NCBI RefSeq assembly: GCF_902506345.1
Contig: NZ_LR733413.1
Coordinates: 2,381,893-2,445,892 of the forward strand
Source of the DNA: Flavobacterium sp. 9R
Lineage (GTDB): Bacteria; Bacteroidota; Bacteroidia; Flavobacteriales; Flavobacteriaceae
Reading direction: 5' to 3'
DNA length: 64,000 nt
The notes beneath the pieces were generated by a model that was given only the letters and a program-made list of their open reading frames with translations, did no database searches and was not told the DNA's origin. A program made the translations under genes and the position numbers. Of the stretch, positions 1 to 64,000 are shown in pieces (position 1 is the stretch's first letter; each line of letters opens with the position of its first letter).

Positions 1-350
1 TCACCTTTTGGACCTTGAGGACCAACAGCGCCATCTATTCCGTTTGCTCCAGCAGAACCTTGTGGACCTGTTGCTCCTGTATCTCCTTTTGGACCTTGTG
101 GACCAACAGCGCCATCTATTCCGTTTGCTCCAGTAGGGCCTTGAGGACCTGTTGCCCCAGTGTCTCCTTTTGGACCTTGTGGACCAACAGCGCCATCTAT
201 TCCATTTGCTCCTGCGGGGCCTTGAGGACCTGTTGCCCCAGTGTCACCTTTTGGACCTTGAGGACCAACAGCGCCATCTATTCCGTTTGCTCCTGCGGGC
301 CCTTGAGGACCTGTTGCTCCAGTGTCACCTTTTGGACCTTGAGGACCTGT
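1..350 (-). repeat. 81-bp tandem repeat coding Gly-X-Y triplets
   Basis: Units begin at 325, 244, 163, 82 and 1 with a period of exactly 81 bp (27 codons, nine Gly-X-Y triplets). They differ at a few positions (for example tcacc or tctcc at the unit start). The array continues beyond the left edge. Near-identical in-frame units of this kind are expected to change copy number by slippage or recombination. Confidence 0.93.
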
Positions 351-743
351 AGGTCCAGCTGCTAAATTGATTGTAACTGGATCATTCAATTCATTTACAT
401 AGGTAAAAGTACCATTTCCATTATCGACCATAGTTGTAATGGTTTCTGCTTTTTGTTCTCCTAGATTAATCCATCGATTGGAAAACCAATAATAAAATCC
501 TGGTTGTAATTGACTATTACTGGTTGTATTAAAAACTAATAAACCATTAACATTACCTTTTTCGATTGTAGATTGATCGGTTGTACTTTGTAGGCCCACT
601 CTTGGTATGAGAACCCCTGCTTTGGTAGCGGAAACATCCAATATTGTCGAAGGATTAGGTGTTGTCGTCCCAATACCAACCTGAGCTTGAATTGTTCCAA
701 AAACAAAAAAAAGTAAAAGTACTTTTATTACATTAGCATTCAT
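1..743 (-). CDS. Collagen-like repeat surface protein, 3' end outside window
   Basis: The gene reads leftwards off the window edge, so only its N-terminal 247 residues are visible. It starts with a signal peptide ([20 protein letters not shown]). About 110 residues follow of the type common at the start of Bacteroidota surface proteins ([17 protein letters not shown], then GLLVFNTT and [10 protein letters not shown]). From about residue 130 it consists of Gly-X-Y triplets such as [19 protein letters not shown]. The triplets form an exact 27-residue (81-bp) unit whose boundaries fall at 325, 244, 163, 82 and 1. An ATG at 753 is followed at once by a stop, so 743 is the start. It is likely an exported, cell-surface collagen-like protein. 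Its role is unknown and its C-terminus cannot be seen. Confidence 0.85.
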
Positions 744-768
744 ATTACTACATTTAAATCTTTAAATA

Positions 769-1308
769 TCAATATTTTTTACTCCAAATTTTGCTTATAG
801 TGAGCGTTAATCCCCAAGAATTATAATAGTTCCATTTGTTATCCCAAACCAAAGCTCCTCCTATTTCCCAATTTCCTGGAAGATGCCAGCCATACTCCAC
901 TCCTAAACGAGTTAAAGTCAATGTTTTTTCATGCGCAATCTCAGCTCCAACTCCACCGATAAATGACCAATGCTTACCCGGTTTGTAAATACCAACAGGA
1001 ACTACAGCCAAAGGATAACTACGTTCAAGCAACTCACTACCACCATGTTCAATTTTAAAAGATTCTAAAATGATATCGTTTTGTAAGCCTATGGCCCAAG
1101 TATTGGATAACCAGTAATCATAATTCAAAGTAAATGAGGGAACGGCCAACCATTCGGTTTTTCCATCTACTTCACCTTCGGAAAGGTGGGAGTGTCCTAT
1201 ACCGAAAGTAAGACGATGACTGCCTTTACTTCCATGATGGTCCTCATTTTGACTGTAGGCTATAAGTCCAACAAGAGCAATGACTAAGTATATTTTGTTA
1301 AAATTCAT
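769..1308 (-). CDS. Putative outer-membrane beta-barrel protein
   Basis: A 179-residue protein with an N-terminal signal peptide (about residues 1-20, ending IAYSQ), then a His-rich stretch (NEDHHGSKGSH). The rest alternates polar and aromatic residues as in transmembrane beta strands (TFGIGHSHL, FTLNYDYWLS, FIGGVGAEIAHE, EYGWHLPGNWEIGGALVW, WGLTLTISKIW). It is probably an outer-membrane protein of unknown function. The collagen-like gene starts only 25 bp downstream and the 140-residue secreted protein lies 26 bp upstream, so the three may be co-transcribed. I do not recognise a named family. Confidence 0.6.
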   Translation of the reverse strand: MNFNKIYLVIALVGLIAYSQNEDHHGSKGSHRLTFGIGHSHLSEGEVDGKTEWLAVPSFTLNYDYWLSNTWAIGLQNDIILESFKIEHGGSELLERSYPLAVVPVGIYKPGKHWSFIGGVGAEIAHEKTLTLTRLGVEYGWHLPGNWEIGGALVWDNKWNYYNSWGLTLTISKIWSKKY

Positions 1309-1334
1309 AATTTTTGATGTATTTGATTAAATAA

Positions 1335-1757
1335 TTAATTATCTGATCTTCTCCCTAATACTTCTACTTTTGCCTTTTTGGTAACCAAAAGAGCACCAAC
1401 AGAATCATATTCTAATTCTATCTTGCGCAATTTGTTGTTTCGCCCTGGAAGGGTAAAAGCTAATGAAGACATTCCTTTGGTTAATACACCCACTCCTCTT
1501 GCGTCAAATTCTTTTCGTTCTCCATCAGACATCTCTACTCTTACCTTCTTCAATTTTAAGGTACCTTGAATGCACTTTATTTTTATTTTGTCTACCTTCT
1601 TTTCATTACCAGAAGGCGTAACAACATCTTTATCCGATTTAAAAGCAATCATTTTTTCTGCTATTTTGATCCAATTCCCATCACTAGAGGATTGAGAAAA
1701 AACCATTGAACTTAGCATTAAAAAAATGAAAACGAATCCTATTTTTACTTTACCCAT
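1335..1757 (-). CDS. Small secreted protein, DUF2541-like
   Basis: A 140-residue protein with a clear signal peptide (residues 1 to about 21, ending SSMVFSQ). The mature part has the layout W-I-K-I-A-E-K, a central strand segment (KIKIKCIQGTLKLKKVRVEMSDGE) and a C-terminal segment ending KKAKVEVLGRR. This resembles small periplasmic proteins of the DUF2541 type, but the match is from memory and weak. No catalytic motif is visible. It sits 18 bp downstream of the META-domain lipoprotein on the same strand. Confidence 0.5.
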   Translation of the reverse strand: MGKVKIGFVFIFLMLSSMVFSQSSSDGNWIKIAEKMIAFKSDKDVVTPSGNEKKVDKIKIKCIQGTLKLKKVRVEMSDGERKEFDARGVGVLTKGMSSLAFTLPGRNNKLRKIELEYDSVGALLVTKKAKVEVLGRRSDN

Positions 1758-1775
1758 ACTTTTGAAATTTGTTTA

Positions 1776-2240
1776 TTATTTTCTTTCTAAGCGCATCACT
1801 GCAATATCTCCCATAATAAGATTTAACGTTTTCCCTTGATTTGTAACCGAATAGGCATTAACTTTTTTGAGTGTTTCCAAGAAAAGCTGTTCACCAGCCA
1901 TATCCGGACACATTTTACGCGTAGCCGCCAAAGCATCTGCTATCATAATTTTGTTGCCATCAATCGTGCATTTCCCGGTAAAATTGTTGCAACCAGTAAC
2001 ACCACCAATTCTATTTTCATAACTATTTATGGTTATTGATGGTTTTACTCTGAGATACAATTCACCAAAGGCTTTTGGTGTATTCATTATATAATTGGCT
2101 TCCCAAGTTCCATCGATTAAATTGCCTTTTAGAGTATTGGCTTTCTTTTTATCGGTTATATCCATGGTAGTAGTTTTGCTGGTATAACAAGAAGTAATGA
2201 GTATACTTGATAAAATAATTGTTGCGATTGATTTTTTCAT
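1776..2240 (-). CDS. META domain lipoprotein (HslJ-like)
   Basis: A 154-residue lipoprotein. I chose the ATG at 2240, because MKKSIATIILSSILITSC is a lipoprotein signal ending in the lipobox Cys18; the reading frame is open upstream to 2288 but that extension would block the signal. The mature part carries a META/HslJ domain: D-G-T-W-E-A, then the diagnostic GCNNFTGKCTIDGNKI, then TRKMCPDMAGEQLF, then LNLIMG. Family members are linked to motility, heat or antibiotic tolerance in other bacteria, with no fixed biochemical activity. It is likely anchored to the outer or inner membrane facing the periplasm. Confidence 0.8.
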   Translation of the reverse strand: MKKSIATIILSSILITSCYTSKTTTMDITDKKKANTLKGNLIDGTWEANYIMNTPKAFGELYLRVKPSITINSYENRIGGVTGCNNFTGKCTIDGNKIMIADALAATRKMCPDMAGEQLFLETLKKVNAYSVTNQGKTLNLIMGDIAVMRLERK

Positions 2241-2439
2241 ATATAAAAATTTTATTTTTTTATAGTTGTACATGGTATGCTCCGCCAATTCGCTTCGCTC
2301 GGCTAGTTTTTATTTATCGGTTTTTGTATGCAACAAACCTTTTGTTAATGGCGCTTTCATAATTCTTTGCTAAGTTGTATTGTTTTGTTTTGGAAATTCT
2401 TCTAGGAAGGAGCTTAATTTTTGGCTCTAACGAGCTTTT

Positions 2440-4185
2440 CTAGTTTTCTACTGGAAACATTTTTCCTTGAAACACTGTGGCCTTTACTTGAATATTTTTA
2501 AGATCGTCTATGGCAACCTGATAGGGATTTTTGTCCAAAAAGGTAAAAGTGGCTTCTTTGCCTACTTTAATACTTCCTATTTTGTCTTCCATTCGCCAGG
2601 AATAAGCAGCATTAATGGTAATCGCTTGAATTGCTTTATGGCGAGAAATGGCTAAATCGGGGCGAAATTGCTTACCGTCATCGGCTTTTCGAGTTACGGC
2701 ACACCAAACCAAATAGAGCGGATTAGATGGCGCCATAGGCAAATCAGAATGCAGCGAAATAGATACGCCTAATTTCTCTGCAGGACCAATGCGAACCATC
2801 GATTCAGCACGTTCTTGCCCCAATCCGTATTGGGAGAATTTTTCAGAAAATCCGGTAACATAATACGGATTGGCACTTACAATACAACCCAAGGCAGCCA
2901 ATTTTTTGACCTGCTCATCGGTTGAATTGGCAAAATGCACAATGACTGTTCTATGGTCTTTGCGTGGGTTTTCTTTCATACGTCTTTCGATACAGCCCAA
3001 CAGTACTTCAAGACCTTCGTCACCATTTACATGAATGTGTATCTGATAGCCTGCATCCCAAAACAACTTGGTTGCTTTCTCCATTAGTTCCGGTTTAAGC
3101 ATCCATTCGCCTTGATGTCCATCGGTGTATCCAGCTTTCATTTGCATCAATTGCGAAATAATAGATCCATCCATTAACAATTTTACTTGTTTGGGCAGAA
3201 AAAAAACTTTCCCTCCCTTTGGAAAAGTACTAAGCGTAGTCTCTGCCATCGCCAAGGCGCCATCGCCTTTTGACATATAAGTGGTGTTTCCTTCGGCAAT
3301 AAAAGTTGACAACATGGGTACATTGGCCTTATTAAGTTCATCATTGTATAATTTGGCTAGCGAGGCATCAAGTAGTGCGCCAGGTTCATTGTAGGCAGTA
3401 ACCCCATTATGATGCAGGTATTTTACCATTAAACCTACCCCTTCTTTCATTTTTTCGGGAGAAGCAAAATCGGCAAAGATTTTAGGCAACAAATAGACCA
3501 TAGCTCCATTTTCGTAAAAATGTCCTTTCTCAAAATTTATTTGTTTTCGGGCATCTTCTGGAGCTTTCGCCACTGCAGCTTCATCGATATCGTATTTTTT
3601 CAAAAAAGCTGAATTCACAAAAAACTCATGACAGGAGCGGTGCCAGATCGCAATAGGAATTGTTGCACTTACCTCGTCCAACATGCTTCGGGTAAGCGGA
3701 CCGTGCCATAACTGCTGGTATCCCCATGAATAAAAAACCCCTGTTTTGTCTTTTCGGTTGGCAAATTCATCTTTCAATTTGGCCATATACGCTTCGCGAG
3801 TCAAAGCAGCTTTGTATAATTTGGTTGGTGTTTGCCAATCTTCGGGTGCAATGGCGGGCATAGTCAAAAACAAAGCGCCCAATAAGGGATGCAAATGTTG
3901 CTCTATGAAACCCGGCATCATGGTCTGTCCTTTTAAGTCAATTTTTTGAAGATTTTTGTACTTTTTTTGAGCAGCTTTTAAACTACCAACAAAAACTATT
4001 TTAGTTCCCATCGTTACAACAGCCTCAGCTTTCTTTTCTTGTTTACCCTCCATAGTAATGATGTTGCCTCCATAATACAAGGTGGGAAGTTCGCCTTGAT
4101 TCGTTTGTTGTATTGGAGTTTTCGTTTTTGCGATACAAACTCCAAAAAATAACAGACCCGCGAGGGATAGAATCCAATTTTTCAT
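2440..4185 (-). CDS. Exported amidohydrolase family 3 protein (YtcJ-like)
   Basis: A 581-residue metal-dependent hydrolase with a signal peptide (MKNWILSLAGLLFFGVCIAK). The amidohydrolase-3 pattern is clear: YYGGNIITMEG near residue 40, the metal-binding H-x-H in GFIEQHLHP (H97, H99), a later IHIHVNGDEG with further metal-site histidines, SLHSDLP with the late Asp, and a C-terminal beta-sandwich tail (GKEATFTFLDKNP). Substrates of this family are varied (amides, ureas, hydantoin-like rings), so none can be named. It is one of three family-3 members in 8 kb. Unlike the other two it has no lipobox and may be soluble in the periplasm. Confidence 0.85.
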   Translation of the reverse strand: MKNWILSLAGLLFFGVCIAKTKTPIQQTNQGELPTLYYGGNIITMEGKQEKKAEAVVTMGTKIVFVGSLKAAQKKYKNLQKIDLKGQTMMPGFIEQHLHPLLGALFLTMPAIAPEDWQTPTKLYKAALTREAYMAKLKDEFANRKDKTGVFYSWGYQQLWHGPLTRSMLDEVSATIPIAIWHRSCHEFFVNSAFLKKYDIDEAAVAKAPEDARKQINFEKGHFYENGAMVYLLPKIFADFASPEKMKEGVGLMVKYLHHNGVTAYNEPGALLDASLAKLYNDELNKANVPMLSTFIAEGNTTYMSKGDGALAMAETTLSTFPKGGKVFFLPKQVKLLMDGSIISQLMQMKAGYTDGHQGEWMLKPELMEKATKLFWDAGYQIHIHVNGDEGLEVLLGCIERRMKENPRKDHRTVIVHFANSTDEQVKKLAALGCIVSANPYYVTGFSEKFSQYGLGQERAESMVRIGPAEKLGVSISLHSDLPMAPSNPLYLVWCAVTRKADDGKQFRPDLAISRHKAIQAITINAAYSWRMEDKIGSIKVGKEATFTFLDKNPYQVAIDDLKNIQVKATVFQGKMFPVEN

Positions 4186-4287
4186 AATGTAAACTTTTTA
4201 TAGATTAAACTTTTTGTATTAAAATCTCTTGTTTGATGTTGCTTTTTTATTTGTTGTTATTGGTACTTTCTTTTCCGTACGGTACCT

Positions 4288-4656
4288 TTAACTTTTAGCA
4301 TTCCAATTGACACCACTCATCAAGGCTTTTATGCCAGCCAGAAACCCCATCCCATTTAGTACAACACCTGCCCAACGCCATAATTCAGAAGGCCATAAGG
4401 AAGGATCTTGACTAAAAGCACCATAAACCGCATAGGCCGCCATTAAAGCCGCTAAACCCGACAATAGTAGATAGGGTATTTTTAACTTTTGATTGTAAAA
4501 AAACCAAAACAAAAAGGCAAATACGGCTGTCATAATTGCCACCGCCAATGAAGCGGTCGGACCAATGGGTCTTTCCCCTTGGGAAATTCGGTAAAGCCCG
4601 AGCCCATTCCAGGCTACGCAAAGGATGGACCAAAGAATTTGAAGTTTTAGAGTCAT
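4288..4656 (-). CDS. Small membrane protein, four predicted helices
   Basis: A 122-residue protein with four hydrophobic segments: residues about 5-22 (LWSILCVAWNGLGLY), 35-54 (AVAIMTAVFAFLFWFFY), 60-80 (IPYLLLSGLAALMAAYAVYG) and 92-112 (RWAGVVLNGMGFLAGI). There is no signal peptide and no catalytic motif. It sits between the first amidohydrolase (103 bp downstream) and the OMP-like protein (70 bp upstream) on the same strand. I do not recognise the family. Confidence 0.6.
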   Translation of the reverse strand: MTLKLQILWSILCVAWNGLGLYRISQGERPIGPTASLAVAIMTAVFAFLFWFFYNQKLKIPYLLLSGLAALMAAYAVYGAFSQDPSLWPSELWRWAGVVLNGMGFLAGIKALMSGVNWNAKS

Positions 4657-4726
4657 CGTTTATTTATTCAGAGTCAGAATATCCTATTTTTTACTGTTTC
4701 ACAGCTATACGATAATTTAGCGTTTT

Positions 4727-5512
4727 CTATTTAGGAAATAAAAAAACTAATGATCCTCTGAGTCCAAAATCACTGCGAATTGCCGATGGGGCAACGACAT
4801 TAAATTTTGGTCCAATGGCCAAACTCACTTTCTGTTTCCCAAAAGAAGTCAATCCTGAAAACATAGGGGCAAACCAAATGTTAGTTGTATTAGATTGCCA
4901 ATTTTGAGTCCATTCCAAATTTCCGGTAAGTCCAGCACCACTTTTCCAGTTGTAAGTTATAAACGGATTGACAAACATTTGACTTATATCCTCTCTAGAA
5001 TCACTGCCTGCAATGCTCCAAATTTGGTTAATTAAGGCTCCGTATGTCCACCCATTACTTTGCTTTAAGCCAACAACGGTAGGGCCTACACCCCACTTTT
5101 TTCCTGTTAAATAAGCATCGGTACCTGTAGGAAAAAGAAACACTGGACCAGCACCCCAAGTAAATCCATCTTTTGGTGTACTTGGAGAAAAAAATCCGCT
5201 CATTACTATATCCGCTAAGCCAGATTCTTGATTACTAACCCCACTAACATTGTACTGATTTACAATGGGGACAATTACACGAGAAATAAGATTCATTTTT
5301 TCGGAAATTTTTAAAGGAACTACTGGCTGAATGTTTAAGGTGTACCTTGATCCATTTAGCGTACCAATACCATGATCCAAATTATTTTGAAAGGGAAGAC
5401 TAATTAATGATGCGATTGGATTAGCCAACTTTTTGGCTAAATCATCTTGAGATTCTTGTCCGTAAGACAAAAAATTACATAATACAAGCGCTACTAAATA
5501 TTTAATCTTCAT
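4727..5512 (-). CDS. Outer-membrane transporter-like protein (often labelled neuromedin U)
   Basis: A 261-residue protein with a signal peptide (MKIKYLVALVLCNFLSYGQ). A start motif of this family follows: DLAKKLANPIASLISLPFQNN, then YTLNIQPVVPLKI, GLADIVMSGFFSP, WGAGPVFLFPTGTD and a C-terminal strand ending in Phe-Pro-Lys. Such proteins are often annotated as 'transporter' or 'neuromedin U' in Gram-negative genomes and are predicted outer-membrane barrels. Its place among exported hydrolases suggests passage of substrate or product, which is inference only. Confidence 0.65.
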   Translation of the reverse strand: MKIKYLVALVLCNFLSYGQESQDDLAKKLANPIASLISLPFQNNLDHGIGTLNGSRYTLNIQPVVPLKISEKMNLISRVIVPIVNQYNVSGVSNQESGLADIVMSGFFSPSTPKDGFTWGAGPVFLFPTGTDAYLTGKKWGVGPTVVGLKQSNGWTYGALINQIWSIAGSDSREDISQMFVNPFITYNWKSGAGLTGNLEWTQNWQSNTTNIWFAPMFSGLTSFGKQKVSLAIGPKFNVVAPSAIRSDFGLRGSLVFLFPK

Positions 5513-5624
5513 AATGTTGTGTGTTTAAGTTGTTAAAAATCAGCAACTTTTCTCATTTTTATACAACACGACCTGAAATTCTATAAAAAAATTTTTATAG
5601 TCTTTATCTCCGGTCGGGTAGTTA
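5513..5624. other. Intergenic, AT-rich, no gene
   Basis: There is no convincing ORF. A near-perfect AT palindrome lies at 5581-5600 (ctataaaaaaatttttatag), between the start of the outer-membrane protein gene and the amidohydrolase remnant. It could end transcription coming from the dehydrogenase on the minus strand, but it has almost no G+C in its stem. Confidence 0.4.
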
Positions 5625-5708
5625 CTATTTTTTGACATAAATTGTTTTACCTCTTTGATGGTTTCCATTTCTGTGCTTTCTTTTAAAAGTAATTGTGTCA
5701 ACTTTTAA
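5625..5708 (-). pseudogene. 3' remnant of an amidohydrolase family 3 gene
   Basis: On the minus strand this stretch reads LKVDTITFK, then (after a frame change) METIKE, then (frame restored) GKTIYVKK and a stop at 5625-5627. The intact neighbour at 6863 ends LKVDPITLKDIKVMQTIKEGKTVYTRK and the one at 8618 ends KVIETIKDGKTVFIKK, so the similarity is plain at both DNA and protein level. The 5' part of the gene is absent: similarity stops at 5708, where GC-rich sequence begins. I read it as what is left of a fourth tandem amidohydrolase. Confidence 0.75.
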
Positions 5709-5811
5709 TCCCGCCAATGGTTTAGAAGCATATCTGGCCAATTACATAGTTGAACGCTAAGCCACATGAGCGGCGGCAAAGAGTTTTGCTTACCATACTT
5801 TTTCATAACAA
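5709..5811. other. Spacer joining the GC-rich gene to the remnant
   Basis: About 100 bp between the dehydrogenase stop and the amidohydrolase remnant. It includes the locally GC-rich piece gccacatgagcggcggcaa. No ORF of useful length, no terminal inverted repeats and no target duplication were recognised. It probably came in with the dehydrogenase gene. Confidence 0.4.
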
Positions 5812-6801
5812 TCAATTTCGTTTCTTAGTACGGGATGCTCCTGCACCTACCTCGTTCATGGCTGCATCGAGCATTTCGATAAGCTGCTCCCTTGTATAGC
5901 TAAATTCCTGGTTATAGTTGAGCTGGGCCAGTTTGCGGATGTGGCTACGAAGCGCTACCTCCGCATCTCGCTGATTGGAAACAACCAGTGAGCGAGGCTT
6001 CGGAACGGGGTCGAGCAGCGCCGCAAAAATCGCACACACTACCCGGTCAGGACCTTCCTTTCCGTCCGGCAGGCGCAGTCTTTCCATATTTTGTTTCGCG
6101 GCTTCTTCAAAAGGTGATCCTGCGTAGGTTTGCCCTTTTGACTTCATTCTTTCGAAAGCAGTCTGACCTACTCCGGTCGCGAAATTTCCTGGCTCTATCG
6201 CACAAACCGTTACACCGAACTTCGCCATTTCACCGCGTAAGGATTCGGTGTAGGCTTCGACCGCGTGCTTGCTCATCGAATAGGGCCCGAGGAGCGGTGC
6301 ACCGAAGATTCCGGAAATGGAGCTGATATTGACAATGCGTCCTTTGGCTTCAACCAGCAGCGGCGCACAGGTCTTAGTCACTCGCCAAGGTCCTATTACA
6401 TTGGCATCCATAACGTATCGCAAGTCTTCTTCCGTGGTCTCGTTCAAAGGAAACAGGATCGCGACGCCAGCATTGTTGACCAAACCGTCGAGCTTGCGCC
6501 CATCGGCTTTGATTTTTGCTACGACGGCATCGACTTCAGCCTGCACGTTTACATCAAGCCGAACCGGGGTCACGTTTGCAAGTTTTCCCAGTGCATTGAG
6601 GTCCTCCATTTGGCGTGCTCCTGCATATATGTGATGTCCTTCCGAGGCGAGTCGCTCGGTCGTTGCACGACCAAAACCTGAACTAGCACCCGTGATCAGA
6701 AATGTCTTGGAGGTAGGTGCATTAGCTTGTTGCGGGGTCTGAGAGAAAACGGCGCTTAACGCAAGGCCGCAAAGGACTAAGGTAAGGAGTTTTACTTTCA
6801 T
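5812..6801 (-). CDS. Short-chain dehydrogenase with signal peptide, GC-rich
   Basis: A 329-residue classical SDR. The N-terminus looks exported (MKVKLLTLVLCGLALSAVFS, then QTPQQANAPT). The Rossmann signature TGASSGFG is at 37-44, NNAG at 109-112, and the active-site Ser (NISSISG) near 161. The catalytic pair Y174/K178 lies in YSMSK, followed by EPGNFATG. SDRs use NAD(P)(H), normally cytoplasmic, so a cleavable signal is odd; the segment may be retained as an anchor, or the protein may be exported with cofactor. Base composition is unlike its neighbours: 38 of 60 bases are G or C at 6241-6300, against 19 of 60 at 7201-7260. Recent transfer is likely. Substrate unknown. Confidence 0.88.
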   Translation of the reverse strand: MKVKLLTLVLCGLALSAVFSQTPQQANAPTSKTFLITGASSGFGRATTERLASEGHHIYAGARQMEDLNALGKLANVTPVRLDVNVQAEVDAVVAKIKADGRKLDGLVNNAGVAILFPLNETTEEDLRYVMDANVIGPWRVTKTCAPLLVEAKGRIVNISSISGIFGAPLLGPYSMSKHAVEAYTESLRGEMAKFGVTVCAIEPGNFATGVGQTAFERMKSKGQTYAGSPFEEAAKQNMERLRLPDGKEGPDRVVCAIFAALLDPVPKPRSLVVSNQRDAEVALRSHIRKLAQLNYNQEFSYTREQLIEMLDAAMNEVGAGASRTKKRN

Positions 6802-6862
6802 TATTTGTTCGTTTAGACTGCAAGTGAAGCACAGAATACCTGGTGCTTTTTCATTGTAATAT

Positions 6863-8593
6863 TTATTTACGTGTATAAACCGTTTTACCTTCTTTAATCG
6901 TTTGCATAACTTTAATGTCTTTCAAGGTTATTGGATCGACTTTTAAAGGATTTTTGTCTAAGACAACCAAATCAGCTAGTTTACCTTCTTTAAGTGAACC
7001 CTTACTATCTTCTTCAAAGAATTGATAGGCTCCCCAAATCGTTAAAGATTTTAATGCTTCATATGGTGTAAGTCTTTCTGACTCACCCATTACCGAACCA
7101 CTTCGACTCAAACGATTTACAGTAGTATACATAATCATCATCAGATTAGGTAAGGCAACTGGGGCATCGGTGTGGCTTGTGACCTTAACACCTTTATTTA
7201 GAGCTGTTTTGATAGGGCTAATTTGATTAGCCTTTTCAGATCCAATAATTTTTTTATACCAGTCCCCCCAATAAAAAGTATGCATCGGAAAAAATGAGCC
7301 AATGATTTTATATTTTTTGAGGCTATCAATTTGATTCATTCGAATTAATTGTCCATGAATTAAAGCCGTTCTTCGCTCTTTTGAACCTAATTTTCTCTCT
7401 ACTTTATCAAGTGCTCTGCACAGTTGGTCCATTGAAGCATCTGCATTACAGTGAATAGATAATTGCCAATTGTTGGAGTAAGCCTCGTTCACCACACGCT
7501 CTACCTCTTTATCCTCAGGAAGTGCCGGATATCCTTTGTAGGTTTTAGGCTGACCATCTGGTGGTAAGATATACGGAATCGTTCTCCAAGCTGTTCTGCC
7601 TTGCGGAGAGCCATCTAACGTTAGTTTTACGCCTTTAATTCTATAATGATTTTTATAGGTTTTAGAATTCCATTCGGTAGCCATAAGTTCTTTTGTAACG
7701 GTATAATCTACATCAGAATTAACATCTAGTTTGAACTTGCCTTTGTTGGCATAATCTACAAAAGTTTTATGATTGCCTACCATAGCTCTCCCTTCATTGG
7801 CAGTAGTATAGCCATAGCTAAGTGCTAATTCTTGTCCTTTATCCATATAGAAATCACCTAATTCTGGGGTTTCTGGTGTTAATATTTTAAGCATATTGGG
7901 TATAGATGCTAATTCTTCTAAAACGCCATTAGGTTCTTTAGATCCAGCAACTCTACGAATTAATCCACCACTAGGATCTTTTGTATCCTTGGTGATACCA
8001 ACTTTTTCTAAACCTTTAGAATTCATAACAGAAAAATGTCCCGAAATATGCACTGCAATAACAGGAATGTCTTTAGAAACCTTATCTAAATCATCCTTGG
8101 TTGGGAAGCGATTTTCTTTAAGCGCTGCGTCATCAAAACCCATTCCTACAATCCAACCATTGGTTTTGTCTACACCATTGACAGCATGCCATTCCTTTAG
8201 CGTTGCAATTAATGTGGGTATATCATCACACTTCCCATCTGGATTGGCCAATAAATTGGCCGTTACAGCTTGCGAACCAAAACTCGCAAAATGTGCATGA
8301 CCATCGACAAAGCCGGGCACTAAGGTTTGTCCTTTCAAATCGACCATACTATGGTCTTCGCCGGCCTGTTTCATGGCTTCGTCTTTACCACCCACAAAAG
8401 CAATTTTACCATCTTTCACTACCAATGCCTCAGCATAAGTAGGTTGATCGCCTTCCATGGTAATGATGTCGCCACCATAGTACATAGTCACATTTTCATT
8501 ACTCCCTTGGGTATTGTTTGCTGAAGTATTTTCACTTTTTTTGCATTGTAAAAACAAAAAAGTGATCAGTACTAATACTGCTACTTTTTTCAT
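6863..8593 (-). CDS. Amidohydrolase family 3 lipoprotein
   Basis: A 576-residue lipoprotein: signal MKKVAVLVLITFLFLQC with lipobox Cys17, then a Ser/Asn-rich linker to about residue 36. The catalytic domain has YYGGDIITMEGD, VVKDGKIAFVGG, the metal motif H-x-H in GFVDGHAHF (H99, H101), LSIHCNADASMD, ALIHGQLI, SHTDAPVALP and the C-terminal tail GKLADLVVLDKNPLKVD. Its N-terminal 100 residues are nearly the same as those of the next gene upstream (8618-10339), so the two are tandem duplicates. The gap is 24 bp and they are probably one operon. It likely hydrolyses an amide, urea or cyclic imide outside the cytoplasm; the exact substrate is not readable. Confidence 0.87.
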   Translation of the reverse strand: MKKVAVLVLITFLFLQCKKSENTSANNTQGSNENVTMYYGGDIITMEGDQPTYAEALVVKDGKIAFVGGKDEAMKQAGEDHSMVDLKGQTLVPGFVDGHAHFASFGSQAVTANLLANPDGKCDDIPTLIATLKEWHAVNGVDKTNGWIVGMGFDDAALKENRFPTKDDLDKVSKDIPVIAVHISGHFSVMNSKGLEKVGITKDTKDPSGGLIRRVAGSKEPNGVLEELASIPNMLKILTPETPELGDFYMDKGQELALSYGYTTANEGRAMVGNHKTFVDYANKGKFKLDVNSDVDYTVTKELMATEWNSKTYKNHYRIKGVKLTLDGSPQGRTAWRTIPYILPPDGQPKTYKGYPALPEDKEVERVVNEAYSNNWQLSIHCNADASMDQLCRALDKVERKLGSKERRTALIHGQLIRMNQIDSLKKYKIIGSFFPMHTFYWGDWYKKIIGSEKANQISPIKTALNKGVKVTSHTDAPVALPNLMMIMYTTVNRLSRSGSVMGESERLTPYEALKSLTIWGAYQFFEEDSKGSLKEGKLADLVVLDKNPLKVDPITLKDIKVMQTIKEGKTVYTRK

Positions 8594-8617
8594 AATTGAT
8601 TAATTATAGTTGCTATT

Positions 8618-10339
8618 TTATTTTTTTATAAATACTGTTTTACCATCTTTGATAGTTTCTATTACTTTTACATCCTTAATAGCCGTTTTATCTACTTTTA
8701 AAGGATTTTTGTCCAAAATCACCAAATCGGCTCTTTTGCCTGCTTTTAGGGAACCTTTAGAACTTATTTCGTCGTATTGATCAGCAACATTTATAGTCAT
8801 AGCTTGTAAAGCTTGGTAAGGTGTAACTCTTTGATCCAAACCAACATTGGCACCAGCGCGTGAAATACGATTAACGGCACTCCAAAGCATAAACATTTGA
8901 TCGAGAGGAGCCACCACAAAATCGGTATGATTGGTAGGTTTCAAGCCTGCAGCTATGGCATCACGCATTGGGCTTATGTATTGTGCTTGGTTAAATCCAC
9001 GATTTTTTAAATGAGCTTCATAAAAATAATACGTGTGTAATGTATAGAATGAAGGACGAACTTTATATTGAACAAACTTTGGTATTTGATCTTTACGCAT
9101 AAATTGAGTATGTATCGTCGTAACATTCCAAGGTTTGTTATAATCTCCTGCTCGAGCAAATTCATATGCTTTCAAAAAAGCATCAATTGAACCGTCGCCA
9201 TTGCAATGCAAAATTAAAGGGACATTCATATCGTACACTTTTTTCACCATTTTGTTTATCATATCTTGTGGAAATGTCAATTCGCCTTTCCAATTTTTCT
9301 CTCCTCCTGGACCACCTGTTAAATATGGAGTTGTAAAGTAGGCCGTTCTTCCTTGTGGTGAACCATCAGTGGTAATTTTTACACCCCCAATTTTAAAACC
9401 TTTATTATACTTAGTCCATTCAGTCAAAGGAATGACCTTCAAAATATTATCTACATCTGTAATAAAAGGATAAGCTACCACATCAATAATGTTTGCCCCT
9501 GCCTCTGAAGCTCTTTTCATAGTTTCGATTTGCGGCAAATGAGAAGCTCCTTCGTGAGCGGTAGTTATACCAGCCTCAGCATAAAGCATCTGCCCTGCTT
9601 TGGTCCATTCAATTTCTTGTTCTGCAGTCATTGGCTCAGCTTTTTCCATCACTGGCAAAAAAGCGGTCTCCATTATCAAACCATAAGGCTCTTGTGTACC
9701 AGGTTTTCGAACAATTACTCCTCCTGGGGGTGTTTTAGTATTTGCATCGATACCATATTTTTTTAGCGCAAGGCTATTCATCACGGCTCCGTGCATCGAA
9801 ACGTGGTCGATACGAACAGGATTATCTGGAAAAGCTTTATCTAAATCATCACGATTTAAAAGTACCCCGTTAGGCATTACGTTGTCGTCATATCCATAAC
9901 CCATAATCATTTCTCCCTTAGGAATATTTCTTTCAGCAGCATATTGTTTTAATGTTGCAATAATACTAGGTACATCCTTAGCGGGACCCGATGGCGGTGC
10001 GTATAATTTGCATTGATTGGCCACCAAAAGAGAATTTATGTAATGACTGTGTGCGTCTAAAAAACCGGGCAGCAAAGTTTTCCCTTCCAAATCTTTCATA
10101 ACATGTCCTTCACCAGCTTGTTTCATCGCTTCGTCTTCGCTTCCAACGAAGGCTATTTTGCCATCTTTAACAACCAAAGCCTCTGCATAAGTAGGCTTAT
10201 CGCCTTCCATAGTGATGATATCTCCGTTGTAATACACCTCTGCAACTCCTTGGTTGCTTGACTGGGTAGCTTTTTCCTCTTTTTTGCAAGCTAGCAAAAG
10301 CATCGCTATAGCAAAAACTGTAATAATAGATTTCTTCAT
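8618..10339 (-). CDS. Amidohydrolase family 3 lipoprotein (tandem paralogue)
   Basis: The frame is open to 10396, but the ATG at 10339 gives a clean lipoprotein signal (MKKSIITVFAIAMLLLAC, Cys18), so I place the start there (573 residues). Motifs: YYNGDIITMEGD, VVKDGKIAFVGS, metal-binding GFLDAHSHY (H97, H99), ITTAHEGA, LILHCNGDGSID, TIHTQFM, NHTDFVVAP and the tail GKRADLVILDKNPLKVD. It is a close paralogue of 6863-8593 and a more distant one of 2440-4185. Both lipoproteins probably act at the membrane surface. Confidence 0.87.
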   Translation of the reverse strand: MKKSIITVFAIAMLLLACKKEEKATQSSNQGVAEVYYNGDIITMEGDKPTYAEALVVKDGKIAFVGSEDEAMKQAGEGHVMKDLEGKTLLPGFLDAHSHYINSLLVANQCKLYAPPSGPAKDVPSIIATLKQYAAERNIPKGEMIMGYGYDDNVMPNGVLLNRDDLDKAFPDNPVRIDHVSMHGAVMNSLALKKYGIDANTKTPPGGVIVRKPGTQEPYGLIMETAFLPVMEKAEPMTAEQEIEWTKAGQMLYAEAGITTAHEGASHLPQIETMKRASEAGANIIDVVAYPFITDVDNILKVIPLTEWTKYNKGFKIGGVKITTDGSPQGRTAYFTTPYLTGGPGGEKNWKGELTFPQDMINKMVKKVYDMNVPLILHCNGDGSIDAFLKAYEFARAGDYNKPWNVTTIHTQFMRKDQIPKFVQYKVRPSFYTLHTYYFYEAHLKNRGFNQAQYISPMRDAIAAGLKPTNHTDFVVAPLDQMFMLWSAVNRISRAGANVGLDQRVTPYQALQAMTINVADQYDEISSKGSLKAGKRADLVILDKNPLKVDKTAIKDVKVIETIKDGKTVFIKK

Positions 10340-10440
10340 TGGCTTTGTTTTTTTAGGTTGTTTATTTGTTTTGATACATAATCTGCACAAAATCAACGAT
10401 TAACATATAAATATAAAAAAAATAATTCAAATAAAAACAA

Positions 10441-10477
10441 AAACACCTTACTTCAACAAATTAGAAATAAGGTGTTT
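10441..10477 (-). terminator. Hairpin with T-rich tail, minus strand
   Basis: The stem aaacacctta (10441-10450) pairs with taaggtgttt (10468-10477). On the minus strand it is followed by a T-rich run. It lies just after the M28 remnant and probably ends transcripts coming from 12002. Confidence 0.6.
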
Positions 10478-10484
10478 AAATAAT

Positions 10485-10661
10485 CTTTACACAAATCATC
10501 TTTTGCTACAGCCAATACAACTGTCACGGGAAACACTAACTCTATGGGGAAATTTTATTGTTCTTTTATTTTTTTCGACCGACAACAGTATGGCTGAGTA
10601 CAAAAGGTATTGGCATTATCCACTTTTCCTTAGGTTTAATATTGAACAATGGATTTTGGAT
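10485..10661 (-). pseudogene. 3' remnant of an M28 peptidase gene
   Basis: Read on the minus strand, this gives NPLFNIKPKEKWIMPIPF, VLSHTVVGRKK and a stop, then in another frame FPIELVFPVTVVLAVAKDDL. The intact peptidase at 12151-14523 ends NPMFNIKPRDNWMMPTPF, VLNDAVVIRKK ... IPKELVIPVTDSLVVAKDSL. The match covers about the last 60 codons and is broken by an in-frame stop and a frameshift. Similarity begins right at the stop codon of the upstream amidohydrolase (10662). It is a decayed second copy of the peptidase 3' end. Confidence 0.82.
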
Positions 10662-12002
10662 TTATTTAACCAAAGTATTTTTATAAACGATTCCGTCTTT
10701 CATAATAATTTTAAAATTAGTATCGGGATTGGCAATTAAATCAATGTTCTCTAGGGGATTACCGTCAACCAAAATTAAATCGGCATAACTACCTTCTGAA
10801 ATTTCGCCTAATTTCCCTTTTTGATAGGGGCTTCTTTTTCCACTCAAAGCCAATAATTCGGCATTTGTAGAAGTGGCCATTTTTAATATTTCAAAAGGGG
10901 TATACCAACGTTTCATTTTTGCCAATTGCTTCCCTTGTTTTTGTGCCAATCCAGCATCAAATAAGCAATCGGTTCCCCAAGCTACTTTCACATTAAATTT
11001 CTTTGCCATTTTATAAGCATTGTCAGTTCCTGCGGTCATTTCTAATTGTTTGGCTCTATTGGCACTTCCGTTGGGAAAAGGAATAGCATCCTCATCATCC
11101 AAAAAAGGTTGAAGACACCACCAAATTCCTTTTTCTGCCATAAATTTTGCAGTCGCTTCGTCCGCAAGATTCCCGTGTTCAATGCATTTTACTCCAGCGT
11201 TTATAGCACTTTTGATTGCCAAAGGGGTATAGGCGTGAACGGTAACATACGTTCCCCAATTCTCGGCGGCCAATACGGCGGCCCTAAATTCAGCTTCGGT
11301 ATATTGAGTTACGTCCAAGGGGTCATAATCAGAGGCAACTCCACCACCAGCCATTAATTTTAGTTGGGTTGCACCTTGTCGAAGCTGTTCGCGAGTTCGC
11401 ATCAATACTTGGTCAGCTCCATCTGCAATTGCGACCATTCCAGTTCTTTCAAAATAAGATAATTCTCCAATTTTTCGAGGTACATCGGTAGGCAAACCAA
11501 AATCGCCGTGGCCCCCTGTTTGCGAGATAATAGCACCACTCGAAAAAACCCTTGGACCCACAACAAGTCCATCTTGAATGGCTTTATGCAAAGGAAGTGA
11601 GGAACCACCAACGTCTCTAACGGTTGTAAAACCACGCAACAGTTGTTTTTCAGCAGCTTTAGCAGCAAATAAATTGATATACGCCACATCTGAGAGTAGC
11701 GCTTTCATTTGCGGCATTGACTCAAACATTAAATGTGAGTGTGCATCAATAAGACCCGGCATCAAAAATTTACCTTGTCCATCTATAATTTGGGTTGTAC
11801 CACTTCGGTCGGTTACAATTGGATTCGTCGAGATGGTTTTAATCAAATTGTCTTCGATTAGCACATTCCCTTTTACGGTTTTGCTGTCTTTTCCATTAAA
11901 AATTTGAACATTGTTAATGAGAATTTTTGTTGGTGTTGTTTGAGCGATTGCAATCGTACTTACAAAAAGTACTAGTGCCAAAATAGTTTTTAATATTTTC
12001 AT
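10662..12002 (-). CDS. Exported imidazolonepropionase-like amidohydrolase
   Basis: 446 residues from the ATG at 12002, chosen because it opens a signal peptide (MKILKTILALVLFVSTIAIAQ); an in-frame ATG 24 bp upstream is less suitable. Motifs of the imidazolonepropionase/Xaa-Pro-dipeptidase-like amidohydrolases: NGKDSKTVKGNVLIED, metal motif PGLIDAHSHLMFES, FTTVRDVGG, KLMAGGG, VTVHAYTPLAIKSAI, CIEHGNLAD, WGTDCLFDAG and the tail GSYADLILVDGNPLENI. Relatives include secreted enzymes that cut dipeptides or similar amides. It sits 148 bp downstream of the M28 peptidase, so both may serve peptide breakdown. This subfamily differs from the three family-3 amidohydrolases nearby. Confidence 0.85.
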   Translation of the reverse strand: MKILKTILALVLFVSTIAIAQTTPTKILINNVQIFNGKDSKTVKGNVLIEDNLIKTISTNPIVTDRSGTTQIIDGQGKFLMPGLIDAHSHLMFESMPQMKALLSDVAYINLFAAKAAEKQLLRGFTTVRDVGGSSLPLHKAIQDGLVVGPRVFSSGAIISQTGGHGDFGLPTDVPRKIGELSYFERTGMVAIADGADQVLMRTREQLRQGATQLKLMAGGGVASDYDPLDVTQYTEAEFRAAVLAAENWGTYVTVHAYTPLAIKSAINAGVKCIEHGNLADEATAKFMAEKGIWWCLQPFLDDEDAIPFPNGSANRAKQLEMTAGTDNAYKMAKKFNVKVAWGTDCLFDAGLAQKQGKQLAKMKRWYTPFEILKMATSTNAELLALSGKRSPYQKGKLGEISEGSYADLILVDGNPLENIDLIANPDTNFKIIMKDGIVYKNTLVK

Positions 12003-12150
12003 AATTTTTGATTTTTTGAAATTCAATTAATAAAATCTGTTAAAACGTAACTTAATTTTGACATTTGTTACAGCCTAACTAAAAGTTGCATCAAAATCAT
12101 TTGATTGTATTTTAAAACTCGGATATCTATTTCCTCTAAATATCAGGCTA

Positions 12151-14523
12151 CTATTTCCTCAAACTATCTTTTGCCACAACCAATGAATCCGTAACAGGAA
12201 TAACCAATTCTTTAGGGATAGCTTGTTGTCCTTTTCTAATTTTTTTACGAATGACTACAGCATCGTTGAGTACAAAAGGTGTCGGCATCATCCAATTGTC
12301 TCTTGGTTTGATGTTAAACATTGGATTTTGCAATAAATCAAAAGAAGATTCTAGCAATTCCATATCGATAACCGCTGATGCATTGATACTAAAATCGAGT
12401 ACCAAAGGCGCATTGTTAACCACGTAATAGCTCAATAGTTTTTTGCCTTTTCGTTCTAAGGTCGAACTGGTATCACCTAAATTTCTAGCACCATTGGCTC
12501 TAAAATTATAAAAAGTCATCGCTTCATTGGCAAAAATATCATAGCGGTTGACTTTTCGATTTGGTATAATTTTCAATTGAATGTATCGCAAATTGCCCGC
12601 AATACTGTCTTTTGTAAATAAGATTAAAGGCTTCTTTACACCCACAAAATCCGTTGTTGCTGCATAAGTAAAACCAGAATTATATTTGCTAAACAACGGC
12701 ATATCGTTAAGCGGTTTCGCGCTTTTAGGATTGGCACCCAAATAGGTTTTGGTCCAATCGTCAAGATTCACATCATACGTCACCCAAAAAGCTTGATTGG
12801 TATCTGCATTGTACAAGTACACCAAACTATTGGATTTTGCTTTTCCAATTTCGTAATCAGAATTAAAATGACCTTTGGCAAAAAACAACAACGATAACAC
12901 AAACAATCCCAAAGCCCATTTCCCTTTATGTAAAAATGCACCAAAAACAGGCAACAACAACGCGAAAGTAAGTACCGTTAGGATTGCGCTACCAAATAAG
13001 ATTTTTAATCCCAAACCAACGGGGAACATTTGAATGAATGGCGCCAAAAGTAATACTGCTGGAATGCCACAGATTAAGTTTAATACCCAATTTGATTTTT
13101 GCGTTAACACAAACGCCCCAAAAGCAATTAATCCAAAATAGACTGGGATAATCAAAAAACCAGCACCCGCGAGTGAATTAGCAATAAATCCGTTAATGAC
13201 CATCCAAACTAGCAATACCATTACATAATGGTTCATCGTCACTTTTTTGGCAGAAAACCAATGGTACATCAAGAAACAAATCGACAAACTCAACAGTACA
13301 AAAGCCGCTATATAATCGTGGCCATTATACGTAAATCCGTTGAGTAAATCGTTGTATTGCGGATAAGTCCAAAGCAATCCTTTCCAGCCAAAATACGTCA
13401 ATCCACCCGCGATACCCAAGGCACCCAAAAGCGGAATCAGACCTTTGAACAATTCTCTAAAAGTAAAAATGCGTTTGGCTTTGCCAATGAAAAGGAAAAA
13501 CACAAAAAACACTCCCGCAATAATCGTCATCGGTACTACCCAAGAAAACGGATAACTGATAAACGTAAACGGAATCGTAAAATACACCTCATCTTCAGTA
13601 GCTTGTACCACGTCCAAATTGGCATTCGAAAAATACGTCAACAAAGGCATTAAGTAACGACCTTGGTGTGCCAAAGTATTTTTGGCCAAATGCTGAGAAT
13701 CATCCTGCTGGGTGTGGTAATTATAATGGTCGTCGATAAACGCAAAATTCAATCCCTGAATGTTACCTTTCTCTCTAAAAACGGTTAAGTCCGTATCGTT
13801 AGGCAACATTTTGTAAATACTATACATCAACGAATTTGAAACGGGATAGGTCACGCCTGCTTTAGAAAATTCGTTCACCAAACCAGCATTCCCCTTGTTG
13901 GTTTCCATCAACATATAACTCGGTCCCGAAGAGCCGCGCGCTTCAAAATTGAGTGCCAAACCTACTTCTTTAGCCCAAGGATGTTGCGTCACGAACAAGG
14001 CAGCTCCGTTTAAACCCAATTCTTCGGCATCCGAAAAAACAATAATGATGTCGTTTTTATGCTGTTTTTTGGACTGCAAAAAAGCACGAACGCCTTCAAT
14101 AATTGTCGCTACTCCAGAAGCATCATCACTAGCTCCGTGCGAAAAAGAATGCGGCGCACTATCGTAATGCGAGAGCAACAACAACGCTTTTTTAGAATTC
14201 GTTCCCTTAATGCGCCCAATAATATTTTTAGACTGTACCAGATTTCCCCAATCGCTCATGGTGTAGCCTTCTTGCACTTGAGTAGCAATACCCATCGTTT
14301 TCAATTCTTGCACTAGCATTTGTGCGACCACATCATGGTTGGCAGAACCTACATAATGCGGTTCCCTCGTCATCTTTTCTACCATTTTGAAAGCCCGCTT
14401 GGTCGAAAAATTGGCTAGATTTTGTTCTTCATATTCTATGGTTTGCGGCATTTGCAAAAAGTAACCTGCTGCCAAAACGAGCAACAGCACAAAAACCGAA
14501 AGTAAAGAGGCGTATTTTTTCAT
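12151..14523 (-). CDS. Membrane-bound M28 family zinc peptidase
   Basis: A 790-residue protein. An N-terminal membrane anchor (residues about 5-23) is followed by an M28 aminopeptidase domain. Its metal ligands are visible: H119 and D121 in SHYDSAPHS, ASDDASG (D133), the catalytic glutamate pair in FSDAEELG (E167, E168), E194 in NFEARG, and a late His in DDHYNYHTQQDD. From about residue 315 to 560 there are eight or so hydrophobic helices, then a C-terminal soluble domain of about 200 residues. This layout resembles the vacuolar Pff1 type of M28 protein. It probably removes N-terminal residues from peptides on the periplasmic side. A decayed copy of its 3' end lies at 10485-10661. Confidence 0.88.
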   Translation of the reverse strand: MKKYASLLSVFVLLLVLAAGYFLQMPQTIEYEEQNLANFSTKRAFKMVEKMTREPHYVGSANHDVVAQMLVQELKTMGIATQVQEGYTMSDWGNLVQSKNIIGRIKGTNSKKALLLLSHYDSAPHSFSHGASDDASGVATIIEGVRAFLQSKKQHKNDIIIVFSDAEELGLNGAALFVTQHPWAKEVGLALNFEARGSSGPSYMLMETNKGNAGLVNEFSKAGVTYPVSNSLMYSIYKMLPNDTDLTVFREKGNIQGLNFAFIDDHYNYHTQQDDSQHLAKNTLAHQGRYLMPLLTYFSNANLDVVQATEDEVYFTIPFTFISYPFSWVVPMTIIAGVFFVFFLFIGKAKRIFTFRELFKGLIPLLGALGIAGGLTYFGWKGLLWTYPQYNDLLNGFTYNGHDYIAAFVLLSLSICFLMYHWFSAKKVTMNHYVMVLLVWMVINGFIANSLAGAGFLIIPVYFGLIAFGAFVLTQKSNWVLNLICGIPAVLLLAPFIQMFPVGLGLKILFGSAILTVLTFALLLPVFGAFLHKGKWALGLFVLSLLFFAKGHFNSDYEIGKAKSNSLVYLYNADTNQAFWVTYDVNLDDWTKTYLGANPKSAKPLNDMPLFSKYNSGFTYAATTDFVGVKKPLILFTKDSIAGNLRYIQLKIIPNRKVNRYDIFANEAMTFYNFRANGARNLGDTSSTLERKGKKLLSYYVVNNAPLVLDFSINASAVIDMELLESSFDLLQNPMFNIKPRDNWMMPTPFVLNDAVVIRKKIRKGQQAIPKELVIPVTDSLVVAKDSLRK

Positions 14524-14542
14524 AACATTGGGGATGTGGTAT

Positions 14543-14890
14543 TTAAATATCTTTTTTGACTAGCACATAATAGTCATTCTCTAAAATCATATAACCTTGG
14601 TCGTACAAAAAATAGTAGGTATTTCCTGTTTTGGTATTCAAAATCGAAGTAAAAAATTCAAAGTCAAAACCCTTGCTCATCAACTTGGCTCGAGTCGTTT
14701 TCGTTTTACCTTCTACATTCAATTCTGACAAAATTCGGTAATTTTTGCGCAACTTATTGTTAATATTCCGCATATAATTCGTACTATCCTTATTTATTTT
14801 ATTGTTGTAGGCATTTCGGCAGCTATCGCTACAAAATTTCTTGTCCTCGCGACCTACAATTTTTTCACCACATTCTAGGCAGGTTTTCAT
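14543..14890 (-). CDS. Small zinc-ribbon protein
   Basis: A 115-residue protein. The N-terminus has a treble-clef or zinc-ribbon pattern of four cysteines (C4, C7, C20, C24; CLECGEK and KFCSDSCRNAYNN). A basic helical stretch follows (NYMRNINNKLRKNYRIL). The C-terminal half (FTSILNTKTGNTYYFLYDQG, then YYVLVKK) looks like a small beta domain. Such proteins are common in Flavobacteriia and have no known job. It ends 19 bp before the M28 peptidase start and is probably its operon partner. Confidence 0.72.
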   Translation of the reverse strand: MKTCLECGEKIVGREDKKFCSDSCRNAYNNKINKDSTNYMRNINNKLRKNYRILSELNVEGKTKTTRAKLMSKGFDFEFFTSILNTKTGNTYYFLYDQGYMILENDYYVLVKKDI

Positions 14891-14946
14891 ACGCTATTTA
14901 TTTTATCAATTGACACTTTTTTATTCGAAGCCCAGCAAAAGGCTTT

Positions 14947-15050
14947 ATTGGTTATCATTGGTTCCTGCTGTCCTTCCTATCTTTTTTGCCCCGAGAAAAA
15001 TTGGGTCAAAAAAGGATATTCCCTCCCATCAGGGCTAGTTAGGGAACAGG
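14947..15050 (-). repeat. Dispersed repeat family 2, inverted copy
   Basis: The reverse complement reads ctaactagccctgatgggag, then atatccttttttgaccc, then cggggcaaaaaagatagga. It matches in order the plus-strand copy at 16126-16225 (CCCGATAGGAGCGGCATCC, CTTTTTTTCACC, CGGGGGAAAAAAGATATAG). The two copies are inverted relative to each other and lie on either side of the DUF559 repeat locus. Confidence 0.65.
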
Positions 15051-15061
15051 GTTTTGTGTTT

Positions 15062-15299
15062 GTTTTCTCATTTTACACACCCCTAACCCCTCTCGAGAGG
15101 GGAATTAAAATGTGCTTAATGATGTGTTTTGGGTATTATTCACTTTGATTCTCTCGCTTGACACACCCCTAACCCCTCTCGAGAGGGGAACTTAAATGTG
15201 CTAAATGATACGTTTTGGTTAGTATTCAAAATGTGTTTTAAACACTAAACGTTTTGCGTTCCTAGCTCCCCTCTTGAGAGGGGCTGGGGGTGTGTTTTT
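15062..15299. repeat. Palindromic repeat array 1 (copies A, B and inverted C)
   Basis: Three copies of an element built around a 16-bp palindrome. Copy A core 15087-15102 and copy B core 15173-15188 are both CCCCTCTCGAGAGGGG, 86 bp apart and in the same orientation. Each has acacacccctaa before the core and aatgtgctaaatga-like sequence after it. Copy C (core 15268-15283, CCCCTCTTGAGAGGGG) is inverted, with ctgggggtgtg after it. B plus C form an inverted pair about 140 bp long (15161-15299), and the same pair recurs at 15951-16091. The array touches the 3' end of the DUF559 gene. Confidence 0.88.
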
Positions 15300-15669
15300 C
15301 ATATTCTATGATATAATACTCAATAGCTCGCAAAACATTCTCCATATCTTTCAAAACTTGTTCATCTGTAAAACGTAAAACCGTAATCCCTAACTGATTC
15401 ATTCTTTTCTCTTTTACAGTGTCTTTATTATATACTTCTAAAAACTCGTGGGAATACCCATCGACTTCAATTCCTAACATCAACTCATAACAAAAAAAAT
15501 CTAAAATGTAACTATCTATAGGCTTTTGCCGATGAAAATCATAACCATACATCTGTTTTCCTTTCAGCTTTAACCAAAGAAAAATTTCTGTTTTAGTCGA
15601 ATCATTTCTTAATTGTCTAGCCAATTCTTTTAGCTTTGGATCGTATGGAATGATTTTTCGTTTGGCCAT
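15262..15669 (-). CDS. DUF559 protein, PD-(D/E)XK nuclease-like
   Basis: A 135-residue DUF559 protein. Visible features are the N-terminal LARQLRNDSTKTEIFLWLKLKGK, then YDFHRQKPIDSYILDFFC (D57) and GIEVDGYSH (E68, D70), then GITVLRFTDEQVL. D57 and E68-x-D70 fit the PD-(D/E)XK core shared with Vsr-like endonucleases; activity of DUF559 proteins is not established as far as I know. Most of the coding region is family-typical, but the last 11 residues (KHTPSPSQEGS) and the stop are encoded by inverted palindromic repeat C. The gene is the only one between two arrays of that repeat, which suggests a mobile or repeat-linked unit. Confidence 0.85.
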   Translation of the reverse strand: MAKRKIIPYDPKLKELARQLRNDSTKTEIFLWLKLKGKQMYGYDFHRQKPIDSYILDFFCYELMLGIEVDGYSHEFLEVYNKDTVKEKRMNQLGITVLRFTDEQVLKDMENVLRAIEYYIIEYEKHTPSPSQEGS

Positions 15670-15711
15670 TTCGTTATAATCTTAATAAATGAGGCGTTTG
15701 GTTGTATTGTT

Positions 15712-16091
15712 CATTTTTATTTTCTCACTCGACACACCCCTAACCCCTCTAACTCCTTATGATATTTATTTTGGAGTCGTTGAATCTTCGATTTCAAGAG
15801 GGGAATTCGAATGTGCTAAATGATATGTTTTTCGTTTCTATTCACTTTAGTTCTCTCGCTTAACACACCCCTAGCCCCTCGCGAGAGGGGAATTAAAATG
15901 TGCTAAATGATATGTTTTTCACTATTATTCACTTTGGTTCTCTCACTTGACACACCCCTAACCCCTCTCAAGAGGGGAATTCGACTGTGCAAAAAGAGAT
16001 ATTTTGGTTATTATTCAAAAATGTATTTTTAAACACTAATGGTTTTACGTTCCTAACTCCCCTCTTGAGAGGGGCTGGGGGTGTGTTTTTG
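15712..16091. repeat. Palindromic repeat array 2 (copies D, F, E and inverted H)
   Basis: Four copies of the same element. Copy F has its core at 15875-15890 (CCCCTCGCGAGAGGGG) and copy E at 15962-15977 (CCCCTCTCAAGAGGGG), 87 bp apart. Copy D starts at core base 15744 and is split by 44 extra bases (15751-15794) between cccctct and caagagggg, so D to F is 131 bp, that is 87 plus 44. Copy H (core 16059-16074) is inverted and ends in ctgggggtgtg. E plus H (15951-16091) repeat the layout of the B plus C pair of array 1. The array lies about 40 bp upstream of the DUF559 start. Confidence 0.88.
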
Positions 16092-16125
16092 TTTTTTACA
16101 AATTTTCCTTTTAAACCAAAAAAAT

Positions 16126-16225
16126 CCCCTTGTTACTCTCTAACCCCGATAGGAGCGGCATCCTTTTTTTCACCTTTCGGGGGAAAAAAGATATAGCGGA
16201 TAGCGGGACGATGCTTCCTGAAAAG
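16126..16225 (+). repeat. Dispersed repeat family 2, plus copy
   Basis: It reads ctctaaccccgataggagcg, gcatcctttttttcacc, a short GC hairpin (ctttcgggggaaaa), then agatatagcggatagcggga and gatgcttcctgaaaagcc. The same blocks occur at 38963-39056 and, in part, at 63973-64000; inverted copies are at 14947-15050 and 38599-38696. Confidence 0.75.
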
Positions 16226-16259
16226 CCTTTTGTGCCTGTTCCTAAATATTCCCCCTTCA

Positions 16260-17798
16260 CTATTTCTCTCCGTTTTTTATCTTTTTTATTTCGTACAAAT
16301 CGGTTCTTCGGTCTTTAAGGATGCGCACGCTGCCGTGTTCGTGCAGCTCTTTGAGCAAATCCAAATCGACGTCGACAATCAGTGTCATCTCGGTGTTGGG
16401 TGTGGCTTCGGCTTTGATGCCGTTGCTCGGAAACGCAAAATCCGAGGGCGTAAACACCGCCGATTGCGCATACTGAATATCCATATTATTGACCTTAGGC
16501 AAATTCCCCACACATCCCGCTATGGCTACAAAACACTCGTTTTCGATGGCTCGCGCTTGGGAACAATGTTTGACTCTGGTGTAGGCGTTTTGCGTATCGG
16601 TCAGGAAGGGGACAAACAAGATATTCATTCCTTCGTCGACCATTAATCGGGAGAGTTCAGGGAATTCGACATCGTAACAAATCATCACGCCTATTTTCCC
16701 GCAATCGGTATCAAAGGTTTTGATTTCGGAGCCGCCTTTCATTCCCCAATGTTGAACCTCATTGGGCGTAACGTGAATTTTGGCATACATCTCTGAAGTC
16801 CCGTCGCGCTTGCACAAAAAACCAACATTATACAAATTCCCGCCTTCTAAATACGGCATACTTCCCGTGATGATATTGATGTTGTACGAAATGGCAAACT
16901 CCTGAAACCGCTTGCGAATTGGGTCCGAATATTTGGCCAATTCGCGTATGGCTTCGGCCTCGGTGAGATGATTGTAATCGGCCATCAAAGGCGCGGTGAA
17001 CAGTTCTGGAAACAACGCAAAATCGCAACCATAGCCCGAGACCACATCGATAAAAAACTCGGATTGTTCAAACAAGGCGTCGAGATTGGAGAGCGAGCGC
17101 ATTTGCCACTGAATAAGCCCTAGCCGAATCACTGATTTTTCGGTGTTGATGAGCTTGGGACTTTCGTCATAATAAATGTTATTCCACTCGAGCAAAACGG
17201 CGAATTCCTTCGAATCTTCATCGCCTACTAAATAATTTTTGATGACGCGCAACACGTGAAAATCGTTGCTCAACTGAAACGACAATACGGGATCGTGTAG
17301 TTGTTTGCTTTTGATTTTGTCGATGTATTTTTTGGGCGACATTTTATCGGCATACTGCCCATAATTGGGAATTCGTCCCGCAAAAACAATCGCTTTTAGG
17401 TTGAGTTGTTCGCACAGTTCTTTGCGGGCATCATACAAACGGCGTCCCAAACGCAAGCCGCGATAATTGGGATGAATAAACACATCGATGCCATACAAAA
17501 TCTCCCCAAACGGATTGTGGGTCGAAAACGAATAATTGCCTACGACCTCCAAATAATTATGGCGTTTGTCGACCAATTTTTCGTCTACAATCAACGACAA
17601 GGCCGAACCCACCACTTTCCCATCGGCCAAAATCACCAACTGTCCTTCGGGAAAAATGGCCAGTAAGCGCTCGATGTCCTCGGAACGCCAATAGGAATCG
17701 GCCATTTCGGGATAGGATTCCACCATCGAGTTCTTGAGTTGCTTATAATCCTCAAACGCCAAATTGCGCAATTCTACTTTTTTGATTTTCGTTTGCAT
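16260..17798 (-). CDS. GNAT acetyltransferase-nitrilase fusion protein
   Basis: A 512-residue two-domain protein. Residues about 5-205 form a GNAT fold (LRNLAFEDYKQLK; the acetyl-CoA loop region HPNYRGLRLGRRLYDARKEL). Residues about 225-495 form a carbon-nitrogen hydrolase with the Glu-Lys-Cys triad: E265 in FPELF, K340 in YAKIHVTP, C374 in CYDVEFPE. This fusion is common in Bacteroidota and is annotated as bifunctional GNAT/carbon-nitrogen hydrolase. The two activities probably act on the same small amide, but the substrate is unknown. It has no signal peptide and is cytoplasmic. Base composition here is somewhat GC-richer than in the flanking repeats and in the Mrr gene. Confidence 0.9.
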   Translation of the reverse strand: MQTKIKKVELRNLAFEDYKQLKNSMVESYPEMADSYWRSEDIERLLAIFPEGQLVILADGKVVGSALSLIVDEKLVDKRHNYLEVVGNYSFSTHNPFGEILYGIDVFIHPNYRGLRLGRRLYDARKELCEQLNLKAIVFAGRIPNYGQYADKMSPKKYIDKIKSKQLHDPVLSFQLSNDFHVLRVIKNYLVGDEDSKEFAVLLEWNNIYYDESPKLINTEKSVIRLGLIQWQMRSLSNLDALFEQSEFFIDVVSGYGCDFALFPELFTAPLMADYNHLTEAEAIRELAKYSDPIRKRFQEFAISYNINIITGSMPYLEGGNLYNVGFLCKRDGTSEMYAKIHVTPNEVQHWGMKGGSEIKTFDTDCGKIGVMICYDVEFPELSRLMVDEGMNILFVPFLTDTQNAYTRVKHCSQARAIENECFVAIAGCVGNLPKVNNMDIQYAQSAVFTPSDFAFPSNGIKAEATPNTEMTLIVDVDLDLLKELHEHGSVRILKDRRTDLYEIKKIKNGEK

Positions 17799-17855
17799 AG
17801 GGTGTGGGGTTTTAGGGGGTTAGTGATTGGTTTTTTTAAATGACACATTTATGGA

Positions 17856-18752
17856 TTAGTTTTCTTCGAAAAAGTCATTATCAATTTCTTTAATCTCATA
17901 AATAGTCTTTACTTGGACACCTACATTATATTGATGCATTAAATCAACTAGTTTCAAACCATCTATCAATATAATTCTGTGATGAGCTTCTTTGGCCTTC
18001 TTAACTGCGGCATCATCAAAAGTAGAAGTGGTTATAAAAACTCCTTTACTAGTATCTCCACTCATTGCCCCAATAAAATTCCTAATGTCTTTTTCTCTAA
18101 CTTTATTTTCGTTATATCGTTTAGCTTGTGTATAAATTTTTTCTAACCCTAATTTGTCTTCATTAATAATTCCATCAATTCCCCCATCACCAGATTTAGA
18201 TGTTTCGATAAAATCTCCATAACCCATTTTTTTTAGCAAAATTAAAATCACCTTCTCAAAATAATATGGGTCTATTTCTTTTAGTCTTTCTAAAAGTTCT
18301 GTTTTTACTTCAGTTTCTATTGTTGAAAATCCAGAATCTATTAAATCTTGTGGGGATGCATTTTCAATTTTAATGATTTCATCCTCTATTTCGTTTACTT
18401 TTTCACTCGTTACAGTCTCACGATGATTAATAAAATCTGAATCATTTTGAAGGTCTTGCAGAGGTAAATTTCCTAGTTCTAAAATTCTTTTTCCTTTTTC
18501 TGTTATTTGAACAAAACCTCTTTTGGGATACATTACAAATTTCCCCATTTTTAAATAAGATTTCCCCCAAAGTATTCTATCAATCAATACATTTGCTCCG
18601 GAACTAGTTTTTTGGTTCATTAATTCTATAGGGAGTTCAGAATAATATAAATCTCTCACCTTGGATGCTAAATCTCTACTTTTAATCGACTCAACTGTAT
18701 TTAGAATTTCAAGTACTGGGATAAACGTTTCATGATATTTAGGTAATTCCAT
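17856..18752 (-). CDS. mrr: Mrr-type restriction endonuclease
   Basis: A 298-residue protein with the Mrr layout. The N-terminal winged-helix domain is at about 1-95 (MELPKYHETFIPVLEIL, then RGFVQITEKGKRIL). The C-terminal PD-(D/E)XK domain has E166 in FEKVI, D193 in GDGGIDGII, and Q209-x-K211 in the diagnostic YTQAKRYN, then GVFITTSTFDDAA and IILIDG. Mrr proteins cut modified DNA as one-gene type IV restriction systems. No methyltransferase is next to it, as expected for type IV. It is AT-rich compared with the GNAT-nitrilase gene 57 bp downstream, and diverges from ssb across 213 bp. Confidence 0.87.
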   Translation of the reverse strand: MELPKYHETFIPVLEILNTVESIKSRDLASKVRDLYYSELPIELMNQKTSSGANVLIDRILWGKSYLKMGKFVMYPKRGFVQITEKGKRILELGNLPLQDLQNDSDFINHRETVTSEKVNEIEDEIIKIENASPQDLIDSGFSTIETEVKTELLERLKEIDPYYFEKVILILLKKMGYGDFIETSKSGDGGIDGIINEDKLGLEKIYTQAKRYNENKVREKDIRNFIGAMSGDTSKGVFITTSTFDDAAVKKAKEAHHRIILIDGLKLVDLMHQYNVGVQVKTIYEIKEIDNDFFEEN

Positions 18753-18965
18753 TTTATTTAGGTTTAATTAGCAATTCCCCCAAATATACTCAAAAATTTC
18801 CATTTACAAACGGTTACAAACAATTACAACCGAAAGTAAATGGGATGCAACCGACTAATTATCAATCGGCACCGCATCTTTGCCCTGTCGAAATGAAACA
18901 ACGACCTTGTTGCTCATCCGACACGAACATTTTAAGTATATGCCTAACTTTTAAATTTACACGCC

Positions 18966-19298
18966 ATGAATGCAATGAAAAACAGAGTACAATTAATCGG
19001 TCACGTAGGAAACGAACCAGAAATCAAAACCTTCGACGGAGGTAAAAAACTAGCCAACCTTACTATCGCTACCAACGACACTTACCGCAACGACAAAGGT
19101 GACAAAGTAGAACAAACCGAATGGCACAAAGTAACTGCCTGGGGAAAAACAGCCGACATCATCGAGAAATACGTGACCAAAGGCAAGGAAGTAGCCATCG
19201 AAGGCAAACTCACCCACCGCAGTTACGAAGATAAGAACGGGGAAAAACGCTACATCACCGAAGTGATAGTGAATGAAATCCTTTTGATTGGTAAATAA
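18966..19298 (+). CDS. ssb: Single-stranded DNA-binding protein, short form
   Basis: A 110-residue OB-fold SSB: NRVQLIGHVGNEPEIKTFDGGKKLANLTIAT, then EWHKVTAWGKTADIIEKYVTKGKEVAIEGKL, then RYITEVIVNEILLIGK. It ends right after the OB fold and lacks the long flexible linker and acidic C-terminal tip by which the replicative SSB recruits partners, so it is likely a second, specialised SSB. A second in-frame Met lies three codons in (18975). It is followed after 11 bp by the HRDC protein in the same direction. Confidence 0.92.
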   Translation: MNAMKNRVQLIGHVGNEPEIKTFDGGKKLANLTIATNDTYRNDKGDKVEQTEWHKVTAWGKTADIIEKYVTKGKEVAIEGKLTHRSYEDKNGEKRYITEVIVNEILLIGK

Positions 19299-19309
19299 AA
19301 TCCGTAGCT

Positions 19310-19765
19310 ATGAATGTACAAGTATTTTCCGTTCGGGTAGATGCTCCTCATTTGGCGCAAGACCAGCAACAGCTTAATGATTTTATCGCCTCGGTAGAAT
19401 TGGTACAATCCGATACCCATTTCATAGAATCCGATGCTAGTTATTGGTCGGTTTTGTTGCATTATAAAGAGAAAATCAATCTTGCGCCCCGTGAAAAAGA
19501 GTCGCTCACCGACTTAACCCAAGACCAAGTCGATAGGTTTCAACATTTGAAAAAATGGCGCAACGAAAAAGCCAAAACTAATGGTTTGAAACCATTTATG
19601 GTGTGTCACAACAGCCATCTGATTCAAATAGCGGTGCAACATCCCAAAACGAGTTCCGATTTTCAATGGATTAAAGGATTTGGAGAAAAACGAACGCAAC
19701 AATATGCGGATGAAATCATTCAGCTATTAGAAAACATTTATCTTAATCAGGAAGAATTAATATAA
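19310..19765 (+). CDS. Stand-alone HRDC domain protein
   Basis: A 151-residue protein. The N-terminal half (MNVQVFSVRVDAPHLAQDQQ, then SYWSVLLHYKEK) resembles no domain I can name. The C-terminal half (about 80-150) is an HRDC domain: FQHLKKWRNEKAKTNGLKPFMVCHNSHLIQIA, then FQWIKGFGEKRTQQYADEIIQLL. HRDC domains bind single-stranded or structured DNA in RecQ helicases and RNase D, but no helicase or nuclease domain is attached here. Co-transcription with ssb fits a DNA repair or DNA handling role. Confidence 0.82.
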   Translation: MNVQVFSVRVDAPHLAQDQQQLNDFIASVELVQSDTHFIESDASYWSVLLHYKEKINLAPREKESLTDLTQDQVDRFQHLKKWRNEKAKTNGLKPFMVCHNSHLIQIAVQHPKTSSDFQWIKGFGEKRTQQYADEIIQLLENIYLNQEELI

Positions 19766-19883
19766 AACATATGAGCCAATTGAGTTTTCTATAAGCAGCA
19801 GAATTCTTCAAAACCATAGAAGGCATTTAAGGACATAAAAGCTGAGTAAAAAGCTTGAATGTTCTGAATGTCTTTTTGGTTTA

Positions 19884-20240
19884 ATATTATGTGCTTAGTG
19901 AATCTTTGTGCCTGCTTTGTGAACTTTGTGGTTAATTATTGGCCAAGGATGTCGCGGATAAAACGGATTTTCAACAGAACTTATATAACCTTAAATGCCT
20001 TAGATGGCTTACTACTTTGCGAACCTCGCGCTTGCTTTATGAACTTTGTGGTTAATTATTGGCCACGGATGCCGCGGATAAAACGGATGAAACGGATTTT
20101 CAATAGAACTTAAATGTCCTTATATGACTTATATGGTTTACTACTTTGCGAGCCTTGCGCCTTCTTTGCGAACTTTGCGGTTAAACTTCGCCAAGGATTT
20201 CACAACACAACTCAAATGACCTTACATCCCTTATATGGTT
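19884..20240. repeat. Degenerate tandem repeat, three units of about 105-130 bp
   Basis: Three units start near 19884, 20008 and 20137. Each contains a block like ctttgtgaactttgtggtta (ctttgcgaactttgcggtta in unit 3), then a purine-rich block in units 1 and 2 (ggatgccgcggataaaacgg), then tttcaatagaacttaaatg and a unit-end motif like ccttatatgg. The units differ by base changes and small gaps. A related piece lies at 59283-59316. No gene is visible in 19766-20296 apart from chance frames through these repeats. Confidence 0.8.
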
Positions 20241-20296
20241 CAAAAAACCTTCAATCCAAAACTTCAATGACTTATATGTTTCAAATTTAAAGCAAA

Positions 20297-21196
20297 CTAA
20301 TACAACGCTCTCGCTACTCGATACGTATTAGCGTGCGCCTCGATTATGGTTTTTATCGCTGGGGAATAACCGCCACCCATACTCACTTGTAGAGGAATCC
20401 CCAATGATTTACAAAGACCTAAAACATAGCTATCTCGAGCTTTGCAGCCTTCTAAAGTACACCCTAATTTCCCTAATTTGTCCGTACCCAAAATATCCAC
20501 ACCCGCTAAGTAAAACACAAAATCGGGACGATGGATGTTCAGTAATTCTGGAAGTGTTTCTTGTAAAATGGCCAAATAAGTTGAATCATCCGTCTTGTCT
20601 GGCAAAGGGATATCGTAATCTGAAGTTTCTTTTCGAAAAGGATAATTGCTCTGACCGTGCATCGAAAAAGTAATGACATCAGCATTATTTTGAAAGATTT
20701 CGGCTGTGCCATTGCCTTGATGTACATCGAGATCTACAATGAGGATTTTTTGGCGCTTCTTCTGATCAATAAGGTATTGAGCTGCAATCGCTTGATCGTT
20801 GAGCAAACAAAAAGCCTCTCCTCTGTCCGAGAATGCGTGATGGGTTCCACCAGCAATGTTAAAAGCGATGCCGTGTTCCAACGCGTGATTACAACCCGCA
20901 ACTGTACCTTGTGCAATACGCAACTCTCGCTCGACCAACGCTGCAGAAAGCGGAAATCCGATACTACGAATGGCTTTAGCATCGAGGGTTAATTCAGTGA
21001 GAGCCTTAACATAAGTTGCACTATGTACAGCTTGCACCAAGGATAAATCGATACTATCAGGAGAATAGAAATCTGTGAACTCAGCGGTTCCTTCGTGGAG
21101 TAACTGCTTGGGAAGCAATTCGTATTTGAGCATCGGAAAGCGATGTCCTTCTGGTAGTGGATGATTGTAAATGGGATGGTTGGCAATAAAAAACAT
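20297..21196 (-). CDS. Histone deacetylase family protein
   Basis: I start at the ATG at 21196 (299 residues), since the family begins with the pattern F-I-A-x-H-P-I-Y-x-H-P-L-P-E-G-H-R-F-P-M. Motifs of the zinc amidohydrolase fold: H119-H120 in GGTHHAF, the metal ligands D157 and H159 in VDLDVHQGNGT, and LAGVDILGTDKLG with the third Asp. Bacterial members act on acetylated small molecules, such as polyamines or acetoin-related compounds, or on acetyl-lysine; which is not clear here. It is cytoplasmic. The lysine-rich small protein gene lies 42 bp upstream. Confidence 0.88.
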   Translation of the reverse strand: MFFIANHPIYNHPLPEGHRFPMLKYELLPKQLLHEGTAEFTDFYSPDSIDLSLVQAVHSATYVKALTELTLDAKAIRSIGFPLSAALVERELRIAQGTVAGCNHALEHGIAFNIAGGTHHAFSDRGEAFCLLNDQAIAAQYLIDQKKRQKILIVDLDVHQGNGTAEIFQNNADVITFSMHGQSNYPFRKETSDYDIPLPDKTDDSTYLAILQETLPELLNIHRPDFVFYLAGVDILGTDKLGKLGCTLEGCKARDSYVLGLCKSLGIPLQVSMGGGYSPAIKTIIEAHANTYRVARALY

Positions 21197-21238
21197 AAAA
21201 CACACAGTTGAGTGTGCAATGTAGTAGCAATTTTAGAA

Positions 21239-21433
21239 TTACGCTACTTTTTTAATCAAATCAAACATAGGACAACGGCCGCAACGTTTGTTTTCGCCTT
21301 TTTCGTATTTTCCGCAACATTTTGACTTGCAGTTTTCGGCAACTTTGATTTTGGCCAAAAGCGCTTTCTTCTTTTGGTCTTTCTTTTCTTTTTTACCTTT
21401 CTTTTTGTCCTTTTCTTTGTCTTTCTTACTCAT
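21239..21433 (-). CDS. Small lysine-rich, cysteine-rich protein
   Basis: 64 residues from the ATG at 21433, preferred because a promoter-like TATATTTG lies 25 bp upstream and inside the longer frame. The N-terminal third is almost all Lys, Asp and Glu (MSKKDKEKDKKKGKKEKKD). The C-terminal half has CKSKCCGKYEKGENKRCGRC, with cysteines at 35, 39, 40, 51 and 54, then PMFDL. The spacing suggests a small metal-binding knot. I have seen similar short proteins in Flavobacteriia but know no function. Confidence 0.7.
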   Translation of the reverse strand: MSKKDKEKDKKKGKKEKKDQKKKALLAKIKVAENCKSKCCGKYEKGENKRCGRCPMFDLIKKVA

Positions 21434-21457
21434 AATTTTGAGTCTTAATTTCGAAGG

Positions 21458-21465
21458 CAAATATA
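21458..21465 (-). promoter_or_regulatory. -7 element TATATTTG for the Lys/Cys-rich gene
   Basis: Minus-strand TATATTTG matches the Bacteroidota TAnnTTTG. The -33 position has only a partial match (attta). Confidence 0.4.
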
Positions 21466-21515
21466 TATTGTTTTTATCTATTCTAAATAAACTTTAACAT
21501 AAAAAAGCATAAAAA

Positions 21516-21538
21516 AACCCGAATAATGCATTCGGGTT
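21516..21538 (-). terminator. Terminator of the ferritin gene
   Basis: The stem acccgaa/ttcgggt with a short loop, followed on the minus strand by TTTTTTT, begins 18 bp after the ferritin stop. Confidence 0.85.
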
Positions 21539-21556
21539 AAAAGTTATTTAGGAGAA

Positions 21557-22078
21557 TTACTTGGTTGCAGCTACTGCGGCAGCACTGGCAACAGCAGCTT
21601 GCTGAATATCGCGGTCAAATAAATACAAGCCTCCTTTATCATCACCAATCAAATTGATTTTATCCAAAATAGATTTAGCCGTAGCTTCTTCTTCAATTTG
21701 TTCAGCTACATACCATTGCAAGAAATTGTGCGTGGCATAATCTTTTTCTGCAAAAGTGATATGCACCAATTCGTTGATAGAATTTGACACAAAAATCTCG
21801 TGTTTGTACAATTCCTCAAACATCCCTTGAAAAGCGTCATAGGATGTTTTTGGTGCTTTTAAATCGGTGATTTGTGCGTGACCACCACGTTCATTGACGT
21901 ATTTAATCAGTTTCAACATATGTGCACGCTCTTCATCGGATTGCGCATACATAAACTGTGCAATGCCCTCCAGTCCATTCACTTCGGCCCAACAAGCCAT
22001 TGACAAATAAATCTGTGAAGACTCTGCTTCTATTCGAATTTGATTATTTAGTGCGACTTCAATATTTTTAGACAACAT
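21557..22078 (-). CDS. ftnA: Ferritin
   Basis: A 173-residue non-haem ferritin. Iron-site residues in place: E17 (RIEAESSQIYLSMACWAE), E50 and H53 (SDEERAHMLKL), then the second pair region HNFLQWYVAEQIEEEATAKSI. It forms a 24-mer cage that oxidises Fe(II) and stores Fe(III) in the cytoplasm. The C-terminus is extended by an Ala-rich tail (QQAAVASAAAVAATK), which is a little longer than usual. It is a single-gene unit with its own terminator. Confidence 0.95.
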   Translation of the reverse strand: MLSKNIEVALNNQIRIEAESSQIYLSMACWAEVNGLEGIAQFMYAQSDEERAHMLKLIKYVNERGGHAQITDLKAPKTSYDAFQGMFEELYKHEIFVSNSINELVHITFAEKDYATHNFLQWYVAEQIEEEATAKSILDKINLIGDDKGGLYLFDRDIQQAAVASAAAVAATK

Positions 22079-22170
22079 AGTTTTCTTTTTTTAAGTTAAT
22101 GACAATTTTAAAAAACGGATTTAGGGAAACACTAAGATAACAATTAGAACACAATTATAAAGGCAAAATA

Positions 22171-23541
22171 TTAAAAACCATCATAAAATTTCTGCATCAC
22201 AAATTGCTTCAACTTGGTATCGTAATATCCATTAATATAATAATTCTTATGCCTGAAAGTGCTTTGCAAAACCGCTTGTGGGTTTTCAAAAGAAAACTGA
22301 CCTATAAAATCGGTGGCCAAAGGCTCAGGTTTTGAGTTGATATGATTTCCTTTTTTGTCCAAAACACTTTCAAAATAAACATTCAATGGAATAAAATAAG
22401 AATTGGTTACAAAGTCTCCCCCATTTGGTGCAAACCCTGTAGACAATTGTTCTATTTCTTGATTACCCCCTATAGTTAGAAACAAATTCTTGGGTGTTTT
22501 ATAGACCGTAACTCCCAAATCAGTACCCGATAATTGCTTCAAAAACTTGGCAGTTGTTTTCATTGCTTTTGGTCGCTGGTTCATAACTTGAGCGAACAAA
22601 GGTGAGTTTTTGAAAGTGATGGTATCATTTTTTGTCACACTAAATTCTTTGATTATCACATTGGTTTCAAAGTCTTTAAATCCAAAATGTAATTCTTCAT
22701 CATTTGCAGTTACTTGATATATTTTGTTTTCGTGATAATAAGAATTCGACAATCCATTAAGGCGTTTCAACCGAAATTGTGGAATGCTACGCTCAACGAG
22801 TTGTAAGGTCTTGAGATCCAATTGAAACAACTGTGTTTCATTTGTATTATGGTCGAACGTGAAGAGAATGTCGTTCTCCCGTACATAAAATTTGGATTTA
22901 CTTGTGGCTTTAAACAAAGGATTATAAGCACGTGTTTCTATTTTTTCTAAAGGCAAAACAGACAAAATCATTGATAAACTTATGGCTTCTTTTTTACTAT
23001 TGACAAACTCAAAACCACTAAAATCAATAAGATATTGCGTTTTTTCACCTCCTTTAAAAACATAAAGCAATAAAACTTCGGTAGTATTCTTTTTGGTAAG
23101 AACATAAAATTTATTGTTCTCATTAAAGGCGTGAAGCACTGTTTCTCGTTGTAAAGGCAACTGAAAATAGTTTGCCGTCGTTTTCTTTGTAACCAAATCA
23201 TAATGAACCGCAGCTATGTTCTTGAAATTGGAATCAGTCCAATATAGCGTAGGATTTTCGTCTGGTCCAAAAGAGTAACCTGCCATCAATTTGTAACCAA
23301 TATCCGGTCTTTTGGTCACCATACTGTCTTTGAAAAACAAAAAGGGACTGTATTTTAGAATCGTTGTTTTTTCTTTATCGGTAGCAAAAACAAAGACATT
23401 ATCATTTTGCCTATCAGAGGTATTGATGATTTGATGGTACTCTTTTGCTTTTTTTAATTCTAAAGGATGTGAGACTAACTTTATTTGACCAAAAGTCAAA
23501 AGAGTACTACAAAAAATAAAAAGAACCAATAGCTTTTTCAT
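22171..23541 (-). CDS. Secreted protein of unknown function
   Basis: A 456-residue protein with a signal peptide (MKKLLVLFIFCSTLLTFGQ). The rest is a string of beta-rich segments with pairs such as KILKYSPFLFFKD-like and KFYVLTKKNTTEVLLLYVF, without cysteines or catalytic motifs. The repeated strand pattern could be a beta-propeller, but I cannot define blades. It stands alone between ferritin and the CAT-like gene. I do not recognise the family. Confidence 0.65.
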   Translation of the reverse strand: MKKLLVLFIFCSTLLTFGQIKLVSHPLELKKAKEYHQIINTSDRQNDNVFVFATDKEKTTILKYSPFLFFKDSMVTKRPDIGYKLMAGYSFGPDENPTLYWTDSNFKNIAAVHYDLVTKKTTANYFQLPLQRETVLHAFNENNKFYVLTKKNTTEVLLLYVFKGGEKTQYLIDFSGFEFVNSKKEAISLSMILSVLPLEKIETRAYNPLFKATSKSKFYVRENDILFTFDHNTNETQLFQLDLKTLQLVERSIPQFRLKRLNGLSNSYYHENKIYQVTANDEELHFGFKDFETNVIIKEFSVTKNDTITFKNSPLFAQVMNQRPKAMKTTAKFLKQLSGTDLGVTVYKTPKNLFLTIGGNQEIEQLSTGFAPNGGDFVTNSYFIPLNVYFESVLDKKGNHINSKPEPLATDFIGQFSFENPQAVLQSTFRHKNYYINGYYDTKLKQFVMQKFYDGF

Positions 23542-23603
23542 AAAGATGCATATTAAAAATAGTACGATTTTTACAGCAAAGAGTATACCAGAAATTGAAA
23601 AAC

Positions 23604-24233
23604 TTACTCGTTCATAATTTGCTGAAAATAATCTACAAATTGTCCCAAATGCAAGCCATCCATTAAACCGTGATGAACGTGCACTGACATATTCATTCGT
23701 TTACTTCCATCCCTTTCAACAACCATTTTCCCAAAAGAAATTTTTGGGCAACTATCAGGAAAAGTAAAACTCCGAGCGTGCGATAGAGACGTAAAATCCA
23801 ACCAAGGCACAGCCGAAAAATGAATTAAATTATCCAAATCAAAAGAACGAGTAAACAAGCCTGTGTTGTTTTGAATACGTTTGATTTCTTCAAGCGAATT
23901 TTTTTCAAAAACAGTAAAATCTGGATGATATTCTATTAACGAAAAACCAAAAGTTCCATCAGCACGGCCAATAGTCGCAGAACCATCAATTCTATCGTAA
24001 ACGACAATCGTATCGTTCTCAATACGGTATCTAAAATTTTCAATTGCATTGACCGCTTGTAAGGTTTTGTGCAAATAATAAACAAAGAAAGAAGATGAAA
24101 TGGATTTGGCTTTATCGTATGCCTTAGTGCAATCGATAGCTACAGTAGCACCAAAAAACGGTTCACTAAGTTGTCTAAAAAAATGAAAATGCTCTTTTCT
24201 GTTCCAATTTTCAAGGTCAAACGGCTGCTTCAT
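23604..24233 (-). CDS. Chloramphenicol acetyltransferase-like protein
   Basis: A 209-residue CoA-dependent acyltransferase of the CAT fold. The catalytic motif HHGLMDG (H187, H188, D192) is intact, and the N-terminal WNRKEHFHFF and the central FRYRI are typical of the family. Sequence alone does not show whether chloramphenicol is a substrate; many chromosomal Bacteroidota members are CAT-like with unknown acceptors. Its ATG shares one base with the stop of the HAD gene (TAATG), so the two are translationally coupled. Confidence 0.85.
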   Translation of the reverse strand: MKQPFDLENWNRKEHFHFFRQLSEPFFGATVAIDCTKAYDKAKSISSSFFVYYLHKTLQAVNAIENFRYRIENDTIVVYDRIDGSATIGRADGTFGFSLIEYHPDFTVFEKNSLEEIKRIQNNTGLFTRSFDLDNLIHFSAVPWLDFTSLSHARSFTFPDSCPKISFGKMVVERDGSKRMNMSVHVHHGLMDGLHLGQFVDYFQQIMNE

Positions 24234-24922
24234 TATGTTAAAAGTGGAATTATTTCGGTTAATTGTTGCAAAGTGGTAAAATTAGGATGCTCTACTTTGT
24301 GGTCTATTTTCTCGTGTGCCCAAGTCGTGTGAAACGGTATATGTGCTGCATAACCACCAATTGAAAGCACAGGCAAAACATCCGACTTGAGCGAATTACC
24401 AATCATATAAAACTCATCGGGTTGTATTTCCAAACGCTGAATCAAATCCAAATAATCGATTTCTTGTTTGTCTGACATCACTTCAATATGATGAAAATAA
24501 GGGCCTAAACCCGAATTGTGCAACTTTCGTCTTTGGTCTAATAAATCTCCTTTGGTTGCTACAACTAATTTATATTTTCCACTCAGAGCTTCTAAAGTTT
24601 CCGTTACTCCGTCAAGCAAATCAACCGGTTTTTCTAGTAAATCTTTTCCGTATTGTACAATTTTTTCAATTGCTTCAATGGAAATAGTATTATTGGATAT
24701 TTTCATAGCTGCCTCAATCATCGATAAAATATAGCCTTTGATGCCGTAGCCGTAAAGTTTTAAATTGGCAATTTCTATTTGAAACAATTCAGATGAAATT
24801 CCTTGATGCGAAAGGTAATCTTCCATCAAACCACAGAATTTTTTTTCGGTTTCATCAAAATACATTTCATTGCCCCAAAGCGTATCATCAGCATCGAAAG
24901 CAATTACTTTTAGCTTTTTCAT
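24233..24922 (-). CDS. HAD family hydrolase
   Basis: A 229-residue haloacid dehalogenase-type phosphatase. Motif I is FDADDTLWGNE (D10, D12), motif II VVATKGD, motif III/IV SDKQ and MIGNSLKSDVLP. A cap domain lies at about 20-95. It is probably a cytoplasmic small-molecule phosphatase of unknown substrate. It is the first gene of a two-gene unit with the CAT-like protein. Confidence 0.87.
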   Translation of the reverse strand: MKKLKVIAFDADDTLWGNEMYFDETEKKFCGLMEDYLSHQGISSELFQIEIANLKLYGYGIKGYILSMIEAAMKISNNTISIEAIEKIVQYGKDLLEKPVDLLDGVTETLEALSGKYKLVVATKGDLLDQRRKLHNSGLGPYFHHIEVMSDKQEIDYLDLIQRLEIQPDEFYMIGNSLKSDVLPVLSIGGYAAHIPFHTTWAHEKIDHKVEHPNFTTLQQLTEIIPLLT

Positions 24923-25282
24923 TTTCTTTAATTAAAAAAATTAAGCTTTAAAAGTACAACATTTCATTGGGGTTGCACTGCTTTTGAAAAAAAACTAACA
25001 CCATTTCATCAAAAAACTGTTTACTAAAAACACATCCTTTACTCTTATCTTTTATTTAGAAAAAACATTGATAATTAAAAACATTGGGGGCTTTTAAAAT
25101 TATTTTAATATATTTAAAACTTTAAAACAATTCTGATTTTCTATAAATCAGGATAGTTCTAATATTCTAAGCAAAATGGAATTACACTTTTTTCCTTTAC
25201 CAATGAATTTGAGATTTCATTAAAAAACCAAGTTAAAATCTATTTTAAATTTATTTTTATAAACAAATAAAATACTAGCAAA
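24923..25282. other. Divergent intergenic region, no gene seen
   Basis: 360 bp of AT-rich DNA between the HAD gene (minus) and the small membrane protein (plus). It must hold both promoters. I see no good TTTG-N19-TAnnTTTG match, no ORF and no repeat. Confidence 0.45.
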
Positions 25283-25468
25283 ATGACAAAACTTCAAAAA
25301 ATTACAATTATAGCACTCTTGCTATATGCTGTTTGGGAAACTTATGTTCAGTTTTGGTCCAAAACTGAAGAAACACCAATTATTAGAGTAGATCTGTTCA
25401 TACTATATCCTATTTTACTATTCCTAATAATTGCCACAATTATCCAATATATAAAAAACAAAAAGTAA
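25283..25468 (+). CDS. Small two-helix membrane protein
   Basis: A 61-residue protein with two hydrophobic segments (about residues 7-26, KITIIALLLYAVWETYVQF, and 37-55, DLFILYPILLFLIIATII) and a basic C-terminus (KNKK). It starts the four-gene plus-strand group and is 22 bp before the DUF3667 gene. Its size and context make it a likely real gene, though short. Confidence 0.6.
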   Translation: MTKLQKITIIALLLYAVWETYVQFWSKTEETPIIRVDLFILYPILLFLIIATIIQYIKNKK

Positions 25469-25490
25469 CACTTCTAAAATTACTATAAAT

Positions 25491-26255
25491 ATGAATTGTC
25501 TAAATTGCGGATCTGAAACTAGTGGATCTTACTGTCAAAATTGTGGGCAAAAAACCAGTACTTCTCGTTTTTCACCAAAAGACATCTTTAAAAATGATAT
25601 TGCAAGTAAATATTATTCCTTTTTTAAAAATGGTCCATTTTATACTGTAAAAGAGTTAGCTACAAGACCAGGTCATTCGATTAGAGAATATATTGAAGGA
25701 AAAAGAGTTCGACATATGAACTATATGACTTTGTTTATTCTTCTTTCAGGGATAGGAGTGTTTTTGGACAAATATAGTAAAGTATCGGAAGCGTCATTAA
25801 ATGCAGATAAAGACACTAATGTAAAAATCCTTACCGATTACTTTAATTTTATGAGGGACAACCCTAAAACAATTATTTTTATTACCATTCCAATAATCTC
25901 TTTATTTACTTATCTGCTATTAAAAAAGAGCAAGTACAACTTTGCAGAGCATTTGATATTGAATATTTACAAGGCATCTGGACTATTGATTATAACAAAA
26001 ATTACTGCTCTTTTTTCATTAATCACCTCTAATATTGAGTTTTTAAAAGCTGTAAAAACAATTACTGATGTAGGACAATTTGCTTATTCCTTTTGGTTTT
26101 TATACCAATTTTTTTATGATATAAAAATATACAGTAAAGCAAATATTATCATAAGGGTAACTGCTTCAATTTTATTTGGAATTGCTTTTTCAAGTATTAC
26201 TATGGCAATCTATTGGATGGTTCTTTTTATAATGGGTAACGGAAAAACATCTTAG
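25491..26255 (+). CDS. DUF3667 membrane protein with zinc ribbon
   Basis: A 254-residue protein. The N-terminal zinc ribbon C3-x2-C6 ... C15-x2-C18 (NCLNCGSETSGSYCQNCGQK) is followed by the DUF3667 signature TVKELATRPGHSIREYIEGKRVRHMNYMTLFIL, and then four or five membrane helices. The family is widespread in Bacteroidota and its function is unknown. It lies in the middle of a membrane-protein operon with a CPBP protease. Confidence 0.8.
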   Translation: MNCLNCGSETSGSYCQNCGQKTSTSRFSPKDIFKNDIASKYYSFFKNGPFYTVKELATRPGHSIREYIEGKRVRHMNYMTLFILLSGIGVFLDKYSKVSEASLNADKDTNVKILTDYFNFMRDNPKTIIFITIPIISLFTYLLLKKSKYNFAEHLILNIYKASGLLIITKITALFSLITSNIEFLKAVKTITDVGQFAYSFWFLYQFFYDIKIYSKANIIIRVTASILFGIAFSSITMAIYWMVLFIMGNGKTS

Positions 26256-26268
26256 ATTAATTAAAATA

Positions 26269-27156
26269 ATGAAAATGGAAAATCAAAATTATAACTTGAA
26301 AGACACTGTAGTTAAAAATTATTTACAATGGTCTGATGAAGGGAAAGCTGGTGTTTTGCAGTATGCCGTTGGTATGGTTTTGTGCTTTTTTACTTACTTT
26401 ATGCTATCAAATGCTATAATACTTCCCATTATGATGTTTGACCCTGAGTTTCTTCAAACAGAATTAGGTTCAAATGCAACAATACTTGCTTGTTTTGCAG
26501 TTCCTTTTGTCATAATACCATTTATAACACATTGGATTCATAAAAGACCCACTTGGTCTGTTGCTATGCCTGCATTTAAAGTTGAAAAAGGAAATTTAGC
26601 CTTTGGTTTTATTGGTTTTATGGTTGTTCAATTGCTTATGTCTTTTAGTCTTAATGCAATTGGATTACTTAATTTAAAGTATGTTGGATTTAATTGGCAA
26701 GCTTTTATACCTATGTTTTTAATTAGTTTCTTTGGGATTTTTATTCAATCAAGTGCCGAAGAATTACTATTTAGAGGGTATTTGACACAAGCCATTAGAA
26801 GAATAGTAAAAAATCCATTCGTTTTTATTCTATTTCAGGCTATTATTTTTGCTTATCCTCATATTGGTAACATTAGTGCTTTTAAAGGAAGTATTTTTGC
26901 AGCAACTCCATACTTAATTTCAGGTATTCTTTTTGGCTGGACGGCTTACAAAACAGGTTCTTTGTGGATGTCCATCGGACTTCATTGGAGTAATAATTTA
27001 GGAAATGTTGTTTTAATTGGTTTAAAAGACGATATTTTAAAAACGGTTGCACCATTTACCTCTGAAATGCCAACACTAGAAATAGCCATTGCATTAACCT
27101 TAGCTCAATCAGCAGTAATGGCGATACTTATTTTATTCTATATTAGAAAAAAATAA
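26269..27156 (+). CDS. CPBP family intramembrane glutamic endopeptidase
   Basis: A 295-residue multi-helix protein with the CPBP (Rce1-like) motifs: E164-E165-x3-R169 in SSAEELLFRGYL, H198 in IIFAYPHIGN, and H239 in IGLHWSNN. These build an intramembrane active site that in relatives cleaves lipid-modified or signal-like peptides. The start could be Met1 or Met3. It is 13 bp after the DUF3667 gene, so its partner or substrate may be encoded in the same group. Confidence 0.88.
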   Translation: MKMENQNYNLKDTVVKNYLQWSDEGKAGVLQYAVGMVLCFFTYFMLSNAIILPIMMFDPEFLQTELGSNATILACFAVPFVIIPFITHWIHKRPTWSVAMPAFKVEKGNLAFGFIGFMVVQLLMSFSLNAIGLLNLKYVGFNWQAFIPMFLISFFGIFIQSSAEELLFRGYLTQAIRRIVKNPFVFILFQAIIFAYPHIGNISAFKGSIFAATPYLISGILFGWTAYKTGSLWMSIGLHWSNNLGNVVLIGLKDDILKTVAPFTSEMPTLEIAIALTLAQSAVMAILILFYIRKK

Positions 27157-27215
27157 TCCACTTTTAATTAAAATAATTTTTAACTTTATTTCAAAACTCT
27201 AACATTAAATACATT

Positions 27216-27932
27216 ATGAAAAAATTTAAAATTTTTATGACATTAGCGGTAATTTTGCCGTTAGTATCTTTTGCTCAAATTCAATCAAAGAAAGTAACTT
27301 TTGGACCGGGCAAATCAGGAACGTTAATTAATGGAACAATTAAAGGTGATTTAATTATCGATTATTTATTATCGGTAAATGCAAATCAAACCATCTCTAT
27401 TGCCTTAAATTCTAAAAGTACTTCCATTTATTTTAATGTAATGGAACCCGGGTCAACTGGTGAAGCAATTTATATTGGTGAAAATGAAGGCACTAACAAA
27501 TTTAACGGCACAGCTTCACAATCTGGAACATATAAAATTAGAGTGTTTTTAAATCGTGCAGTGGCACGCAGAGGATCATCGGCTAGTTATGGATTAAATA
27601 TATCTGTTAAAGGAGGTGGGGTTCAAAGCAAATCTACTGATGCAAAAGTTGCAGGCACAAAATATCATGCCACTGGAAATGTAGATGCTGCTTTAGGAAA
27701 TGCGAGAAAAGGTTCTTCAACTGCAAAATTTGGTGTTGTAAGAGGCTCCGGCACTGCAGCTATAGATGTTCAGATTAAAGGACTCTTAAAACATACATTA
27801 AAATTTGCCCAAGGTGAGTGGACTTCAAATGGAGATAGTGTTAACGCAAAAAAATCAAATGATGAATGGGAAGTAATCTTAAACGATTATGAACATTATT
27901 ACATCCCAGAAGGAATAATTTATGGTGGATAA
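27216..27932 (+). CDS. Secreted two-domain protein, PliI/PliG-like
   Basis: A 238-residue protein with a signal peptide (MKKFKIFMTLAVILPLVSFA). Domain 1 (about 25-130) runs VTFGPGKSGTLINGTIKGD, YFNVMEPGSTGEAIYIGEN, YKIRVFLNRAVARRGSSASY. This looks like the beta-sandwich of PliI/PliG lysozyme inhibitors and related proteins. Domain 2 (about 145-238) runs KYHATGNVDAALGNA, FGVVRGSGTAAIDVQIKG, YYIPEGIIYGG and is the domain that often follows it. A periplasmic lysozyme inhibitor is possible but unproven. Confidence 0.6.
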   Translation: MKKFKIFMTLAVILPLVSFAQIQSKKVTFGPGKSGTLINGTIKGDLIIDYLLSVNANQTISIALNSKSTSIYFNVMEPGSTGEAIYIGENEGTNKFNGTASQSGTYKIRVFLNRAVARRGSSASYGLNISVKGGGVQSKSTDAKVAGTKYHATGNVDAALGNARKGSSTAKFGVVRGSGTAAIDVQIKGLLKHTLKFAQGEWTSNGDSVNAKKSNDEWEVILNDYEHYYIPEGIIYGG

Positions 27933-27950
27933 TATTTAAAAATAATATCT

Positions 27951-27988
27951 AAATGCCTTACATTGATGCTCTTTGTAAGGCATTTTTT
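27951..27988 (+). terminator. Terminator of the 25-28 kb operon
   Basis: The stem aaatgccttaca (27951-27962) pairs with tgtaaggcattt (27974-27985), followed by T residues, 18 bp after the stop of the lysozyme inhibitor-like gene. Confidence 0.92.
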
Positions 27989-27990
27989 TT

Positions 27991-28198
27991 GCCCTTTTAA
28001 ACCTAGATTCTACAAGATTTAAAGTAAGGTTTCAGATAAAAAGGATAGTCTTTACCATTCGGATAGAAAGAGAATGTCAAAATTATACACTTCTCCCGTG
28101 GCGTTTAGATGAAACCGTTTATATCTCAATACGGTTACTTTGAGTAAAAAATCTTATAATTTGTTTGAAATCATAAATGTTTCTCAAATTACTCTAGC
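27991..28198. other. Intergenic, nothing recognised
   Basis: About 210 bp between two terminators of convergent units. I see no ORF, hairpin or repeat. Confidence 0.4.
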
Positions 28199-28202
28199 AT
28201 AA

Positions 28203-28230
28203 AAAAACCGCTCCAATTAGAAGCGGTTCC
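28203..28230 (-). terminator. Terminator of asd
   Basis: The stem aaccgct (28206-28212) pairs with agcggtt (28222-28228), with a run of T on the minus strand. Confidence 0.85.
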
Positions 28231-28254
28231 GGTTGTGTTGTGGGTTATAGTGTT

Positions 28255-29244
28255 TTAAACTAAGTTCGCAGCGATTAAGTACTCTGCGATTTGAATGGTG
28301 TTCGTCGCAGCTCCTTTTCTCAAGTTATCAGCCACAATCCACATATTCAAAGTATTGTCTTGGCTTTCGTCACGACGAATTCTACCAACAAAAACTTCAT
28401 TTTTTCCTTCAGCATAACGAGGCATTGGATAAGTAAACGTATCCAAGTTGTCTTGAACCACTACTCCATCAGTATGGTGTAAAATGTTACGCACCTCAGC
28501 CACATCAAAATCATTAGTGAATTCAACATTCACCGCTTCGCTATGTCCCCCAACAACTGGTACACGAACAGCAGTTGCAGTAACTTTGATAGAATCGTCG
28601 CTTAAGATTTTTTTGGTTTCGTTTACCAATTTCATTTCTTCTTTGGTATAACCATTGTCTTCGAAACTATCACATTGAGGAATACAATTGCGATTAATTT
28701 TGTATTTGTACACCATTTCGCCTTCAATTCCAGCTACTTCATTTTCGAATTGTTGTACAGCTTTTACACCCGTACCAGTGATAGACTGATAGGTAGAAAC
28801 AATAACACGTTTAATGTTGTATTTTTGATGTAAAGGTGCCAAAGCCAATACCATCTGGATAGTTGAACAATTTGGATTAGCAATGATTTTGTCTTCTTTA
28901 GTTAATTGGTTGGCATTGATTTCTGGAACCACTAATTTTTTGGTTGGATCCATTCTCCAAGCTGAAGAATTATCAATTACAGTAGTGCCTGCAGCTGCGA
29001 ATTTTGGAGCCCATTCCAAAGAAGTTCCTCCTCCAGCAGAAAACAAAGCAATATCTGCTTTTAAATCTACTGCCGTTTGCAATCCTACTACTTTATATTT
29101 TTTTCCGTTGAATTCTATTTCTTTTCCTACTGATTTTTCTGAAGCAACAGGGATCAACTCGGTTACTGGAAAATTACGCTCTGCTAATACTTTCAACATG
29201 ATTTCGCCTACCATTCCGGTAGCACCTACAACTGCTATTCTCAT
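28255..29244 (-). CDS. asd: Aspartate-semialdehyde dehydrogenase
   Basis: A 329-residue enzyme: NADP-binding VVGATGMVGEIML at 5-17, DNSSAWRMD, the catalytic Cys126 in NPNCSTIQM, STYQSITGTGV, and the base His near 237 in VVGGHSEAV. It converts aspartyl phosphate to aspartate semialdehyde, the branch point to lysine/diaminopimelate, threonine and methionine. Cytoplasmic and of normal length, with its own promoter and terminator. Confidence 0.96.
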   Translation of the reverse strand: MRIAVVGATGMVGEIMLKVLAERNFPVTELIPVASEKSVGKEIEFNGKKYKVVGLQTAVDLKADIALFSAGGGTSLEWAPKFAAAGTTVIDNSSAWRMDPTKKLVVPEINANQLTKEDKIIANPNCSTIQMVLALAPLHQKYNIKRVIVSTYQSITGTGVKAVQQFENEVAGIEGEMVYKYKINRNCIPQCDSFEDNGYTKEEMKLVNETKKILSDDSIKVTATAVRVPVVGGHSEAVNVEFTNDFDVAEVRNILHHTDGVVVQDNLDTFTYPMPRYAEGKNEVFVGRIRRDESQDNTLNMWIVADNLRKGAATNTIQIAEYLIAANLV

Positions 29245-29279
29245 TGTATATAAATTTATAGTGTCTTATTATTGAGCCA

Positions 29280-29310
29280 CAAAAGTACGTAATCTGATAA
29301 AGAAAACAAC
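29280..29310 (-). promoter_or_regulatory. asd promoter, GTTG-N19-TACTTTTG
   Basis: Minus strand: -33 GTTG (29307-29310), 19 bp, then -7 TACTTTTG (29280-29287). This fits the Bacteroidota sigma consensus TTTG-N19-TAnnTTTG and lies 36 bp before the asd start. Confidence 0.6.
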
Positions 29311-29380
29311 ACGATTCACAATTTTTAACAAATTGTTATATTTTAAACAATATGCTTATTTTCTACTTTAGAGTCACAAA

Positions 29381-29413
29381 AAAACCGCCTCTTTTTTGGG
29401 AAAAGAGACGGTT
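29381..29413 (-). terminator. Terminator of mscL
   Basis: The strong stem aaccgcctctttt/aaaagagacggtt with a short loop, followed by T residues on the minus strand, 25 bp after the mscL stop. Confidence 0.88.
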
Positions 29414-29437
29414 AAGTTAGACACTAGTGTAGCGGAA

Positions 29438-29818
29438 TTATTTCTTTAATAAATCTCTAATTTGAGTCAATAATTCTTCTTGAGTTGGACCAGCTGGAGC
29501 TGCTGGAGCTGGAACTTCTTCTTTTTTCTTCATACTGTTAATCGCTTTTACCATCAAAAAAATAACAAAAGCAATCACCAAGAAACTAATAATAGCTGCT
29601 AAAAATTTACCGTACAAAATACCTCCATCAGTTTTTAGACCGGCTAAATCTTCCACTTGAGCTGCTTTTAAAGCTGGATTTAACAAAGCTGGCGTGATGA
29701 CATCTGCTACCAAAGAATTAACAATAGCACCAAAAGCACCACCTATGATAACTCCTACTGCTAAATCCATCGCGTTGCCTTTAGCAATAAAATCTTTAAA
29801 TTCTGAAATCATTCCCAT
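29438..29818 (-). CDS. mscL: Large-conductance mechanosensitive channel
   Basis: A 126-residue MscL. It has the N-terminal amphipathic helix (ISEFKDFIAKGNAMDLAVGVIIGGAFGAIVNSLV), an extracellular loop (GGILYGKF), TM2 (AAIISFLVIAFVIFLMVKAI) and a C-terminal bundle helix (TQEELLTQIRDLL) after a Pro/Ala-rich linker. It forms a pentameric pore in the inner membrane that opens on osmotic down-shock. It stands as a single gene. Confidence 0.96.
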   Translation of the reverse strand: MGMISEFKDFIAKGNAMDLAVGVIIGGAFGAIVNSLVADVITPALLNPALKAAQVEDLAGLKTDGGILYGKFLAAIISFLVIAFVIFLMVKAINSMKKKEEVPAPAAPAGPTQEELLTQIRDLLKK

Positions 29819-29871
29819 AATAGTTCTAAGTTTAGTTTATACAAACAAATGTAAATAAAATTAGTTGAATT

Positions 29872-32313
29872 TTATTCTCTGTAAAACACCCTTTTAACGC
29901 GTTGGGAAATACTAGTCAAGATCTCGTAGGGAATCGTATGCAGCTTTTCGGCCATTTCCATTACAGTTGGGCTTTCGCCAAAAATGATTACAGCATCGCC
30001 TTCTTGACAATCAATAGCCGTAACATCTACCATTAACATATCCATACAAACGCTTCCGATAATGGTTGCTTTTTGATGATGAATCGACACATACCCTACT
30101 CCATTTCCCCAAAGTCGTGCTATTCCGTCGGCATAGCCAATAGGAATTGTAGCCACTTTGGTAGATTTCTCAGCCATAAAACGACGACCATATCCTACAG
30201 AATCCCCTGCTGGAATCGTTCGGATTTGTGAGATAACCGATTTGAGTGTACTCACATTTTCTAATTCTTTTTGTTCTTCGGCATCATTAGAAACACCATA
30301 CAAACCAATGCCTAAACGTACCATATCGTATTGCGCTTTCGGAAAATTACTAATCCCCGAAGTATTCAAAATATGACGAATGGGCTGAATATTCAACTCC
30401 GCCATCAATCGGCTGGATAAATTTTCGAACAACTCAATTTGGGATTCAACAAAAGCTTGATGATTTAGGTCATCACTGGTTGCCAAATGCGACAATATAC
30501 TTTTTACAGAAACTAATGTATTCCCTTTGAGAATCGTGATTAATTCCTCGATGGTATCTTTCTCAAAGCCCAATCGGTGCATACCCGTATCGAGTTTGAT
30601 ATGAATCGGAAAGTGCTTTAGTTTCTTTTGTTCGGCAATTTTCAAAAAGGAACGCAAGCCTTTCAAACTATAAATTTCGGGTTCTAATTGATGTTGAATT
30701 ATCGCAGAAAAACTCGTCGACTCAGGATTCAATACCATAATCGGCAGATGAATTCCTGCTGTTTTCAAGGCAATTCCCTCATCGGCAAAAGCCACGCCTA
30801 AATAATCTACTTGGTGGTGTTCTAATAATTTGGCAATTTCAAAACCTCCATTTCCGTATCCAAATGCTTTGACCATAACCATCATTTTGGTAGACGGTTG
30901 TAACTTAGAACGGAAGAAATTAAGATTGTGACTAATGGCATTGAGGTTGATTTCTAAAACCGTTTCGTGTGTTTTCTCCTCGAGTGCCAAAACAATATCT
31001 TCGAAATGAAAACTACGTGCGCCTTTGATTAAAATCGTTTCATTGCCAAAAGTAGCATTGTCCAACTGAGCTAAAAAATCGGCTGTAGTAGGATACGTAA
31101 TGCAATTGACAAATTTGTGTTTAAAAGCGGTTATGGTCGTTCCGATGCCAATTACACGATTGATTTTGTTCGAAATAACAAGCTGCGAAACTTTGGAATA
31201 TAACTCTTCGTTCGACAATCCGCTTTGAAAAATATCCGACAAAATCAATGTTTTTTTCTTGTACTGTTTTTGACTTTCTAAGAAATCCAACGCAATTTTT
31301 AAAGACTGAAAATCGGAACTGTAACTATCATCTATGATTGTGGTACTATTGATACCGTCTTTGACCTTTAGTCGCATTTCGACAGGATACAACAAATACA
31401 TTCGATGTTCGATAGTTACCCTATCATAACCCAAATGCAAGAGAACCATCAAACAATGAATCGCATTTTCGATAGAAGCATCATCTTGAAAAGGAATGAT
31501 GATATCAAAAGCATACGATTCTAATTGAATATGCAGTTTGGTTTTATCTAAAATGCTTGATTTTTGAATAAAAACATTTGCAGTAGGGTCTTTGAAACTC
31601 CAAGAAAAGGTTTTCAATGTCGGTTTCAAAAACGCATCGATGGTTTTATTTTTATTATAAATCAACAAATCACAGTGTTTAAAAAGCTGTAATTTTTCTT
31701 TAATTTTTTCACCAATAGAAGAAAACCCTTCGTCGTGAGCCGAACCAATATTTGTCAAAATCCCAAGCGTGGGCTGAATGATTTTTTCTAAATGTGACAT
31801 CTCATTTACCGTAGAAATTCCAGCTTCGAAAATTCCGAAATTATGTTGCTTGGCAATCGCCAACACAGACAAAGGAACGCCTACTTGTGAATTGTAACTT
31901 TTGGGACTACGAATGATAGAATAATCGGGACTTAGCAAGAAATTGAGCCATTCTTTTACAATGGTTTTCCCATTACTACCCGTGACTCCTATTACTGGAA
32001 AATGGAACAAACTACGATGATAACTCGCCAATTCTTGTAAGGCCGTTAAAGTATTTTGAACTACCAAAAATTGAGCTTTTCCTACACAATTCTCAGGAAT
32101 GTACTGCACTACAAAATGAGTAACGCCTTGCTGGATTAAATCAATCATATACGAATGCGCATCGTTATTGGGACCAATTAAAGCAAAAAACAAAGTATGC
32201 GGTCCGTTTTGTAAGGAACGGCTATCGATAGAAATAGCATCAATAAGTAAGGAAGCATCACCTTCGAACGAGGCATTTATTTGTTTTGAAATCGTAGCAA
32301 TTGTAAGATTCAT
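29872..32313 (-). CDS. murF-alr: MurF-alanine racemase fusion
   Basis: An 813-residue fusion. Residues 1 to about 445 are MurF, UDP-MurNAc-tripeptide:D-Ala-D-Ala ligase, with the ATP-binding TGSNGKT at 111-117 and IIDDSYSSDFQSLK. Residues about 452-813 are a PLP-dependent alanine racemase: the Schiff-base Lys near residue 480 in VMVKAFGYGNG, HIKLDTGMHRLGF, and the catalytic Tyr in SVGYGRRF. One protein makes D-Ala and uses D-Ala-D-Ala in peptidoglycan precursor synthesis. The fusion is typical of Bacteroidota. The MurF part is divergent from the stand-alone enzyme, so the genome may also carry a separate murF. Confidence 0.92.
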   Translation of the reverse strand: MNLTIATISKQINASFEGDASLLIDAISIDSRSLQNGPHTLFFALIGPNNDAHSYMIDLIQQGVTHFVVQYIPENCVGKAQFLVVQNTLTALQELASYHRSLFHFPVIGVTGSNGKTIVKEWLNFLLSPDYSIIRSPKSYNSQVGVPLSVLAIAKQHNFGIFEAGISTVNEMSHLEKIIQPTLGILTNIGSAHDEGFSSIGEKIKEKLQLFKHCDLLIYNKNKTIDAFLKPTLKTFSWSFKDPTANVFIQKSSILDKTKLHIQLESYAFDIIIPFQDDASIENAIHCLMVLLHLGYDRVTIEHRMYLLYPVEMRLKVKDGINSTTIIDDSYSSDFQSLKIALDFLESQKQYKKKTLILSDIFQSGLSNEELYSKVSQLVISNKINRVIGIGTTITAFKHKFVNCITYPTTADFLAQLDNATFGNETILIKGARSFHFEDIVLALEEKTHETVLEINLNAISHNLNFFRSKLQPSTKMMVMVKAFGYGNGGFEIAKLLEHHQVDYLGVAFADEGIALKTAGIHLPIMVLNPESTSFSAIIQHQLEPEIYSLKGLRSFLKIAEQKKLKHFPIHIKLDTGMHRLGFEKDTIEELITILKGNTLVSVKSILSHLATSDDLNHQAFVESQIELFENLSSRLMAELNIQPIRHILNTSGISNFPKAQYDMVRLGIGLYGVSNDAEEQKELENVSTLKSVISQIRTIPAGDSVGYGRRFMAEKSTKVATIPIGYADGIARLWGNGVGYVSIHHQKATIIGSVCMDMLMVDVTAIDCQEGDAVIIFGESPTVMEMAEKLHTIPYEILTSISQRVKRVFYRE

Positions 32314-32469
32314 CAGGCATTGGGTTTGAAAGTAAAATTAGTAAAACACAACTAATCCGAACCGTGGTTTTAATTTTATTTAACGAAGTTCTCTCATATT
32401 TCTTGCTACGTTAAAAAAAAGAAGCAAAAAGCTATTTTAGATATATTTGTAAATGAAAACCCAAATGCT

Positions 32470-33075
32470 TTGAAAAAAATACTTCCTTTCTTTTCGTACC
32501 TATTCCATCCGGTCTTTATTCCGCTGATGGCGACCTTGTTTTATTTCTATTATAACGAAACACTATTTCAACTAAAAGAAAAAGGATTTGTTTTATTACA
32601 AATCACAATACTGACCGTTATTGTTCCAATCCTTATTTATTTTTTATTAAAAACACTTAATAAGATAGATTCGGTGATGGCTTACGACTTAGGTCAACGA
32701 AAAATTCCTTTGGTGCTTCAGAGTTTTTTATTCATTCTATTAGTGAAAAGAAGCATCACCATTGACCGCTATTTTGAATTGCATTTCTTCTTTTTGGCAG
32801 CCTTGATGAGCACTTTAATTGCGCTTTTGTTGCTTTTTGCAAAAATAAAAGCGAGTATTCATATGCTTGCATTTAGTTCGCTGACAGTATTTGTAACGGG
32901 ATTACATTTGCATCATCCGGAACATTTTCCACTAATTGTTCCTTTTTTAATTTTTATGAATGGCGTTATCGCTTCCTCGAGATTGGTGATGCAAGCGCAC
33001 ACGCCAAAGGAGTTGATTATTGGCTTTTTGTCGGGAAGTATTCCTCAGTTGTTGCTCTTGGTCGTTTGGTTATAA
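32470..33075 (+). CDS. Membrane protein, possibly PAP2-related
   Basis: A 201-residue protein with about six helices. I keep the TTG start at 32470 (MKKILPFFSYLFHP), as no in-frame ATG lies nearby upstream. Residues near the end, ASSRLVMQAHTPKELIIGFLSGSIPQ, resemble the SRLYLGVHYPSD-type motif of PAP2 phosphatases, but the first His/Arg motif is not clear, so activity is doubtful. Its 3' end overlaps the convergent outer-membrane protein gene by 6 bp. Confidence 0.65.
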   Translation: MKKILPFFSYLFHPVFIPLMATLFYFYYNETLFQLKEKGFVLLQITILTVIVPILIYFLLKTLNKIDSVMAYDLGQRKIPLVLQSFLFILLVKRSITIDRYFELHFFFLAALMSTLIALLLLFAKIKASIHMLAFSSLTVFVTGLHLHHPEHFPLIVPFLIFMNGVIASSRLVMQAHTPKELIIGFLSGSIPQLLLLVVWL

Positions 33076-33768
33076 AATGTAAAAAATCAACCCAAGATTA
33101 AGACTTCGTAGTTGTACTTTTTCAGTACCAACTTGTCCTGATTTAAATAAGGAATTTACGCCATAATGCACATAAACATTTAAGGTATTGTAACCCGATG
33201 CCAAGTAGACTCCATAGCCCAATTTATTCAAATCGGTATTGTTTCGGATAATTATATTGGCTAGTGTGGCATCATAAACATTACGGTCATACAGCAAATA
33301 ACTGAATTTAAAACCTGCGTAAATGCGCCAAAACTTGGTGCTTTCAAAGGTAGAAGCGCGCCACCTGAACTCAATAGGTAAATCGGCAGTAAGCGTTGTG
33401 AATCGGTTTGTGCTATAAGTTCCGTCTCCCAAAATAGCATAATTGGGTGATTGATTGGTGCCAGACACTCCAAAGTTATGATTGTAATTATTGTAGGTCA
33501 ATCCAAGTCCTGCAGCAATAGCATAAGTCCTGTTTTTGTTTACAGGCATATCGCGTAAAAAACCGCCCGTAAAACCTGTAGATATTTTATCTTTTGAATA
33601 ATCTTTTGGACCATTGACCATAGTATTGTACGTAATTCCAATGTAAAACTGGTCCTCTCGATACAAAGAATCTATTTTGACCCTAGGTTTTTCTTCATTA
33701 CCAGTCACATCTTGAGCAAAAGCCAAACTCCCAGATAAAAAAACAAAAAGAAAGATAAAAACGCGCAT
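33070..33768 (-). CDS. Outer-membrane beta-barrel protein, PorT-like family
   Basis: From the ATG at 33768 (232 residues) there is a good signal peptide (MRVFIFLFVFLSGSLAFAQ); the frame is open 51 bp further. The mature part is a beta-barrel of the PF13568 type (FYIGITYNTMVNG, GFTGGFLRDMPVNKNRTYAIAAGLGLTYNNY, LPIEFRWR, KFWRIYAGFKFSYLL, LNLGLIFYIL). Some relatives, such as PorT, belong to type IX secretion, but this sequence alone does not show that role. Confidence 0.75.
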   Translation of the reverse strand: MRVFIFLFVFLSGSLAFAQDVTGNEEKPRVKIDSLYREDQFYIGITYNTMVNGPKDYSKDKISTGFTGGFLRDMPVNKNRTYAIAAGLGLTYNNYNHNFGVSGTNQSPNYAILGDGTYSTNRFTTLTADLPIEFRWRASTFESTKFWRIYAGFKFSYLLYDRNVYDATLANIIIRNNTDLNKLGYGVYLASGYNTLNVYVHYGVNSLFKSGQVGTEKVQLRSLNLGLIFYIL

Positions 33769-33874
33769 ACTACAAGAAGTTAAAATGAATGACCAAGACT
33801 TATTCATTGGCTTTGCCAAAACACAAATATACTACTTTGCACTCAAAATGATTGCGATGTACAATTACCAACTT

Positions 33875-34831
33875 CTATTGGTTTTGAAAATCATACGCAG
33901 CGCCTTGAATTATATTTCGATTAGCAATCTCCTTATCCATATAATTTTGAATCAATGTTTTCTTTAGTCCCCAATTCGGGGCGATAAGCAAATCCCAATC
34001 TGAAATACCAAACAAGCGCTGAATGATGATATCGGGTCGCAACAATGGAATCAATTGACACAGTAAATTAGTATATTCTTCTAAAGTAAAGAGAGGAAAG
34101 GGATTTCGTTTGTAATGCACACCAAGAATAGAACCTTCTACGATATGCAGATGATGGAATTTGACAAATTTTATTTGAGGAAACCGATTAATTTCGTGAA
34201 CATATTGCAACATCATTTCGTTTGTTTCTCCGGGAAAACCAAACACAGTATGTATACACAAATCAATAGGACTATTAGCAAAAAGCGCTACGGCATCAAC
34301 AAATTCTTGATGAGAACATCCTCTGTTGATTTGCTGCAAAGTGGTATCATATATGGACTCCATTCCCATTTCGACATCTACATCCCATCGGTCATAATAC
34401 GATTCTAGCAAGGCAACTTTATCAGCATCGAGACAATCTGGACGAGTTCCTACCGACAACCCAACTATCACATCAGGCGCAACAGCTAAGGCTTCGTCAT
34501 AGCATTTTTTCAAATACTCCACCGTCCCATACGTATTGGTATTGGGCTGAAAGTAAATGATAAATCGTTCGGCTTTATAGGCTTTTTTGGCTCGTTCTAT
34601 GCCTTGTAGCACTTGCTCTGTAATGCTGGGTAATTTACGGGAAAGCTCTGGGGTAAATGAATCGGTGTTGCAATAGGTACAACCTCCAAACCCTTTGCTT
34701 CCATCTCGGTTTGGGCAACTAAAACCAGCGTCTACAATTACTTTGTATACCTTTTGTCCGTTGTATTTATCCCGTAGAAAAGTACCATAATTGTTATAGC
34801 CTTTTCTATCAGCTTTACCATTTGTTCCCAT
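33875..34831 (-). CDS. TIGR01212 family radical SAM protein
   Basis: A 318-residue protein. The radical SAM cluster motif is CPNRDGSKGFGGCTYC in the spacing typical of the YhcC/TIGR01212 group. Further motifs are IIYFQPNTNTYG, VGLSVGTRPDC, WDVDVEMGMESIYD and HTVFGFPGET. It is cytoplasmic and binds one 4Fe-4S cluster and S-adenosylmethionine. The substrate of this family is not settled. The gene is transcribed alone, downstream of tRNA-Ser. Confidence 0.9.
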   Translation of the reverse strand: MGTNGKADRKGYNNYGTFLRDKYNGQKVYKVIVDAGFSCPNRDGSKGFGGCTYCNTDSFTPELSRKLPSITEQVLQGIERAKKAYKAERFIIYFQPNTNTYGTVEYLKKCYDEALAVAPDVIVGLSVGTRPDCLDADKVALLESYYDRWDVDVEMGMESIYDTTLQQINRGCSHQEFVDAVALFANSPIDLCIHTVFGFPGETNEMMLQYVHEINRFPQIKFVKFHHLHIVEGSILGVHYKRNPFPLFTLEEYTNLLCQLIPLLRPDIIIQRLFGISDWDLLIAPNWGLKKTLIQNYMDKEIANRNIIQGAAYDFQNQ

Positions 34832-34889
34832 ATTGCAAAAATACTCATTTTTAGGGAGTGGCTACTTGTAGCGATGGTGTTAAATAAAA

Positions 34890-34914
34890 AAAGCCTCCTT
34901 TTTACAGGAAGCTT
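34890..34914 (-). terminator. Hairpin after tRNA-Ser
   Basis: On the minus strand the stem AAGCTTCC/GGAGGCTT is followed by TTTTTTT. It starts 15 bp after the tRNA 3' end. Confidence 0.7.
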
Positions 34915-34928
34915 CAATTTCATTTTTG

Positions 34929-35015
34929 CAGAGAGGAAGGGATTCGAACCCTCGATACAGTTACCCATATACTAGCTTTCCAGGCTAGCTCCTTCAACCA
35001 CTCGGACACCTCTCT
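34929..35015 (-). tRNA. tRNA-Ser(GGA)
   Basis: 87 nt on the minus strand. The acceptor stem AGAGAGG pairs with CCTCTCT (all seven pairs), then the discriminator G; CCA is not encoded. The anticodon loop reads CTGGAAA, giving anticodon GGA (codons UCC and UCU). The long variable arm (TATATGGGTAACTGTA) is diagnostic for serine. The T loop is GGTTCGAATCC. Confidence 0.95.
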
Positions 35016-35071
35016 AATTGGGATTGCAAATAACATAAAAAAAAACGAGTTAGAAAAGGAAAAAGTAATTA

Positions 35072-36100
35072 TTATCCCATTTCTCCTCGTATTGCATTTT
35101 CGAAGGTATTTTTAAAATCAGAATCTGGAATGTTCTGCCCCAAAAGATGCATTAACTTAGTAATGGCTGCCTCTGTCGTACAGTTTTTTCCAGAAATAAC
35201 GCCAATCTTTTTCAGCTCTGAACTCGTTTCGTATTTCCCCATATTGACACTTCCACCAGAACATTGTGTAACGTTGATAATATGTATACCCGAAATAATA
35301 GCTTGTTGTAGTAACTCAATAAACCATTCCTCTGTAGGCGCATTTCCAGAACCATAGGTCTCCAGAACAATACCTTTTAAATCAGGAATATGTACCAATG
35401 TTTCCAATACTTTTTGATTGATACCCGGAAACATTTTTATAATCACCACATTGTTATCAAACACCTTATGAACGCACAAAGGTTGGTTTTCATCCAAAGA
35501 CAACAATAAATCTTTGTTGACCTTTAAATGCACTCCTGATTCAATTAAGAAAGGATAATTAGGTGAAGTAAATGCATTAAAATGCTCAGCACTAATCTTC
35601 GTTGTACGATTACCACGGTACAATTTGTATTCAAAATACAAACCGACTTCTGTAATCACTGGCTTCCCATTTTCTTGCAAGGATGCAATTTGTATAGCGG
35701 TAATCAAGTTTTCTTTAGCATCGGTTCTCAAATCTCCAATAGGTAATTGAGAGCCAGTAAAAATCACTGGTTTCCCTAAATTCTCCAACATAAAACTCAA
35801 TGCCGAGGCAGAATACGACATTGTATCTGAGCCGTGTAATACCACAAAACCATCAAAAGCAGCATAGTTTTGCTCGATGACTTCGGCTATTGCTACCCAG
35901 CTTGCAGGACTTATATTTGATGAGTCGATAGGATTTTCAAAAGAAATAGTTTCAATAGCACAATCCAATAATTTCAATTCTGGAACGCGTTGCAAAAGCT
36001 TACTAAAATTGAAGGCTTTGAGCGCACCTGTCTCAAAATCCTTTTGCATACCAATCGTTCCACCGGTATAAATCAAAAGTATTTTGGTATTAGAGTGCAT
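35072..36100 (-). CDS. ansA: L-asparaginase, type I
   Basis: A 342-residue asparaginase. YTGGTIG at 11-17 holds the nucleophilic Thr, HGSDTM at 89-94 the second Thr-Asp pair, and TDAKENL the catalytic Lys. No signal peptide, so it is the cytoplasmic (type I) form that turns asparagine into aspartate and ammonia. Its start overlaps the end of the acyltransferase gene by 11 bp, so translation is likely coupled. Confidence 0.95.
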   Translation of the reverse strand: MHSNTKILLIYTGGTIGMQKDFETGALKAFNFSKLLQRVPELKLLDCAIETISFENPIDSSNISPASWVAIAEVIEQNYAAFDGFVVLHGSDTMSYSASALSFMLENLGKPVIFTGSQLPIGDLRTDAKENLITAIQIASLQENGKPVITEVGLYFEYKLYRGNRTTKISAEHFNAFTSPNYPFLIESGVHLKVNKDLLLSLDENQPLCVHKVFDNNVVIIKMFPGINQKVLETLVHIPDLKGIVLETYGSGNAPTEEWFIELLQQAIISGIHIINVTQCSGGSVNMGKYETSSELKKIGVISGKNCTTEAAITKLMHLLGQNIPDSDFKNTFENAIRGEMG

Positions 36101-37226
36101 CGGTATATTTTAATTTATTAACTACTGGATTTGAATACATTGATAAAAAGCCCTCTAAAAGAACTGGATTATCGTGGTCGATTCGCATTTCTAAACGACG
36201 CTCGAATAACGATTTCTCATTCTCCGTGTACAAATGTGAATATTGATTCGTTTTATGCAAAATATCGTAAGCGATAAAATTCGTTGGCCATAATTTATAG
36301 TTCGTCAAAATTGCATCGTCTATGGTTTGTGCCAAGGCTAATACTTGCTTGTTGGCATTTTCCTCATTGGCTACAATAGTATCAATTTCGGAATCAATAA
36401 CTTTTCCAATATGAATATGAATGCGCTTTTTTTGCCCTAAAACGCCACTCAAAATATTCTGAAAATCTTCGTTTTTCTCTTTAACATAGATTTCATTATT
36501 CGCTTCTGCCATCAATTGTGGCATTTTTAGGACATCGGTTGGGTCGTATTCATACGAAATAGAAACAGGAACAATTTTAATTTTCTTAAAATACTCCATT
36601 ACGTTTTTATCCTCCGAAGCCATTCCCAACATTTTCAAAACCCCAGGATTGGTGGCATCATTTCCGTCTTTGGTTCTTCCTTCACGTTGCGCAATCCAAA
36701 CCGAACGATTTTCGTGCAACAACAACTGCTTCATATATTCAGAAAGCAACTTAGAACTTTGCAGCATTTCTCTTGGCGAAAGCCCACGAAGTACCAAGAA
36801 ATTTCTATTGAGTTTGGCTAATATTTTTAGGAACGATTTCTTAACCAAATTATCTCCAATGGCCGAAGCCGTCATCACCAATCCGTGTTCGAACAAAGTA
36901 GCGTTGAGCAAGGTGGTATCTAATAAAATATCTCGGTGATTGGAAATAAATAAATAAGAGGTGTTTTTTTCTAAATGCTCAAATCCAGATGTAGTCAATC
37001 CTTCAGAGCTTTTCTCTAAAATTTTGCGTGCCGATTGATAGATAAAATTGCACTGAAAATCACGAATAGAGTGGGTTCTCTTGAGTTGTTCCTTCCAAAC
37101 CTCATCTGCTACTTCAGGGAAAGAAAAATTCATTAATGCTTTCATCATCGGATGCTGAATCACATCGGATAGCGCATCGTTTACTTCGGTATCATAAAAT
37201 GGCCGAATGGAGTCAAATTTTTGCAT
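36090..37226 (-). CDS. 1-acylglycerol-3-phosphate acyltransferase-like protein
   Basis: 378 residues from the ATG at 37226 (MQKFDSIRPF); the frame is open 27 bp further. Acyltransferase motifs: SNHRDILLD around H97, NFLVLRGLSPREM, and AQREGRTKDGND, with VPVSISYEYDP near the end. The spacing in NHRDILLD (His-x5-Asp) differs by one residue from the usual H-x4-D, as is typical of this longer Bacteroidota group. It probably acylates a glycerophosphate or lysophospholipid at the inner membrane. It overlaps ansA by 11 bp. Confidence 0.85.
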   Translation of the reverse strand: MQKFDSIRPFYDTEVNDALSDVIQHPMMKALMNFSFPEVADEVWKEQLKRTHSIRDFQCNFIYQSARKILEKSSEGLTTSGFEHLEKNTSYLFISNHRDILLDTTLLNATLFEHGLVMTASAIGDNLVKKSFLKILAKLNRNFLVLRGLSPREMLQSSKLLSEYMKQLLLHENRSVWIAQREGRTKDGNDATNPGVLKMLGMASEDKNVMEYFKKIKIVPVSISYEYDPTDVLKMPQLMAEANNEIYVKEKNEDFQNILSGVLGQKKRIHIHIGKVIDSEIDTIVANEENANKQVLALAQTIDDAILTNYKLWPTNFIAYDILHKTNQYSHLYTENEKSLFERRLEMRIDHDNPVLLEGFLSMYSNPVVNKLKYTDAL

Positions 37227-37292
37227 TTTGATTTTCATTTTTAATGGGAACAAAAGAACAAAAAAAAACGGAAACTTAAGGTACTTTTCGGC

Positions 37293-38060
37293 TTAAATCC
37301 CAAATACCCGTTTCGAATTTTCTGTTGTAATCTGAGCAATTTCGGTTACACTCAAGTTATAAATTTCAGCCAACTTTGCCGCTACATTCACCACATAACT
37401 GCTTTCGTTTCGCTTGCCACGAAAGGGAATCGGAGCCAAATAAGGCGAATCGGTTTCGAGAACGATGTGTTGTAAATCAATGCGGTCTAGAAACTGGTCA
37501 ATTTTTCCGTTTTTAAACGTTACTACACCACCAATTCCCAACAACATATTATAAGAAATGGCCTGAAGTGCTTGCTCATAGGTTCCCGAAAAACAGTGAA
37601 AAATTCCAAATAATTCTGGACTTTTCTCTTCTTCTAAAATTTCGAAAATTTCATCAAAAGCCTCACGACAGTGAATCACTATGGGCAATTTGTATTGCTT
37701 AGCCCACTGAATTTGTTGTCTAAAAGCAATTTGTTGTTCCTTAAGATGTGTTTTGTCCCAATACAAATCAATGCCTATTTCACCAATGGCGTAGAACTTA
37801 CGCTTGGCTAGTTCTGAGGCTACGTGCGCCAATTCCTCTTGGTAATTGTCTTTCACATAAGTTGGATGCAAGCCCATCATCAAAAAAACATTTTCAGGAA
37901 AATCCTGTTCCAAATCATACATAGCTTGTGTACAAGTCGAGTCGATAGCTGGAATAAAAAAGCGAGAAACGCCAGCTTTGATGGCACGTTGTATCATTTC
38001 GCCTCGGTCTTGTTCAAATTCTTCAGAATATAAATGGGTATGCGTATCGGTAAGTATCAT
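37293..38060 (-). CDS. tatD: TatD family hydrolase
   Basis: 255 residues from the ATG at 38060. Metal ligands of TatD DNases: H7 and H9 in DTHTHLY, the Glu in AIGEIGIDLY, IVIHCRE, FHCFSGT and LETDSPYLAP. Family members are metal-dependent 3'-5' exonucleases acting on DNA or RNA. Cytoplasmic, normal length. It diverges from the aspartic protease gene. Confidence 0.93.
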   Translation of the reverse strand: MILTDTHTHLYSEEFEQDRGEMIQRAIKAGVSRFFIPAIDSTCTQAMYDLEQDFPENVFLMMGLHPTYVKDNYQEELAHVASELAKRKFYAIGEIGIDLYWDKTHLKEQQIAFRQQIQWAKQYKLPIVIHCREAFDEIFEILEEEKSPELFGIFHCFSGTYEQALQAISYNMLLGIGGVVTFKNGKIDQFLDRIDLQHIVLETDSPYLAPIPFRGKRNESSYVVNVAAKLAEIYNLSVTEIAQITTENSKRVFGI

Positions 38061-38144
38061 TGTATCATTTTTGCAGGACAAAGTTAGCGTTTTGACCTAG
38101 TAGTTTTAAAATTTTTAGGCTACTTTTGAAAAGGCACTTTTATT

Positions 38145-38591
38145 ATGGAAAATCTACACGCAATCTTACAAACCGAAAACTACCAAAAAATCCGATTCAA
38201 AATCATCAAAACGCAGCATTTATTGGTCAAAGCCAAAATCAATGGCATTGCGGGCAATTTCATACTCGACACAGGTGCTTCAAGCAGTTGCGTGGGTTTT
38301 GAAGGCATCGATTTCTTTCAGTTAAAGGCCAAAAAATCCAAAACCAAAGCTGCAGGTGCAGGCGCCACTGGAATGCTAACCCAACTTTCTACCGACAACA
38401 AGCTACAATTAGGCCGCTGGAAAAATGATGATGCCGCACTGGTGATTTTCGACTTATCGCACGTCAACGAAGCGCTCACCCAACACAAAGCCAAAGCCGT
38501 TCACGGCATTATTGGCGCCGATATTCTACTAAAAGGCAAGGGAATTATTGATTACTACAATCATTATTTGTATTTGAAACAGGATTTTTAG
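38145..38591 (+). CDS. Retropepsin-like aspartic protease
   Basis: A 148-residue, single-domain clan AA protease. The catalytic motif FILDTGASSSCV has D42-T43-G44, followed by a glycine-rich flap region (KAAGAGATGML) and GIIGADILL, the hydrophobic motif of retropepsin folds. Like viral proteases it would work as a dimer. There is no signal peptide or anchor, and the target is unknown. TACTTTTG at 38121-38128 could be its -7 element. Confidence 0.87.
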   Translation: MENLHAILQTENYQKIRFKIIKTQHLLVKAKINGIAGNFILDTGASSSCVGFEGIDFFQLKAKKSKTKAAGAGATGMLTQLSTDNKLQLGRWKNDDAALVIFDLSHVNEALTQHKAKAVHGIIGADILLKGKGIIDYYNHYLYLKQDF

Positions 38592-38598
38592 GGCAATT

Positions 38599-38696
38599 GC
38601 CAAGGCACCACGCTATCCGCTATAGTTTTGCAAAACCTTAAATGGAAGTTTTGCAAAAGCTGCCGCTCCTATCGTTATTGCGGTAAGGTGCAAAAA
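38599..38696 (-). repeat. Dispersed repeat family 2, inverted copy
   Basis: The reverse complement contains cgataggaggcggcag-like sequence (cgataggagcggcag), then two gttttgcaaaac-type palindromes in place of the usual centre, then actatagcggatagcgtgg. The ends match the copy at 16126-16225 and the centre differs. Confidence 0.65.
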
Positions 38697-38748
38697 AGCA
38701 TTGTAACGGAGTTGCATTTTTTATTTGTGTATCAGCTTTTTTGTACTT

Positions 38749-38822
38749 CCTGCAAGGTTTCATTAACCTTGTAGGTATTCGATGTTAAAACACCTACAAG
38801 GTCTGAAAAAAGACCTTGCAGG
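38749..38822. repeat. Nested palindrome of CCTGCAAGG / ACCTACAAGG blocks
   Basis: The order is cctgcaaggt (38749-38758), accttgtaggt (38766-38776), acctacaaggt (38792-38802), accttgcagg (38813-38822). The outer and inner pairs are both inverted repeats, so the whole 74 bp can fold into one long hairpin or two short ones. A further inverted pair, ctttagccaaaa/ttttggttaaag, lies at 38863-38896. Confidence 0.75.
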
Positions 38823-38962
38823 TGAAACAAATTATTTCTTTGCAAGAATTCAATAGGAATGGGCTTTAGCCAAAATCTATACTAGTTTTGGTTAAAGTCT
38901 ATACTTCATTATAATTATCATCAACATCCATAAAAAATGCCTCAAAAATTGCCCCCTTATCC

Positions 38963-39056
38963 CTCACTAGCCCCGATAGTAGTGGAAATCCTTTTGGGGC
39001 TGGGGTTCAGCACCAAAAGATTATAACGAAGAGCGGGACTTTGCTTCCTGAAAAAG
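38963..39056 (+). repeat. Dispersed repeat family 2, plus copy
   Basis: Blocks ctcactagccccgatagtag, gaaatccttttggggc, ttataacgaagagcgggact and gcttcctgaaaaagcc follow the order of the 16126-16225 copy. With the inverted copy at 38599-38696 it brackets 270 bp of further palindromes. Confidence 0.7.
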
Positions 39057-39106
39057 CCCCATCTTTCTGCTCCTAAGCCACCAAATACTATAACTTTTTT
39101 CCATAA

Positions 39107-39142
39107 AAAAATCCCAAAAACCAGTATTGGAATTTGGGATTT
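39107..39142 (-). terminator. Terminator of the odhB transcript
   Basis: The stem aaatcccaaa (39109-39118) pairs with tttgggattt (39133-39142), with a T run on the minus strand, 22 bp after the odhB stop. Confidence 0.85.
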
Positions 39143-39164
39143 TGTGTATTTAAAATGGAATTGA

Positions 39165-40388
39165 CTACAACTCAAATGCTTTTTTAGGATTGTTATCGCA
39201 AAGCAATTCCACTGGATTTTCTAGTGCTTCTTTCACTGCTACCAAGAAACCAACTGACTCACGTCCGTCGATGATTCGGTGGTCATAAGAAAGGGCTACG
39301 TACATCATTGGGTGAATTTCAACTTTACCGTTTACAGCAATTGGACGCTCGATAATGTTGTGCATTCCCAAGATTCCTGACTGTGGAGGGTTGATAATTG
39401 GAGTTGACAACATTGAACCAAAAACACCACCATTAGTAATGGTAAAGGTTCCTCCTGTCATATCATCTACAGTAATTTGTCCGTCGCGTGCTCTCAAGGC
39501 CAAGCGTTTGATTTCGGCTTCAACTCCACGGAACGTCAAGTTTTCTGCATTACGAACTACTGGTACCATTAAACCTTTTGGTCCAGAAACAGCGATTGAG
39601 ATATCACAGAAATCATAGGCCACTTTGTAATCGCCATCCATCATTGAGTTGACGTCTGGATACAATTGCAACGCTCTAGTTACCGCTTTGGTAAAGAAAG
39701 ACATATAGCCTAAACTTACCCCACCGTGTTTTGCTTTGAAAGCATCTTTGTACTCGTTACGCAAGTTGTTGATAGGCGTCATGTTTACTTCGTTGAAAGT
39801 AGTCAACATTGCCGTATCGTTTTTGGCAGCTACTAATCGCTCAGATACTTTACGACGCAACATAGATAATTTGGTACGCTCTACACCACGAGAACCTCCT
39901 GTTGGAGTTCCCATAGATGGTACTGCATTAACTGCATCTTCTTTAGTGATTCTTCCTGCTTTCCCAGTTCCAACAATGGTTTCTGGAGCTATATTTTTTT
40001 CGTCTAATATTTTTCTAGCGGCTGGCGATGGAGTGCCTGCTGCATAACTTGGAGCTGCTGGAGCTGCTTTTGGAGCTTCAACTTTTACCTCTGCTTTTGG
40101 AGCTTCGGCTACTGGTGCTGCTGCCACAGGTGCTGCACCTGATGGTTTTGCTGCTCCAGTATCAATTAAACAAACAATAGCGCCTACTGCTACTGCATCA
40201 CCTTCTTCAGCTTTTAGGGTAATTACACCGCTTGCTTCTGCTGGCAACTCTAAGGTAGCTTTATCTGAATCTACTTCAGCAATCGCTTGATCTTTCTCTA
40301 CATAATCACCATCTTTTACCAACCAAGTGGCTATTTCTACTTCTTTGATGGATTCCCCTGGTGATGGGACTTTCATTTCTAAAATCAT
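39165..40388 (-). CDS. odhB: 2-oxoglutarate dehydrogenase E2, succinyltransferase
   Basis: A 407-residue E2. The lipoyl domain (1-75) has its lipoyl-lysine K43 in [12 protein letters not shown], a Pro/Ala-rich linker at about 80-115, a peripheral subunit-binding domain ([15 protein letters not shown], about 118-150), and a catalytic domain ending in the CoA-transfer motif [11 protein letters not shown]. It transfers the succinyl group to CoA in the TCA cycle complex. It follows sucA by 81 bp and ends at its own terminator. Confidence 0.96.
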
Positions 40389-40469
40389 CTTCTGTTAGTT
40401 TATTGTTTGTAGTTTAAGGCTTATGGTTTCTGGTTTGTTTTTATTAAAAACTAAAAACCACAAACGTTT

Positions 40470-43259
40470 TTATCTAAATAAATTTTTATCAAATACCATT
40501 CTAATTGCATCTGCGTGACGACGTTTAGCACGAGTATAGCTTCCTGATGCAGGAGCCGCATATGCTTTAAGCGATGCTAATCTCCATTTTACCAAATCAA
40601 AATTAGCTAACATATATGTGTAAGCCCCCATATTCTTAGGTTCTTCTTGTGCCCAAACATAATCGTCTACATTTGGATATTGAGCGATAATCGCTTTTAA
40701 CTGCTCAATTGGCAATGGGAACAATTGTTCTATACGAACAACAGCTACATCATTTCTACCGTTATTAGCTCTTTCTGCTGTAATATCATAATAGAATTTA
40801 CCTGTACAGAAAACTAATGTTTTTACCTCAGCTTTATTTACTGTTGCATCATCAATAGTTTCTTGGAAAGTTCCAGTAGCTAATTCAGCTGCTGTAGAAA
40901 CACATCTTGGATCACGTAATAAACTTTTTGGAGAAAAAACAATTAATGGCTTACGGAATTTCGTTTTCATTTGTCTTCTCAACAAGTGAAAGAAGTTCGC
41001 TGGTGTAGTACAATCGGCCACATACATATTATGACGCGCACACAATTGTAAATAACGCTCCATTCTTGCAGAAGAATGTTCCGCCCCTTGTCCTTCGTAA
41101 CCGTGAGGCAATAACATCACGATTCCGTTTTGGTTGTTCCATTTGTCCTCTCCACAAGAGATATATTGGTCAATCATAATTTGTGCACCATTTGAGAAAT
41201 CTCCAAATTGTGCTTCCCAAATTGTCAAGGCATTAGGATTTGCTAAAGCATATCCATAATCAAAACCTAAAACACCATATTCAGAAAGGAAAGAGTTAAA
41301 AACATTGAATTTCCCTTTTTTGTTGGCTACATTATTCAACAAAATCACCTCTTCTTCTGAATCTTCTACTTTTACCACAGCGTGACGATGCGAAAAAGTA
41401 CCTCTTTCTACGTCTTGTCCAGATATACGAACGTCATATCCTTCTGTCAATAAAGTACCGTAGGCTAATGCTTCTGCAGTTCCCCAATCGATGGTATCAT
41501 TATCGTAGCCCGTTTTTCTATCCGTAACAATTTTGGTAATCTTGTTAATAAATTTCTTGTCTGATGGTAATGTAGAAACGGTTGTTATTATTGAATCTAA
41601 AGTTTCTTTTGCTACTGTCGTATCTACTTTTTGCAACATTACATCGTCTGAAACCTGTTCAAATCCAGTCCACTCATTTTGCATAAATGGAGTAATAACC
41701 GTCAAATCTTTTTTACGAGATGCTTGCAAGTTACTTTCTAAAACTGCTTTGTATTCTTTTTCAAGTTCATTAACATAAGAAGCGTCAATTACCCCTTCAG
41801 ATAATAATTTTAAAGCATAAATATCTCTTGGATTTTGATGCTTTGCAATGATTTTATATAAAACCGGCTGCGTAAATCTTGGCTCATCTCCTTCGTTATG
41901 ACCATATTTTCTATACCCTAACAAATCAATAAATACATCACGACCAAATTCCATTCTAAAATCTAACGCAAATGACATAGCATGTACCACTGCTTCTGCA
42001 TCATCAGCATTAACGTGTAGAACTGGAGATAAGGTAACTTTAGCAACGTCCGTACAATAAGTTGATGAACGTGCATCATTATAATTGGTAGTAAAACCAA
42101 CTTGATTGTTGATAACAATATGAATGGTTCCTCCGGTTTTATAACCATCCAATTGCGCCATTTGAATGATTTCATACAATATACCTTGACCAGCAATTGC
42201 GGCATCACCGTGTACTGCAATTGGCAATACTTTAGAGAAATCATCCGCAAAATACTTGTCTTGCTTGGCTCTTGTTATTCCTTCTATAACTGCACCAACC
42301 GTCTCTAAGTGTGAAGGGTTTGGAGCTAAATTGATATTGATTTTCTTTCCTGAACGAGTCACTTTGTCGGCTGTTAATCCTAAGTGGTATTTCACGTCAC
42401 CATCAAAATATTCTTGATCATAATCTTTACCATCAAACTCTCCAAAAATATCTTGAGTTGACTTTCCGAAAATATTAGCTAAAACATTCAAACGACCACG
42501 GTGAGCCATTCCCATTACAAACTGTTCTACTCCTTTTTCGGCTGCCTTTTCTATCAATGTATCCAAAGCAGGTATTATTGATTCCCCACCTTCAAGAGAG
42601 AAACGTTTTTGTCCTACATATTTAGTATGCAAAAAGTTTTCAAAAGAAACCGCTTGATTTAATTTCTCTAAAATGACTTTTTTCTCATCAGCAGAAAAAT
42701 TAGGCTGATTATCATTCACTCTAATTTTTTGACGAATCCATTCTACAACTTCTGGTTTACGAATATAAACATACTCGATACCAATATGCTGACAATAGAT
42801 TTTTTCTAAATGCCCGATAATTTCACGTAATGCACATGGCGCTACACCAATTACTTTGGCAGCATCAAAAACAATATCTAAATCAGATGGCTTTAAATCA
42901 AAATTTTCAATATCTAATGATGGTGAATAGACACGACGATCACGAACAGGATTTGTTTTCGTGAATAAATGTCCGCGAGTTCTATAACCTTCAATTAATT
43001 TGATTACTTTAAATTCCTTTTGTAATTTCTCAGAAACTTGAGCGTTAGAAACTGAACATGAATCGCCAGAAGCTTGAACAGTAGCAGTAACAACCTGATT
43101 AACAGATTGCTCTTCATTATAAGTTGTCATTCCAAAGTCAAACCCTTGAAAGAAACTTCTCCAACTTGGCTCAACGCTATCTGGATTCTCTAAATACTGA
43201 TCGTATAATTGTGCAAAAAATTCGGTATGTGCTGCGTTTAAAAATGAAAACCTATCCAT
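40470..43259 (-). CDS. sucA: 2-oxoglutarate dehydrogenase E1
   Basis: 929 residues from the ATG at 43259 (MDRFSFLNAAHTEFFAQLYD), chosen over the open frame to 43304 because this start matches the family's N-terminal motif that docks E2. The thiamine-diphosphate enzyme pattern is complete: GMAHRGRLNVLANIFGK, HLGLTADK, VHGDAAIAGQG, NNQVGFTTN, RKYGHNEGDEP, and the C-terminal VWAQEEPKNMGAY. It decarboxylates 2-oxoglutarate and passes the succinyl group to the lipoyl arm of OdhB. TACTTTTG (43294-43301, minus) could be its -7 element. Confidence 0.96.
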   Translation of the reverse strand: MDRFSFLNAAHTEFFAQLYDQYLENPDSVEPSWRSFFQGFDFGMTTYNEEQSVNQVVTATVQASGDSCSVSNAQVSEKLQKEFKVIKLIEGYRTRGHLFTKTNPVRDRRVYSPSLDIENFDLKPSDLDIVFDAAKVIGVAPCALREIIGHLEKIYCQHIGIEYVYIRKPEVVEWIRQKIRVNDNQPNFSADEKKVILEKLNQAVSFENFLHTKYVGQKRFSLEGGESIIPALDTLIEKAAEKGVEQFVMGMAHRGRLNVLANIFGKSTQDIFGEFDGKDYDQEYFDGDVKYHLGLTADKVTRSGKKININLAPNPSHLETVGAVIEGITRAKQDKYFADDFSKVLPIAVHGDAAIAGQGILYEIIQMAQLDGYKTGGTIHIVINNQVGFTTNYNDARSSTYCTDVAKVTLSPVLHVNADDAEAVVHAMSFALDFRMEFGRDVFIDLLGYRKYGHNEGDEPRFTQPVLYKIIAKHQNPRDIYALKLLSEGVIDASYVNELEKEYKAVLESNLQASRKKDLTVITPFMQNEWTGFEQVSDDVMLQKVDTTVAKETLDSIITTVSTLPSDKKFINKITKIVTDRKTGYDNDTIDWGTAEALAYGTLLTEGYDVRISGQDVERGTFSHRHAVVKVEDSEEEVILLNNVANKKGKFNVFNSFLSEYGVLGFDYGYALANPNALTIWEAQFGDFSNGAQIMIDQYISCGEDKWNNQNGIVMLLPHGYEGQGAEHSSARMERYLQLCARHNMYVADCTTPANFFHLLRRQMKTKFRKPLIVFSPKSLLRDPRCVSTAAELATGTFQETIDDATVNKAEVKTLVFCTGKFYYDITAERANNGRNDVAVVRIEQLFPLPIEQLKAIIAQYPNVDDYVWAQEEPKNMGAYTYMLANFDLVKWRLASLKAYAAPASGSYTRAKRRHADAIRMVFDKNLFR

Positions 43260-43374
43260 AATATTGTTTGAATGTATTTTTAAAATAGTCCGACAAAAGT
43301 ACAATAAACAGTTATAACTAATTCATTTTTTTGCTTACTTTTACCTTTGTTTTTGTTAAATTAAACCTAATATT

Positions 43375-43911
43375 ATGAAAAAATATAGTTTTTTTACGGC
43401 TTTTAAAGCCATTTTGGTTTTTGTACTCTTTAGTTTTACGAAATCGATGTATGCGCAACAATCCAATTCGAATAATTTTAGCAAAAACATTCAATTTGGT
43501 GGAGGTGTTGGATTGAATTTTGGCTCAGGATTTACTGACATTTCCATTTCACCAAGTGCTATTTATAATTTCAATCCTTATGTCGCAATGGGTGCTAGTT
43601 TGCAATTTGGATATATAAATGCAAAAAATAGTTATGAGACCTATACATATGGTGGAAGTTTGATTGGATTGGTAAATCCAATTCCAGAAATTCAGTTATC
43701 AGCAGAACTAGAACAATTGCGATTCAATACCGATTATAGAACTATAACTGGCAACATTGCTTCGGATAATTTTTGGAACACCGCTTTATACTTTGGAGCA
43801 GGTTATAGAACCAACAATGTTACTTTTGGGGTTCGTTATGACGTATTGCACGACGACAATAAAAGCATTTACAGTGAAGCCTTTATGCCTTTTGTGAGGG
43901 TTTATTTCTAG
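43375..43911 (+). CDS. Outer-membrane beta-barrel protein
   Basis: A 178-residue protein with a signal peptide (about 1-28, ending SMYAQ). Beta-barrel features are GGGVGLNFGSGFTDISISPSAIYNFNPY, MGASLQFGYINA, LYFGAGYRTNNVTFGVRYD and a final strand ending VRVYF, where a C-terminal Phe is usual for barrel insertion. The function is unknown. It diverges from sucA and converges with the 117-residue gene. Confidence 0.7.
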   Translation: MKKYSFFTAFKAILVFVLFSFTKSMYAQQSNSNNFSKNIQFGGGVGLNFGSGFTDISISPSAIYNFNPYVAMGASLQFGYINAKNSYETYTYGGSLIGLVNPIPEIQLSAELEQLRFNTDYRTITGNIASDNFWNTALYFGAGYRTNNVTFGVRYDVLHDDNKSIYSEAFMPFVRVYF

Positions 43912-43914
43912 GAT

Positions 43915-44268
43915 TTACCGATAGTTATTCCTAAACCACACCTTTTGCCATTCTCTTTTCAGAATCAAAAAAGAAACTTGACCTGCTAATTCTACAATAT
44001 CTGAACCATCGAGTTGCTTGATTTCGTTTTCTGGCACATCAATAATATAGAGTAGATTTAAATATTCGGCAAACTTATACTGAATTAGTCGGTATATTTT
44101 TTCTTGCAATTGAATTTTGAGTTCTTCTGGCGCAATACTCATTGGAAAATCTATACCTTCATTGGCCAAATTAAAATCCTTGTTAATTTGCTCCACCAAT
44201 TTCAAATACAAATTTTCAACAGAAGCTTCTGTTAATAGTAAATCAGCATTTTTGGGAGCTATATACAT
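43915..44268 (-). CDS. Conserved hypothetical protein
   Basis: A 117-residue, mostly helical protein (LYLKLVEQINKDFNLANEGIDFP, then KIYRLIQYKFAEYLNLLYIIDVPE, then VSFLILKREWQKVWFR). No signal or catalytic motif. It lies 51 bp downstream of the polyprenyl synthase on the same strand, a pairing I recall from other Bacteroidota. The function is unknown. Confidence 0.7.
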   Translation of the reverse strand: MYIAPKNADLLLTEASVENLYLKLVEQINKDFNLANEGIDFPMSIAPEELKIQLQEKIYRLIQYKFAEYLNLLYIIDVPENEIKQLDGSDIVELAGQVSFLILKREWQKVWFRNNYR

Positions 44269-44319
44269 AGGAGAACTATTTGAAAGAATGCATTTTAAAA
44301 TCGATTTTGATGGTGGTTT

Positions 44320-45294
44320 TTATACTTTTCTTTGCATTAAATTTTCGCCAAAAGATTGCAATAAAGCTTTTTTGTCAGCATCAATATTCATTTTATCCAA
44401 TGTAGCAAATGCATTTTGAGTATACTCTTTTATAGCATCTTGAGTCGCTTGAGACGCGCCACTCTCATTAAAAATCTGCTTCACTTCCTCAATTTTAGCC
44501 TCAACATTATCAGCATATTCAGTAAATAAATACAATAATCGGGCTTGTAAAGTAGCATTCGAAAACTCCATTGCTTTTAGAAACAAAAAGGTTTTTTTGT
44601 TCTCAATAATATCTCCACCTACTTGTTTACCAAAGGTTGCAGGATCTCCAAAAGCGTCTAAATAATCGTCTTGAAGCTGAAATGCAATCCCTAAATTTAA
44701 ACCAAATTCATAGATAAGTTTAGCATTCGTTTTAGACGTTTTTGCAATAATTGCCCCCATCTTCATCGCAGCTGCTACCAAAACGGCGGTTTTGAATTCA
44801 ATCATTTTCAAATACTCAGGAATGGTAACATCGGTTCTTGTTTCGAAATCAACATCCCATTGCTGTCCTTCACAAACTTCGAGAGCCGTTTTGCTGAATA
44901 ATTTGGCCAACTTTCGAAATATTTTCGGTTCGTATTTTTCAAAATATTGGTAAGCTAAAATCAGCATCGCATCACCAGATAAGATTCCAGTATTTGTGTC
45001 CCATTTTTCGTGAACTGTCACATTTCCTCTTCGCAAAGGAGCAGCATCCATAATATCATCATGAACTAGAGAAAAATTATGAAAAACCTCAACTGCCATT
45101 GCAGCCGGAAGCGCTTTTTCATAACTAACATCAAATATTTCAGCACTCATCAAAGTCAAAACAGGTCGCATTCTCTTTCCACCCAATGACAATATGTACT
45201 GAATTGGGTCATAAAGATTACGAGGTTCTTTTAGAATAATTTGATTTTCTAAATAAGCAACAAAAAAGGACTGATACGCGGAAACTGACTGCAT
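44320..45294 (-). CDS. Polyprenyl (isoprenoid) diphosphate synthase
   Basis: 324 residues from the ATG at 45294 (MQSVSAYQSFFVAYLENQ). It has both aspartate-rich motifs: the first is HDDIMDAAPLRRG (D79, D80, D83) and the second is FQLQDDYLDAFGD near residue 211. GGKRMRPVL lies before the first. It makes a long-chain trans-prenyl diphosphate, likely for the menaquinone side chain. Chain length is set by residues before the first motif and cannot be judged safely here. Confidence 0.92.
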   Translation of the reverse strand: MQSVSAYQSFFVAYLENQIILKEPRNLYDPIQYILSLGGKRMRPVLTLMSAEIFDVSYEKALPAAMAVEVFHNFSLVHDDIMDAAPLRRGNVTVHEKWDTNTGILSGDAMLILAYQYFEKYEPKIFRKLAKLFSKTALEVCEGQQWDVDFETRTDVTIPEYLKMIEFKTAVLVAAAMKMGAIIAKTSKTNAKLIYEFGLNLGIAFQLQDDYLDAFGDPATFGKQVGGDIIENKKTFLFLKAMEFSNATLQARLLYLFTEYADNVEAKIEEVKQIFNESGASQATQDAIKEYTQNAFATLDKMNIDADKKALLQSFGENLMQRKV

Positions 45295-45466
45295 GACTGT
45301 ATATATTCGATTAGCAAAGCACCAAAGATACAATTCAGGAACATAATATCACTAGAAAAAATGCTAGTGCTCATTAATTTCATGTGTAACAATTGTTAAA
45401 TTTTGATTACCGAAAACGTTTTAGATTGTTAAAAACGATGGAAACTCGAAATACAATGGAAACTTT

Positions 45467-45497
45467 TTTGGTATCTAAAGTTTCCTTTCTATATTTG
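45467..45497 (+). promoter_or_regulatory. Promoter TTTG-N19-TATATTTG upstream of YceI
   Basis: -33 TTTG (45467-45470), 19 bp, -7 TATATTTG (45490-45497): a perfect Bacteroidota consensus. Transcription should begin about 7 bp later, leaving about 70 nt before the ATG at 45574. Confidence 0.7.
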
Positions 45498-45573
45498 CCT
45501 CGTCAAAATGTTTAATTATTTGTATTAATACTAAAACAACCAAGTTTCCAAAAACAAATTAAACCACACCCTC

Positions 45574-46104
45574 ATGAATCCAAAATGGGCCATCAATTCT
45601 AATCAATCCGACGTATTGATAGAAGCAAGACATTCAGTTATAGCGTATTTGGGTGGCAACACAAACTCCTTCAGCGGCTACGTAGTTATGGACCAAGATA
45701 CTATAGAAGATGCAGCAGTAGAATTCTCATTGGATGTAAATAACAACTACAGCAAAATGGAGCAAATGGATTCTCATGCCAAACTAAGCGACTTTTTTGA
45801 CGTAGAAACGCATCCTACCATCAAATTCAAATCGACTTCTTTTCAGAAAGTAAATAAAAACATCAATTTCATAAAAGGTGATTTGACAATCAAAGATGTC
45901 ACCAAAACACTAGAATTAGACACCGAATTCATTGGAATACATAATTATGATGGCCAACAAAAAGCATCAGTAGAGGTTACTGCCAAAATAAAACGAAGTG
46001 ATTTTGATTTGTGGTACAATAACAATTATCAGCATAGCGGAATTTCTATTGGTCAAGACATTAAATTGGTGGCCAACTTAGAATTTGAAATATTAAAAAA
46101 TTGA
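45574..46104 (+). CDS. YceI family protein, cytoplasmic form
   Basis: A 176-residue YceI-type lipocalin-like barrel: WAINSNQSDVLIEARHSVIAYLGG, FFDVETHPTIKFKSTSF, FIKGDLTIKDVTKTLELD and a final strand IKLVANLEFEI. YceI proteins bind long isoprenoid chains inside a hydrophobic tunnel. Unlike the classic form this one lacks a signal peptide and is probably cytoplasmic. It is close to a polyprenyl synthase gene, which may or may not be meaningful. A strong promoter lies upstream. Confidence 0.88.
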   Translation: MNPKWAINSNQSDVLIEARHSVIAYLGGNTNSFSGYVVMDQDTIEDAAVEFSLDVNNNYSKMEQMDSHAKLSDFFDVETHPTIKFKSTSFQKVNKNINFIKGDLTIKDVTKTLELDTEFIGIHNYDGQQKASVEVTAKIKRSDFDLWYNNNYQHSGISIGQDIKLVANLEFEILKN

Positions 46105-46199
46105 TAATCAGTATTTTAAAAAAGTTTTTAAATTTACTTTTATCTTAACTTATCCAACATACATCACAACAACAAATAGCATAAAAAGTTATAGTACTT

Positions 46200-46799
46200 A
46201 TGAAAGAAAAAATAATGGCTAAAGCAGGTGAACTGTTTTTGAAACTAGGTTTCAAAAGCATCACAATGGATGATATAGCCGGAGAAATGTGTATTTCAAA
46301 AAAAACTATTTATAAATATTTCTGCAACAAAGAAATATTAATCGAAGAAAGTACTGAAGTCATGCACAAAGAAGTGCACCAAAGTATTAACGCCATTGTG
46401 CAACAAAACCATAATGCCATTCAGGAAAATTTTGAAATCCGAAAAATGTTCAAAGAGATGTTCAATGCTGGTGATACCTCTCCAATGTATCAATTAAAAA
46501 AACATTACCCAGAAATCTACAACAAACTCGTTGATAGAGAAGTCAATGAGTGCAATACCGTTTTTAAACAAAACATCGAAAAAGGAATTAGAGAGGGATT
46601 GTACCGTTCGGATATACCGGTAGAAACCTATGTGAAGTTCTATTATACATTGGTGTTTGAAATCAACGGGAATACAATTTCCGAAAAAGAAGCCCAACAA
46701 CTAGAATTAGAAGCACTTGAATACCACATTAGAGCCATGGCGACTTTAGCTGGAATTATTGAACTAGAAAAACAATTGGAAAATCACTCCATCATATAA
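46200..46799 (+). CDS. TetR/AcrR family regulator
   Basis: A 199-residue TetR protein. The N-terminal helix-turn-helix (KIMAKAGELFLKLGFKSITMDDIAGEMCISKKTIYKYFCNKE) is typical; the rest is an all-helical ligand domain. It ends 36 bp before the TolC gene and is co-oriented with the efflux genes, so it most likely controls that operon and its own expression. The ligand is unknown. Confidence 0.92.
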   Translation: MKEKIMAKAGELFLKLGFKSITMDDIAGEMCISKKTIYKYFCNKEILIEESTEVMHKEVHQSINAIVQQNHNAIQENFEIRKMFKEMFNAGDTSPMYQLKKHYPEIYNKLVDREVNECNTVFKQNIEKGIREGLYRSDIPVETYVKFYYTLVFEINGNTISEKEAQQLELEALEYHIRAMATLAGIIELEKQLENHSII

Positions 46800-46835
46800 T
46801 CATTAATCAATTACGTATCAAACAAATTTTAACCT

Positions 46836-48179
46836 ATGAAATACCAACTTTCAATACTCACAGTCTTTTTACTTGTGATTAATCTTCAAGCACAAGAAGT
46901 AAAGAAGCTTACTTTACAAGATGCATTGGTTTATGCTTTAGAAAATAAAGCAGATGCAAAAAAAGCCAAATTAAAAGTCGAAAATAGTGAATACCAAATT
47001 CAAGAGGTTCGTTCAAGAGCACTACCTCAAATTTCGGCAAATGGTAGCTTAACTTACAATCCTATTTTACAAACAAACGTAATCGACGGAGGTTCTTTTG
47101 GCCAACCAGGAACAACAATTCAAGCGGTTTTTGGTCAAAAATGGAATTCTGTAGGAACACTTTCTTTGACTCAAGCATTATTTGATCAATCTGTTTTTAC
47201 AGGTTTGAAAGCTGCAAAATCTACAAGAGAATTTTATCAAATTAATGAGCAACTCACCGAAGAACAAGTAATTGAGGCTGTAGCAAATAATTACTACCAA
47301 ATCTATGTGTTACGCCAAAAACTAACACTCTTGGAAAACACTTTCAAAACAACTGAAAAAGCACGTGATATCGTAAAAGGACAGTTCGAAAATGGTTTGG
47401 CTAAAAAAATCGACTTGGATAGAATGAATGTGAGAATTACCAATGTAACCACGCAGAAACAACAAATTGAGAATTTAATGCAGTTACAAGAAAACACCCT
47501 TAAGTTTTTCATTGGAATGCCTATTGCTACAAAGTTAGAATTCCCAAACAATGATTTCAAAATAAGACCAGTTGACTTGAGTGCCGCTCCAAATCCAGAT
47601 AGTAGAACAGAAATTGTATTACTAAAAAAACAAGAAGAATTACTTAACTATCAAAAGAAAGCTGCATTAGCAGGATATTATCCAACACTTTCGTTAGCTG
47701 CAAATTACAATTATATAGGTCAAGGTCCTGAAATGCCTTGGTTTAAAAAGCCAACAGACGGAGTATATTGGTCCGATTTCTCATCAGTAACACTAAACTT
47801 AAGAATACCCATTTTTACAGGTTTTGGAACCAAAGCAAAAGTGAGTCAAGCAGATGTTGAGCTGAGAACCATTCGAGAAGACATCAAAGACACTCAATTG
47901 GCAATGGATTTAGATTATAAAAATGCTAATACTCAAATTGTAAACAGCACTATCACTATAACCAACCAAAAAGAAAACATGCGTCTCGCAGAAGAAATCC
48001 TAAAAAATACCAATAATAACTATTTACAAGGATTGGCTTCATTAACAGATTTATTAGATGCTGAAAATGCCGCAACAGAAGCCCAGAACAATTACACATC
48101 AGCAATACTAGATTATATTCTAGCAGAAATAAAACTTATAAAATCAAAAGGAGAACTAAAATCACTATTAAATAACTAA
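46836..48179 (+). CDS. TolC family outer-membrane efflux protein
   Basis: A 447-residue protein with a signal peptide (MKYQLSILTVFLLVINLQAQ) and the two TolC-type repeats: long helices with LTLQDALVYALENKADAKKAK and the second half ending in LTDLLDAENAATEAQNNYTSAILDYILAEIKL. It forms the trimeric outer-membrane duct of the pump. The adaptor begins 3 bp later. Confidence 0.93.
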   Translation: MKYQLSILTVFLLVINLQAQEVKKLTLQDALVYALENKADAKKAKLKVENSEYQIQEVRSRALPQISANGSLTYNPILQTNVIDGGSFGQPGTTIQAVFGQKWNSVGTLSLTQALFDQSVFTGLKAAKSTREFYQINEQLTEEQVIEAVANNYYQIYVLRQKLTLLENTFKTTEKARDIVKGQFENGLAKKIDLDRMNVRITNVTTQKQQIENLMQLQENTLKFFIGMPIATKLEFPNNDFKIRPVDLSAAPNPDSRTEIVLLKKQEELLNYQKKAALAGYYPTLSLAANYNYIGQGPEMPWFKKPTDGVYWSDFSSVTLNLRIPIFTGFGTKAKVSQADVELRTIREDIKDTQLAMDLDYKNANTQIVNSTITITNQKENMRLAEEILKNTNNNYLQGLASLTDLLDAENAATEAQNNYTSAILDYILAEIKLIKSKGELKSLLNN

Positions 48180-48182
48180 ATC

Positions 48183-49250
48183 ATGAAAAAGAATAGTATT
48201 ACCATCATAATAATCGTAGGAGCGCTAGCCTTAATTGGTTTTATCTTATCAAAAAATAAAAAAGAAAACGAAGCAAAAATTGCAATTGTTGCAGAAAAAA
48301 ACGCCAGTGTTTCTGTAAAAGTAGCCCCAGTAAAAACAGAAGAAGTATCACTAGACTTTGTTGCTAATGGTAACTTTGAGCCTACACAAGAGTTAACTTT
48401 TTCTGCAGAACGTTCTGGAAAAATAACTAGCGTACTTGCCAAAGAAGGAGACCGAGTAAGTGTTGGACAAACCTTAGCAATAATGCGTGGTGATGCTATT
48501 AATGTAAACGCACAAGCTGCAGAGGCTGCATATATAAATGCCAAATCAGACTATAACCGATTTGAAAATGCATTCAAAACTGGTGGGGTAACCAAACAAC
48601 AATTGGATCAAGCAAAACTAGGATTAACTAATGCTGAGGCCAATTACAAACAAGCAAAAATAACTGTTGGAGATACTCGTATAAAAGCACCAATAAATGG
48701 TATTATCAATAAAAAGTACATTGAACCAGGATCAATCTTATCTGCAATGCCAGCAACGGCTTTATTCGATATCGTGAATGTAAGCAAACTAAAACTTAAG
48801 GTTACAGTTAGTGAAGCTCAAGTAGCAAGTTTAAAAACCGGAAACACTATCAGCGTAAAAACAAGTGTTTATCCTGACAAAGAATTTAGCGGTCGTATTA
48901 CTTTTATTGCAGCTAAAGCAGATAGCAATTTGAACTTCCCTATTGAAATAGAAATTTCAAACAATGCTAATAATGATATTAAAGCTGGGATGTACGGAAC
49001 TGCAATTTTCAAATCAGCTCAACAAAAACAAACCATGACAATTGTACCTAGAGCTGCATTCGTAGGAAGTGTTAGCAGTAACCAAGTATTTGTTGTTGAA
49101 AACGGTTTTGCAAAACTAAAAAATGTAACTGCTGGACGCATACTAGGTGACAAAGTTGAGATTTTAAACGGATTAACAACTGGTGAAACCGTAATCGTTA
49201 CTGGGCAAATCAACTTGCAAGACGGAAATACGGTAGAAATAATAAAATAA
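48183..49250 (+). CDS. RND efflux periplasmic adaptor (membrane fusion protein)
   Basis: A 355-residue protein with an N-terminal membrane anchor (SITIIIIVGALALIGFIL). The lipoyl-like half-motif is GKITSVLAKEGDRVSVGQTLAIM, then a helical hairpin (AAEAAYINAKSDYNRFENAF and GLTNAEANYKQAK), the second half-motif TRIKAPINGIINKKYIEPG, and beta-barrel and proximal domains. It bridges the pump and the TolC-like duct. Confidence 0.93.
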   Translation: MKKNSITIIIIVGALALIGFILSKNKKENEAKIAIVAEKNASVSVKVAPVKTEEVSLDFVANGNFEPTQELTFSAERSGKITSVLAKEGDRVSVGQTLAIMRGDAINVNAQAAEAAYINAKSDYNRFENAFKTGGVTKQQLDQAKLGLTNAEANYKQAKITVGDTRIKAPINGIINKKYIEPGSILSAMPATALFDIVNVSKLKLKVTVSEAQVASLKTGNTISVKTSVYPDKEFSGRITFIAAKADSNLNFPIEIEISNNANNDIKAGMYGTAIFKSAQQKQTMTIVPRAAFVGSVSSNQVFVVENGFAKLKNVTAGRILGDKVEILNGLTTGETVIVTGQINLQDGNTVEIIK

Positions 49251-49277
49251 TTGATTGTAACGAGCACCTAGACAACT

Positions 49278-52200
49278 ATGAAATTAGCAGAAATATCCAT
49301 AAAACGTCCCTCATTAGTGATTGTATTGTTTACAATCCTATTATTAGGGGGAATCTTCAGTTACAGCCAATTGGGCTATGAATTAATCCCAAAATTTGAA
49401 ACCAACGTAATCACAGTTTCGACTGTATATCCAGGAGCTTCTCCTAGCGAAATTGAAAATACGGTAACAAAGAAAATCGAAGACGCAATTGCTTCGCTAG
49501 AGAACATCAAAAAGATTGACTCAAAATCCTACGAAAGTCTTTCTATCGTATCCATTACACTTACATCAAATGCGGATGTGGACATCTCTATGAATGATGC
49601 CCAACGAAAAATCAATGCGATTTTGAGTGATTTACCAGATGACGCAGACCCACCATCATTGACCAAATTCTCACTTAGTGACTTACCAATTATGACTATT
49701 GGTGCTAATGGAAAAATGGATGAGGCGGCATTTTACGACCTGATAGATAAAAAAATTGCACCAGTATTATCTCGTGTTCAAGGTGTAGCACAAGTAAACA
49801 TCATTGGAGGCCAAGAACGTGAAATACAAGTAAATCTTGATGCTACTAAAATTCAAGGTTACGGACTCTCTGTTCCTCAAATTCAACAAGCAATTTTGAG
49901 CTCAAACCTAGATTTCCCTACAGGAAACATACAAACTAGAGAGCAAAAAATTCTAATCCGTTTAGCGGGTAAATACAAAAATGTCGATGAACTTAGAAAC
50001 CTTGTGGTTGCTTCACAAAACGGAATTCAAATTCGTTTAAATGATATTGCTGATGTTCAAGACACACAAAAAATAGCCGAGAAAATTGCTCGTGTAAATC
50101 AAAAAAGTGCAATTGTACTTCAAATTGTAAAACAATCAGATGCTAACGCAGTTGCTGTTAGTGAGCTTTTAATAAAAACTATTGCTAAATTAGAAAAAGA
50201 CTATGCAGGTAATGAGCTGAAATTAGAAGTAGCAAAAGACAGTACTGTATTTACGCTAGAAGCTGCAGACTCTGTAGTACACGATTTATTAATAGCTGTA
50301 ATATTAGTAGCTTTAGTAATGTTGTTTTTCTTGCACAGTGTTCGAAACTCATTGATTGTAATGGTTTCGATTCCAGCTTCTTTAATTGCAACATTTATTG
50401 GAATCTTCTTATTGGGCTATACCTTAAACTTAATGAGTTTGTTAGGATTATCGTTAGTAGTCGGAATCCTTGTGGATGATGCTATTGTGGTCCTCGAGAA
50501 CATTTACAGGCATATGGAAATGGGTAAGAATAAAGTACGTGCAGCCTACGATGGTACAGCCGAAATTGGTGGCACTGTAACTTCTATTACCTTAGTAATT
50601 GTGGTTGTGTTTTTACCAATCGCTATGAGTACAGGTTTGGTATCCAATATCATTACACAATTTTGTATGACAGTAGTAATTTCAACATTACTTTCATTGT
50701 TGGCCTCTTTTACTATTATTCCTTGGTTATCCTCTCGTTTTGGAAAACTAGAACACATTGAAGGAAAAAATGCATTTGGAAGAATCATTCTTGGTTTTGA
50801 AAATATGTTAACTCGTTTTACAAATTGGGTAACTGTAATTTTAGAATGGTGTTTAAATCATTACATAAAAACTATTGGGATTGTACTCGTTTTGTTCTTT
50901 TCATCAATTGCCTTATTACCACTTGGATTTATTGGTGGTGAATTCTTTGCTTCTTCAGATAGTGGCGAGTTTTTAGTTCAAATTGAGATGCCAAAAGATG
51001 CTTCTTTAGAACAAACTAATTTTATGACTCAAAAAGCAGAAGCTTATTTGAAGAAAGAGCCTTATGTTTTTAGCCAAATTACCACAGTAGGACAAACTAG
51101 TGAAGGAATGGGTGCTGCACAATCAACAGCATACAAAGCTGAAATCAACGTAAAAATGATTGAACAAAAAGATCGTACAGATGATGCTACAGTATATGCT
51201 GCAAAAATTAAAAGAAAGCTTGAAAAAGTATTGGTTGGATCAAAAGTAAAAACCGTTCCTGTTGGTATTTTAGGTACAGCCGAAGATGCAAAATTGGGAT
51301 TGATTGTTACTGGACCAAATGTAGAAAGTGCAATGAAATTTGCCAAATTAGCTGAGGCCGAATTACGTAAAATACCAGGTACAACAGAAATTAAATTAAC
51401 CGTTGAAGACGGAAACCCTGAAATTAACGTTAAGGTGGATCGCGATAAAATGGCTGCACTTGGACTTACACTTCAAACGGTGGGTATGACAATGCAAACT
51501 GCCTATAGCGGTAATACTGATGGTAAATTTAGAGCTGGTGAATACGAATATGACATCAACATCAAGTACAATGCTTTTGATAGAAAAAATAGTACCGATG
51601 TTAGTAATTTGATATTTGTAAACAATGCTGGACAACAAATAAAGCTGTCTCAATTTGCTACAATTACTGAAGGTTCTGGACCAAGTAAATTAGAAAGACG
51701 TGACAAAACTGCATCTGTAACGGTACAAGGGCAAAATGTTGGTGTACCAGCAGGAACCATTGTTAATCAATGGCAAGCAAGATTAGACAAATTGCCTAAA
51801 CCAACTGGTGTAGACTATATTTGGGGCGGAGACCAAGAAAACCAAAGCGAAGGTTTTGGTACTTTGGGAATAGCGCTTTTAGCAGCAATTATTCTTGTTT
51901 ATCTTGTAATGGTTGGTCTATATGACAGCTTTGTTCACCCATTTGTCGTTCTTTTCGCCATTCCATTATCATTCATTGGTGCATTACTTGCATTGGCACT
52001 TACCAATAACTCGCTAAATATATTTACCATTTTAGGTATTATTATGCTTATTGGTCTGGTTTGTAAAAATGCCATTATGCTTGTAGACTACACCAATCAA
52101 AGAAGAGCCGCTGGAGAAACCATTCGTAAAGCTTTAATCCAAGCGAATCACGCTCGTTTGCGTCCGATTTTGATGACGACTATTGCGATGGTATTCGGTA

Positions 52201-52451
52201 TGTTCCCAATTGCATTGGCTTCTGGTGCAGGTGCTGAATGGAAAAATGGCTTGGCTTGGGTAATTATTGGTGGATTGATTTCGTCATTGTTCCTAACCTT
52301 AATTATTGTTCCTGTAATCTATGAGATTATGGAAAAAATCATTGCCAAATTCTCTAAAGGAGAAAAAATGGATTATGAAGCTGAAATGATTGCAGATTAT
52401 GACCATAAAGAATTAAGTGAAGATGGATTTAATCCAAAGCATACCCTTTAA
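49278..52451 (+). CDS. RND family efflux pump (HAE1 type)
   Basis: A 1057-residue permease with the AcrB layout: SIKRPSLVIVLFTILLLGGIFSY at the start, two large periplasmic loops (YPGASPSEIENTVTKKIEDAI), and helix 4 with the proton-relay pair in VVGILVDDAIVVLENI. The second half repeats this, with LIGLVCKNAIMLVDYTNQ and TIAMVFGMFPIALASGAGAEW. Together with the upstream TolC and adaptor it exports drugs or other amphiphiles, driven by protons. The substrate is unknown. Confidence 0.95.
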   Translation: MKLAEISIKRPSLVIVLFTILLLGGIFSYSQLGYELIPKFETNVITVSTVYPGASPSEIENTVTKKIEDAIASLENIKKIDSKSYESLSIVSITLTSNADVDISMNDAQRKINAILSDLPDDADPPSLTKFSLSDLPIMTIGANGKMDEAAFYDLIDKKIAPVLSRVQGVAQVNIIGGQEREIQVNLDATKIQGYGLSVPQIQQAILSSNLDFPTGNIQTREQKILIRLAGKYKNVDELRNLVVASQNGIQIRLNDIADVQDTQKIAEKIARVNQKSAIVLQIVKQSDANAVAVSELLIKTIAKLEKDYAGNELKLEVAKDSTVFTLEAADSVVHDLLIAVILVALVMLFFLHSVRNSLIVMVSIPASLIATFIGIFLLGYTLNLMSLLGLSLVVGILVDDAIVVLENIYRHMEMGKNKVRAAYDGTAEIGGTVTSITLVIVVVFLPIAMSTGLVSNIITQFCMTVVISTLLSLLASFTIIPWLSSRFGKLEHIEGKNAFGRIILGFENMLTRFTNWVTVILEWCLNHYIKTIGIVLVLFFSSIALLPLGFIGGEFFASSDSGEFLVQIEMPKDASLEQTNFMTQKAEAYLKKEPYVFSQITTVGQTSEGMGAAQSTAYKAEINVKMIEQKDRTDDATVYAAKIKRKLEKVLVGSKVKTVPVGILGTAEDAKLGLIVTGPNVESAMKFAKLAEAELRKIPGTTEIKLTVEDGNPEINVKVDRDKMAALGLTLQTVGMTMQTAYSGNTDGKFRAGEYEYDINIKYNAFDRKNSTDVSNLIFVNNAGQQIKLSQFATITEGSGPSKLERRDKTASVTVQGQNVGVPAGTIVNQWQARLDKLPKPTGVDYIWGGDQENQSEGFGTLGIALLAAIILVYLVMVGLYDSFVHPFVVLFAIPLSFIGALLALALTNNSLNIFTILGIIMLIGLVCKNAIMLVDYTNQRRAAGETIRKALIQANHARLRPILMTTIAMVFGMFPIALASGAGAEWKNGLAWVIIGGLISSLFLTLIIVPVIYEIMEKIIAKFSKGEKMDYEAEMIADYDHKELSEDGFNPKHTL

Positions 52452-52476
52452 TTTTTGAATATTTGTTTTGTTTAAC

Positions 52477-52513
52477 AAAAAGGCCGTCTAATTTGATTTA
52501 GACGGCCTTTTTA
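52477..52513. terminator. Bidirectional terminator after the RND operon
   Basis: The stem aaaaaggccgtctaa pairs with ttagacggcctttt around a 6-base loop, with A and T runs on both sides, between the convergent pump and MORN-like genes. Confidence 0.92.
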
Positions 52514-52532
52514 ATAAAATAAAAAAAAGAAA

Positions 52533-52880
52533 TTAATTTTTTACTGCAATAGCTTCTTGTTTCCAATTTTTAACCATTGCGATAGCATTATTAGAATAAT
52601 CAACTTCGCTTAAATTTACATCTTTCCAAAAGAACCATTTACCAACTTTGGCACCTTCTTTATAAAATCCAGAGGCGTTTTTGGTTCCATCTTCATTGTA
52701 TGCTACCCAGTATCCTTCTAGTTTACCGTTTTCAAAATAACCTTCTTGTTGTACTTGTCCGTTATCATAGAAATAGGTAGCTTTTACTTTTTTTCCAAAA
52801 GGTTCTAAAACAGGTTTAGAATCTTGCGCATATATCATTCCTGAGAACACCAATGCTACTGCTATTAAATATCTTTTCAT
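52533..52880 (-). CDS. Small secreted MORN-like (YwqK) repeat protein
   Basis: 115 residues from the ATG at 52880, which opens the signal peptide MKRYLIAVALVFSGMIYAQ. Two or three MORN-like units follow: ATYFYDNGQVQQEGYFENGK, LEGYWVAYNEDGTKNASGFYKEG and AKVGKWFFWKDV. Such units occur in toxin-antitoxin and phospholipid-linked proteins, but the repeat gives no function. It stands between two terminators. Confidence 0.8.
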   Translation of the reverse strand: MKRYLIAVALVFSGMIYAQDSKPVLEPFGKKVKATYFYDNGQVQQEGYFENGKLEGYWVAYNEDGTKNASGFYKEGAKVGKWFFWKDVNLSEVDYSNNAIAMVKNWKQEAIAVKN

Positions 52881-53011
52881 ATCGTTAGTTTTTAATGATT
52901 TATATCTTACTCTTATCAAAATTAGAGAATACTTTACATTAAAAAAACTTTTTGGTAACAATTTAGTAACATTGAGTGAAAACTTAACATTGGAAAAATT
53001 TGGGAACAAAA

Positions 53012-53036
53012 AAAATCAGCTGTAAACAGCTGATTT
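53012..53036 (-). terminator. Terminator of the TlpA-like gene
   Basis: The stem aaatcagctgt/acagctgattt, followed by TTTTTTTT on the minus strand, 25 bp after the stop. Confidence 0.85.
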
Positions 53037-53060
53037 ATAAATGATTATTACAAAAAATGA

Positions 53061-54065
53061 CTAATTAAGCAAAGAATCTAATAATGTAGGTAATTCTGCA
53101 GAAGATGGTCTTGGTGCATCCGCTTTTACAATATTTCCTTTAGGGTCTACTAATATAAACCTTGGAATTCCAGTAATCTTATACTCCTGTACAAACTTAG
53201 AATTCCAATCATTATCAGCAAAAACCTGAACACCACCCAATTCTTTTTCTTTCACCATAGTTCTCCATTTTTCAACATCTTTAACTTTATCAATAGACAT
53301 ACTCAAGAATACGATATTTTTACCGTGATATTTTTCTTCAGTTTTTTTCAAAAATGGAATTTCCTGACGACAAGGTCCACACCAAGTAGCCCAAACATCA
53401 ATGTAAACGTACTTTCCTCTAAAATCCTCTAACTTCGTTTTTCCACCTTTATAATTGTCATATTCAAAAGTTGGTGAAACACTACCATTCATTTTATTAC
53501 TCTCCACTATTTGTTGATGGTATTGTTTTAAAGAAGCCAAATTCATTTCGATACTTTGTTTTTGTAGCGCAACAAATTCTGCATCTAATTTTTTACCTTC
53601 CAAACTAGCAATATCAGCTGCTTTTTTCTCCTCGATACGCTTTGCAAAGTCTACTTCGCTGGCTGCCAAAAGAGAATTGTAATCAAATTTAGATTCTGAA
53701 ACAGCATTTTGAGCCAAGAAATTATTCTCTACTGCTCCCACTCCTGTGTAAACAATTGATTCATCAAATTGTTTGGCATCCATTTTTAATTTCAAATTGA
53801 AATTATTCTTCAAATACAATTGTGTGTATTCTTTACCATCATACAACATATAGAAACCTTTTTCAACAGCTGCAGTTCCTTTAAAAAGGCCTTTCTTGTC
53901 AACGCCAATTTTCAAAAGTTCTTTCCCATTGGTTCTATTTAAAATTCGAATGGTATCACTATTTCGATTAGCAATTTCGGCTTGAAGGGTAAAAGCTTCT
54001 TTTTTTTGTGCCTGACTTCCTTGTATTCCCAAAGCCAAAAGAGCCACAATACATAGTTTTTTCAT
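53061..54065 (-). CDS. TlpA-like thioredoxin with DUF4369 domain
   Basis: 334 residues from the ATG at 54065 (signal MKKLCIVALLALGIQGSQAQ). Residues about 22-110 look like DUF4369, followed by a helical linker and then a thioredoxin domain with WCGPC (C229, C232) in DVWATWCGPCRQEIPF and the cis-Pro segment KITGIPRFILVD. It is a periplasmic thiol-disulphide protein, as used in Bacteroidota for cytochrome maturation or oxidative folding. Confidence 0.9.
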   Translation of the reverse strand: MKKLCIVALLALGIQGSQAQKKEAFTLQAEIANRNSDTIRILNRTNGKELLKIGVDKKGLFKGTAAVEKGFYMLYDGKEYTQLYLKNNFNLKLKMDAKQFDESIVYTGVGAVENNFLAQNAVSESKFDYNSLLAASEVDFAKRIEEKKAADIASLEGKKLDAEFVALQKQSIEMNLASLKQYHQQIVESNKMNGSVSPTFEYDNYKGGKTKLEDFRGKYVYIDVWATWCGPCRQEIPFLKKTEEKYHGKNIVFLSMSIDKVKDVEKWRTMVKEKELGGVQVFADNDWNSKFVQEYKITGIPRFILVDPKGNIVKADAPRPSSAELPTLLDSLLN

Positions 54066-54217
54066 AAAGTTATTTTTTGTGTTAATGCTCATCAAACATA
54101 GGAGTAAAAATCAAGTAAAATAAAAAATTAACATATTTTTAAAAATGAAAAGGATGTTGCAAACTTTTAGCGTTAATTTAATTTTTGTGTTTACTTTTGC
54201 AGTCTAAAATTTGGAAC

Positions 54218-55969
54218 ATGTATAGAAGTCATAATTGTGGCGAATTAAACGCCTCACATATTAATCAAGAAGTAACGTTAGCGGGTTGGGTACAAAAATC
54301 TCGTGATAAAGGATTCATGAATTGGGTCGACCTAAGAGACCGTTATGGAATTACACAATTGATATTTGACGAAAGTCGTACTGACAAAACGGTATTTGAA
54401 TTAGCCAAAACCTTAGGAAGAGAATTTGTAATTCAGGTGAAAGGAACCGTTATTGAACGCGAAGCCAAAAACAACAATATTCCAACTGGAGCCATTGAAA
54501 TTCTGGTAACAGAATTAACAATTTTAAATGCAGCATTAACTCCTCCATTTACTATAGAAGATGAAACAGATGGTGGCGAAGACATTCGAATGAAATACCG
54601 CTACTTGGATATTCGAAGAAATCCAGTAAAAAATAGTTTGCTTTTCCGTCACAAAGTGGCAATGGAAGTGCGCAAATACCTTTCTGATTTAGATTTTTGC
54701 GAAGTTGAAACTCCTTATTTAATAAAATCGACACCAGAAGGCGCGAGAGATTTCGTAGTTCCATCTCGAATGAATGAAGGACAGTTTTATGCGTTACCAC
54801 AATCACCACAAACCTTCAAACAATTATTGATGGTGGGTGGAATGGATAAATATTTTCAGATTGTAAAATGTTTCCGTGATGAAGATTTACGTGCCGACAG
54901 ACAACCAGAGTTTACACAAATCGATTGTGAAATGGCATTTGTAGAACAAGAAGACATTTTAAATGTTTTTGAAGGGCTAACCCGTCATTTATTAAAAAAA
55001 TTGAAAGGCATCGAAGTTGACAAATTCCCAAGAATGACTTACGAACATGCTATGAAAACCTACGGAAACGACAAACCAGATATTCGTTTTGGAATGGAGT
55101 TTGGTGAATTGAATGCCTATGCTCAACATAAAGAGTTTCCAGTTTTCAATGCTGCTGAATTAGTAGTAGGTATTGCTGTTCCGGGTGCAGGAAACTATAC
55201 TCGTAAAGAAATTGACGCATTGATTGATTGGGTAAAACGTCCACAAGTGGGTGCAAGCGGAATGGTATATGTAAAATGTAACGAAGACGGAACCTTTAAA
55301 TCATCTGTAGATAAATTTTACGACCAAGAGGATTTAAGTAATTGGGCAAAAACTACAGGTGCAAAACCTGGAGACATGCTATTTGTATTGTCTGGTCCTG
55401 CCGACAAAACAAGAGCCCAACTTTCAGCCTTACGTATGGAATTGGCAACAAGATTAGGCTTGAGAAATCCAGCTGAGTTTGCTCCTCTTTGGGTAGTTGA
55501 TTTTCCTTTATTAGAATTTGATGAAGAAAGCGGACGCTACCATGCGATGCACCATCCTTTTACTTCACCAAAACCAGAAGACTTGCATTTGCTTGAAACC
55601 AATCCTGGAAAAGTAAGAGCCAATGCCTATGATATGGTCTTGAACGGTAACGAAATTGGAGGCGGCTCTATTCGTATTCACGATAAAGCAACACAACAAT
55701 TAATGTTCAAATACTTAGGTTTCACAGAAGAAGAAGCCAAAGCACAATTCGGATTCTTAATGGATGCGTTTCAATTTGGAGCACCACCTCATGGCGGATT
55801 AGCTTTTGGATTGGATAGATTAGTAGCTATTTTAGGAGGACAAGAAACCATTCGTGATTTTATTGCTTTCCCAAAAAACAATTCTGGTAGAGACGTAATG
55901 ATTGACGCACCATCAAGAATTGATGATTCTCAATTAAACGAATTACACATTCAATTAAATTCAAAATAA
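54218..55969 (+). CDS. aspS: Aspartyl-tRNA synthetase
   Basis: 583 residues from the ATG at 54218 ([12 protein letters not shown]); the frame opens at 54185 but the family starts with M-Y-R-x-H-N-C-G-E-L. An OB-fold anticodon domain (about 1-105) is followed by the class II catalytic core: motif 2 [21 protein letters not shown], the bacterial GAD insertion, and motif 3 [15 protein letters not shown]. The length is that of the bacterial type. TACTTTTG at 54192-54199 is a likely -7 element. Confidence 0.97.
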
Positions 55970-56081
55970 ACACTGAATAGTCTGTATATCAATATTTTTG
56001 AAAAAAAAGTATGACACGAATCATTTTTGTATTGTATTAAAGATTACATTTGTCACATTATAAATTATTATTATTATTACA

Positions 56082-56276
56082 ATGCGTACAGGTACAGTTA
56101 AATTTTTCAATGAATCTAAAGGTTACGGATTCATTACAGACGAAGAAACAGGAAAAGACATTTTTGTTCATGCATCAGGAATCAAAGCGGAAGAATTACG
56201 CGAAGGAGACCGAGTGAGCTATGAAGAAGAAGAAGGAAGAAAAGGTAAAGTTGCTGCTCAAGTTGTAGTACTTTAA
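56082..56276 (+). CDS. Cold shock protein
   Basis: A 64-residue single CSD with both RNA-binding motifs: KGYGFIT (RNP1) and DIFVHAS (RNP2), starting MRTGTVKFFNESKGYGFI. It binds single-stranded RNA or DNA and melts structure. TACATTTG at 56045-56052 may be its -7 element, with a leader of about 25 nt. It has its own terminator. Confidence 0.94.
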   Translation: MRTGTVKFFNESKGYGFITDEETGKDIFVHASGIKAEELREGDRVSYEEEEGRKGKVAAQVVVL

Positions 56277-56311
56277 GCATAAAAATATTACAGTATTTTT
56301 TGCAAAATGGC

Positions 56312-56347
56312 AAAACGCTTCGAAATTTATCGAAGCGTTTTTTTTTG
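56312..56347 (+). terminator. Terminator of the cold shock gene
   Basis: The stem aaacgcttcga (56313-56323) pairs with tcgaagcgttt (56330-56340), followed by a T run. Confidence 0.92.
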
Positions 56348-56469
56348 CCTTATACTAAAATTAAGAAATAATTATAATTTTTATTTATAATCATTAAAAA
56401 TTAGGATGGATTAACAAACGTTTAGAAGTGAATTCAGGCATTTAACTTGTGTTTTAAATCCTTGCAACC

Positions 56470-56477
56470 TATCTTTG
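56470..56477 (+). promoter_or_regulatory. -7 element of the nuo operon, TATCTTTG
   Basis: TATCTTTG fits TAnnTTTG; a TTG lies 20 bp upstream. The nuoA ATG is 30 bp downstream. Confidence 0.5.
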
Positions 56478-56507
56478 TGGCTCGTTTAAGCAAGAAAAAA
56501 AACTACT

Positions 56508-56873
56508 ATGCAAACCGAACAAATCAACTTTATTCCAATTTTAATGCAATTGCTTCTTGCAGTTGGATTTGTAGCAGGAATCATCTTTATTTCTGGGAAA
56601 TTAGGTCCAAAAAGAAATTCTGAAAACAAAGATAAAAATTTCGAATGCGGAATTGAATCCGTAGGAAATGCCAGAATTCCTTTCTCTGTGAAATACTTTT
56701 TGGTTGCCATCCTATTCGTTTTATTTGATGTCGAGGTTATCTTTTTATATCCTTGGGCCATCAATTTCAGAGAGTTAGGTATCGAAGGTATGATAAAAAT
56801 GATTATTTTTATGCTTTTGTTACTAGTTGGTTTTTTCTATATTATCAAAAAGAAAGCCCTTGAGTGGGAATAA
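56508..56873 (+). CDS. nuoA: NADH-quinone oxidoreductase subunit A
   Basis: A 121-residue membrane subunit of complex I with three helices. The quinone-site loop motif is FECGIESVGNARIPFSVKYF, with a conserved Cys; then LVAILFVLFDVEVIFLYPWA, then the third helix. It is the first gene of the operon, preceded by a TAnnTTTG promoter element; nuoB begins 28 bp later. Confidence 0.95.
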   Translation: MQTEQINFIPILMQLLLAVGFVAGIIFISGKLGPKRNSENKDKNFECGIESVGNARIPFSVKYFLVAILFVLFDVEVIFLYPWAINFRELGIEGMIKMIIFMLLLLVGFFYIIKKKALEWE

Positions 56874-56901
56874 ATAATAGAAATTGAATACTATATCAAT
56901 T

Positions 56902-57450
56902 ATGACAGATTCTAACACAAAAATGGTCGCTCCTCCAGAAGGAGTTGTTGGTGAAGGTTTTTTTGCAACCAAATTGAATGATGTTGTGGGATTAGCAAGA
57001 GCCAATTCATTATGGCCTTTACCGTTTGCTACTTCTTGTTGTGGTATCGAATTTATGGCTACCATGGCTTCTCATTATGACTTAGCACGTTTTGGCTCTG
57101 AAAGAGTAAGTTTCTCTCCAAGACAAGCAGATATGTTGATGGTTATGGGAACTATTTCAAAAAAAATGGGCCCAATTTTACGTCAAGTATACGAACAAAT
57201 GTCTGAACCAAGATGGGTTATTGCTGTTGGTGCTTGTGCCTCTTCTGGCGGAATCTTCGACACGTACTCAGTACTTCAAGGAATTGACAAAGTAATCCCA
57301 GTTGATGTTTACGTTCCAGGATGTCCTCCAAGACCAGAACAAATAGTTGAGGGTGTTATGAAACTACAAGAAATCGTAAAAAACGAATCGGTTAGAAGAA
57401 GAAGCTCCCCAGAATACCAAGAATTATTAGCTTCTTATAATATCAAATAA
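56902..57450 (+). CDS. nuoB: NADH-quinone oxidoreductase subunit B
   Basis: 182 residues from the ATG at 56902; an earlier in-frame ATG at 56884 is less likely, as the protein starts well at MTDSNTKMVAPPEGV. It holds cluster N2, with its cysteines visible in ATSCCGIEFM, VGACASSGG and PGCPPRPEQ. It hands electrons from the peripheral arm to quinone. Confidence 0.95.
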   Translation: MTDSNTKMVAPPEGVVGEGFFATKLNDVVGLARANSLWPLPFATSCCGIEFMATMASHYDLARFGSERVSFSPRQADMLMVMGTISKKMGPILRQVYEQMSEPRWVIAVGACASSGGIFDTYSVLQGIDKVIPVDVYVPGCPPRPEQIVEGVMKLQEIVKNESVRRRSSPEYQELLASYNIK

Positions 57451-57453
57451 AAG

Positions 57454-57975
57454 ATGGCATTAGAAACAACCGAAATACAAGAAAAATTAGTAGCCACTTT
57501 TGGAACCGCTGTTTTTCAATTCAATCAAGATAGAGACATTTTTTCATTTGAAGTTTCAGCTGATGTAATTACTGCTGTAATTCTTTTCTTAAAAAATGAC
57601 CCAAGCCTACGTTTTCATTTCTTAACCGATTTATGTGGAGTACATTACCCAGACAATGAGGAAGAAAGACAATTTGGTGTAGTATATCACATGCACAATT
57701 GGTACGAAAACAAGCGCATCCGAATCAAAACCTTTTTGAACGGTTCACAACCAGAAGTAAAATCTATTGCTAATATTTTTCTTTGTGCCAATTGGATGGA
57801 ACGTGAAACCTATGATTTCTTTGGAATCAACTTCATCGGTCATCCACAATTGAAACGAATTTTGAATATGGACGAAATGGTTTCTTTCCCAATGCGTAAA
57901 GAATTCCCAATGGAAGACAGTGGAAGAACAGACAAAGATGACCGATTCTTCGGAAGAACACCTTCGAATTGCTAA
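57454..57975 (+). CDS. nuoC: NADH-quinone oxidoreductase subunit C
   Basis: A 173-residue 30-kDa-type subunit: FHFLTDLCGVHYPDN, NWMERETYDFFGINFIGHPQLKRILN and a C-terminal FPMRKEFPMED. It is separate from NuoD, not fused as in enterobacteria. It binds NuoD in the peripheral arm. It begins 3 bp after nuoB. Confidence 0.95.
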   Translation: MALETTEIQEKLVATFGTAVFQFNQDRDIFSFEVSADVITAVILFLKNDPSLRFHFLTDLCGVHYPDNEEERQFGVVYHMHNWYENKRIRIKTFLNGSQPEVKSIANIFLCANWMERETYDFFGINFIGHPQLKRILNMDEMVSFPMRKEFPMEDSGRTDKDDRFFGRTPSNC

Positions 57976-58007
57976 AAAAAGAACTTATAATTTTTCACAT
58001 TAGATAA

Positions 58008-59246
58008 ATGTCAGAACTATTATTACCACCAGAGCATCGCTATGCTAAAATAATCAAAGAGCGTCATAATGAAGATGGAAGTGAGCTTTCAATTCTGAAT
58101 TTAGGACCAACTCACCCTGCAACACACGGTATTTTTCAAAACATCTTATTGATGGATGGAGAAAAAATATTAGAAGCAGAACCTACCATTGGATACATCC
58201 ATAGAGCCTTCGAAAAAATAGCCGAAAATCGTCCGTTTTACCAAATCACGCCACTTACAGACCGAATGAACTATTGTTCTTCACCGATCAATAATATGGG
58301 ATGGTGGATGACATTAGAAAAACTATTAGGTGTTGAAGTTCCCAAAAGAGCACAATACCTTCGTGTAATTGTAATGGAATTAGCCAGAATAACCGATCAC
58401 CTTATTTGCAACTCCATTCTAGGGGTAGATACTGGTGCTTATACTGGATTTTTGTATGTTTTCCAATTTAGAGAAAAAGTATACGAAATTTACGAAGAAA
58501 TATGTGGAGCTCGTTTAACGACCAATATGGGAAGAATTGGAGGTTTTGAAAGAGACTGGTCACCAAAAGCCTTTGAATTACTAAACACTTTCCTAGAAGA
58601 TTTCCCAGTAGCTTGGAAAGAATTTGAAAACTTATTCGAAAGAAATAGAATCTTTATAGATAGAACCGTAAATGTTGGAGGAATTACTGCCGAAAAAGCT
58701 TTGGCTTATGGCTTTACGGGTCCTAATTTACGTGCCGCAGGTGTTGATTATGATGTTCGTGTGGCGCAACCTTATTCTTCTTACGAAGACTTTGACTTTA
58801 TTGTACCAGTTGGAAAATCAGGTGATACTTATGACCGTTTTTGTGTACGTAATGCAGAAGTTTGGGAAAGTTTAAGCATCATCAAACAAGCCTTAGCTAA
58901 AATGCCAGCTGGTAATGAATACCACGCTGATGTTCCTGAATATTATTTGCCTCCAAAAGAAGATGTATACACTACTATGGAATCTTTGATTTATCATTTC
59001 AAGATTGTTATGGGTGAAGTTCCAGTTCCTGTTGGAGAAGTATACCATCCGGTTGAAGGAGCCAATGGAGAAATTGGATTCTATTTAGTATCAGACGGAA
59101 GTAGAACACCTTATCGTTTGCATTTCCGTAGGCCTTGTTTTATTTATTATCAAGCCTATCCAGAAATGATTAAAGGCTCTATGCTTTCAGATGCGATAGT
59201 AATATTATCAAGTTTAAATGTTATCGCAGGAGAATTAGATGCTTAA
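58008..59246 (+). CDS. nuoD: NADH-quinone oxidoreductase subunit D
   Basis: A 412-residue 49-kDa subunit. NLGPTHPATHG, GYIHRAFEKIAE, DRMNYCSSPINN and a C-terminal RRPCFIYYQAYPEMIKG are present. It forms the quinone-binding site with NuoB. It is followed by an 81-bp gap that contains a dispersed repeat piece. Confidence 0.96.
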   Translation: MSELLLPPEHRYAKIIKERHNEDGSELSILNLGPTHPATHGIFQNILLMDGEKILEAEPTIGYIHRAFEKIAENRPFYQITPLTDRMNYCSSPINNMGWWMTLEKLLGVEVPKRAQYLRVIVMELARITDHLICNSILGVDTGAYTGFLYVFQFREKVYEIYEEICGARLTTNMGRIGGFERDWSPKAFELLNTFLEDFPVAWKEFENLFERNRIFIDRTVNVGGITAEKALAYGFTGPNLRAAGVDYDVRVAQPYSSYEDFDFIVPVGKSGDTYDRFCVRNAEVWESLSIIKQALAKMPAGNEYHADVPEYYLPPKEDVYTTMESLIYHFKIVMGEVPVPVGEVYHPVEGANGEIGFYLVSDGSRTPYRLHFRRPCFIYYQAYPEMIKGSMLSDAIVILSSLNVIAGELDA

Positions 59247-59282
59247 CGATTTTAAAGCAGTGCTTTTTTAGATTTAAGATTT

Positions 59283-59316
59283 AAAAAAACTTTGTGACTT
59301 TGAGCCTTTGCGGCAA
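59283..59316. repeat. Repeat piece of the CTTTGTG/CTTTGCGG type
   Basis: It reads aactttgtgactttgagcct then ttgcggcaaac between nuoD and nuoE, like the unit cores at 19884-20240. It lies 10 bp before the nuoE start. Confidence 0.55.
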
Positions 59317-59327
59317 ACAATATAAAA

Positions 59328-59858
59328 ATGGAAAGAAAACATTACAATCAAGAAATAAACATGACTGAAGCATTGATGGAACGCATCAATGAACTAATCA
59401 GTCATTATCCTGAAGACAAAAGAAAATCAGCGCTATTGCCTGTTTTGCATGAAGTTCAAGATGCTCATGACAACTGGTTAAGCATTGAACTACAAAATAA
59501 AGTAGCTGAAATTCTTCATATCAAACCCATCGAAGTCTATGAAGTGGTTACTTTTTACACCATGTTCAACCAAAGACCTATTGGGAAATACATGTTCGAA
59601 TTTTGCCAAACTTCGCCTTGTTGCTTGAATGGTGTAGAAAATTTAATGGACTACACTTGTGATAAATTAGGTGTTAAAGTTGGAGAACCAACTGCTGATG
59701 GCTTGTTCGAAGTAAGAGGAGTGGAATGCTTAGGTGCTTGTGGTTATGCGCCAATGATGCAACTAGGTGACTTCTACAAAGAACATTTGACTGAAGAAAA
59801 AATCGATCAAATCATTACTGATTGCCGAGATAATAAAATAATATTACACGATAAATAA
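59328..59858 (+). CDS. nuoE: NADH-quinone oxidoreductase subunit E
   Basis: A 176-residue subunit with a thioredoxin-like [2Fe-2S] domain: FCQTSPCCLNG with the first two cysteines, and CLGACGYAP with the other two. The helical N-terminus is HYPEDKRKSALLPVLHEVQD. Met12 could also be the start. It is part of the NADH-oxidising module, and nuoF starts 1 bp later. Confidence 0.95.
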   Translation: MERKHYNQEINMTEALMERINELISHYPEDKRKSALLPVLHEVQDAHDNWLSIELQNKVAEILHIKPIEVYEVVTFYTMFNQRPIGKYMFEFCQTSPCCLNGVENLMDYTCDKLGVKVGEPTADGLFEVRGVECLGACGYAPMMQLGDFYKEHLTEEKIDQIITDCRDNKIILHDK

Positions 59859-59859
59859 G

Positions 59860-61227
59860 ATGTCACAAAAAATATTATTAGACAAAATCAATATTCCAGG
59901 AATAAAAACCTACGAAGTCTATCGTGCAAATGGAGGCTACGCTTCTGTAGAGAAAGCTTTAAAAACATTAACACCTGATGAAGTAGTAGAGGAAGTAAAA
60001 ACGTCTGGTTTAAGAGGTCGTGGTGGAGCAGGATTCCCAGCGGGTATGAAGTGGAGTTTTATCGATAAAAAATCAGGTAAACCACGTCATTTAGTTTGTA
60101 ATGCTGACGAATCTGAACCAGGAACCTTTAAGGATCGTTTCTTAATGGAATATATTCCGCATTTATTGATTGAAGGAATGATTACTTCTAGTTATGCACT
60201 AGGCGCTAATCGTTCTTACATTTACATTCGTGGTGAATACATGTGGGTTTACAAAATTTTAGAAAGAGCCATTGCTGAAGCAAAAGCTGCAGGATGGTTA
60301 GGAAAAAATATATTAGGAACAGGTTACGATTTAGAGTTACATGTTCACTGCGGTGGTGGAGCTTATATTTGTGGAGAAGAAACTGCTCTTATCGAATCTT
60401 TAGAAGGAAAACGTGGTAATCCACGTATCAAACCACCTTTCCCTGCGGTTTCTGGTCTTTGGGCTAATCCAACCGTAGTTAACAATGTGGAAACTATTGC
60501 TGCAGTGCCTTGGATTGTAAACAATTCTGGAGCTGATTATGCTAAAATAGGTGTAGGAAGATCTACAGGAACCAAATTAATCTCCGCTTCTGGACATATC
60601 AAAAACCCAGGAGTTTATGAAATAGAACTAGGATTAAGCGTATACGAATTCATGAATTCTGATGAATATTTAGGAGGAATGAGTTCTGACCGTCCTTTGA
60701 AAGCATTTGTGCCAGGAGGAAGTTCGGTGCCAATTTTGCCAGCTAACTTAATCTATAAAACCGCTGCAGGTGAAGACCGATTGATGACTTATGAGTCATT
60801 GAGCGATGGTGGTTTTGCTACGGGATCGATGTTAGGTTCTGGTGGATTCATCGTGTATAATGACACTAGCTGTATTGTTAGAAACACTTGGAATTTCTCT
60901 CGTTTCTATCACCATGAAAGTTGCGGTCAATGTACACCTTGCCGTGAAGGTACTGGTTGGTTAGAAAAAGTATTGCACCGTATCGAAAACGGACACGGAC
61001 GCGAAGAAGATATTGATTTGTTGTTGAGTATTCAGAGTAAAATCGAAGGAAACACTATTTGTCCATTAGGTGATGCGGCTTCATGGCCAGTAGCTGCGGC
61101 TATTCGCCATTTTAGAGACGAATTTGAATACCATATTCGTTTCCCAGAAAAAATAAAAAACAGAGATCATTTTGTTGCTGAACCATTCGAACAGGTTAAA
61201 CACTTAGTTGGTAAAGTAACAATCTAA
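59860..61227 (+). CDS. nuoF: NADH-quinone oxidoreductase subunit F
   Basis: A 455-residue subunit that binds FMN and NADH: the glycine-rich GLRGRGGAGFPAG, CNADESEPGTFKDR, GGGAYICGEETALIESLEG, and the [4Fe-4S] ligands in ESCGQCTPCREG plus a later Cys (NTICPLGDA). It is the entry point of electrons from NADH. It is followed 9 bp later by the orphan gene. Confidence 0.96.
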   Translation: MSQKILLDKINIPGIKTYEVYRANGGYASVEKALKTLTPDEVVEEVKTSGLRGRGGAGFPAGMKWSFIDKKSGKPRHLVCNADESEPGTFKDRFLMEYIPHLLIEGMITSSYALGANRSYIYIRGEYMWVYKILERAIAEAKAAGWLGKNILGTGYDLELHVHCGGGAYICGEETALIESLEGKRGNPRIKPPFPAVSGLWANPTVVNNVETIAAVPWIVNNSGADYAKIGVGRSTGTKLISASGHIKNPGVYEIELGLSVYEFMNSDEYLGGMSSDRPLKAFVPGGSSVPILPANLIYKTAAGEDRLMTYESLSDGGFATGSMLGSGGFIVYNDTSCIVRNTWNFSRFYHHESCGQCTPCREGTGWLEKVLHRIENGHGREEDIDLLLSIQSKIEGNTICPLGDAASWPVAAAIRHFRDEFEYHIRFPEKIKNRDHFVAEPFEQVKHLVGKVTI

Positions 61228-61236
61228 AGTTTTACT

Positions 61237-61809
61237 ATGAAAAAAAATTTAGTAATTATTATAACTTTAATTATTAGTTTAAATAGTTATGCTCAACAAA
61301 GATTTAATGGTTATGTTGTTACAAATTCAAACGATACTATTAAGTGTAAATTTTCATTAGAAATGAATATTTTTGATAAAACCCTATTTTATGATTCAGG
61401 AATAAGCAATAGAGCAAAAATTTTTAAAGAAAATGGTGAAAAAGTAAAATATAAACCTTCGGAATTGAAGACTGTGTTTATTACAGGTCCAAAACAAGGA
61501 GATTATAAATTTGTAAGCCTAAAAGCAGACAATTATGAACATTTTTATCATGAAATAATTGTAGGTCGTTTATCATATTACGTTTTGTATAAAGCTAATC
61601 TTTCAGGAGGATTTCCTTATGAGAAGCCTTTTATTCTAAAAGAAAACAAACTTGTTAGCATAGACGGATTTAGCAGAAGAAAGACTTTTGGAGAATTAAT
61701 AATAGACTATCCTGAGTTATATAAAAAATGGATGGATTCAAATAATTATTATAAAATAGATCAAATTACAGAAGTTTTGAAATTGTACAATGAGTACTTT
61801 ACAAAGTAA
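61237..61809 (+). CDS. AT-rich secreted orphan inside the nuo operon
   Basis: A 190-residue protein with a signal peptide (MKKNLVIIITLIISLNSYAQ). The mature part begins RFNGYVVTNSNDTIKCKF, then FKENGEKVKYKPSELKTVFI, a pattern of small secreted Bacteroidota proteins of unknown function; no catalytic motif. It lies between nuoF and nuoG, where complex I operons normally have no gene. Composition differs: 11 of 60 bases are G or C at 61321-61380, against 23 of 60 in nuoF at 60301-60360. It is probably a late insertion; as it is co-directional it should not block nuoGH transcription. Confidence 0.8.
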   Translation: MKKNLVIIITLIISLNSYAQQRFNGYVVTNSNDTIKCKFSLEMNIFDKTLFYDSGISNRAKIFKENGEKVKYKPSELKTVFITGPKQGDYKFVSLKADNYEHFYHEIIVGRLSYYVLYKANLSGGFPYEKPFILKENKLVSIDGFSRRKTFGELIIDYPELYKKWMDSNNYYKIDQITEVLKLYNEYFTK

Positions 61810-61861
61810 CATTTAAAAAGAATATCAATTCCATATAGAGATTTGAAATAAAGTATAAAAA

Positions 61862-62914
61862 ATGAAAGTAACAATAGACGGTCAGTCGATAGAAGTAGAA
61901 CCAGGAACAACCATCCTACAAGCCGCTCGTATGATTGGTGGAGATGTAGTTCCACCAGCGATGTGTTATTATTCTAAACTAAAAGGAAGCGGTGGTAAAT
62001 GCCGTTGTTGTTTAGTTGAAGTATCCAAAGGAAGTGAAGCTGACCCAAGACCAATGCCAAAATTAATGGCCTCTTGTGTAACAGGCTGTATGGACGGAAT
62101 GGAAGTAAACAGCAAATCTTCTGAAAGAGTTACCGAAGCTAGAAAAGCAGTAACGGAGTTTTTACTCATCAACCATCCATTAGATTGTCCAATATGTGAC
62201 CAAGCAGGAGAATGTGATTTACAGAACTTAAGCTTTGAACACGGGAAATCTCAAACTCGTTATATTGAAGAAAAAAGAACATTTGAACCTGAAAATATTG
62301 GTCCAAATATTCAACTACATATGAATCGTTGCATTTTGTGCCAAAGATGTGTACAAGTTGCCGACCAACTAACAGACAATCGCGTACACGGTGTATTAGA
62401 CAGAGGAGACCATGCTAATATCTCTACTTGTATTTCTAAAGCGATTGACAATGAATTCTCAGGAAATATGATTGATGTATGTCCTGTTGGAGCATTGACT
62501 GACAAAACCTTCCGTTTCAAATCGAGAGTTTGGTTTAACAAACCTTATAATGCACATAGAGAATGTACTACTCCAGGATGTTGTGGTAAAACTACCGTTT
62601 GGATGTTTGGTGGCGAAATTCAACGTGTAACTGGAAGAAAAGACGAGTACCACGAAGTAGAAGAGTTCATTTGTAACACTTGTCGTTTTGATAAGAAAGA
62701 TGTAAATGATTGGGTAATTGAAGGACCAAGAGTTTTTGAAAAAGATTCTGTTATCAACCAAAACAATTACACCAAAACAGAAAAAGTAATCATCGATACA
62801 GAAGAAAATATCTTATTAGGTAGAGCTCAAGACCGTAAAAAAATCAGTATGGCTGAGATTGATTACAATGAAAAAATTGATGGCAACTTAATAGATTCGA
62901 ACAAAAATGGATAG
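61862..62914 (+). CDS. nuoG: NADH-quinone oxidoreductase subunit G, short form
   Basis: A 350-residue subunit with an N-terminal [2Fe-2S] domain (GGKCRCCLVEV), the His-Cys3 site (HPLDCPICDQAGECDLQ) and two further cluster sites (CILCQRCVQVADQ, VCPVGALTDKTF). It stops after the iron-sulfur domains, so the large molybdopterin-like domain of other NuoG proteins is absent, as is usual in Bacteroidota. Its end overlaps nuoH by 8 bp. Confidence 0.94.
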   Translation: MKVTIDGQSIEVEPGTTILQAARMIGGDVVPPAMCYYSKLKGSGGKCRCCLVEVSKGSEADPRPMPKLMASCVTGCMDGMEVNSKSSERVTEARKAVTEFLLINHPLDCPICDQAGECDLQNLSFEHGKSQTRYIEEKRTFEPENIGPNIQLHMNRCILCQRCVQVADQLTDNRVHGVLDRGDHANISTCISKAIDNEFSGNMIDVCPVGALTDKTFRFKSRVWFNKPYNAHRECTTPGCCGKTTVWMFGGEIQRVTGRKDEYHEVEEFICNTCRFDKKDVNDWVIEGPRVFEKDSVINQNNYTKTEKVIIDTEENILLGRAQDRKKISMAEIDYNEKIDGNLIDSNKNG

Positions 62915-63959
62915 TACTTTTATAATAGAAAAAAGTGTTGTAATCGTAGTAGTATTTGCAATTACTATGCTTGTTGCTATGTATTCTACATGGGCAGAAC
63001 GTAAAGTTGCAGCATTTTTACAAGACCGTGTAGGACCAAACAGAGCTGGATGGGGTGGTTTATTTCAACCTTTGGCAGATGGTTTGAAACTTTTTGCAAA
63101 AGAAGAGTTTGAGCCTAACACGCCAAACCGCTTTTTGTTTTTTGTAGGTCCTGGTATTGCAATGGGAACTGCTTTAATGACAAGTGCTGTTATTCCTTGG
63201 GGCGACCGTTTACATCTTTTTGGAAAAGACATTTTACTACAAGCTACAGATATTAATATTGGCCTTTTATACTTTTTTGGAGTAGTTTCAATTGGGGTAT
63301 ACGGAATCATGATTGGTGGATGGGCTTCTAATAATAAATTCTCATTGATGGGAGCTGTTCGTGCGGCTTCTCAAATGGTATCATACGAGGTGGCTATGGG
63401 ATTATCCATGATTGCTTTATTGATGATGACAGGAACTTTGAGTTTAAGAGAAATTTCGGCTCAACAAGCTGGAATGAATTGGAATGTATTTTATCAACCC
63501 TTATCGTTCTTAATCTTTTTGATTTGTGCATTTGCAGAAAGTAACCGTACGCCATTTGACTTACCAGAATGTGAAAGTGAATTGATTGGTGGTTACCATA
63601 CGGAATATTCTTCTATGAAAATGGGATTCTACTTATTTGCTGAATATGCTAATATGTTTATCTCGTCGACTATATTATCTATTTTATTCTTTGGTGGGTA
63701 TAATTATCCAGGAATGGCGTATGCTGTTGAAAACTGGGGAGTGAATATTGGTAATATTATCGGAATAGTTGTTTTATTTGCAAAAATATTCGGATTCATC
63801 TTTTTCTATATGTGGGTAAGATGGACAATCCCTAGATTTAGATACGACCAATTGATGCATTTAGGTTGGAGAATTTTGATTCCACTTTCGATTATCAATA
63901 TTATCATTACTGGAATTGTTATTTTGAGAGCAGATATTGCTGCTTATTTAGGATTCTAA
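62907..63959 (+). CDS. nuoH: NADH-quinone oxidoreductase subunit H
   Basis: A 350-residue membrane subunit with about eight helices. WAERKVAAFLQDRVGPNRAGWGGLFQPLADGLKLF is diagnostic, then FAESNRTPFDLPECESELIGGYHTEYSSM. It links the quinone site to the proton-pumping arm. nuoI to N are expected beyond the right edge. Confidence 0.96.
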   Translation: MDSTFIIEKSVVIVVVFAITMLVAMYSTWAERKVAAFLQDRVGPNRAGWGGLFQPLADGLKLFAKEEFEPNTPNRFLFFVGPGIAMGTALMTSAVIPWGDRLHLFGKDILLQATDINIGLLYFFGVVSIGVYGIMIGGWASNNKFSLMGAVRAASQMVSYEVAMGLSMIALLMMTGTLSLREISAQQAGMNWNVFYQPLSFLIFLICAFAESNRTPFDLPECESELIGGYHTEYSSMKMGFYLFAEYANMFISSTILSILFFGGYNYPGMAYAVENWGVNIGNIIGIVVLFAKIFGFIFFYMWVRWTIPRFRYDQLMHLGWRILIPLSIINIIITGIVILRADIAAYLGF

Positions 63960-63972
63960 TTTAATTACGAAG

Positions 63973-64000
63973 AGCCCTAGCCCTGATAGTAGCGGCATCC
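63973..64000 (+). repeat. Dispersed repeat family 2, cut by window edge
   Basis: It reads agccctagccctgatagtag then cggcatcc, the start of the family-2 repeat seen at 16126 and 38963. It begins 13 bp after the nuoH stop. Confidence 0.65.

Follow-up and report, generated by a model that had tools for sequence, protein, structure and literature searches.

A gene for a DUF559 protein standing between two arrays of short palindromic repeats raises the question of whether nuclease and repeats happen to be neighbours or together form one mobile element. We know of no mobiliser for some palindromic repeat families, and the initial annotation of this locus had proposed that DUF559 might make, spread or depend on the repeats beside it, as RAYT transposases do for REP sequences. 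The locus lies in a 64,000-nucleotide stretch of DNA (here the window) from one contig of a 3.58-Mb genome, and the comparison set was drawn from the same genus, Flavobacterium.

Assignment of the gene (15262..15669, minus strand, 135 aa) to DUF559, a nuclease of the Vsr/EDxHD fold, proved solid (Pfam PF04480, E 2.4e-28). Palindromic copies are physically linked to it on both sides, six of them intact and one split by about 43 bp. On the left are repeats A (15075..15107, plus strand, core 15087-15102) and B (15161..15192, plus strand, core 15173-15188), followed by B's inverted partner C (15264..15295, minus strand, core 15268-15283), which overlaps the 3' end of the gene and encodes within it the final codons and the protein tail HTPSPSQEGS. 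On the right are the split copy (15732..15807, plus strand, with halves at 15732-15750 and 15794-15807), F (15863..15895, plus strand, core 15875-15890 with one change) and E (15950..15981, plus strand, core 15962-15977), followed by E's inverted partner H (16055..16086, minus strand, core 16059-16074). The spacing first reported was confirmed, with direct copies 86 bp (A-B) and 87 bp (F-E) apart and the inverted couples separated, core to core, by a similar 95 bp (B-C) and 97 bp (E-H). The segment bearing C (15236-15299) is 94% identical over 64 nt to that bearing H (16027-16090), and the two arrays share one direction and are not mirror images, which refines the earlier description.

The typical repeat unit, ACACACCCCTARCCCCTCTNNAGAGGGGAA, consists of a C-rich foot followed by a 16-bp palindrome, and CGTC was absent from the window units on inspection of their sequences. 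The core form CCCCTCNNNNGAGGGG occurs six times in the window, always at the array, compared with a mean of 0 in 200 single-base shuffles. Allowing at most one mismatch, CCCCTCTNNAGAGGGG was found 14 times in the whole genome, compared with 0 for a reversed-pattern control; six of these cores belong to the array and eight are dispersed, some as inverted pairs with cores 230 bp (L034) or 587 bp (L033) apart. The looser pattern CCCCN{3,9}GGGG was uninformative in this genome (38 matches vs 39 for the control). The only DUF559 match in the genome is a gene flanked by repeats of a genome-dispersed type, a feature shared with RAYT-REP systems.

The array occupies the 1,369 bp separating a GNAT/CN-hydrolase gene (16260-17798) from a zinc-ribbon-like gene (14543-14890). 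Among 20 fetched loci, 14 (the window's own included) had the left neighbour, and in the 13 relatives the same gap measured 0-985 bp, and at most 20 bp in seven, values accurate to a few bases only because they were taken between tblastn matches. The repeat core was absent from the gap in all 13 relatives having both genes on the fetched stretch. Just outside the array, and outside the proposed element, lie two inverted copies of the Flavo-1 RNA element (RF01705), at 14957..15040 on the left (minus strand, 54.1 bits) and 16138..16214 on the right (plus strand, 69.5 bits). One relative (L204), whose genome has no DUF559 match, carries an inverted Flavo-1 pair in the same gap with no repeat core. 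Since the array has a Flavo-1 copy outside each of its ends, nuclease and repeats possibly entered between two Flavo-1 copies, and the Flavo-1 pair may have come first. A second inverted Flavo-1 pair in the window (38602-38689, minus strand, and 38965-39044, plus strand) encloses about 275 bp in which inverted repeats are visible by eye. A gene for an Mrr-type restriction endonuclease (17856-18752, minus strand; PF04471, PF14338) is located two genes from the DUF559 gene.

Inverted repeats flank DUF559 genes well beyond this locus. DUF559 loci were fetched regardless of repeats, and the best inverted repeat between the 350 bp upstream and the 350 bp downstream was scored, with a score of at least 14 as the threshold, other positions in the same loci as controls, and two loci with short flanks (L073 and L092) excluded. 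The prediction that DUF559 genes are flanked by repeats more often than expected was borne out in Flavobacterium, where the threshold was reached at 29 of 45 loci (drawn from 53 full-length matches) compared with 2 of 262 control positions. It was also reached at 16 of 29 loci from a phylum-wide draw that contains a few Flavobacterium loci (1 of 65 controls), at 30 of 79 named loci (1 of 989 controls) and at 19 of 32 alphaproteobacterial loci (0 of 86 controls). These sets overlap, with L081, L099, L125 and L127 repeating L002, L080, L079 and L017, and the named set without duplicates gives 28 of 75. Standalone Flavobacterium DUF559 loci reached the threshold in 16 of 23 cases. The 49 of 79 named and 16 of 45 Flavobacterium loci below threshold count against gene and repeats forming one element; at four such loci (L012, L020, L021 and L050) another palindrome, with core CCCTAAAGGG, was seen by eye. 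Arrays of a locus's own repeat type surround DUF559 in L047 (genome G073) and L021 (G030).

CGTC-tagged REPs, described in part of PMC3733652 as apparently without a dedicated transposase, were unsupported as DUF559 partners in alphaproteobacteria, where the 32 loci held two stray CGTC hairpins. In E. coli K-12 MG1655 (L253), ycjD has a single repeat-like copy beside it, on its 3' side only. Coverage of the ycjD region reached 80% or more in 3,362 of the 5,426 E. coli genomes; in genomes with any match, the query matched a median of 4 places. Use of E. coli as an empty-site test was abandoned, as three fetched strains without ycjD carry other genes there and offer no clean empty site.

The number of repeats in a genome also follows the nuclease. 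Among 101 Flavobacterium genomes, 38 with and 63 without a full-length DUF559, the pattern CCCCTCYN{2,3}RGAGGGG (no match for its reversed control) was present in 27 of the 38 compared with 11 of the 63 (Fisher p 1.3e-7), in line with the expected tracking, and at least three copies were present in 23 compared with 3 (p 7e-10), counts that include the copies beside the DUF559 gene. Phylogenetically independent pairs on the MetH tree (seven supported pairs) pointed in the same direction without reaching significance. The 11 genomes that carry palindromes and no full-length DUF559 count against a single element and would suit an alternative in which the repeats are pre-existing REP-like targets into which DUF559 homes, the repeats themselves spreading by another route. 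Two of the genomes with repeats, G005 (11 copies) and G051 (8), had no remnant of DUF559 beside the copies inspected (6 and 7, respectively). Against pre-existing targets stands the near confinement of numerous window-type repeats to genomes that encode a nuclease of that type: 12 of the 101 genomes contain the exact core, the four with a window-type DUF559 have 11, 12, 13 and 5 copies, and five or more occur in 2 of the other 97 (G033 with 6, G036 with 5). The partnership between DUF559 and the repeats is thus supported by the flank excess, the genome-level tracking and this confinement.

RAYT-family genes (PF01797) occur in 68 of the 101 genomes, with two matches in the window's own genome, as would be needed if RAYT transposases moved the repeats as ordinary REPs and DUF559 were a passenger. 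However, a CCCC..GGGG palindrome lay within 600 bp of none of 21 RAYT genes from 15 repeat-bearing genomes, compared with 16 of 23 standalone DUF559 genes (on both sides in 11), and several RAYT genes have different ends such as AGCTCCGTAGGAGC. RAYT and repeats also showed no significant association across genomes (Fisher p 0.19 for presence; 0.14 with three or more copies required), and G055 and G073, with 10 and 12 repeats, have no RAYT match. Flanks, co-occurrence and RAYT-free genomes together largely refute RAYT as the mobiliser of DUF559-type repeats, and we regard the passenger explanation as very improbable. The Flavobacterium RAYT genes at L319, L320, L325 and L327 have their own ends of the AGCTCCGTAGGAGC form, unlike the DUF559 repeats.

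The type of repeat goes with the lineage of the nuclease. Across the 73 different loci that have a clear repeat pair, repeat distance correlated with DUF559 protein distance (Mantel r 0.66, p 0.001), as it did for Flavobacterium loci (r 0.78, n=29, p 0.001) and for standalone Flavobacterium loci (r 0.85, n=16, p 0.001), and the median distance between left and right copies at one locus was 0.17, compared with 0.65 between loci. The match extends to lineages sharing a genome: G055 contains three DUF559 lineages, each with its own repeat type, and G092, G033 and G021 contain two lineages and two repeat types each. Linkage and common descent could explain part of the correlation, and that linkage alone could produce it is a point against a single element, as is the orientation of the foot: window-type feet face the gene, and those of the MetH type face away.

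Relatives of the window gene reside in frame inside host genes. Thirty of the 53 full-length Flavobacterium DUF559 domains sit in open frames of 597 to 1,386 aa, a fairer figure than another in-frame count, 111 of 155, which is biased to in-frame types; the locus draw comprised the best 80 of 566 confirmed and favours such types because four of the six sequences in query alignment A2 were in-frame ones. The 22 of these 30 that were fetched lie in frame in MetH (12), LeuRS (3), an AddA-like helicase (4) and RecG (3). In many, both palindromes are translated together with the domain, as in a MetH example that reads host - SPPTPEGG - DUF559 - APPSGAGG - host. Pfam analysis of 21 selected fusions, drawn across the whole phylum set, identified as hosts MetH, UvrD/AddA-like helicase, LeuRS, IleRS, MetRS, RecG, HsdR, UvrA, an aldehyde dehydrogenase-MaoC protein, DegT aminotransferase, adenine deaminase, GcpE, UDP-GlcNAc 2-epimerase, a PurL-type amidotransferase and a DNA methylase. 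Where the domain is close to an end of the protein (the GcpE and PurL types), it may have been joined to the tail and not inserted internally. One open frame (L024, G016) contains two DUF559 domains and LeuRS. Near 1484 of L303 (G005), a palindrome is translated in frame (STPNPSKGGE) within an 858-aa ORF identified by eye as PurL; G005 has no full-length DUF559. In alphaproteobacteria, the eight longer frames inspected gave no in-frame case, a point against the element: they look like open frames upstream of the domain that are due to GC-rich sequence and close at stop codons next to it.

MetH provides both filled and empty sites. Among the 89 Flavobacterium genomes in which the site was read, cassettes occupy the junction of the cap and B12 domains (site 1) in 10 and the activation domain (site 2) in 2. 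The inserts, of 432-492 nt, are slightly longer than DUF559 itself, and all gap lengths are multiples of 3, shorter alleles measuring 33-48 nt at the first site and 15-57 nt at the second. Where the first site is filled (ten genomes), there was no second strong MetH match, so the fused MetH appears to be their only copy. Filled sites replace some host codons and show no clean insertion with target duplication, which counts against insertion of a discrete element. Pfam searches of the MetH inserts for a splicing (intein) domain (E up to 1e-3) returned only DUF559 or the overlapping MTES_1575; for fusion hosts other than the MetH type, the scan used the stricter limit of E up to 1e-10. An AlphaFold model of a whole MetH fusion was discarded (mean pLDDT 60.5).

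The second MetH site bears on whether the repeats were there before the nuclease. L004 and L013 contain a 78-nt palindrome-coded insert without DUF559; L006 has a 78-nt allele that is not palindrome-coded. Such REP-only pairs at a site where other genomes have DUF559, like the in-frame repeat in the PurL-like ORF of G005, would be expected of pre-existing targets. In contrast, the 111-nt insert of L015 keeps the sequence of both cassette ends and is read as nuclease loss, which fits a decayed cassette and not a virgin target. Taken with the near confinement of window-type repeats, this makes prior targets unlikely, although they are the most plausible of the alternatives considered here.

The DUF559 tree clusters by host site, as suits site-bound, homing-like lineages with some moves. 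AddA, RecG and HsdR cassettes form one group each (support 98, 97 and 99), MetH site 1, LeuRS and IleRS require 8, 6 and 4 changes, and all ten host labels require 26 changes, compared with 90.6 when shuffled. Five site-2 and two site-1 MetH cassettes (L002, L082) form a clade with support 100/99 in a tree that omits seven long or odd MetH1 rows; a jump between the two sites is the likely interpretation of this grouping, but monophyly of all site-1 rows was not rejected (AU p 0.125). The AddA (0 of 4) and RecG (0 of 3) cassettes did not reach the flank-repeat threshold, which weighs against repeats as constant companions of the nuclease, and those cassettes may be old, fixed domains.

The sequence profile and fold of DUF559 match the homing endonuclease I-Bth0305I and Vsr, and DUF559 has previously been placed in the EDxHD family (PMC9403480). 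E28, D57, E68, D70, H74 and D83 are invariant in 14 DUF559 sequences, and we infer that E28, D57, H74 and D83 correspond to the ordered E, D, H and D of the EDxHD motif. Pfam analysis of the 135-aa window protein detected neither a further DNA-binding domain nor PF01797. The nuclease is under purifying selection, with a dN/dS of the domain of 0.05-0.12 in 10 of the 17 pairs where it was computable.

The Vsr fold and the proposal, in part of PMC12907096, that the Caulobacter DUF559 protein VsrA acts in mismatch repair would agree with DUF559 being a resident Vsr-like repair or defence nuclease beside which palindromes, suitable as terminators, gathered as terminators or regulatory hairpins. A strong counterpoint is provided by the MetH and LeuRS in-frame cassettes, with a translated palindrome on each side; repeat type follows nuclease lineage even within one genome, and dispersed repeat copies lie away from any DUF559. 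Unlike the Vsr mismatch-repair endonuclease, DUF559 has flanking cognate palindromes and resides in frame, and a cytosine methyltransferase was absent among four neighbouring proteins checked by Pfam. We consider a resident nuclease improbable, if less so than RAYT-driven repeats.

Comparison with known systems places DUF559 between several of them. Like REP/REPIN sequences, as parts of PMC6006769 and PMC3733652 describe them, its repeats are short palindromes occurring singly, in inverted pairs and in arrays, the enzyme gene is flanked by its own repeat type, and repeat and enzyme diverge together. The RAYT parallel drawn in the initial annotation thus holds for role but fails for the enzyme, which is unrelated: RAYT is an HUH/Y1 tyrosine transposase (PF01797), whereas DUF559 has the Vsr/homing-endonuclease fold and its gene is itself found inside host ORFs. 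EDxHD homing endonucleases such as I-Bth0305I share with DUF559 the sequence profile, fold and ordered catalytic residues, together with site-bound lineages having filled and empty alleles; in contrast, the DUF559 cassette has no identified intron or intein, stays in the host ORF frame and has palindromic ends. Rickettsia palindromic elements are likewise translated in frame in unrelated protein genes (parts of PMC10969869 and PMC3733652), a likeness that holds for the in-frame relatives and not for the window copy. These elements are about 150 bp long, with no enzyme named in those parts, whereas DUF559 elements have a nuclease between the palindromes; the CGTC tags reported there are not the rule at alphaproteobacterial DUF559 loci.

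We propose that the DUF559 gene and its palindromic repeats are probably one mobile, homing-like element with cognate palindromic ends. Recognition, cutting and copying by the nuclease would be in keeping with its fold and with the distribution of the repeats. The ends would be short hairpins rich in G/C that bear, on one side, a foot rich in C or in G, and the nuclease would recognise either the palindrome, perhaps as a hairpin, or the sequence that the palindrome interrupts. It would then cut or nick empty or repeat-bearing alleles, into which repair would copy the cassette plus its ends. Loss of the cassette middle could leave inverted palindrome pairs, and further copying could yield solo repeats and arrays, making the solo repeats and inverted pairs non-autonomous or deleted derivatives. 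As translation of the ends can proceed with no stop codon, an insertion in a surface loop can leave the host protein functional, and the element can then remain in an essential gene with no need of a self-splicing intein or intron.

A bolder extension, to which we give somewhat less than even credence, is that DUF559 represents a non-splicing, intein-like selfish class: a nuclease cassette with translatable palindromic ends that would insert in frame, be expressed within the host protein, home between alleles and shed solo palindromes that give rise to REP families. Its hosts would be conserved, often essential genes, including MetH, LeuRS, IleRS, MetRS, RecG, UvrA and others. The ingredients, namely REP pairs with an enzyme, EDxHD nucleases and in-frame palindromes, were already known. 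We found neither this combination of DUF559, cognate palindromes and in-frame cassettes in the open-access literature nor, in its titles and abstract openings, a description of repeats around DUF559.

A nuclease matched to its own palindrome type gives a further large group of such repeats, found in Bacteroidota and Alphaproteobacteria, a partner that can be tested, and if the intein-like extension is true, DUF559 would join RAYT as a second class of enzyme generating REP-type repeats in bacteria. The fusions also pose a puzzle: how can synthetases, MetH and DNA-repair helicases accommodate a foreign nuclease domain (about 110 residues) that is joined through linkers encoded by the palindromes and is subject to purifying selection, when no splicing domain has been identified? 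Should homing be confirmed, the loci would provide a simple model for a splicing-free gene drive and for selfish DNA becoming protein domains.
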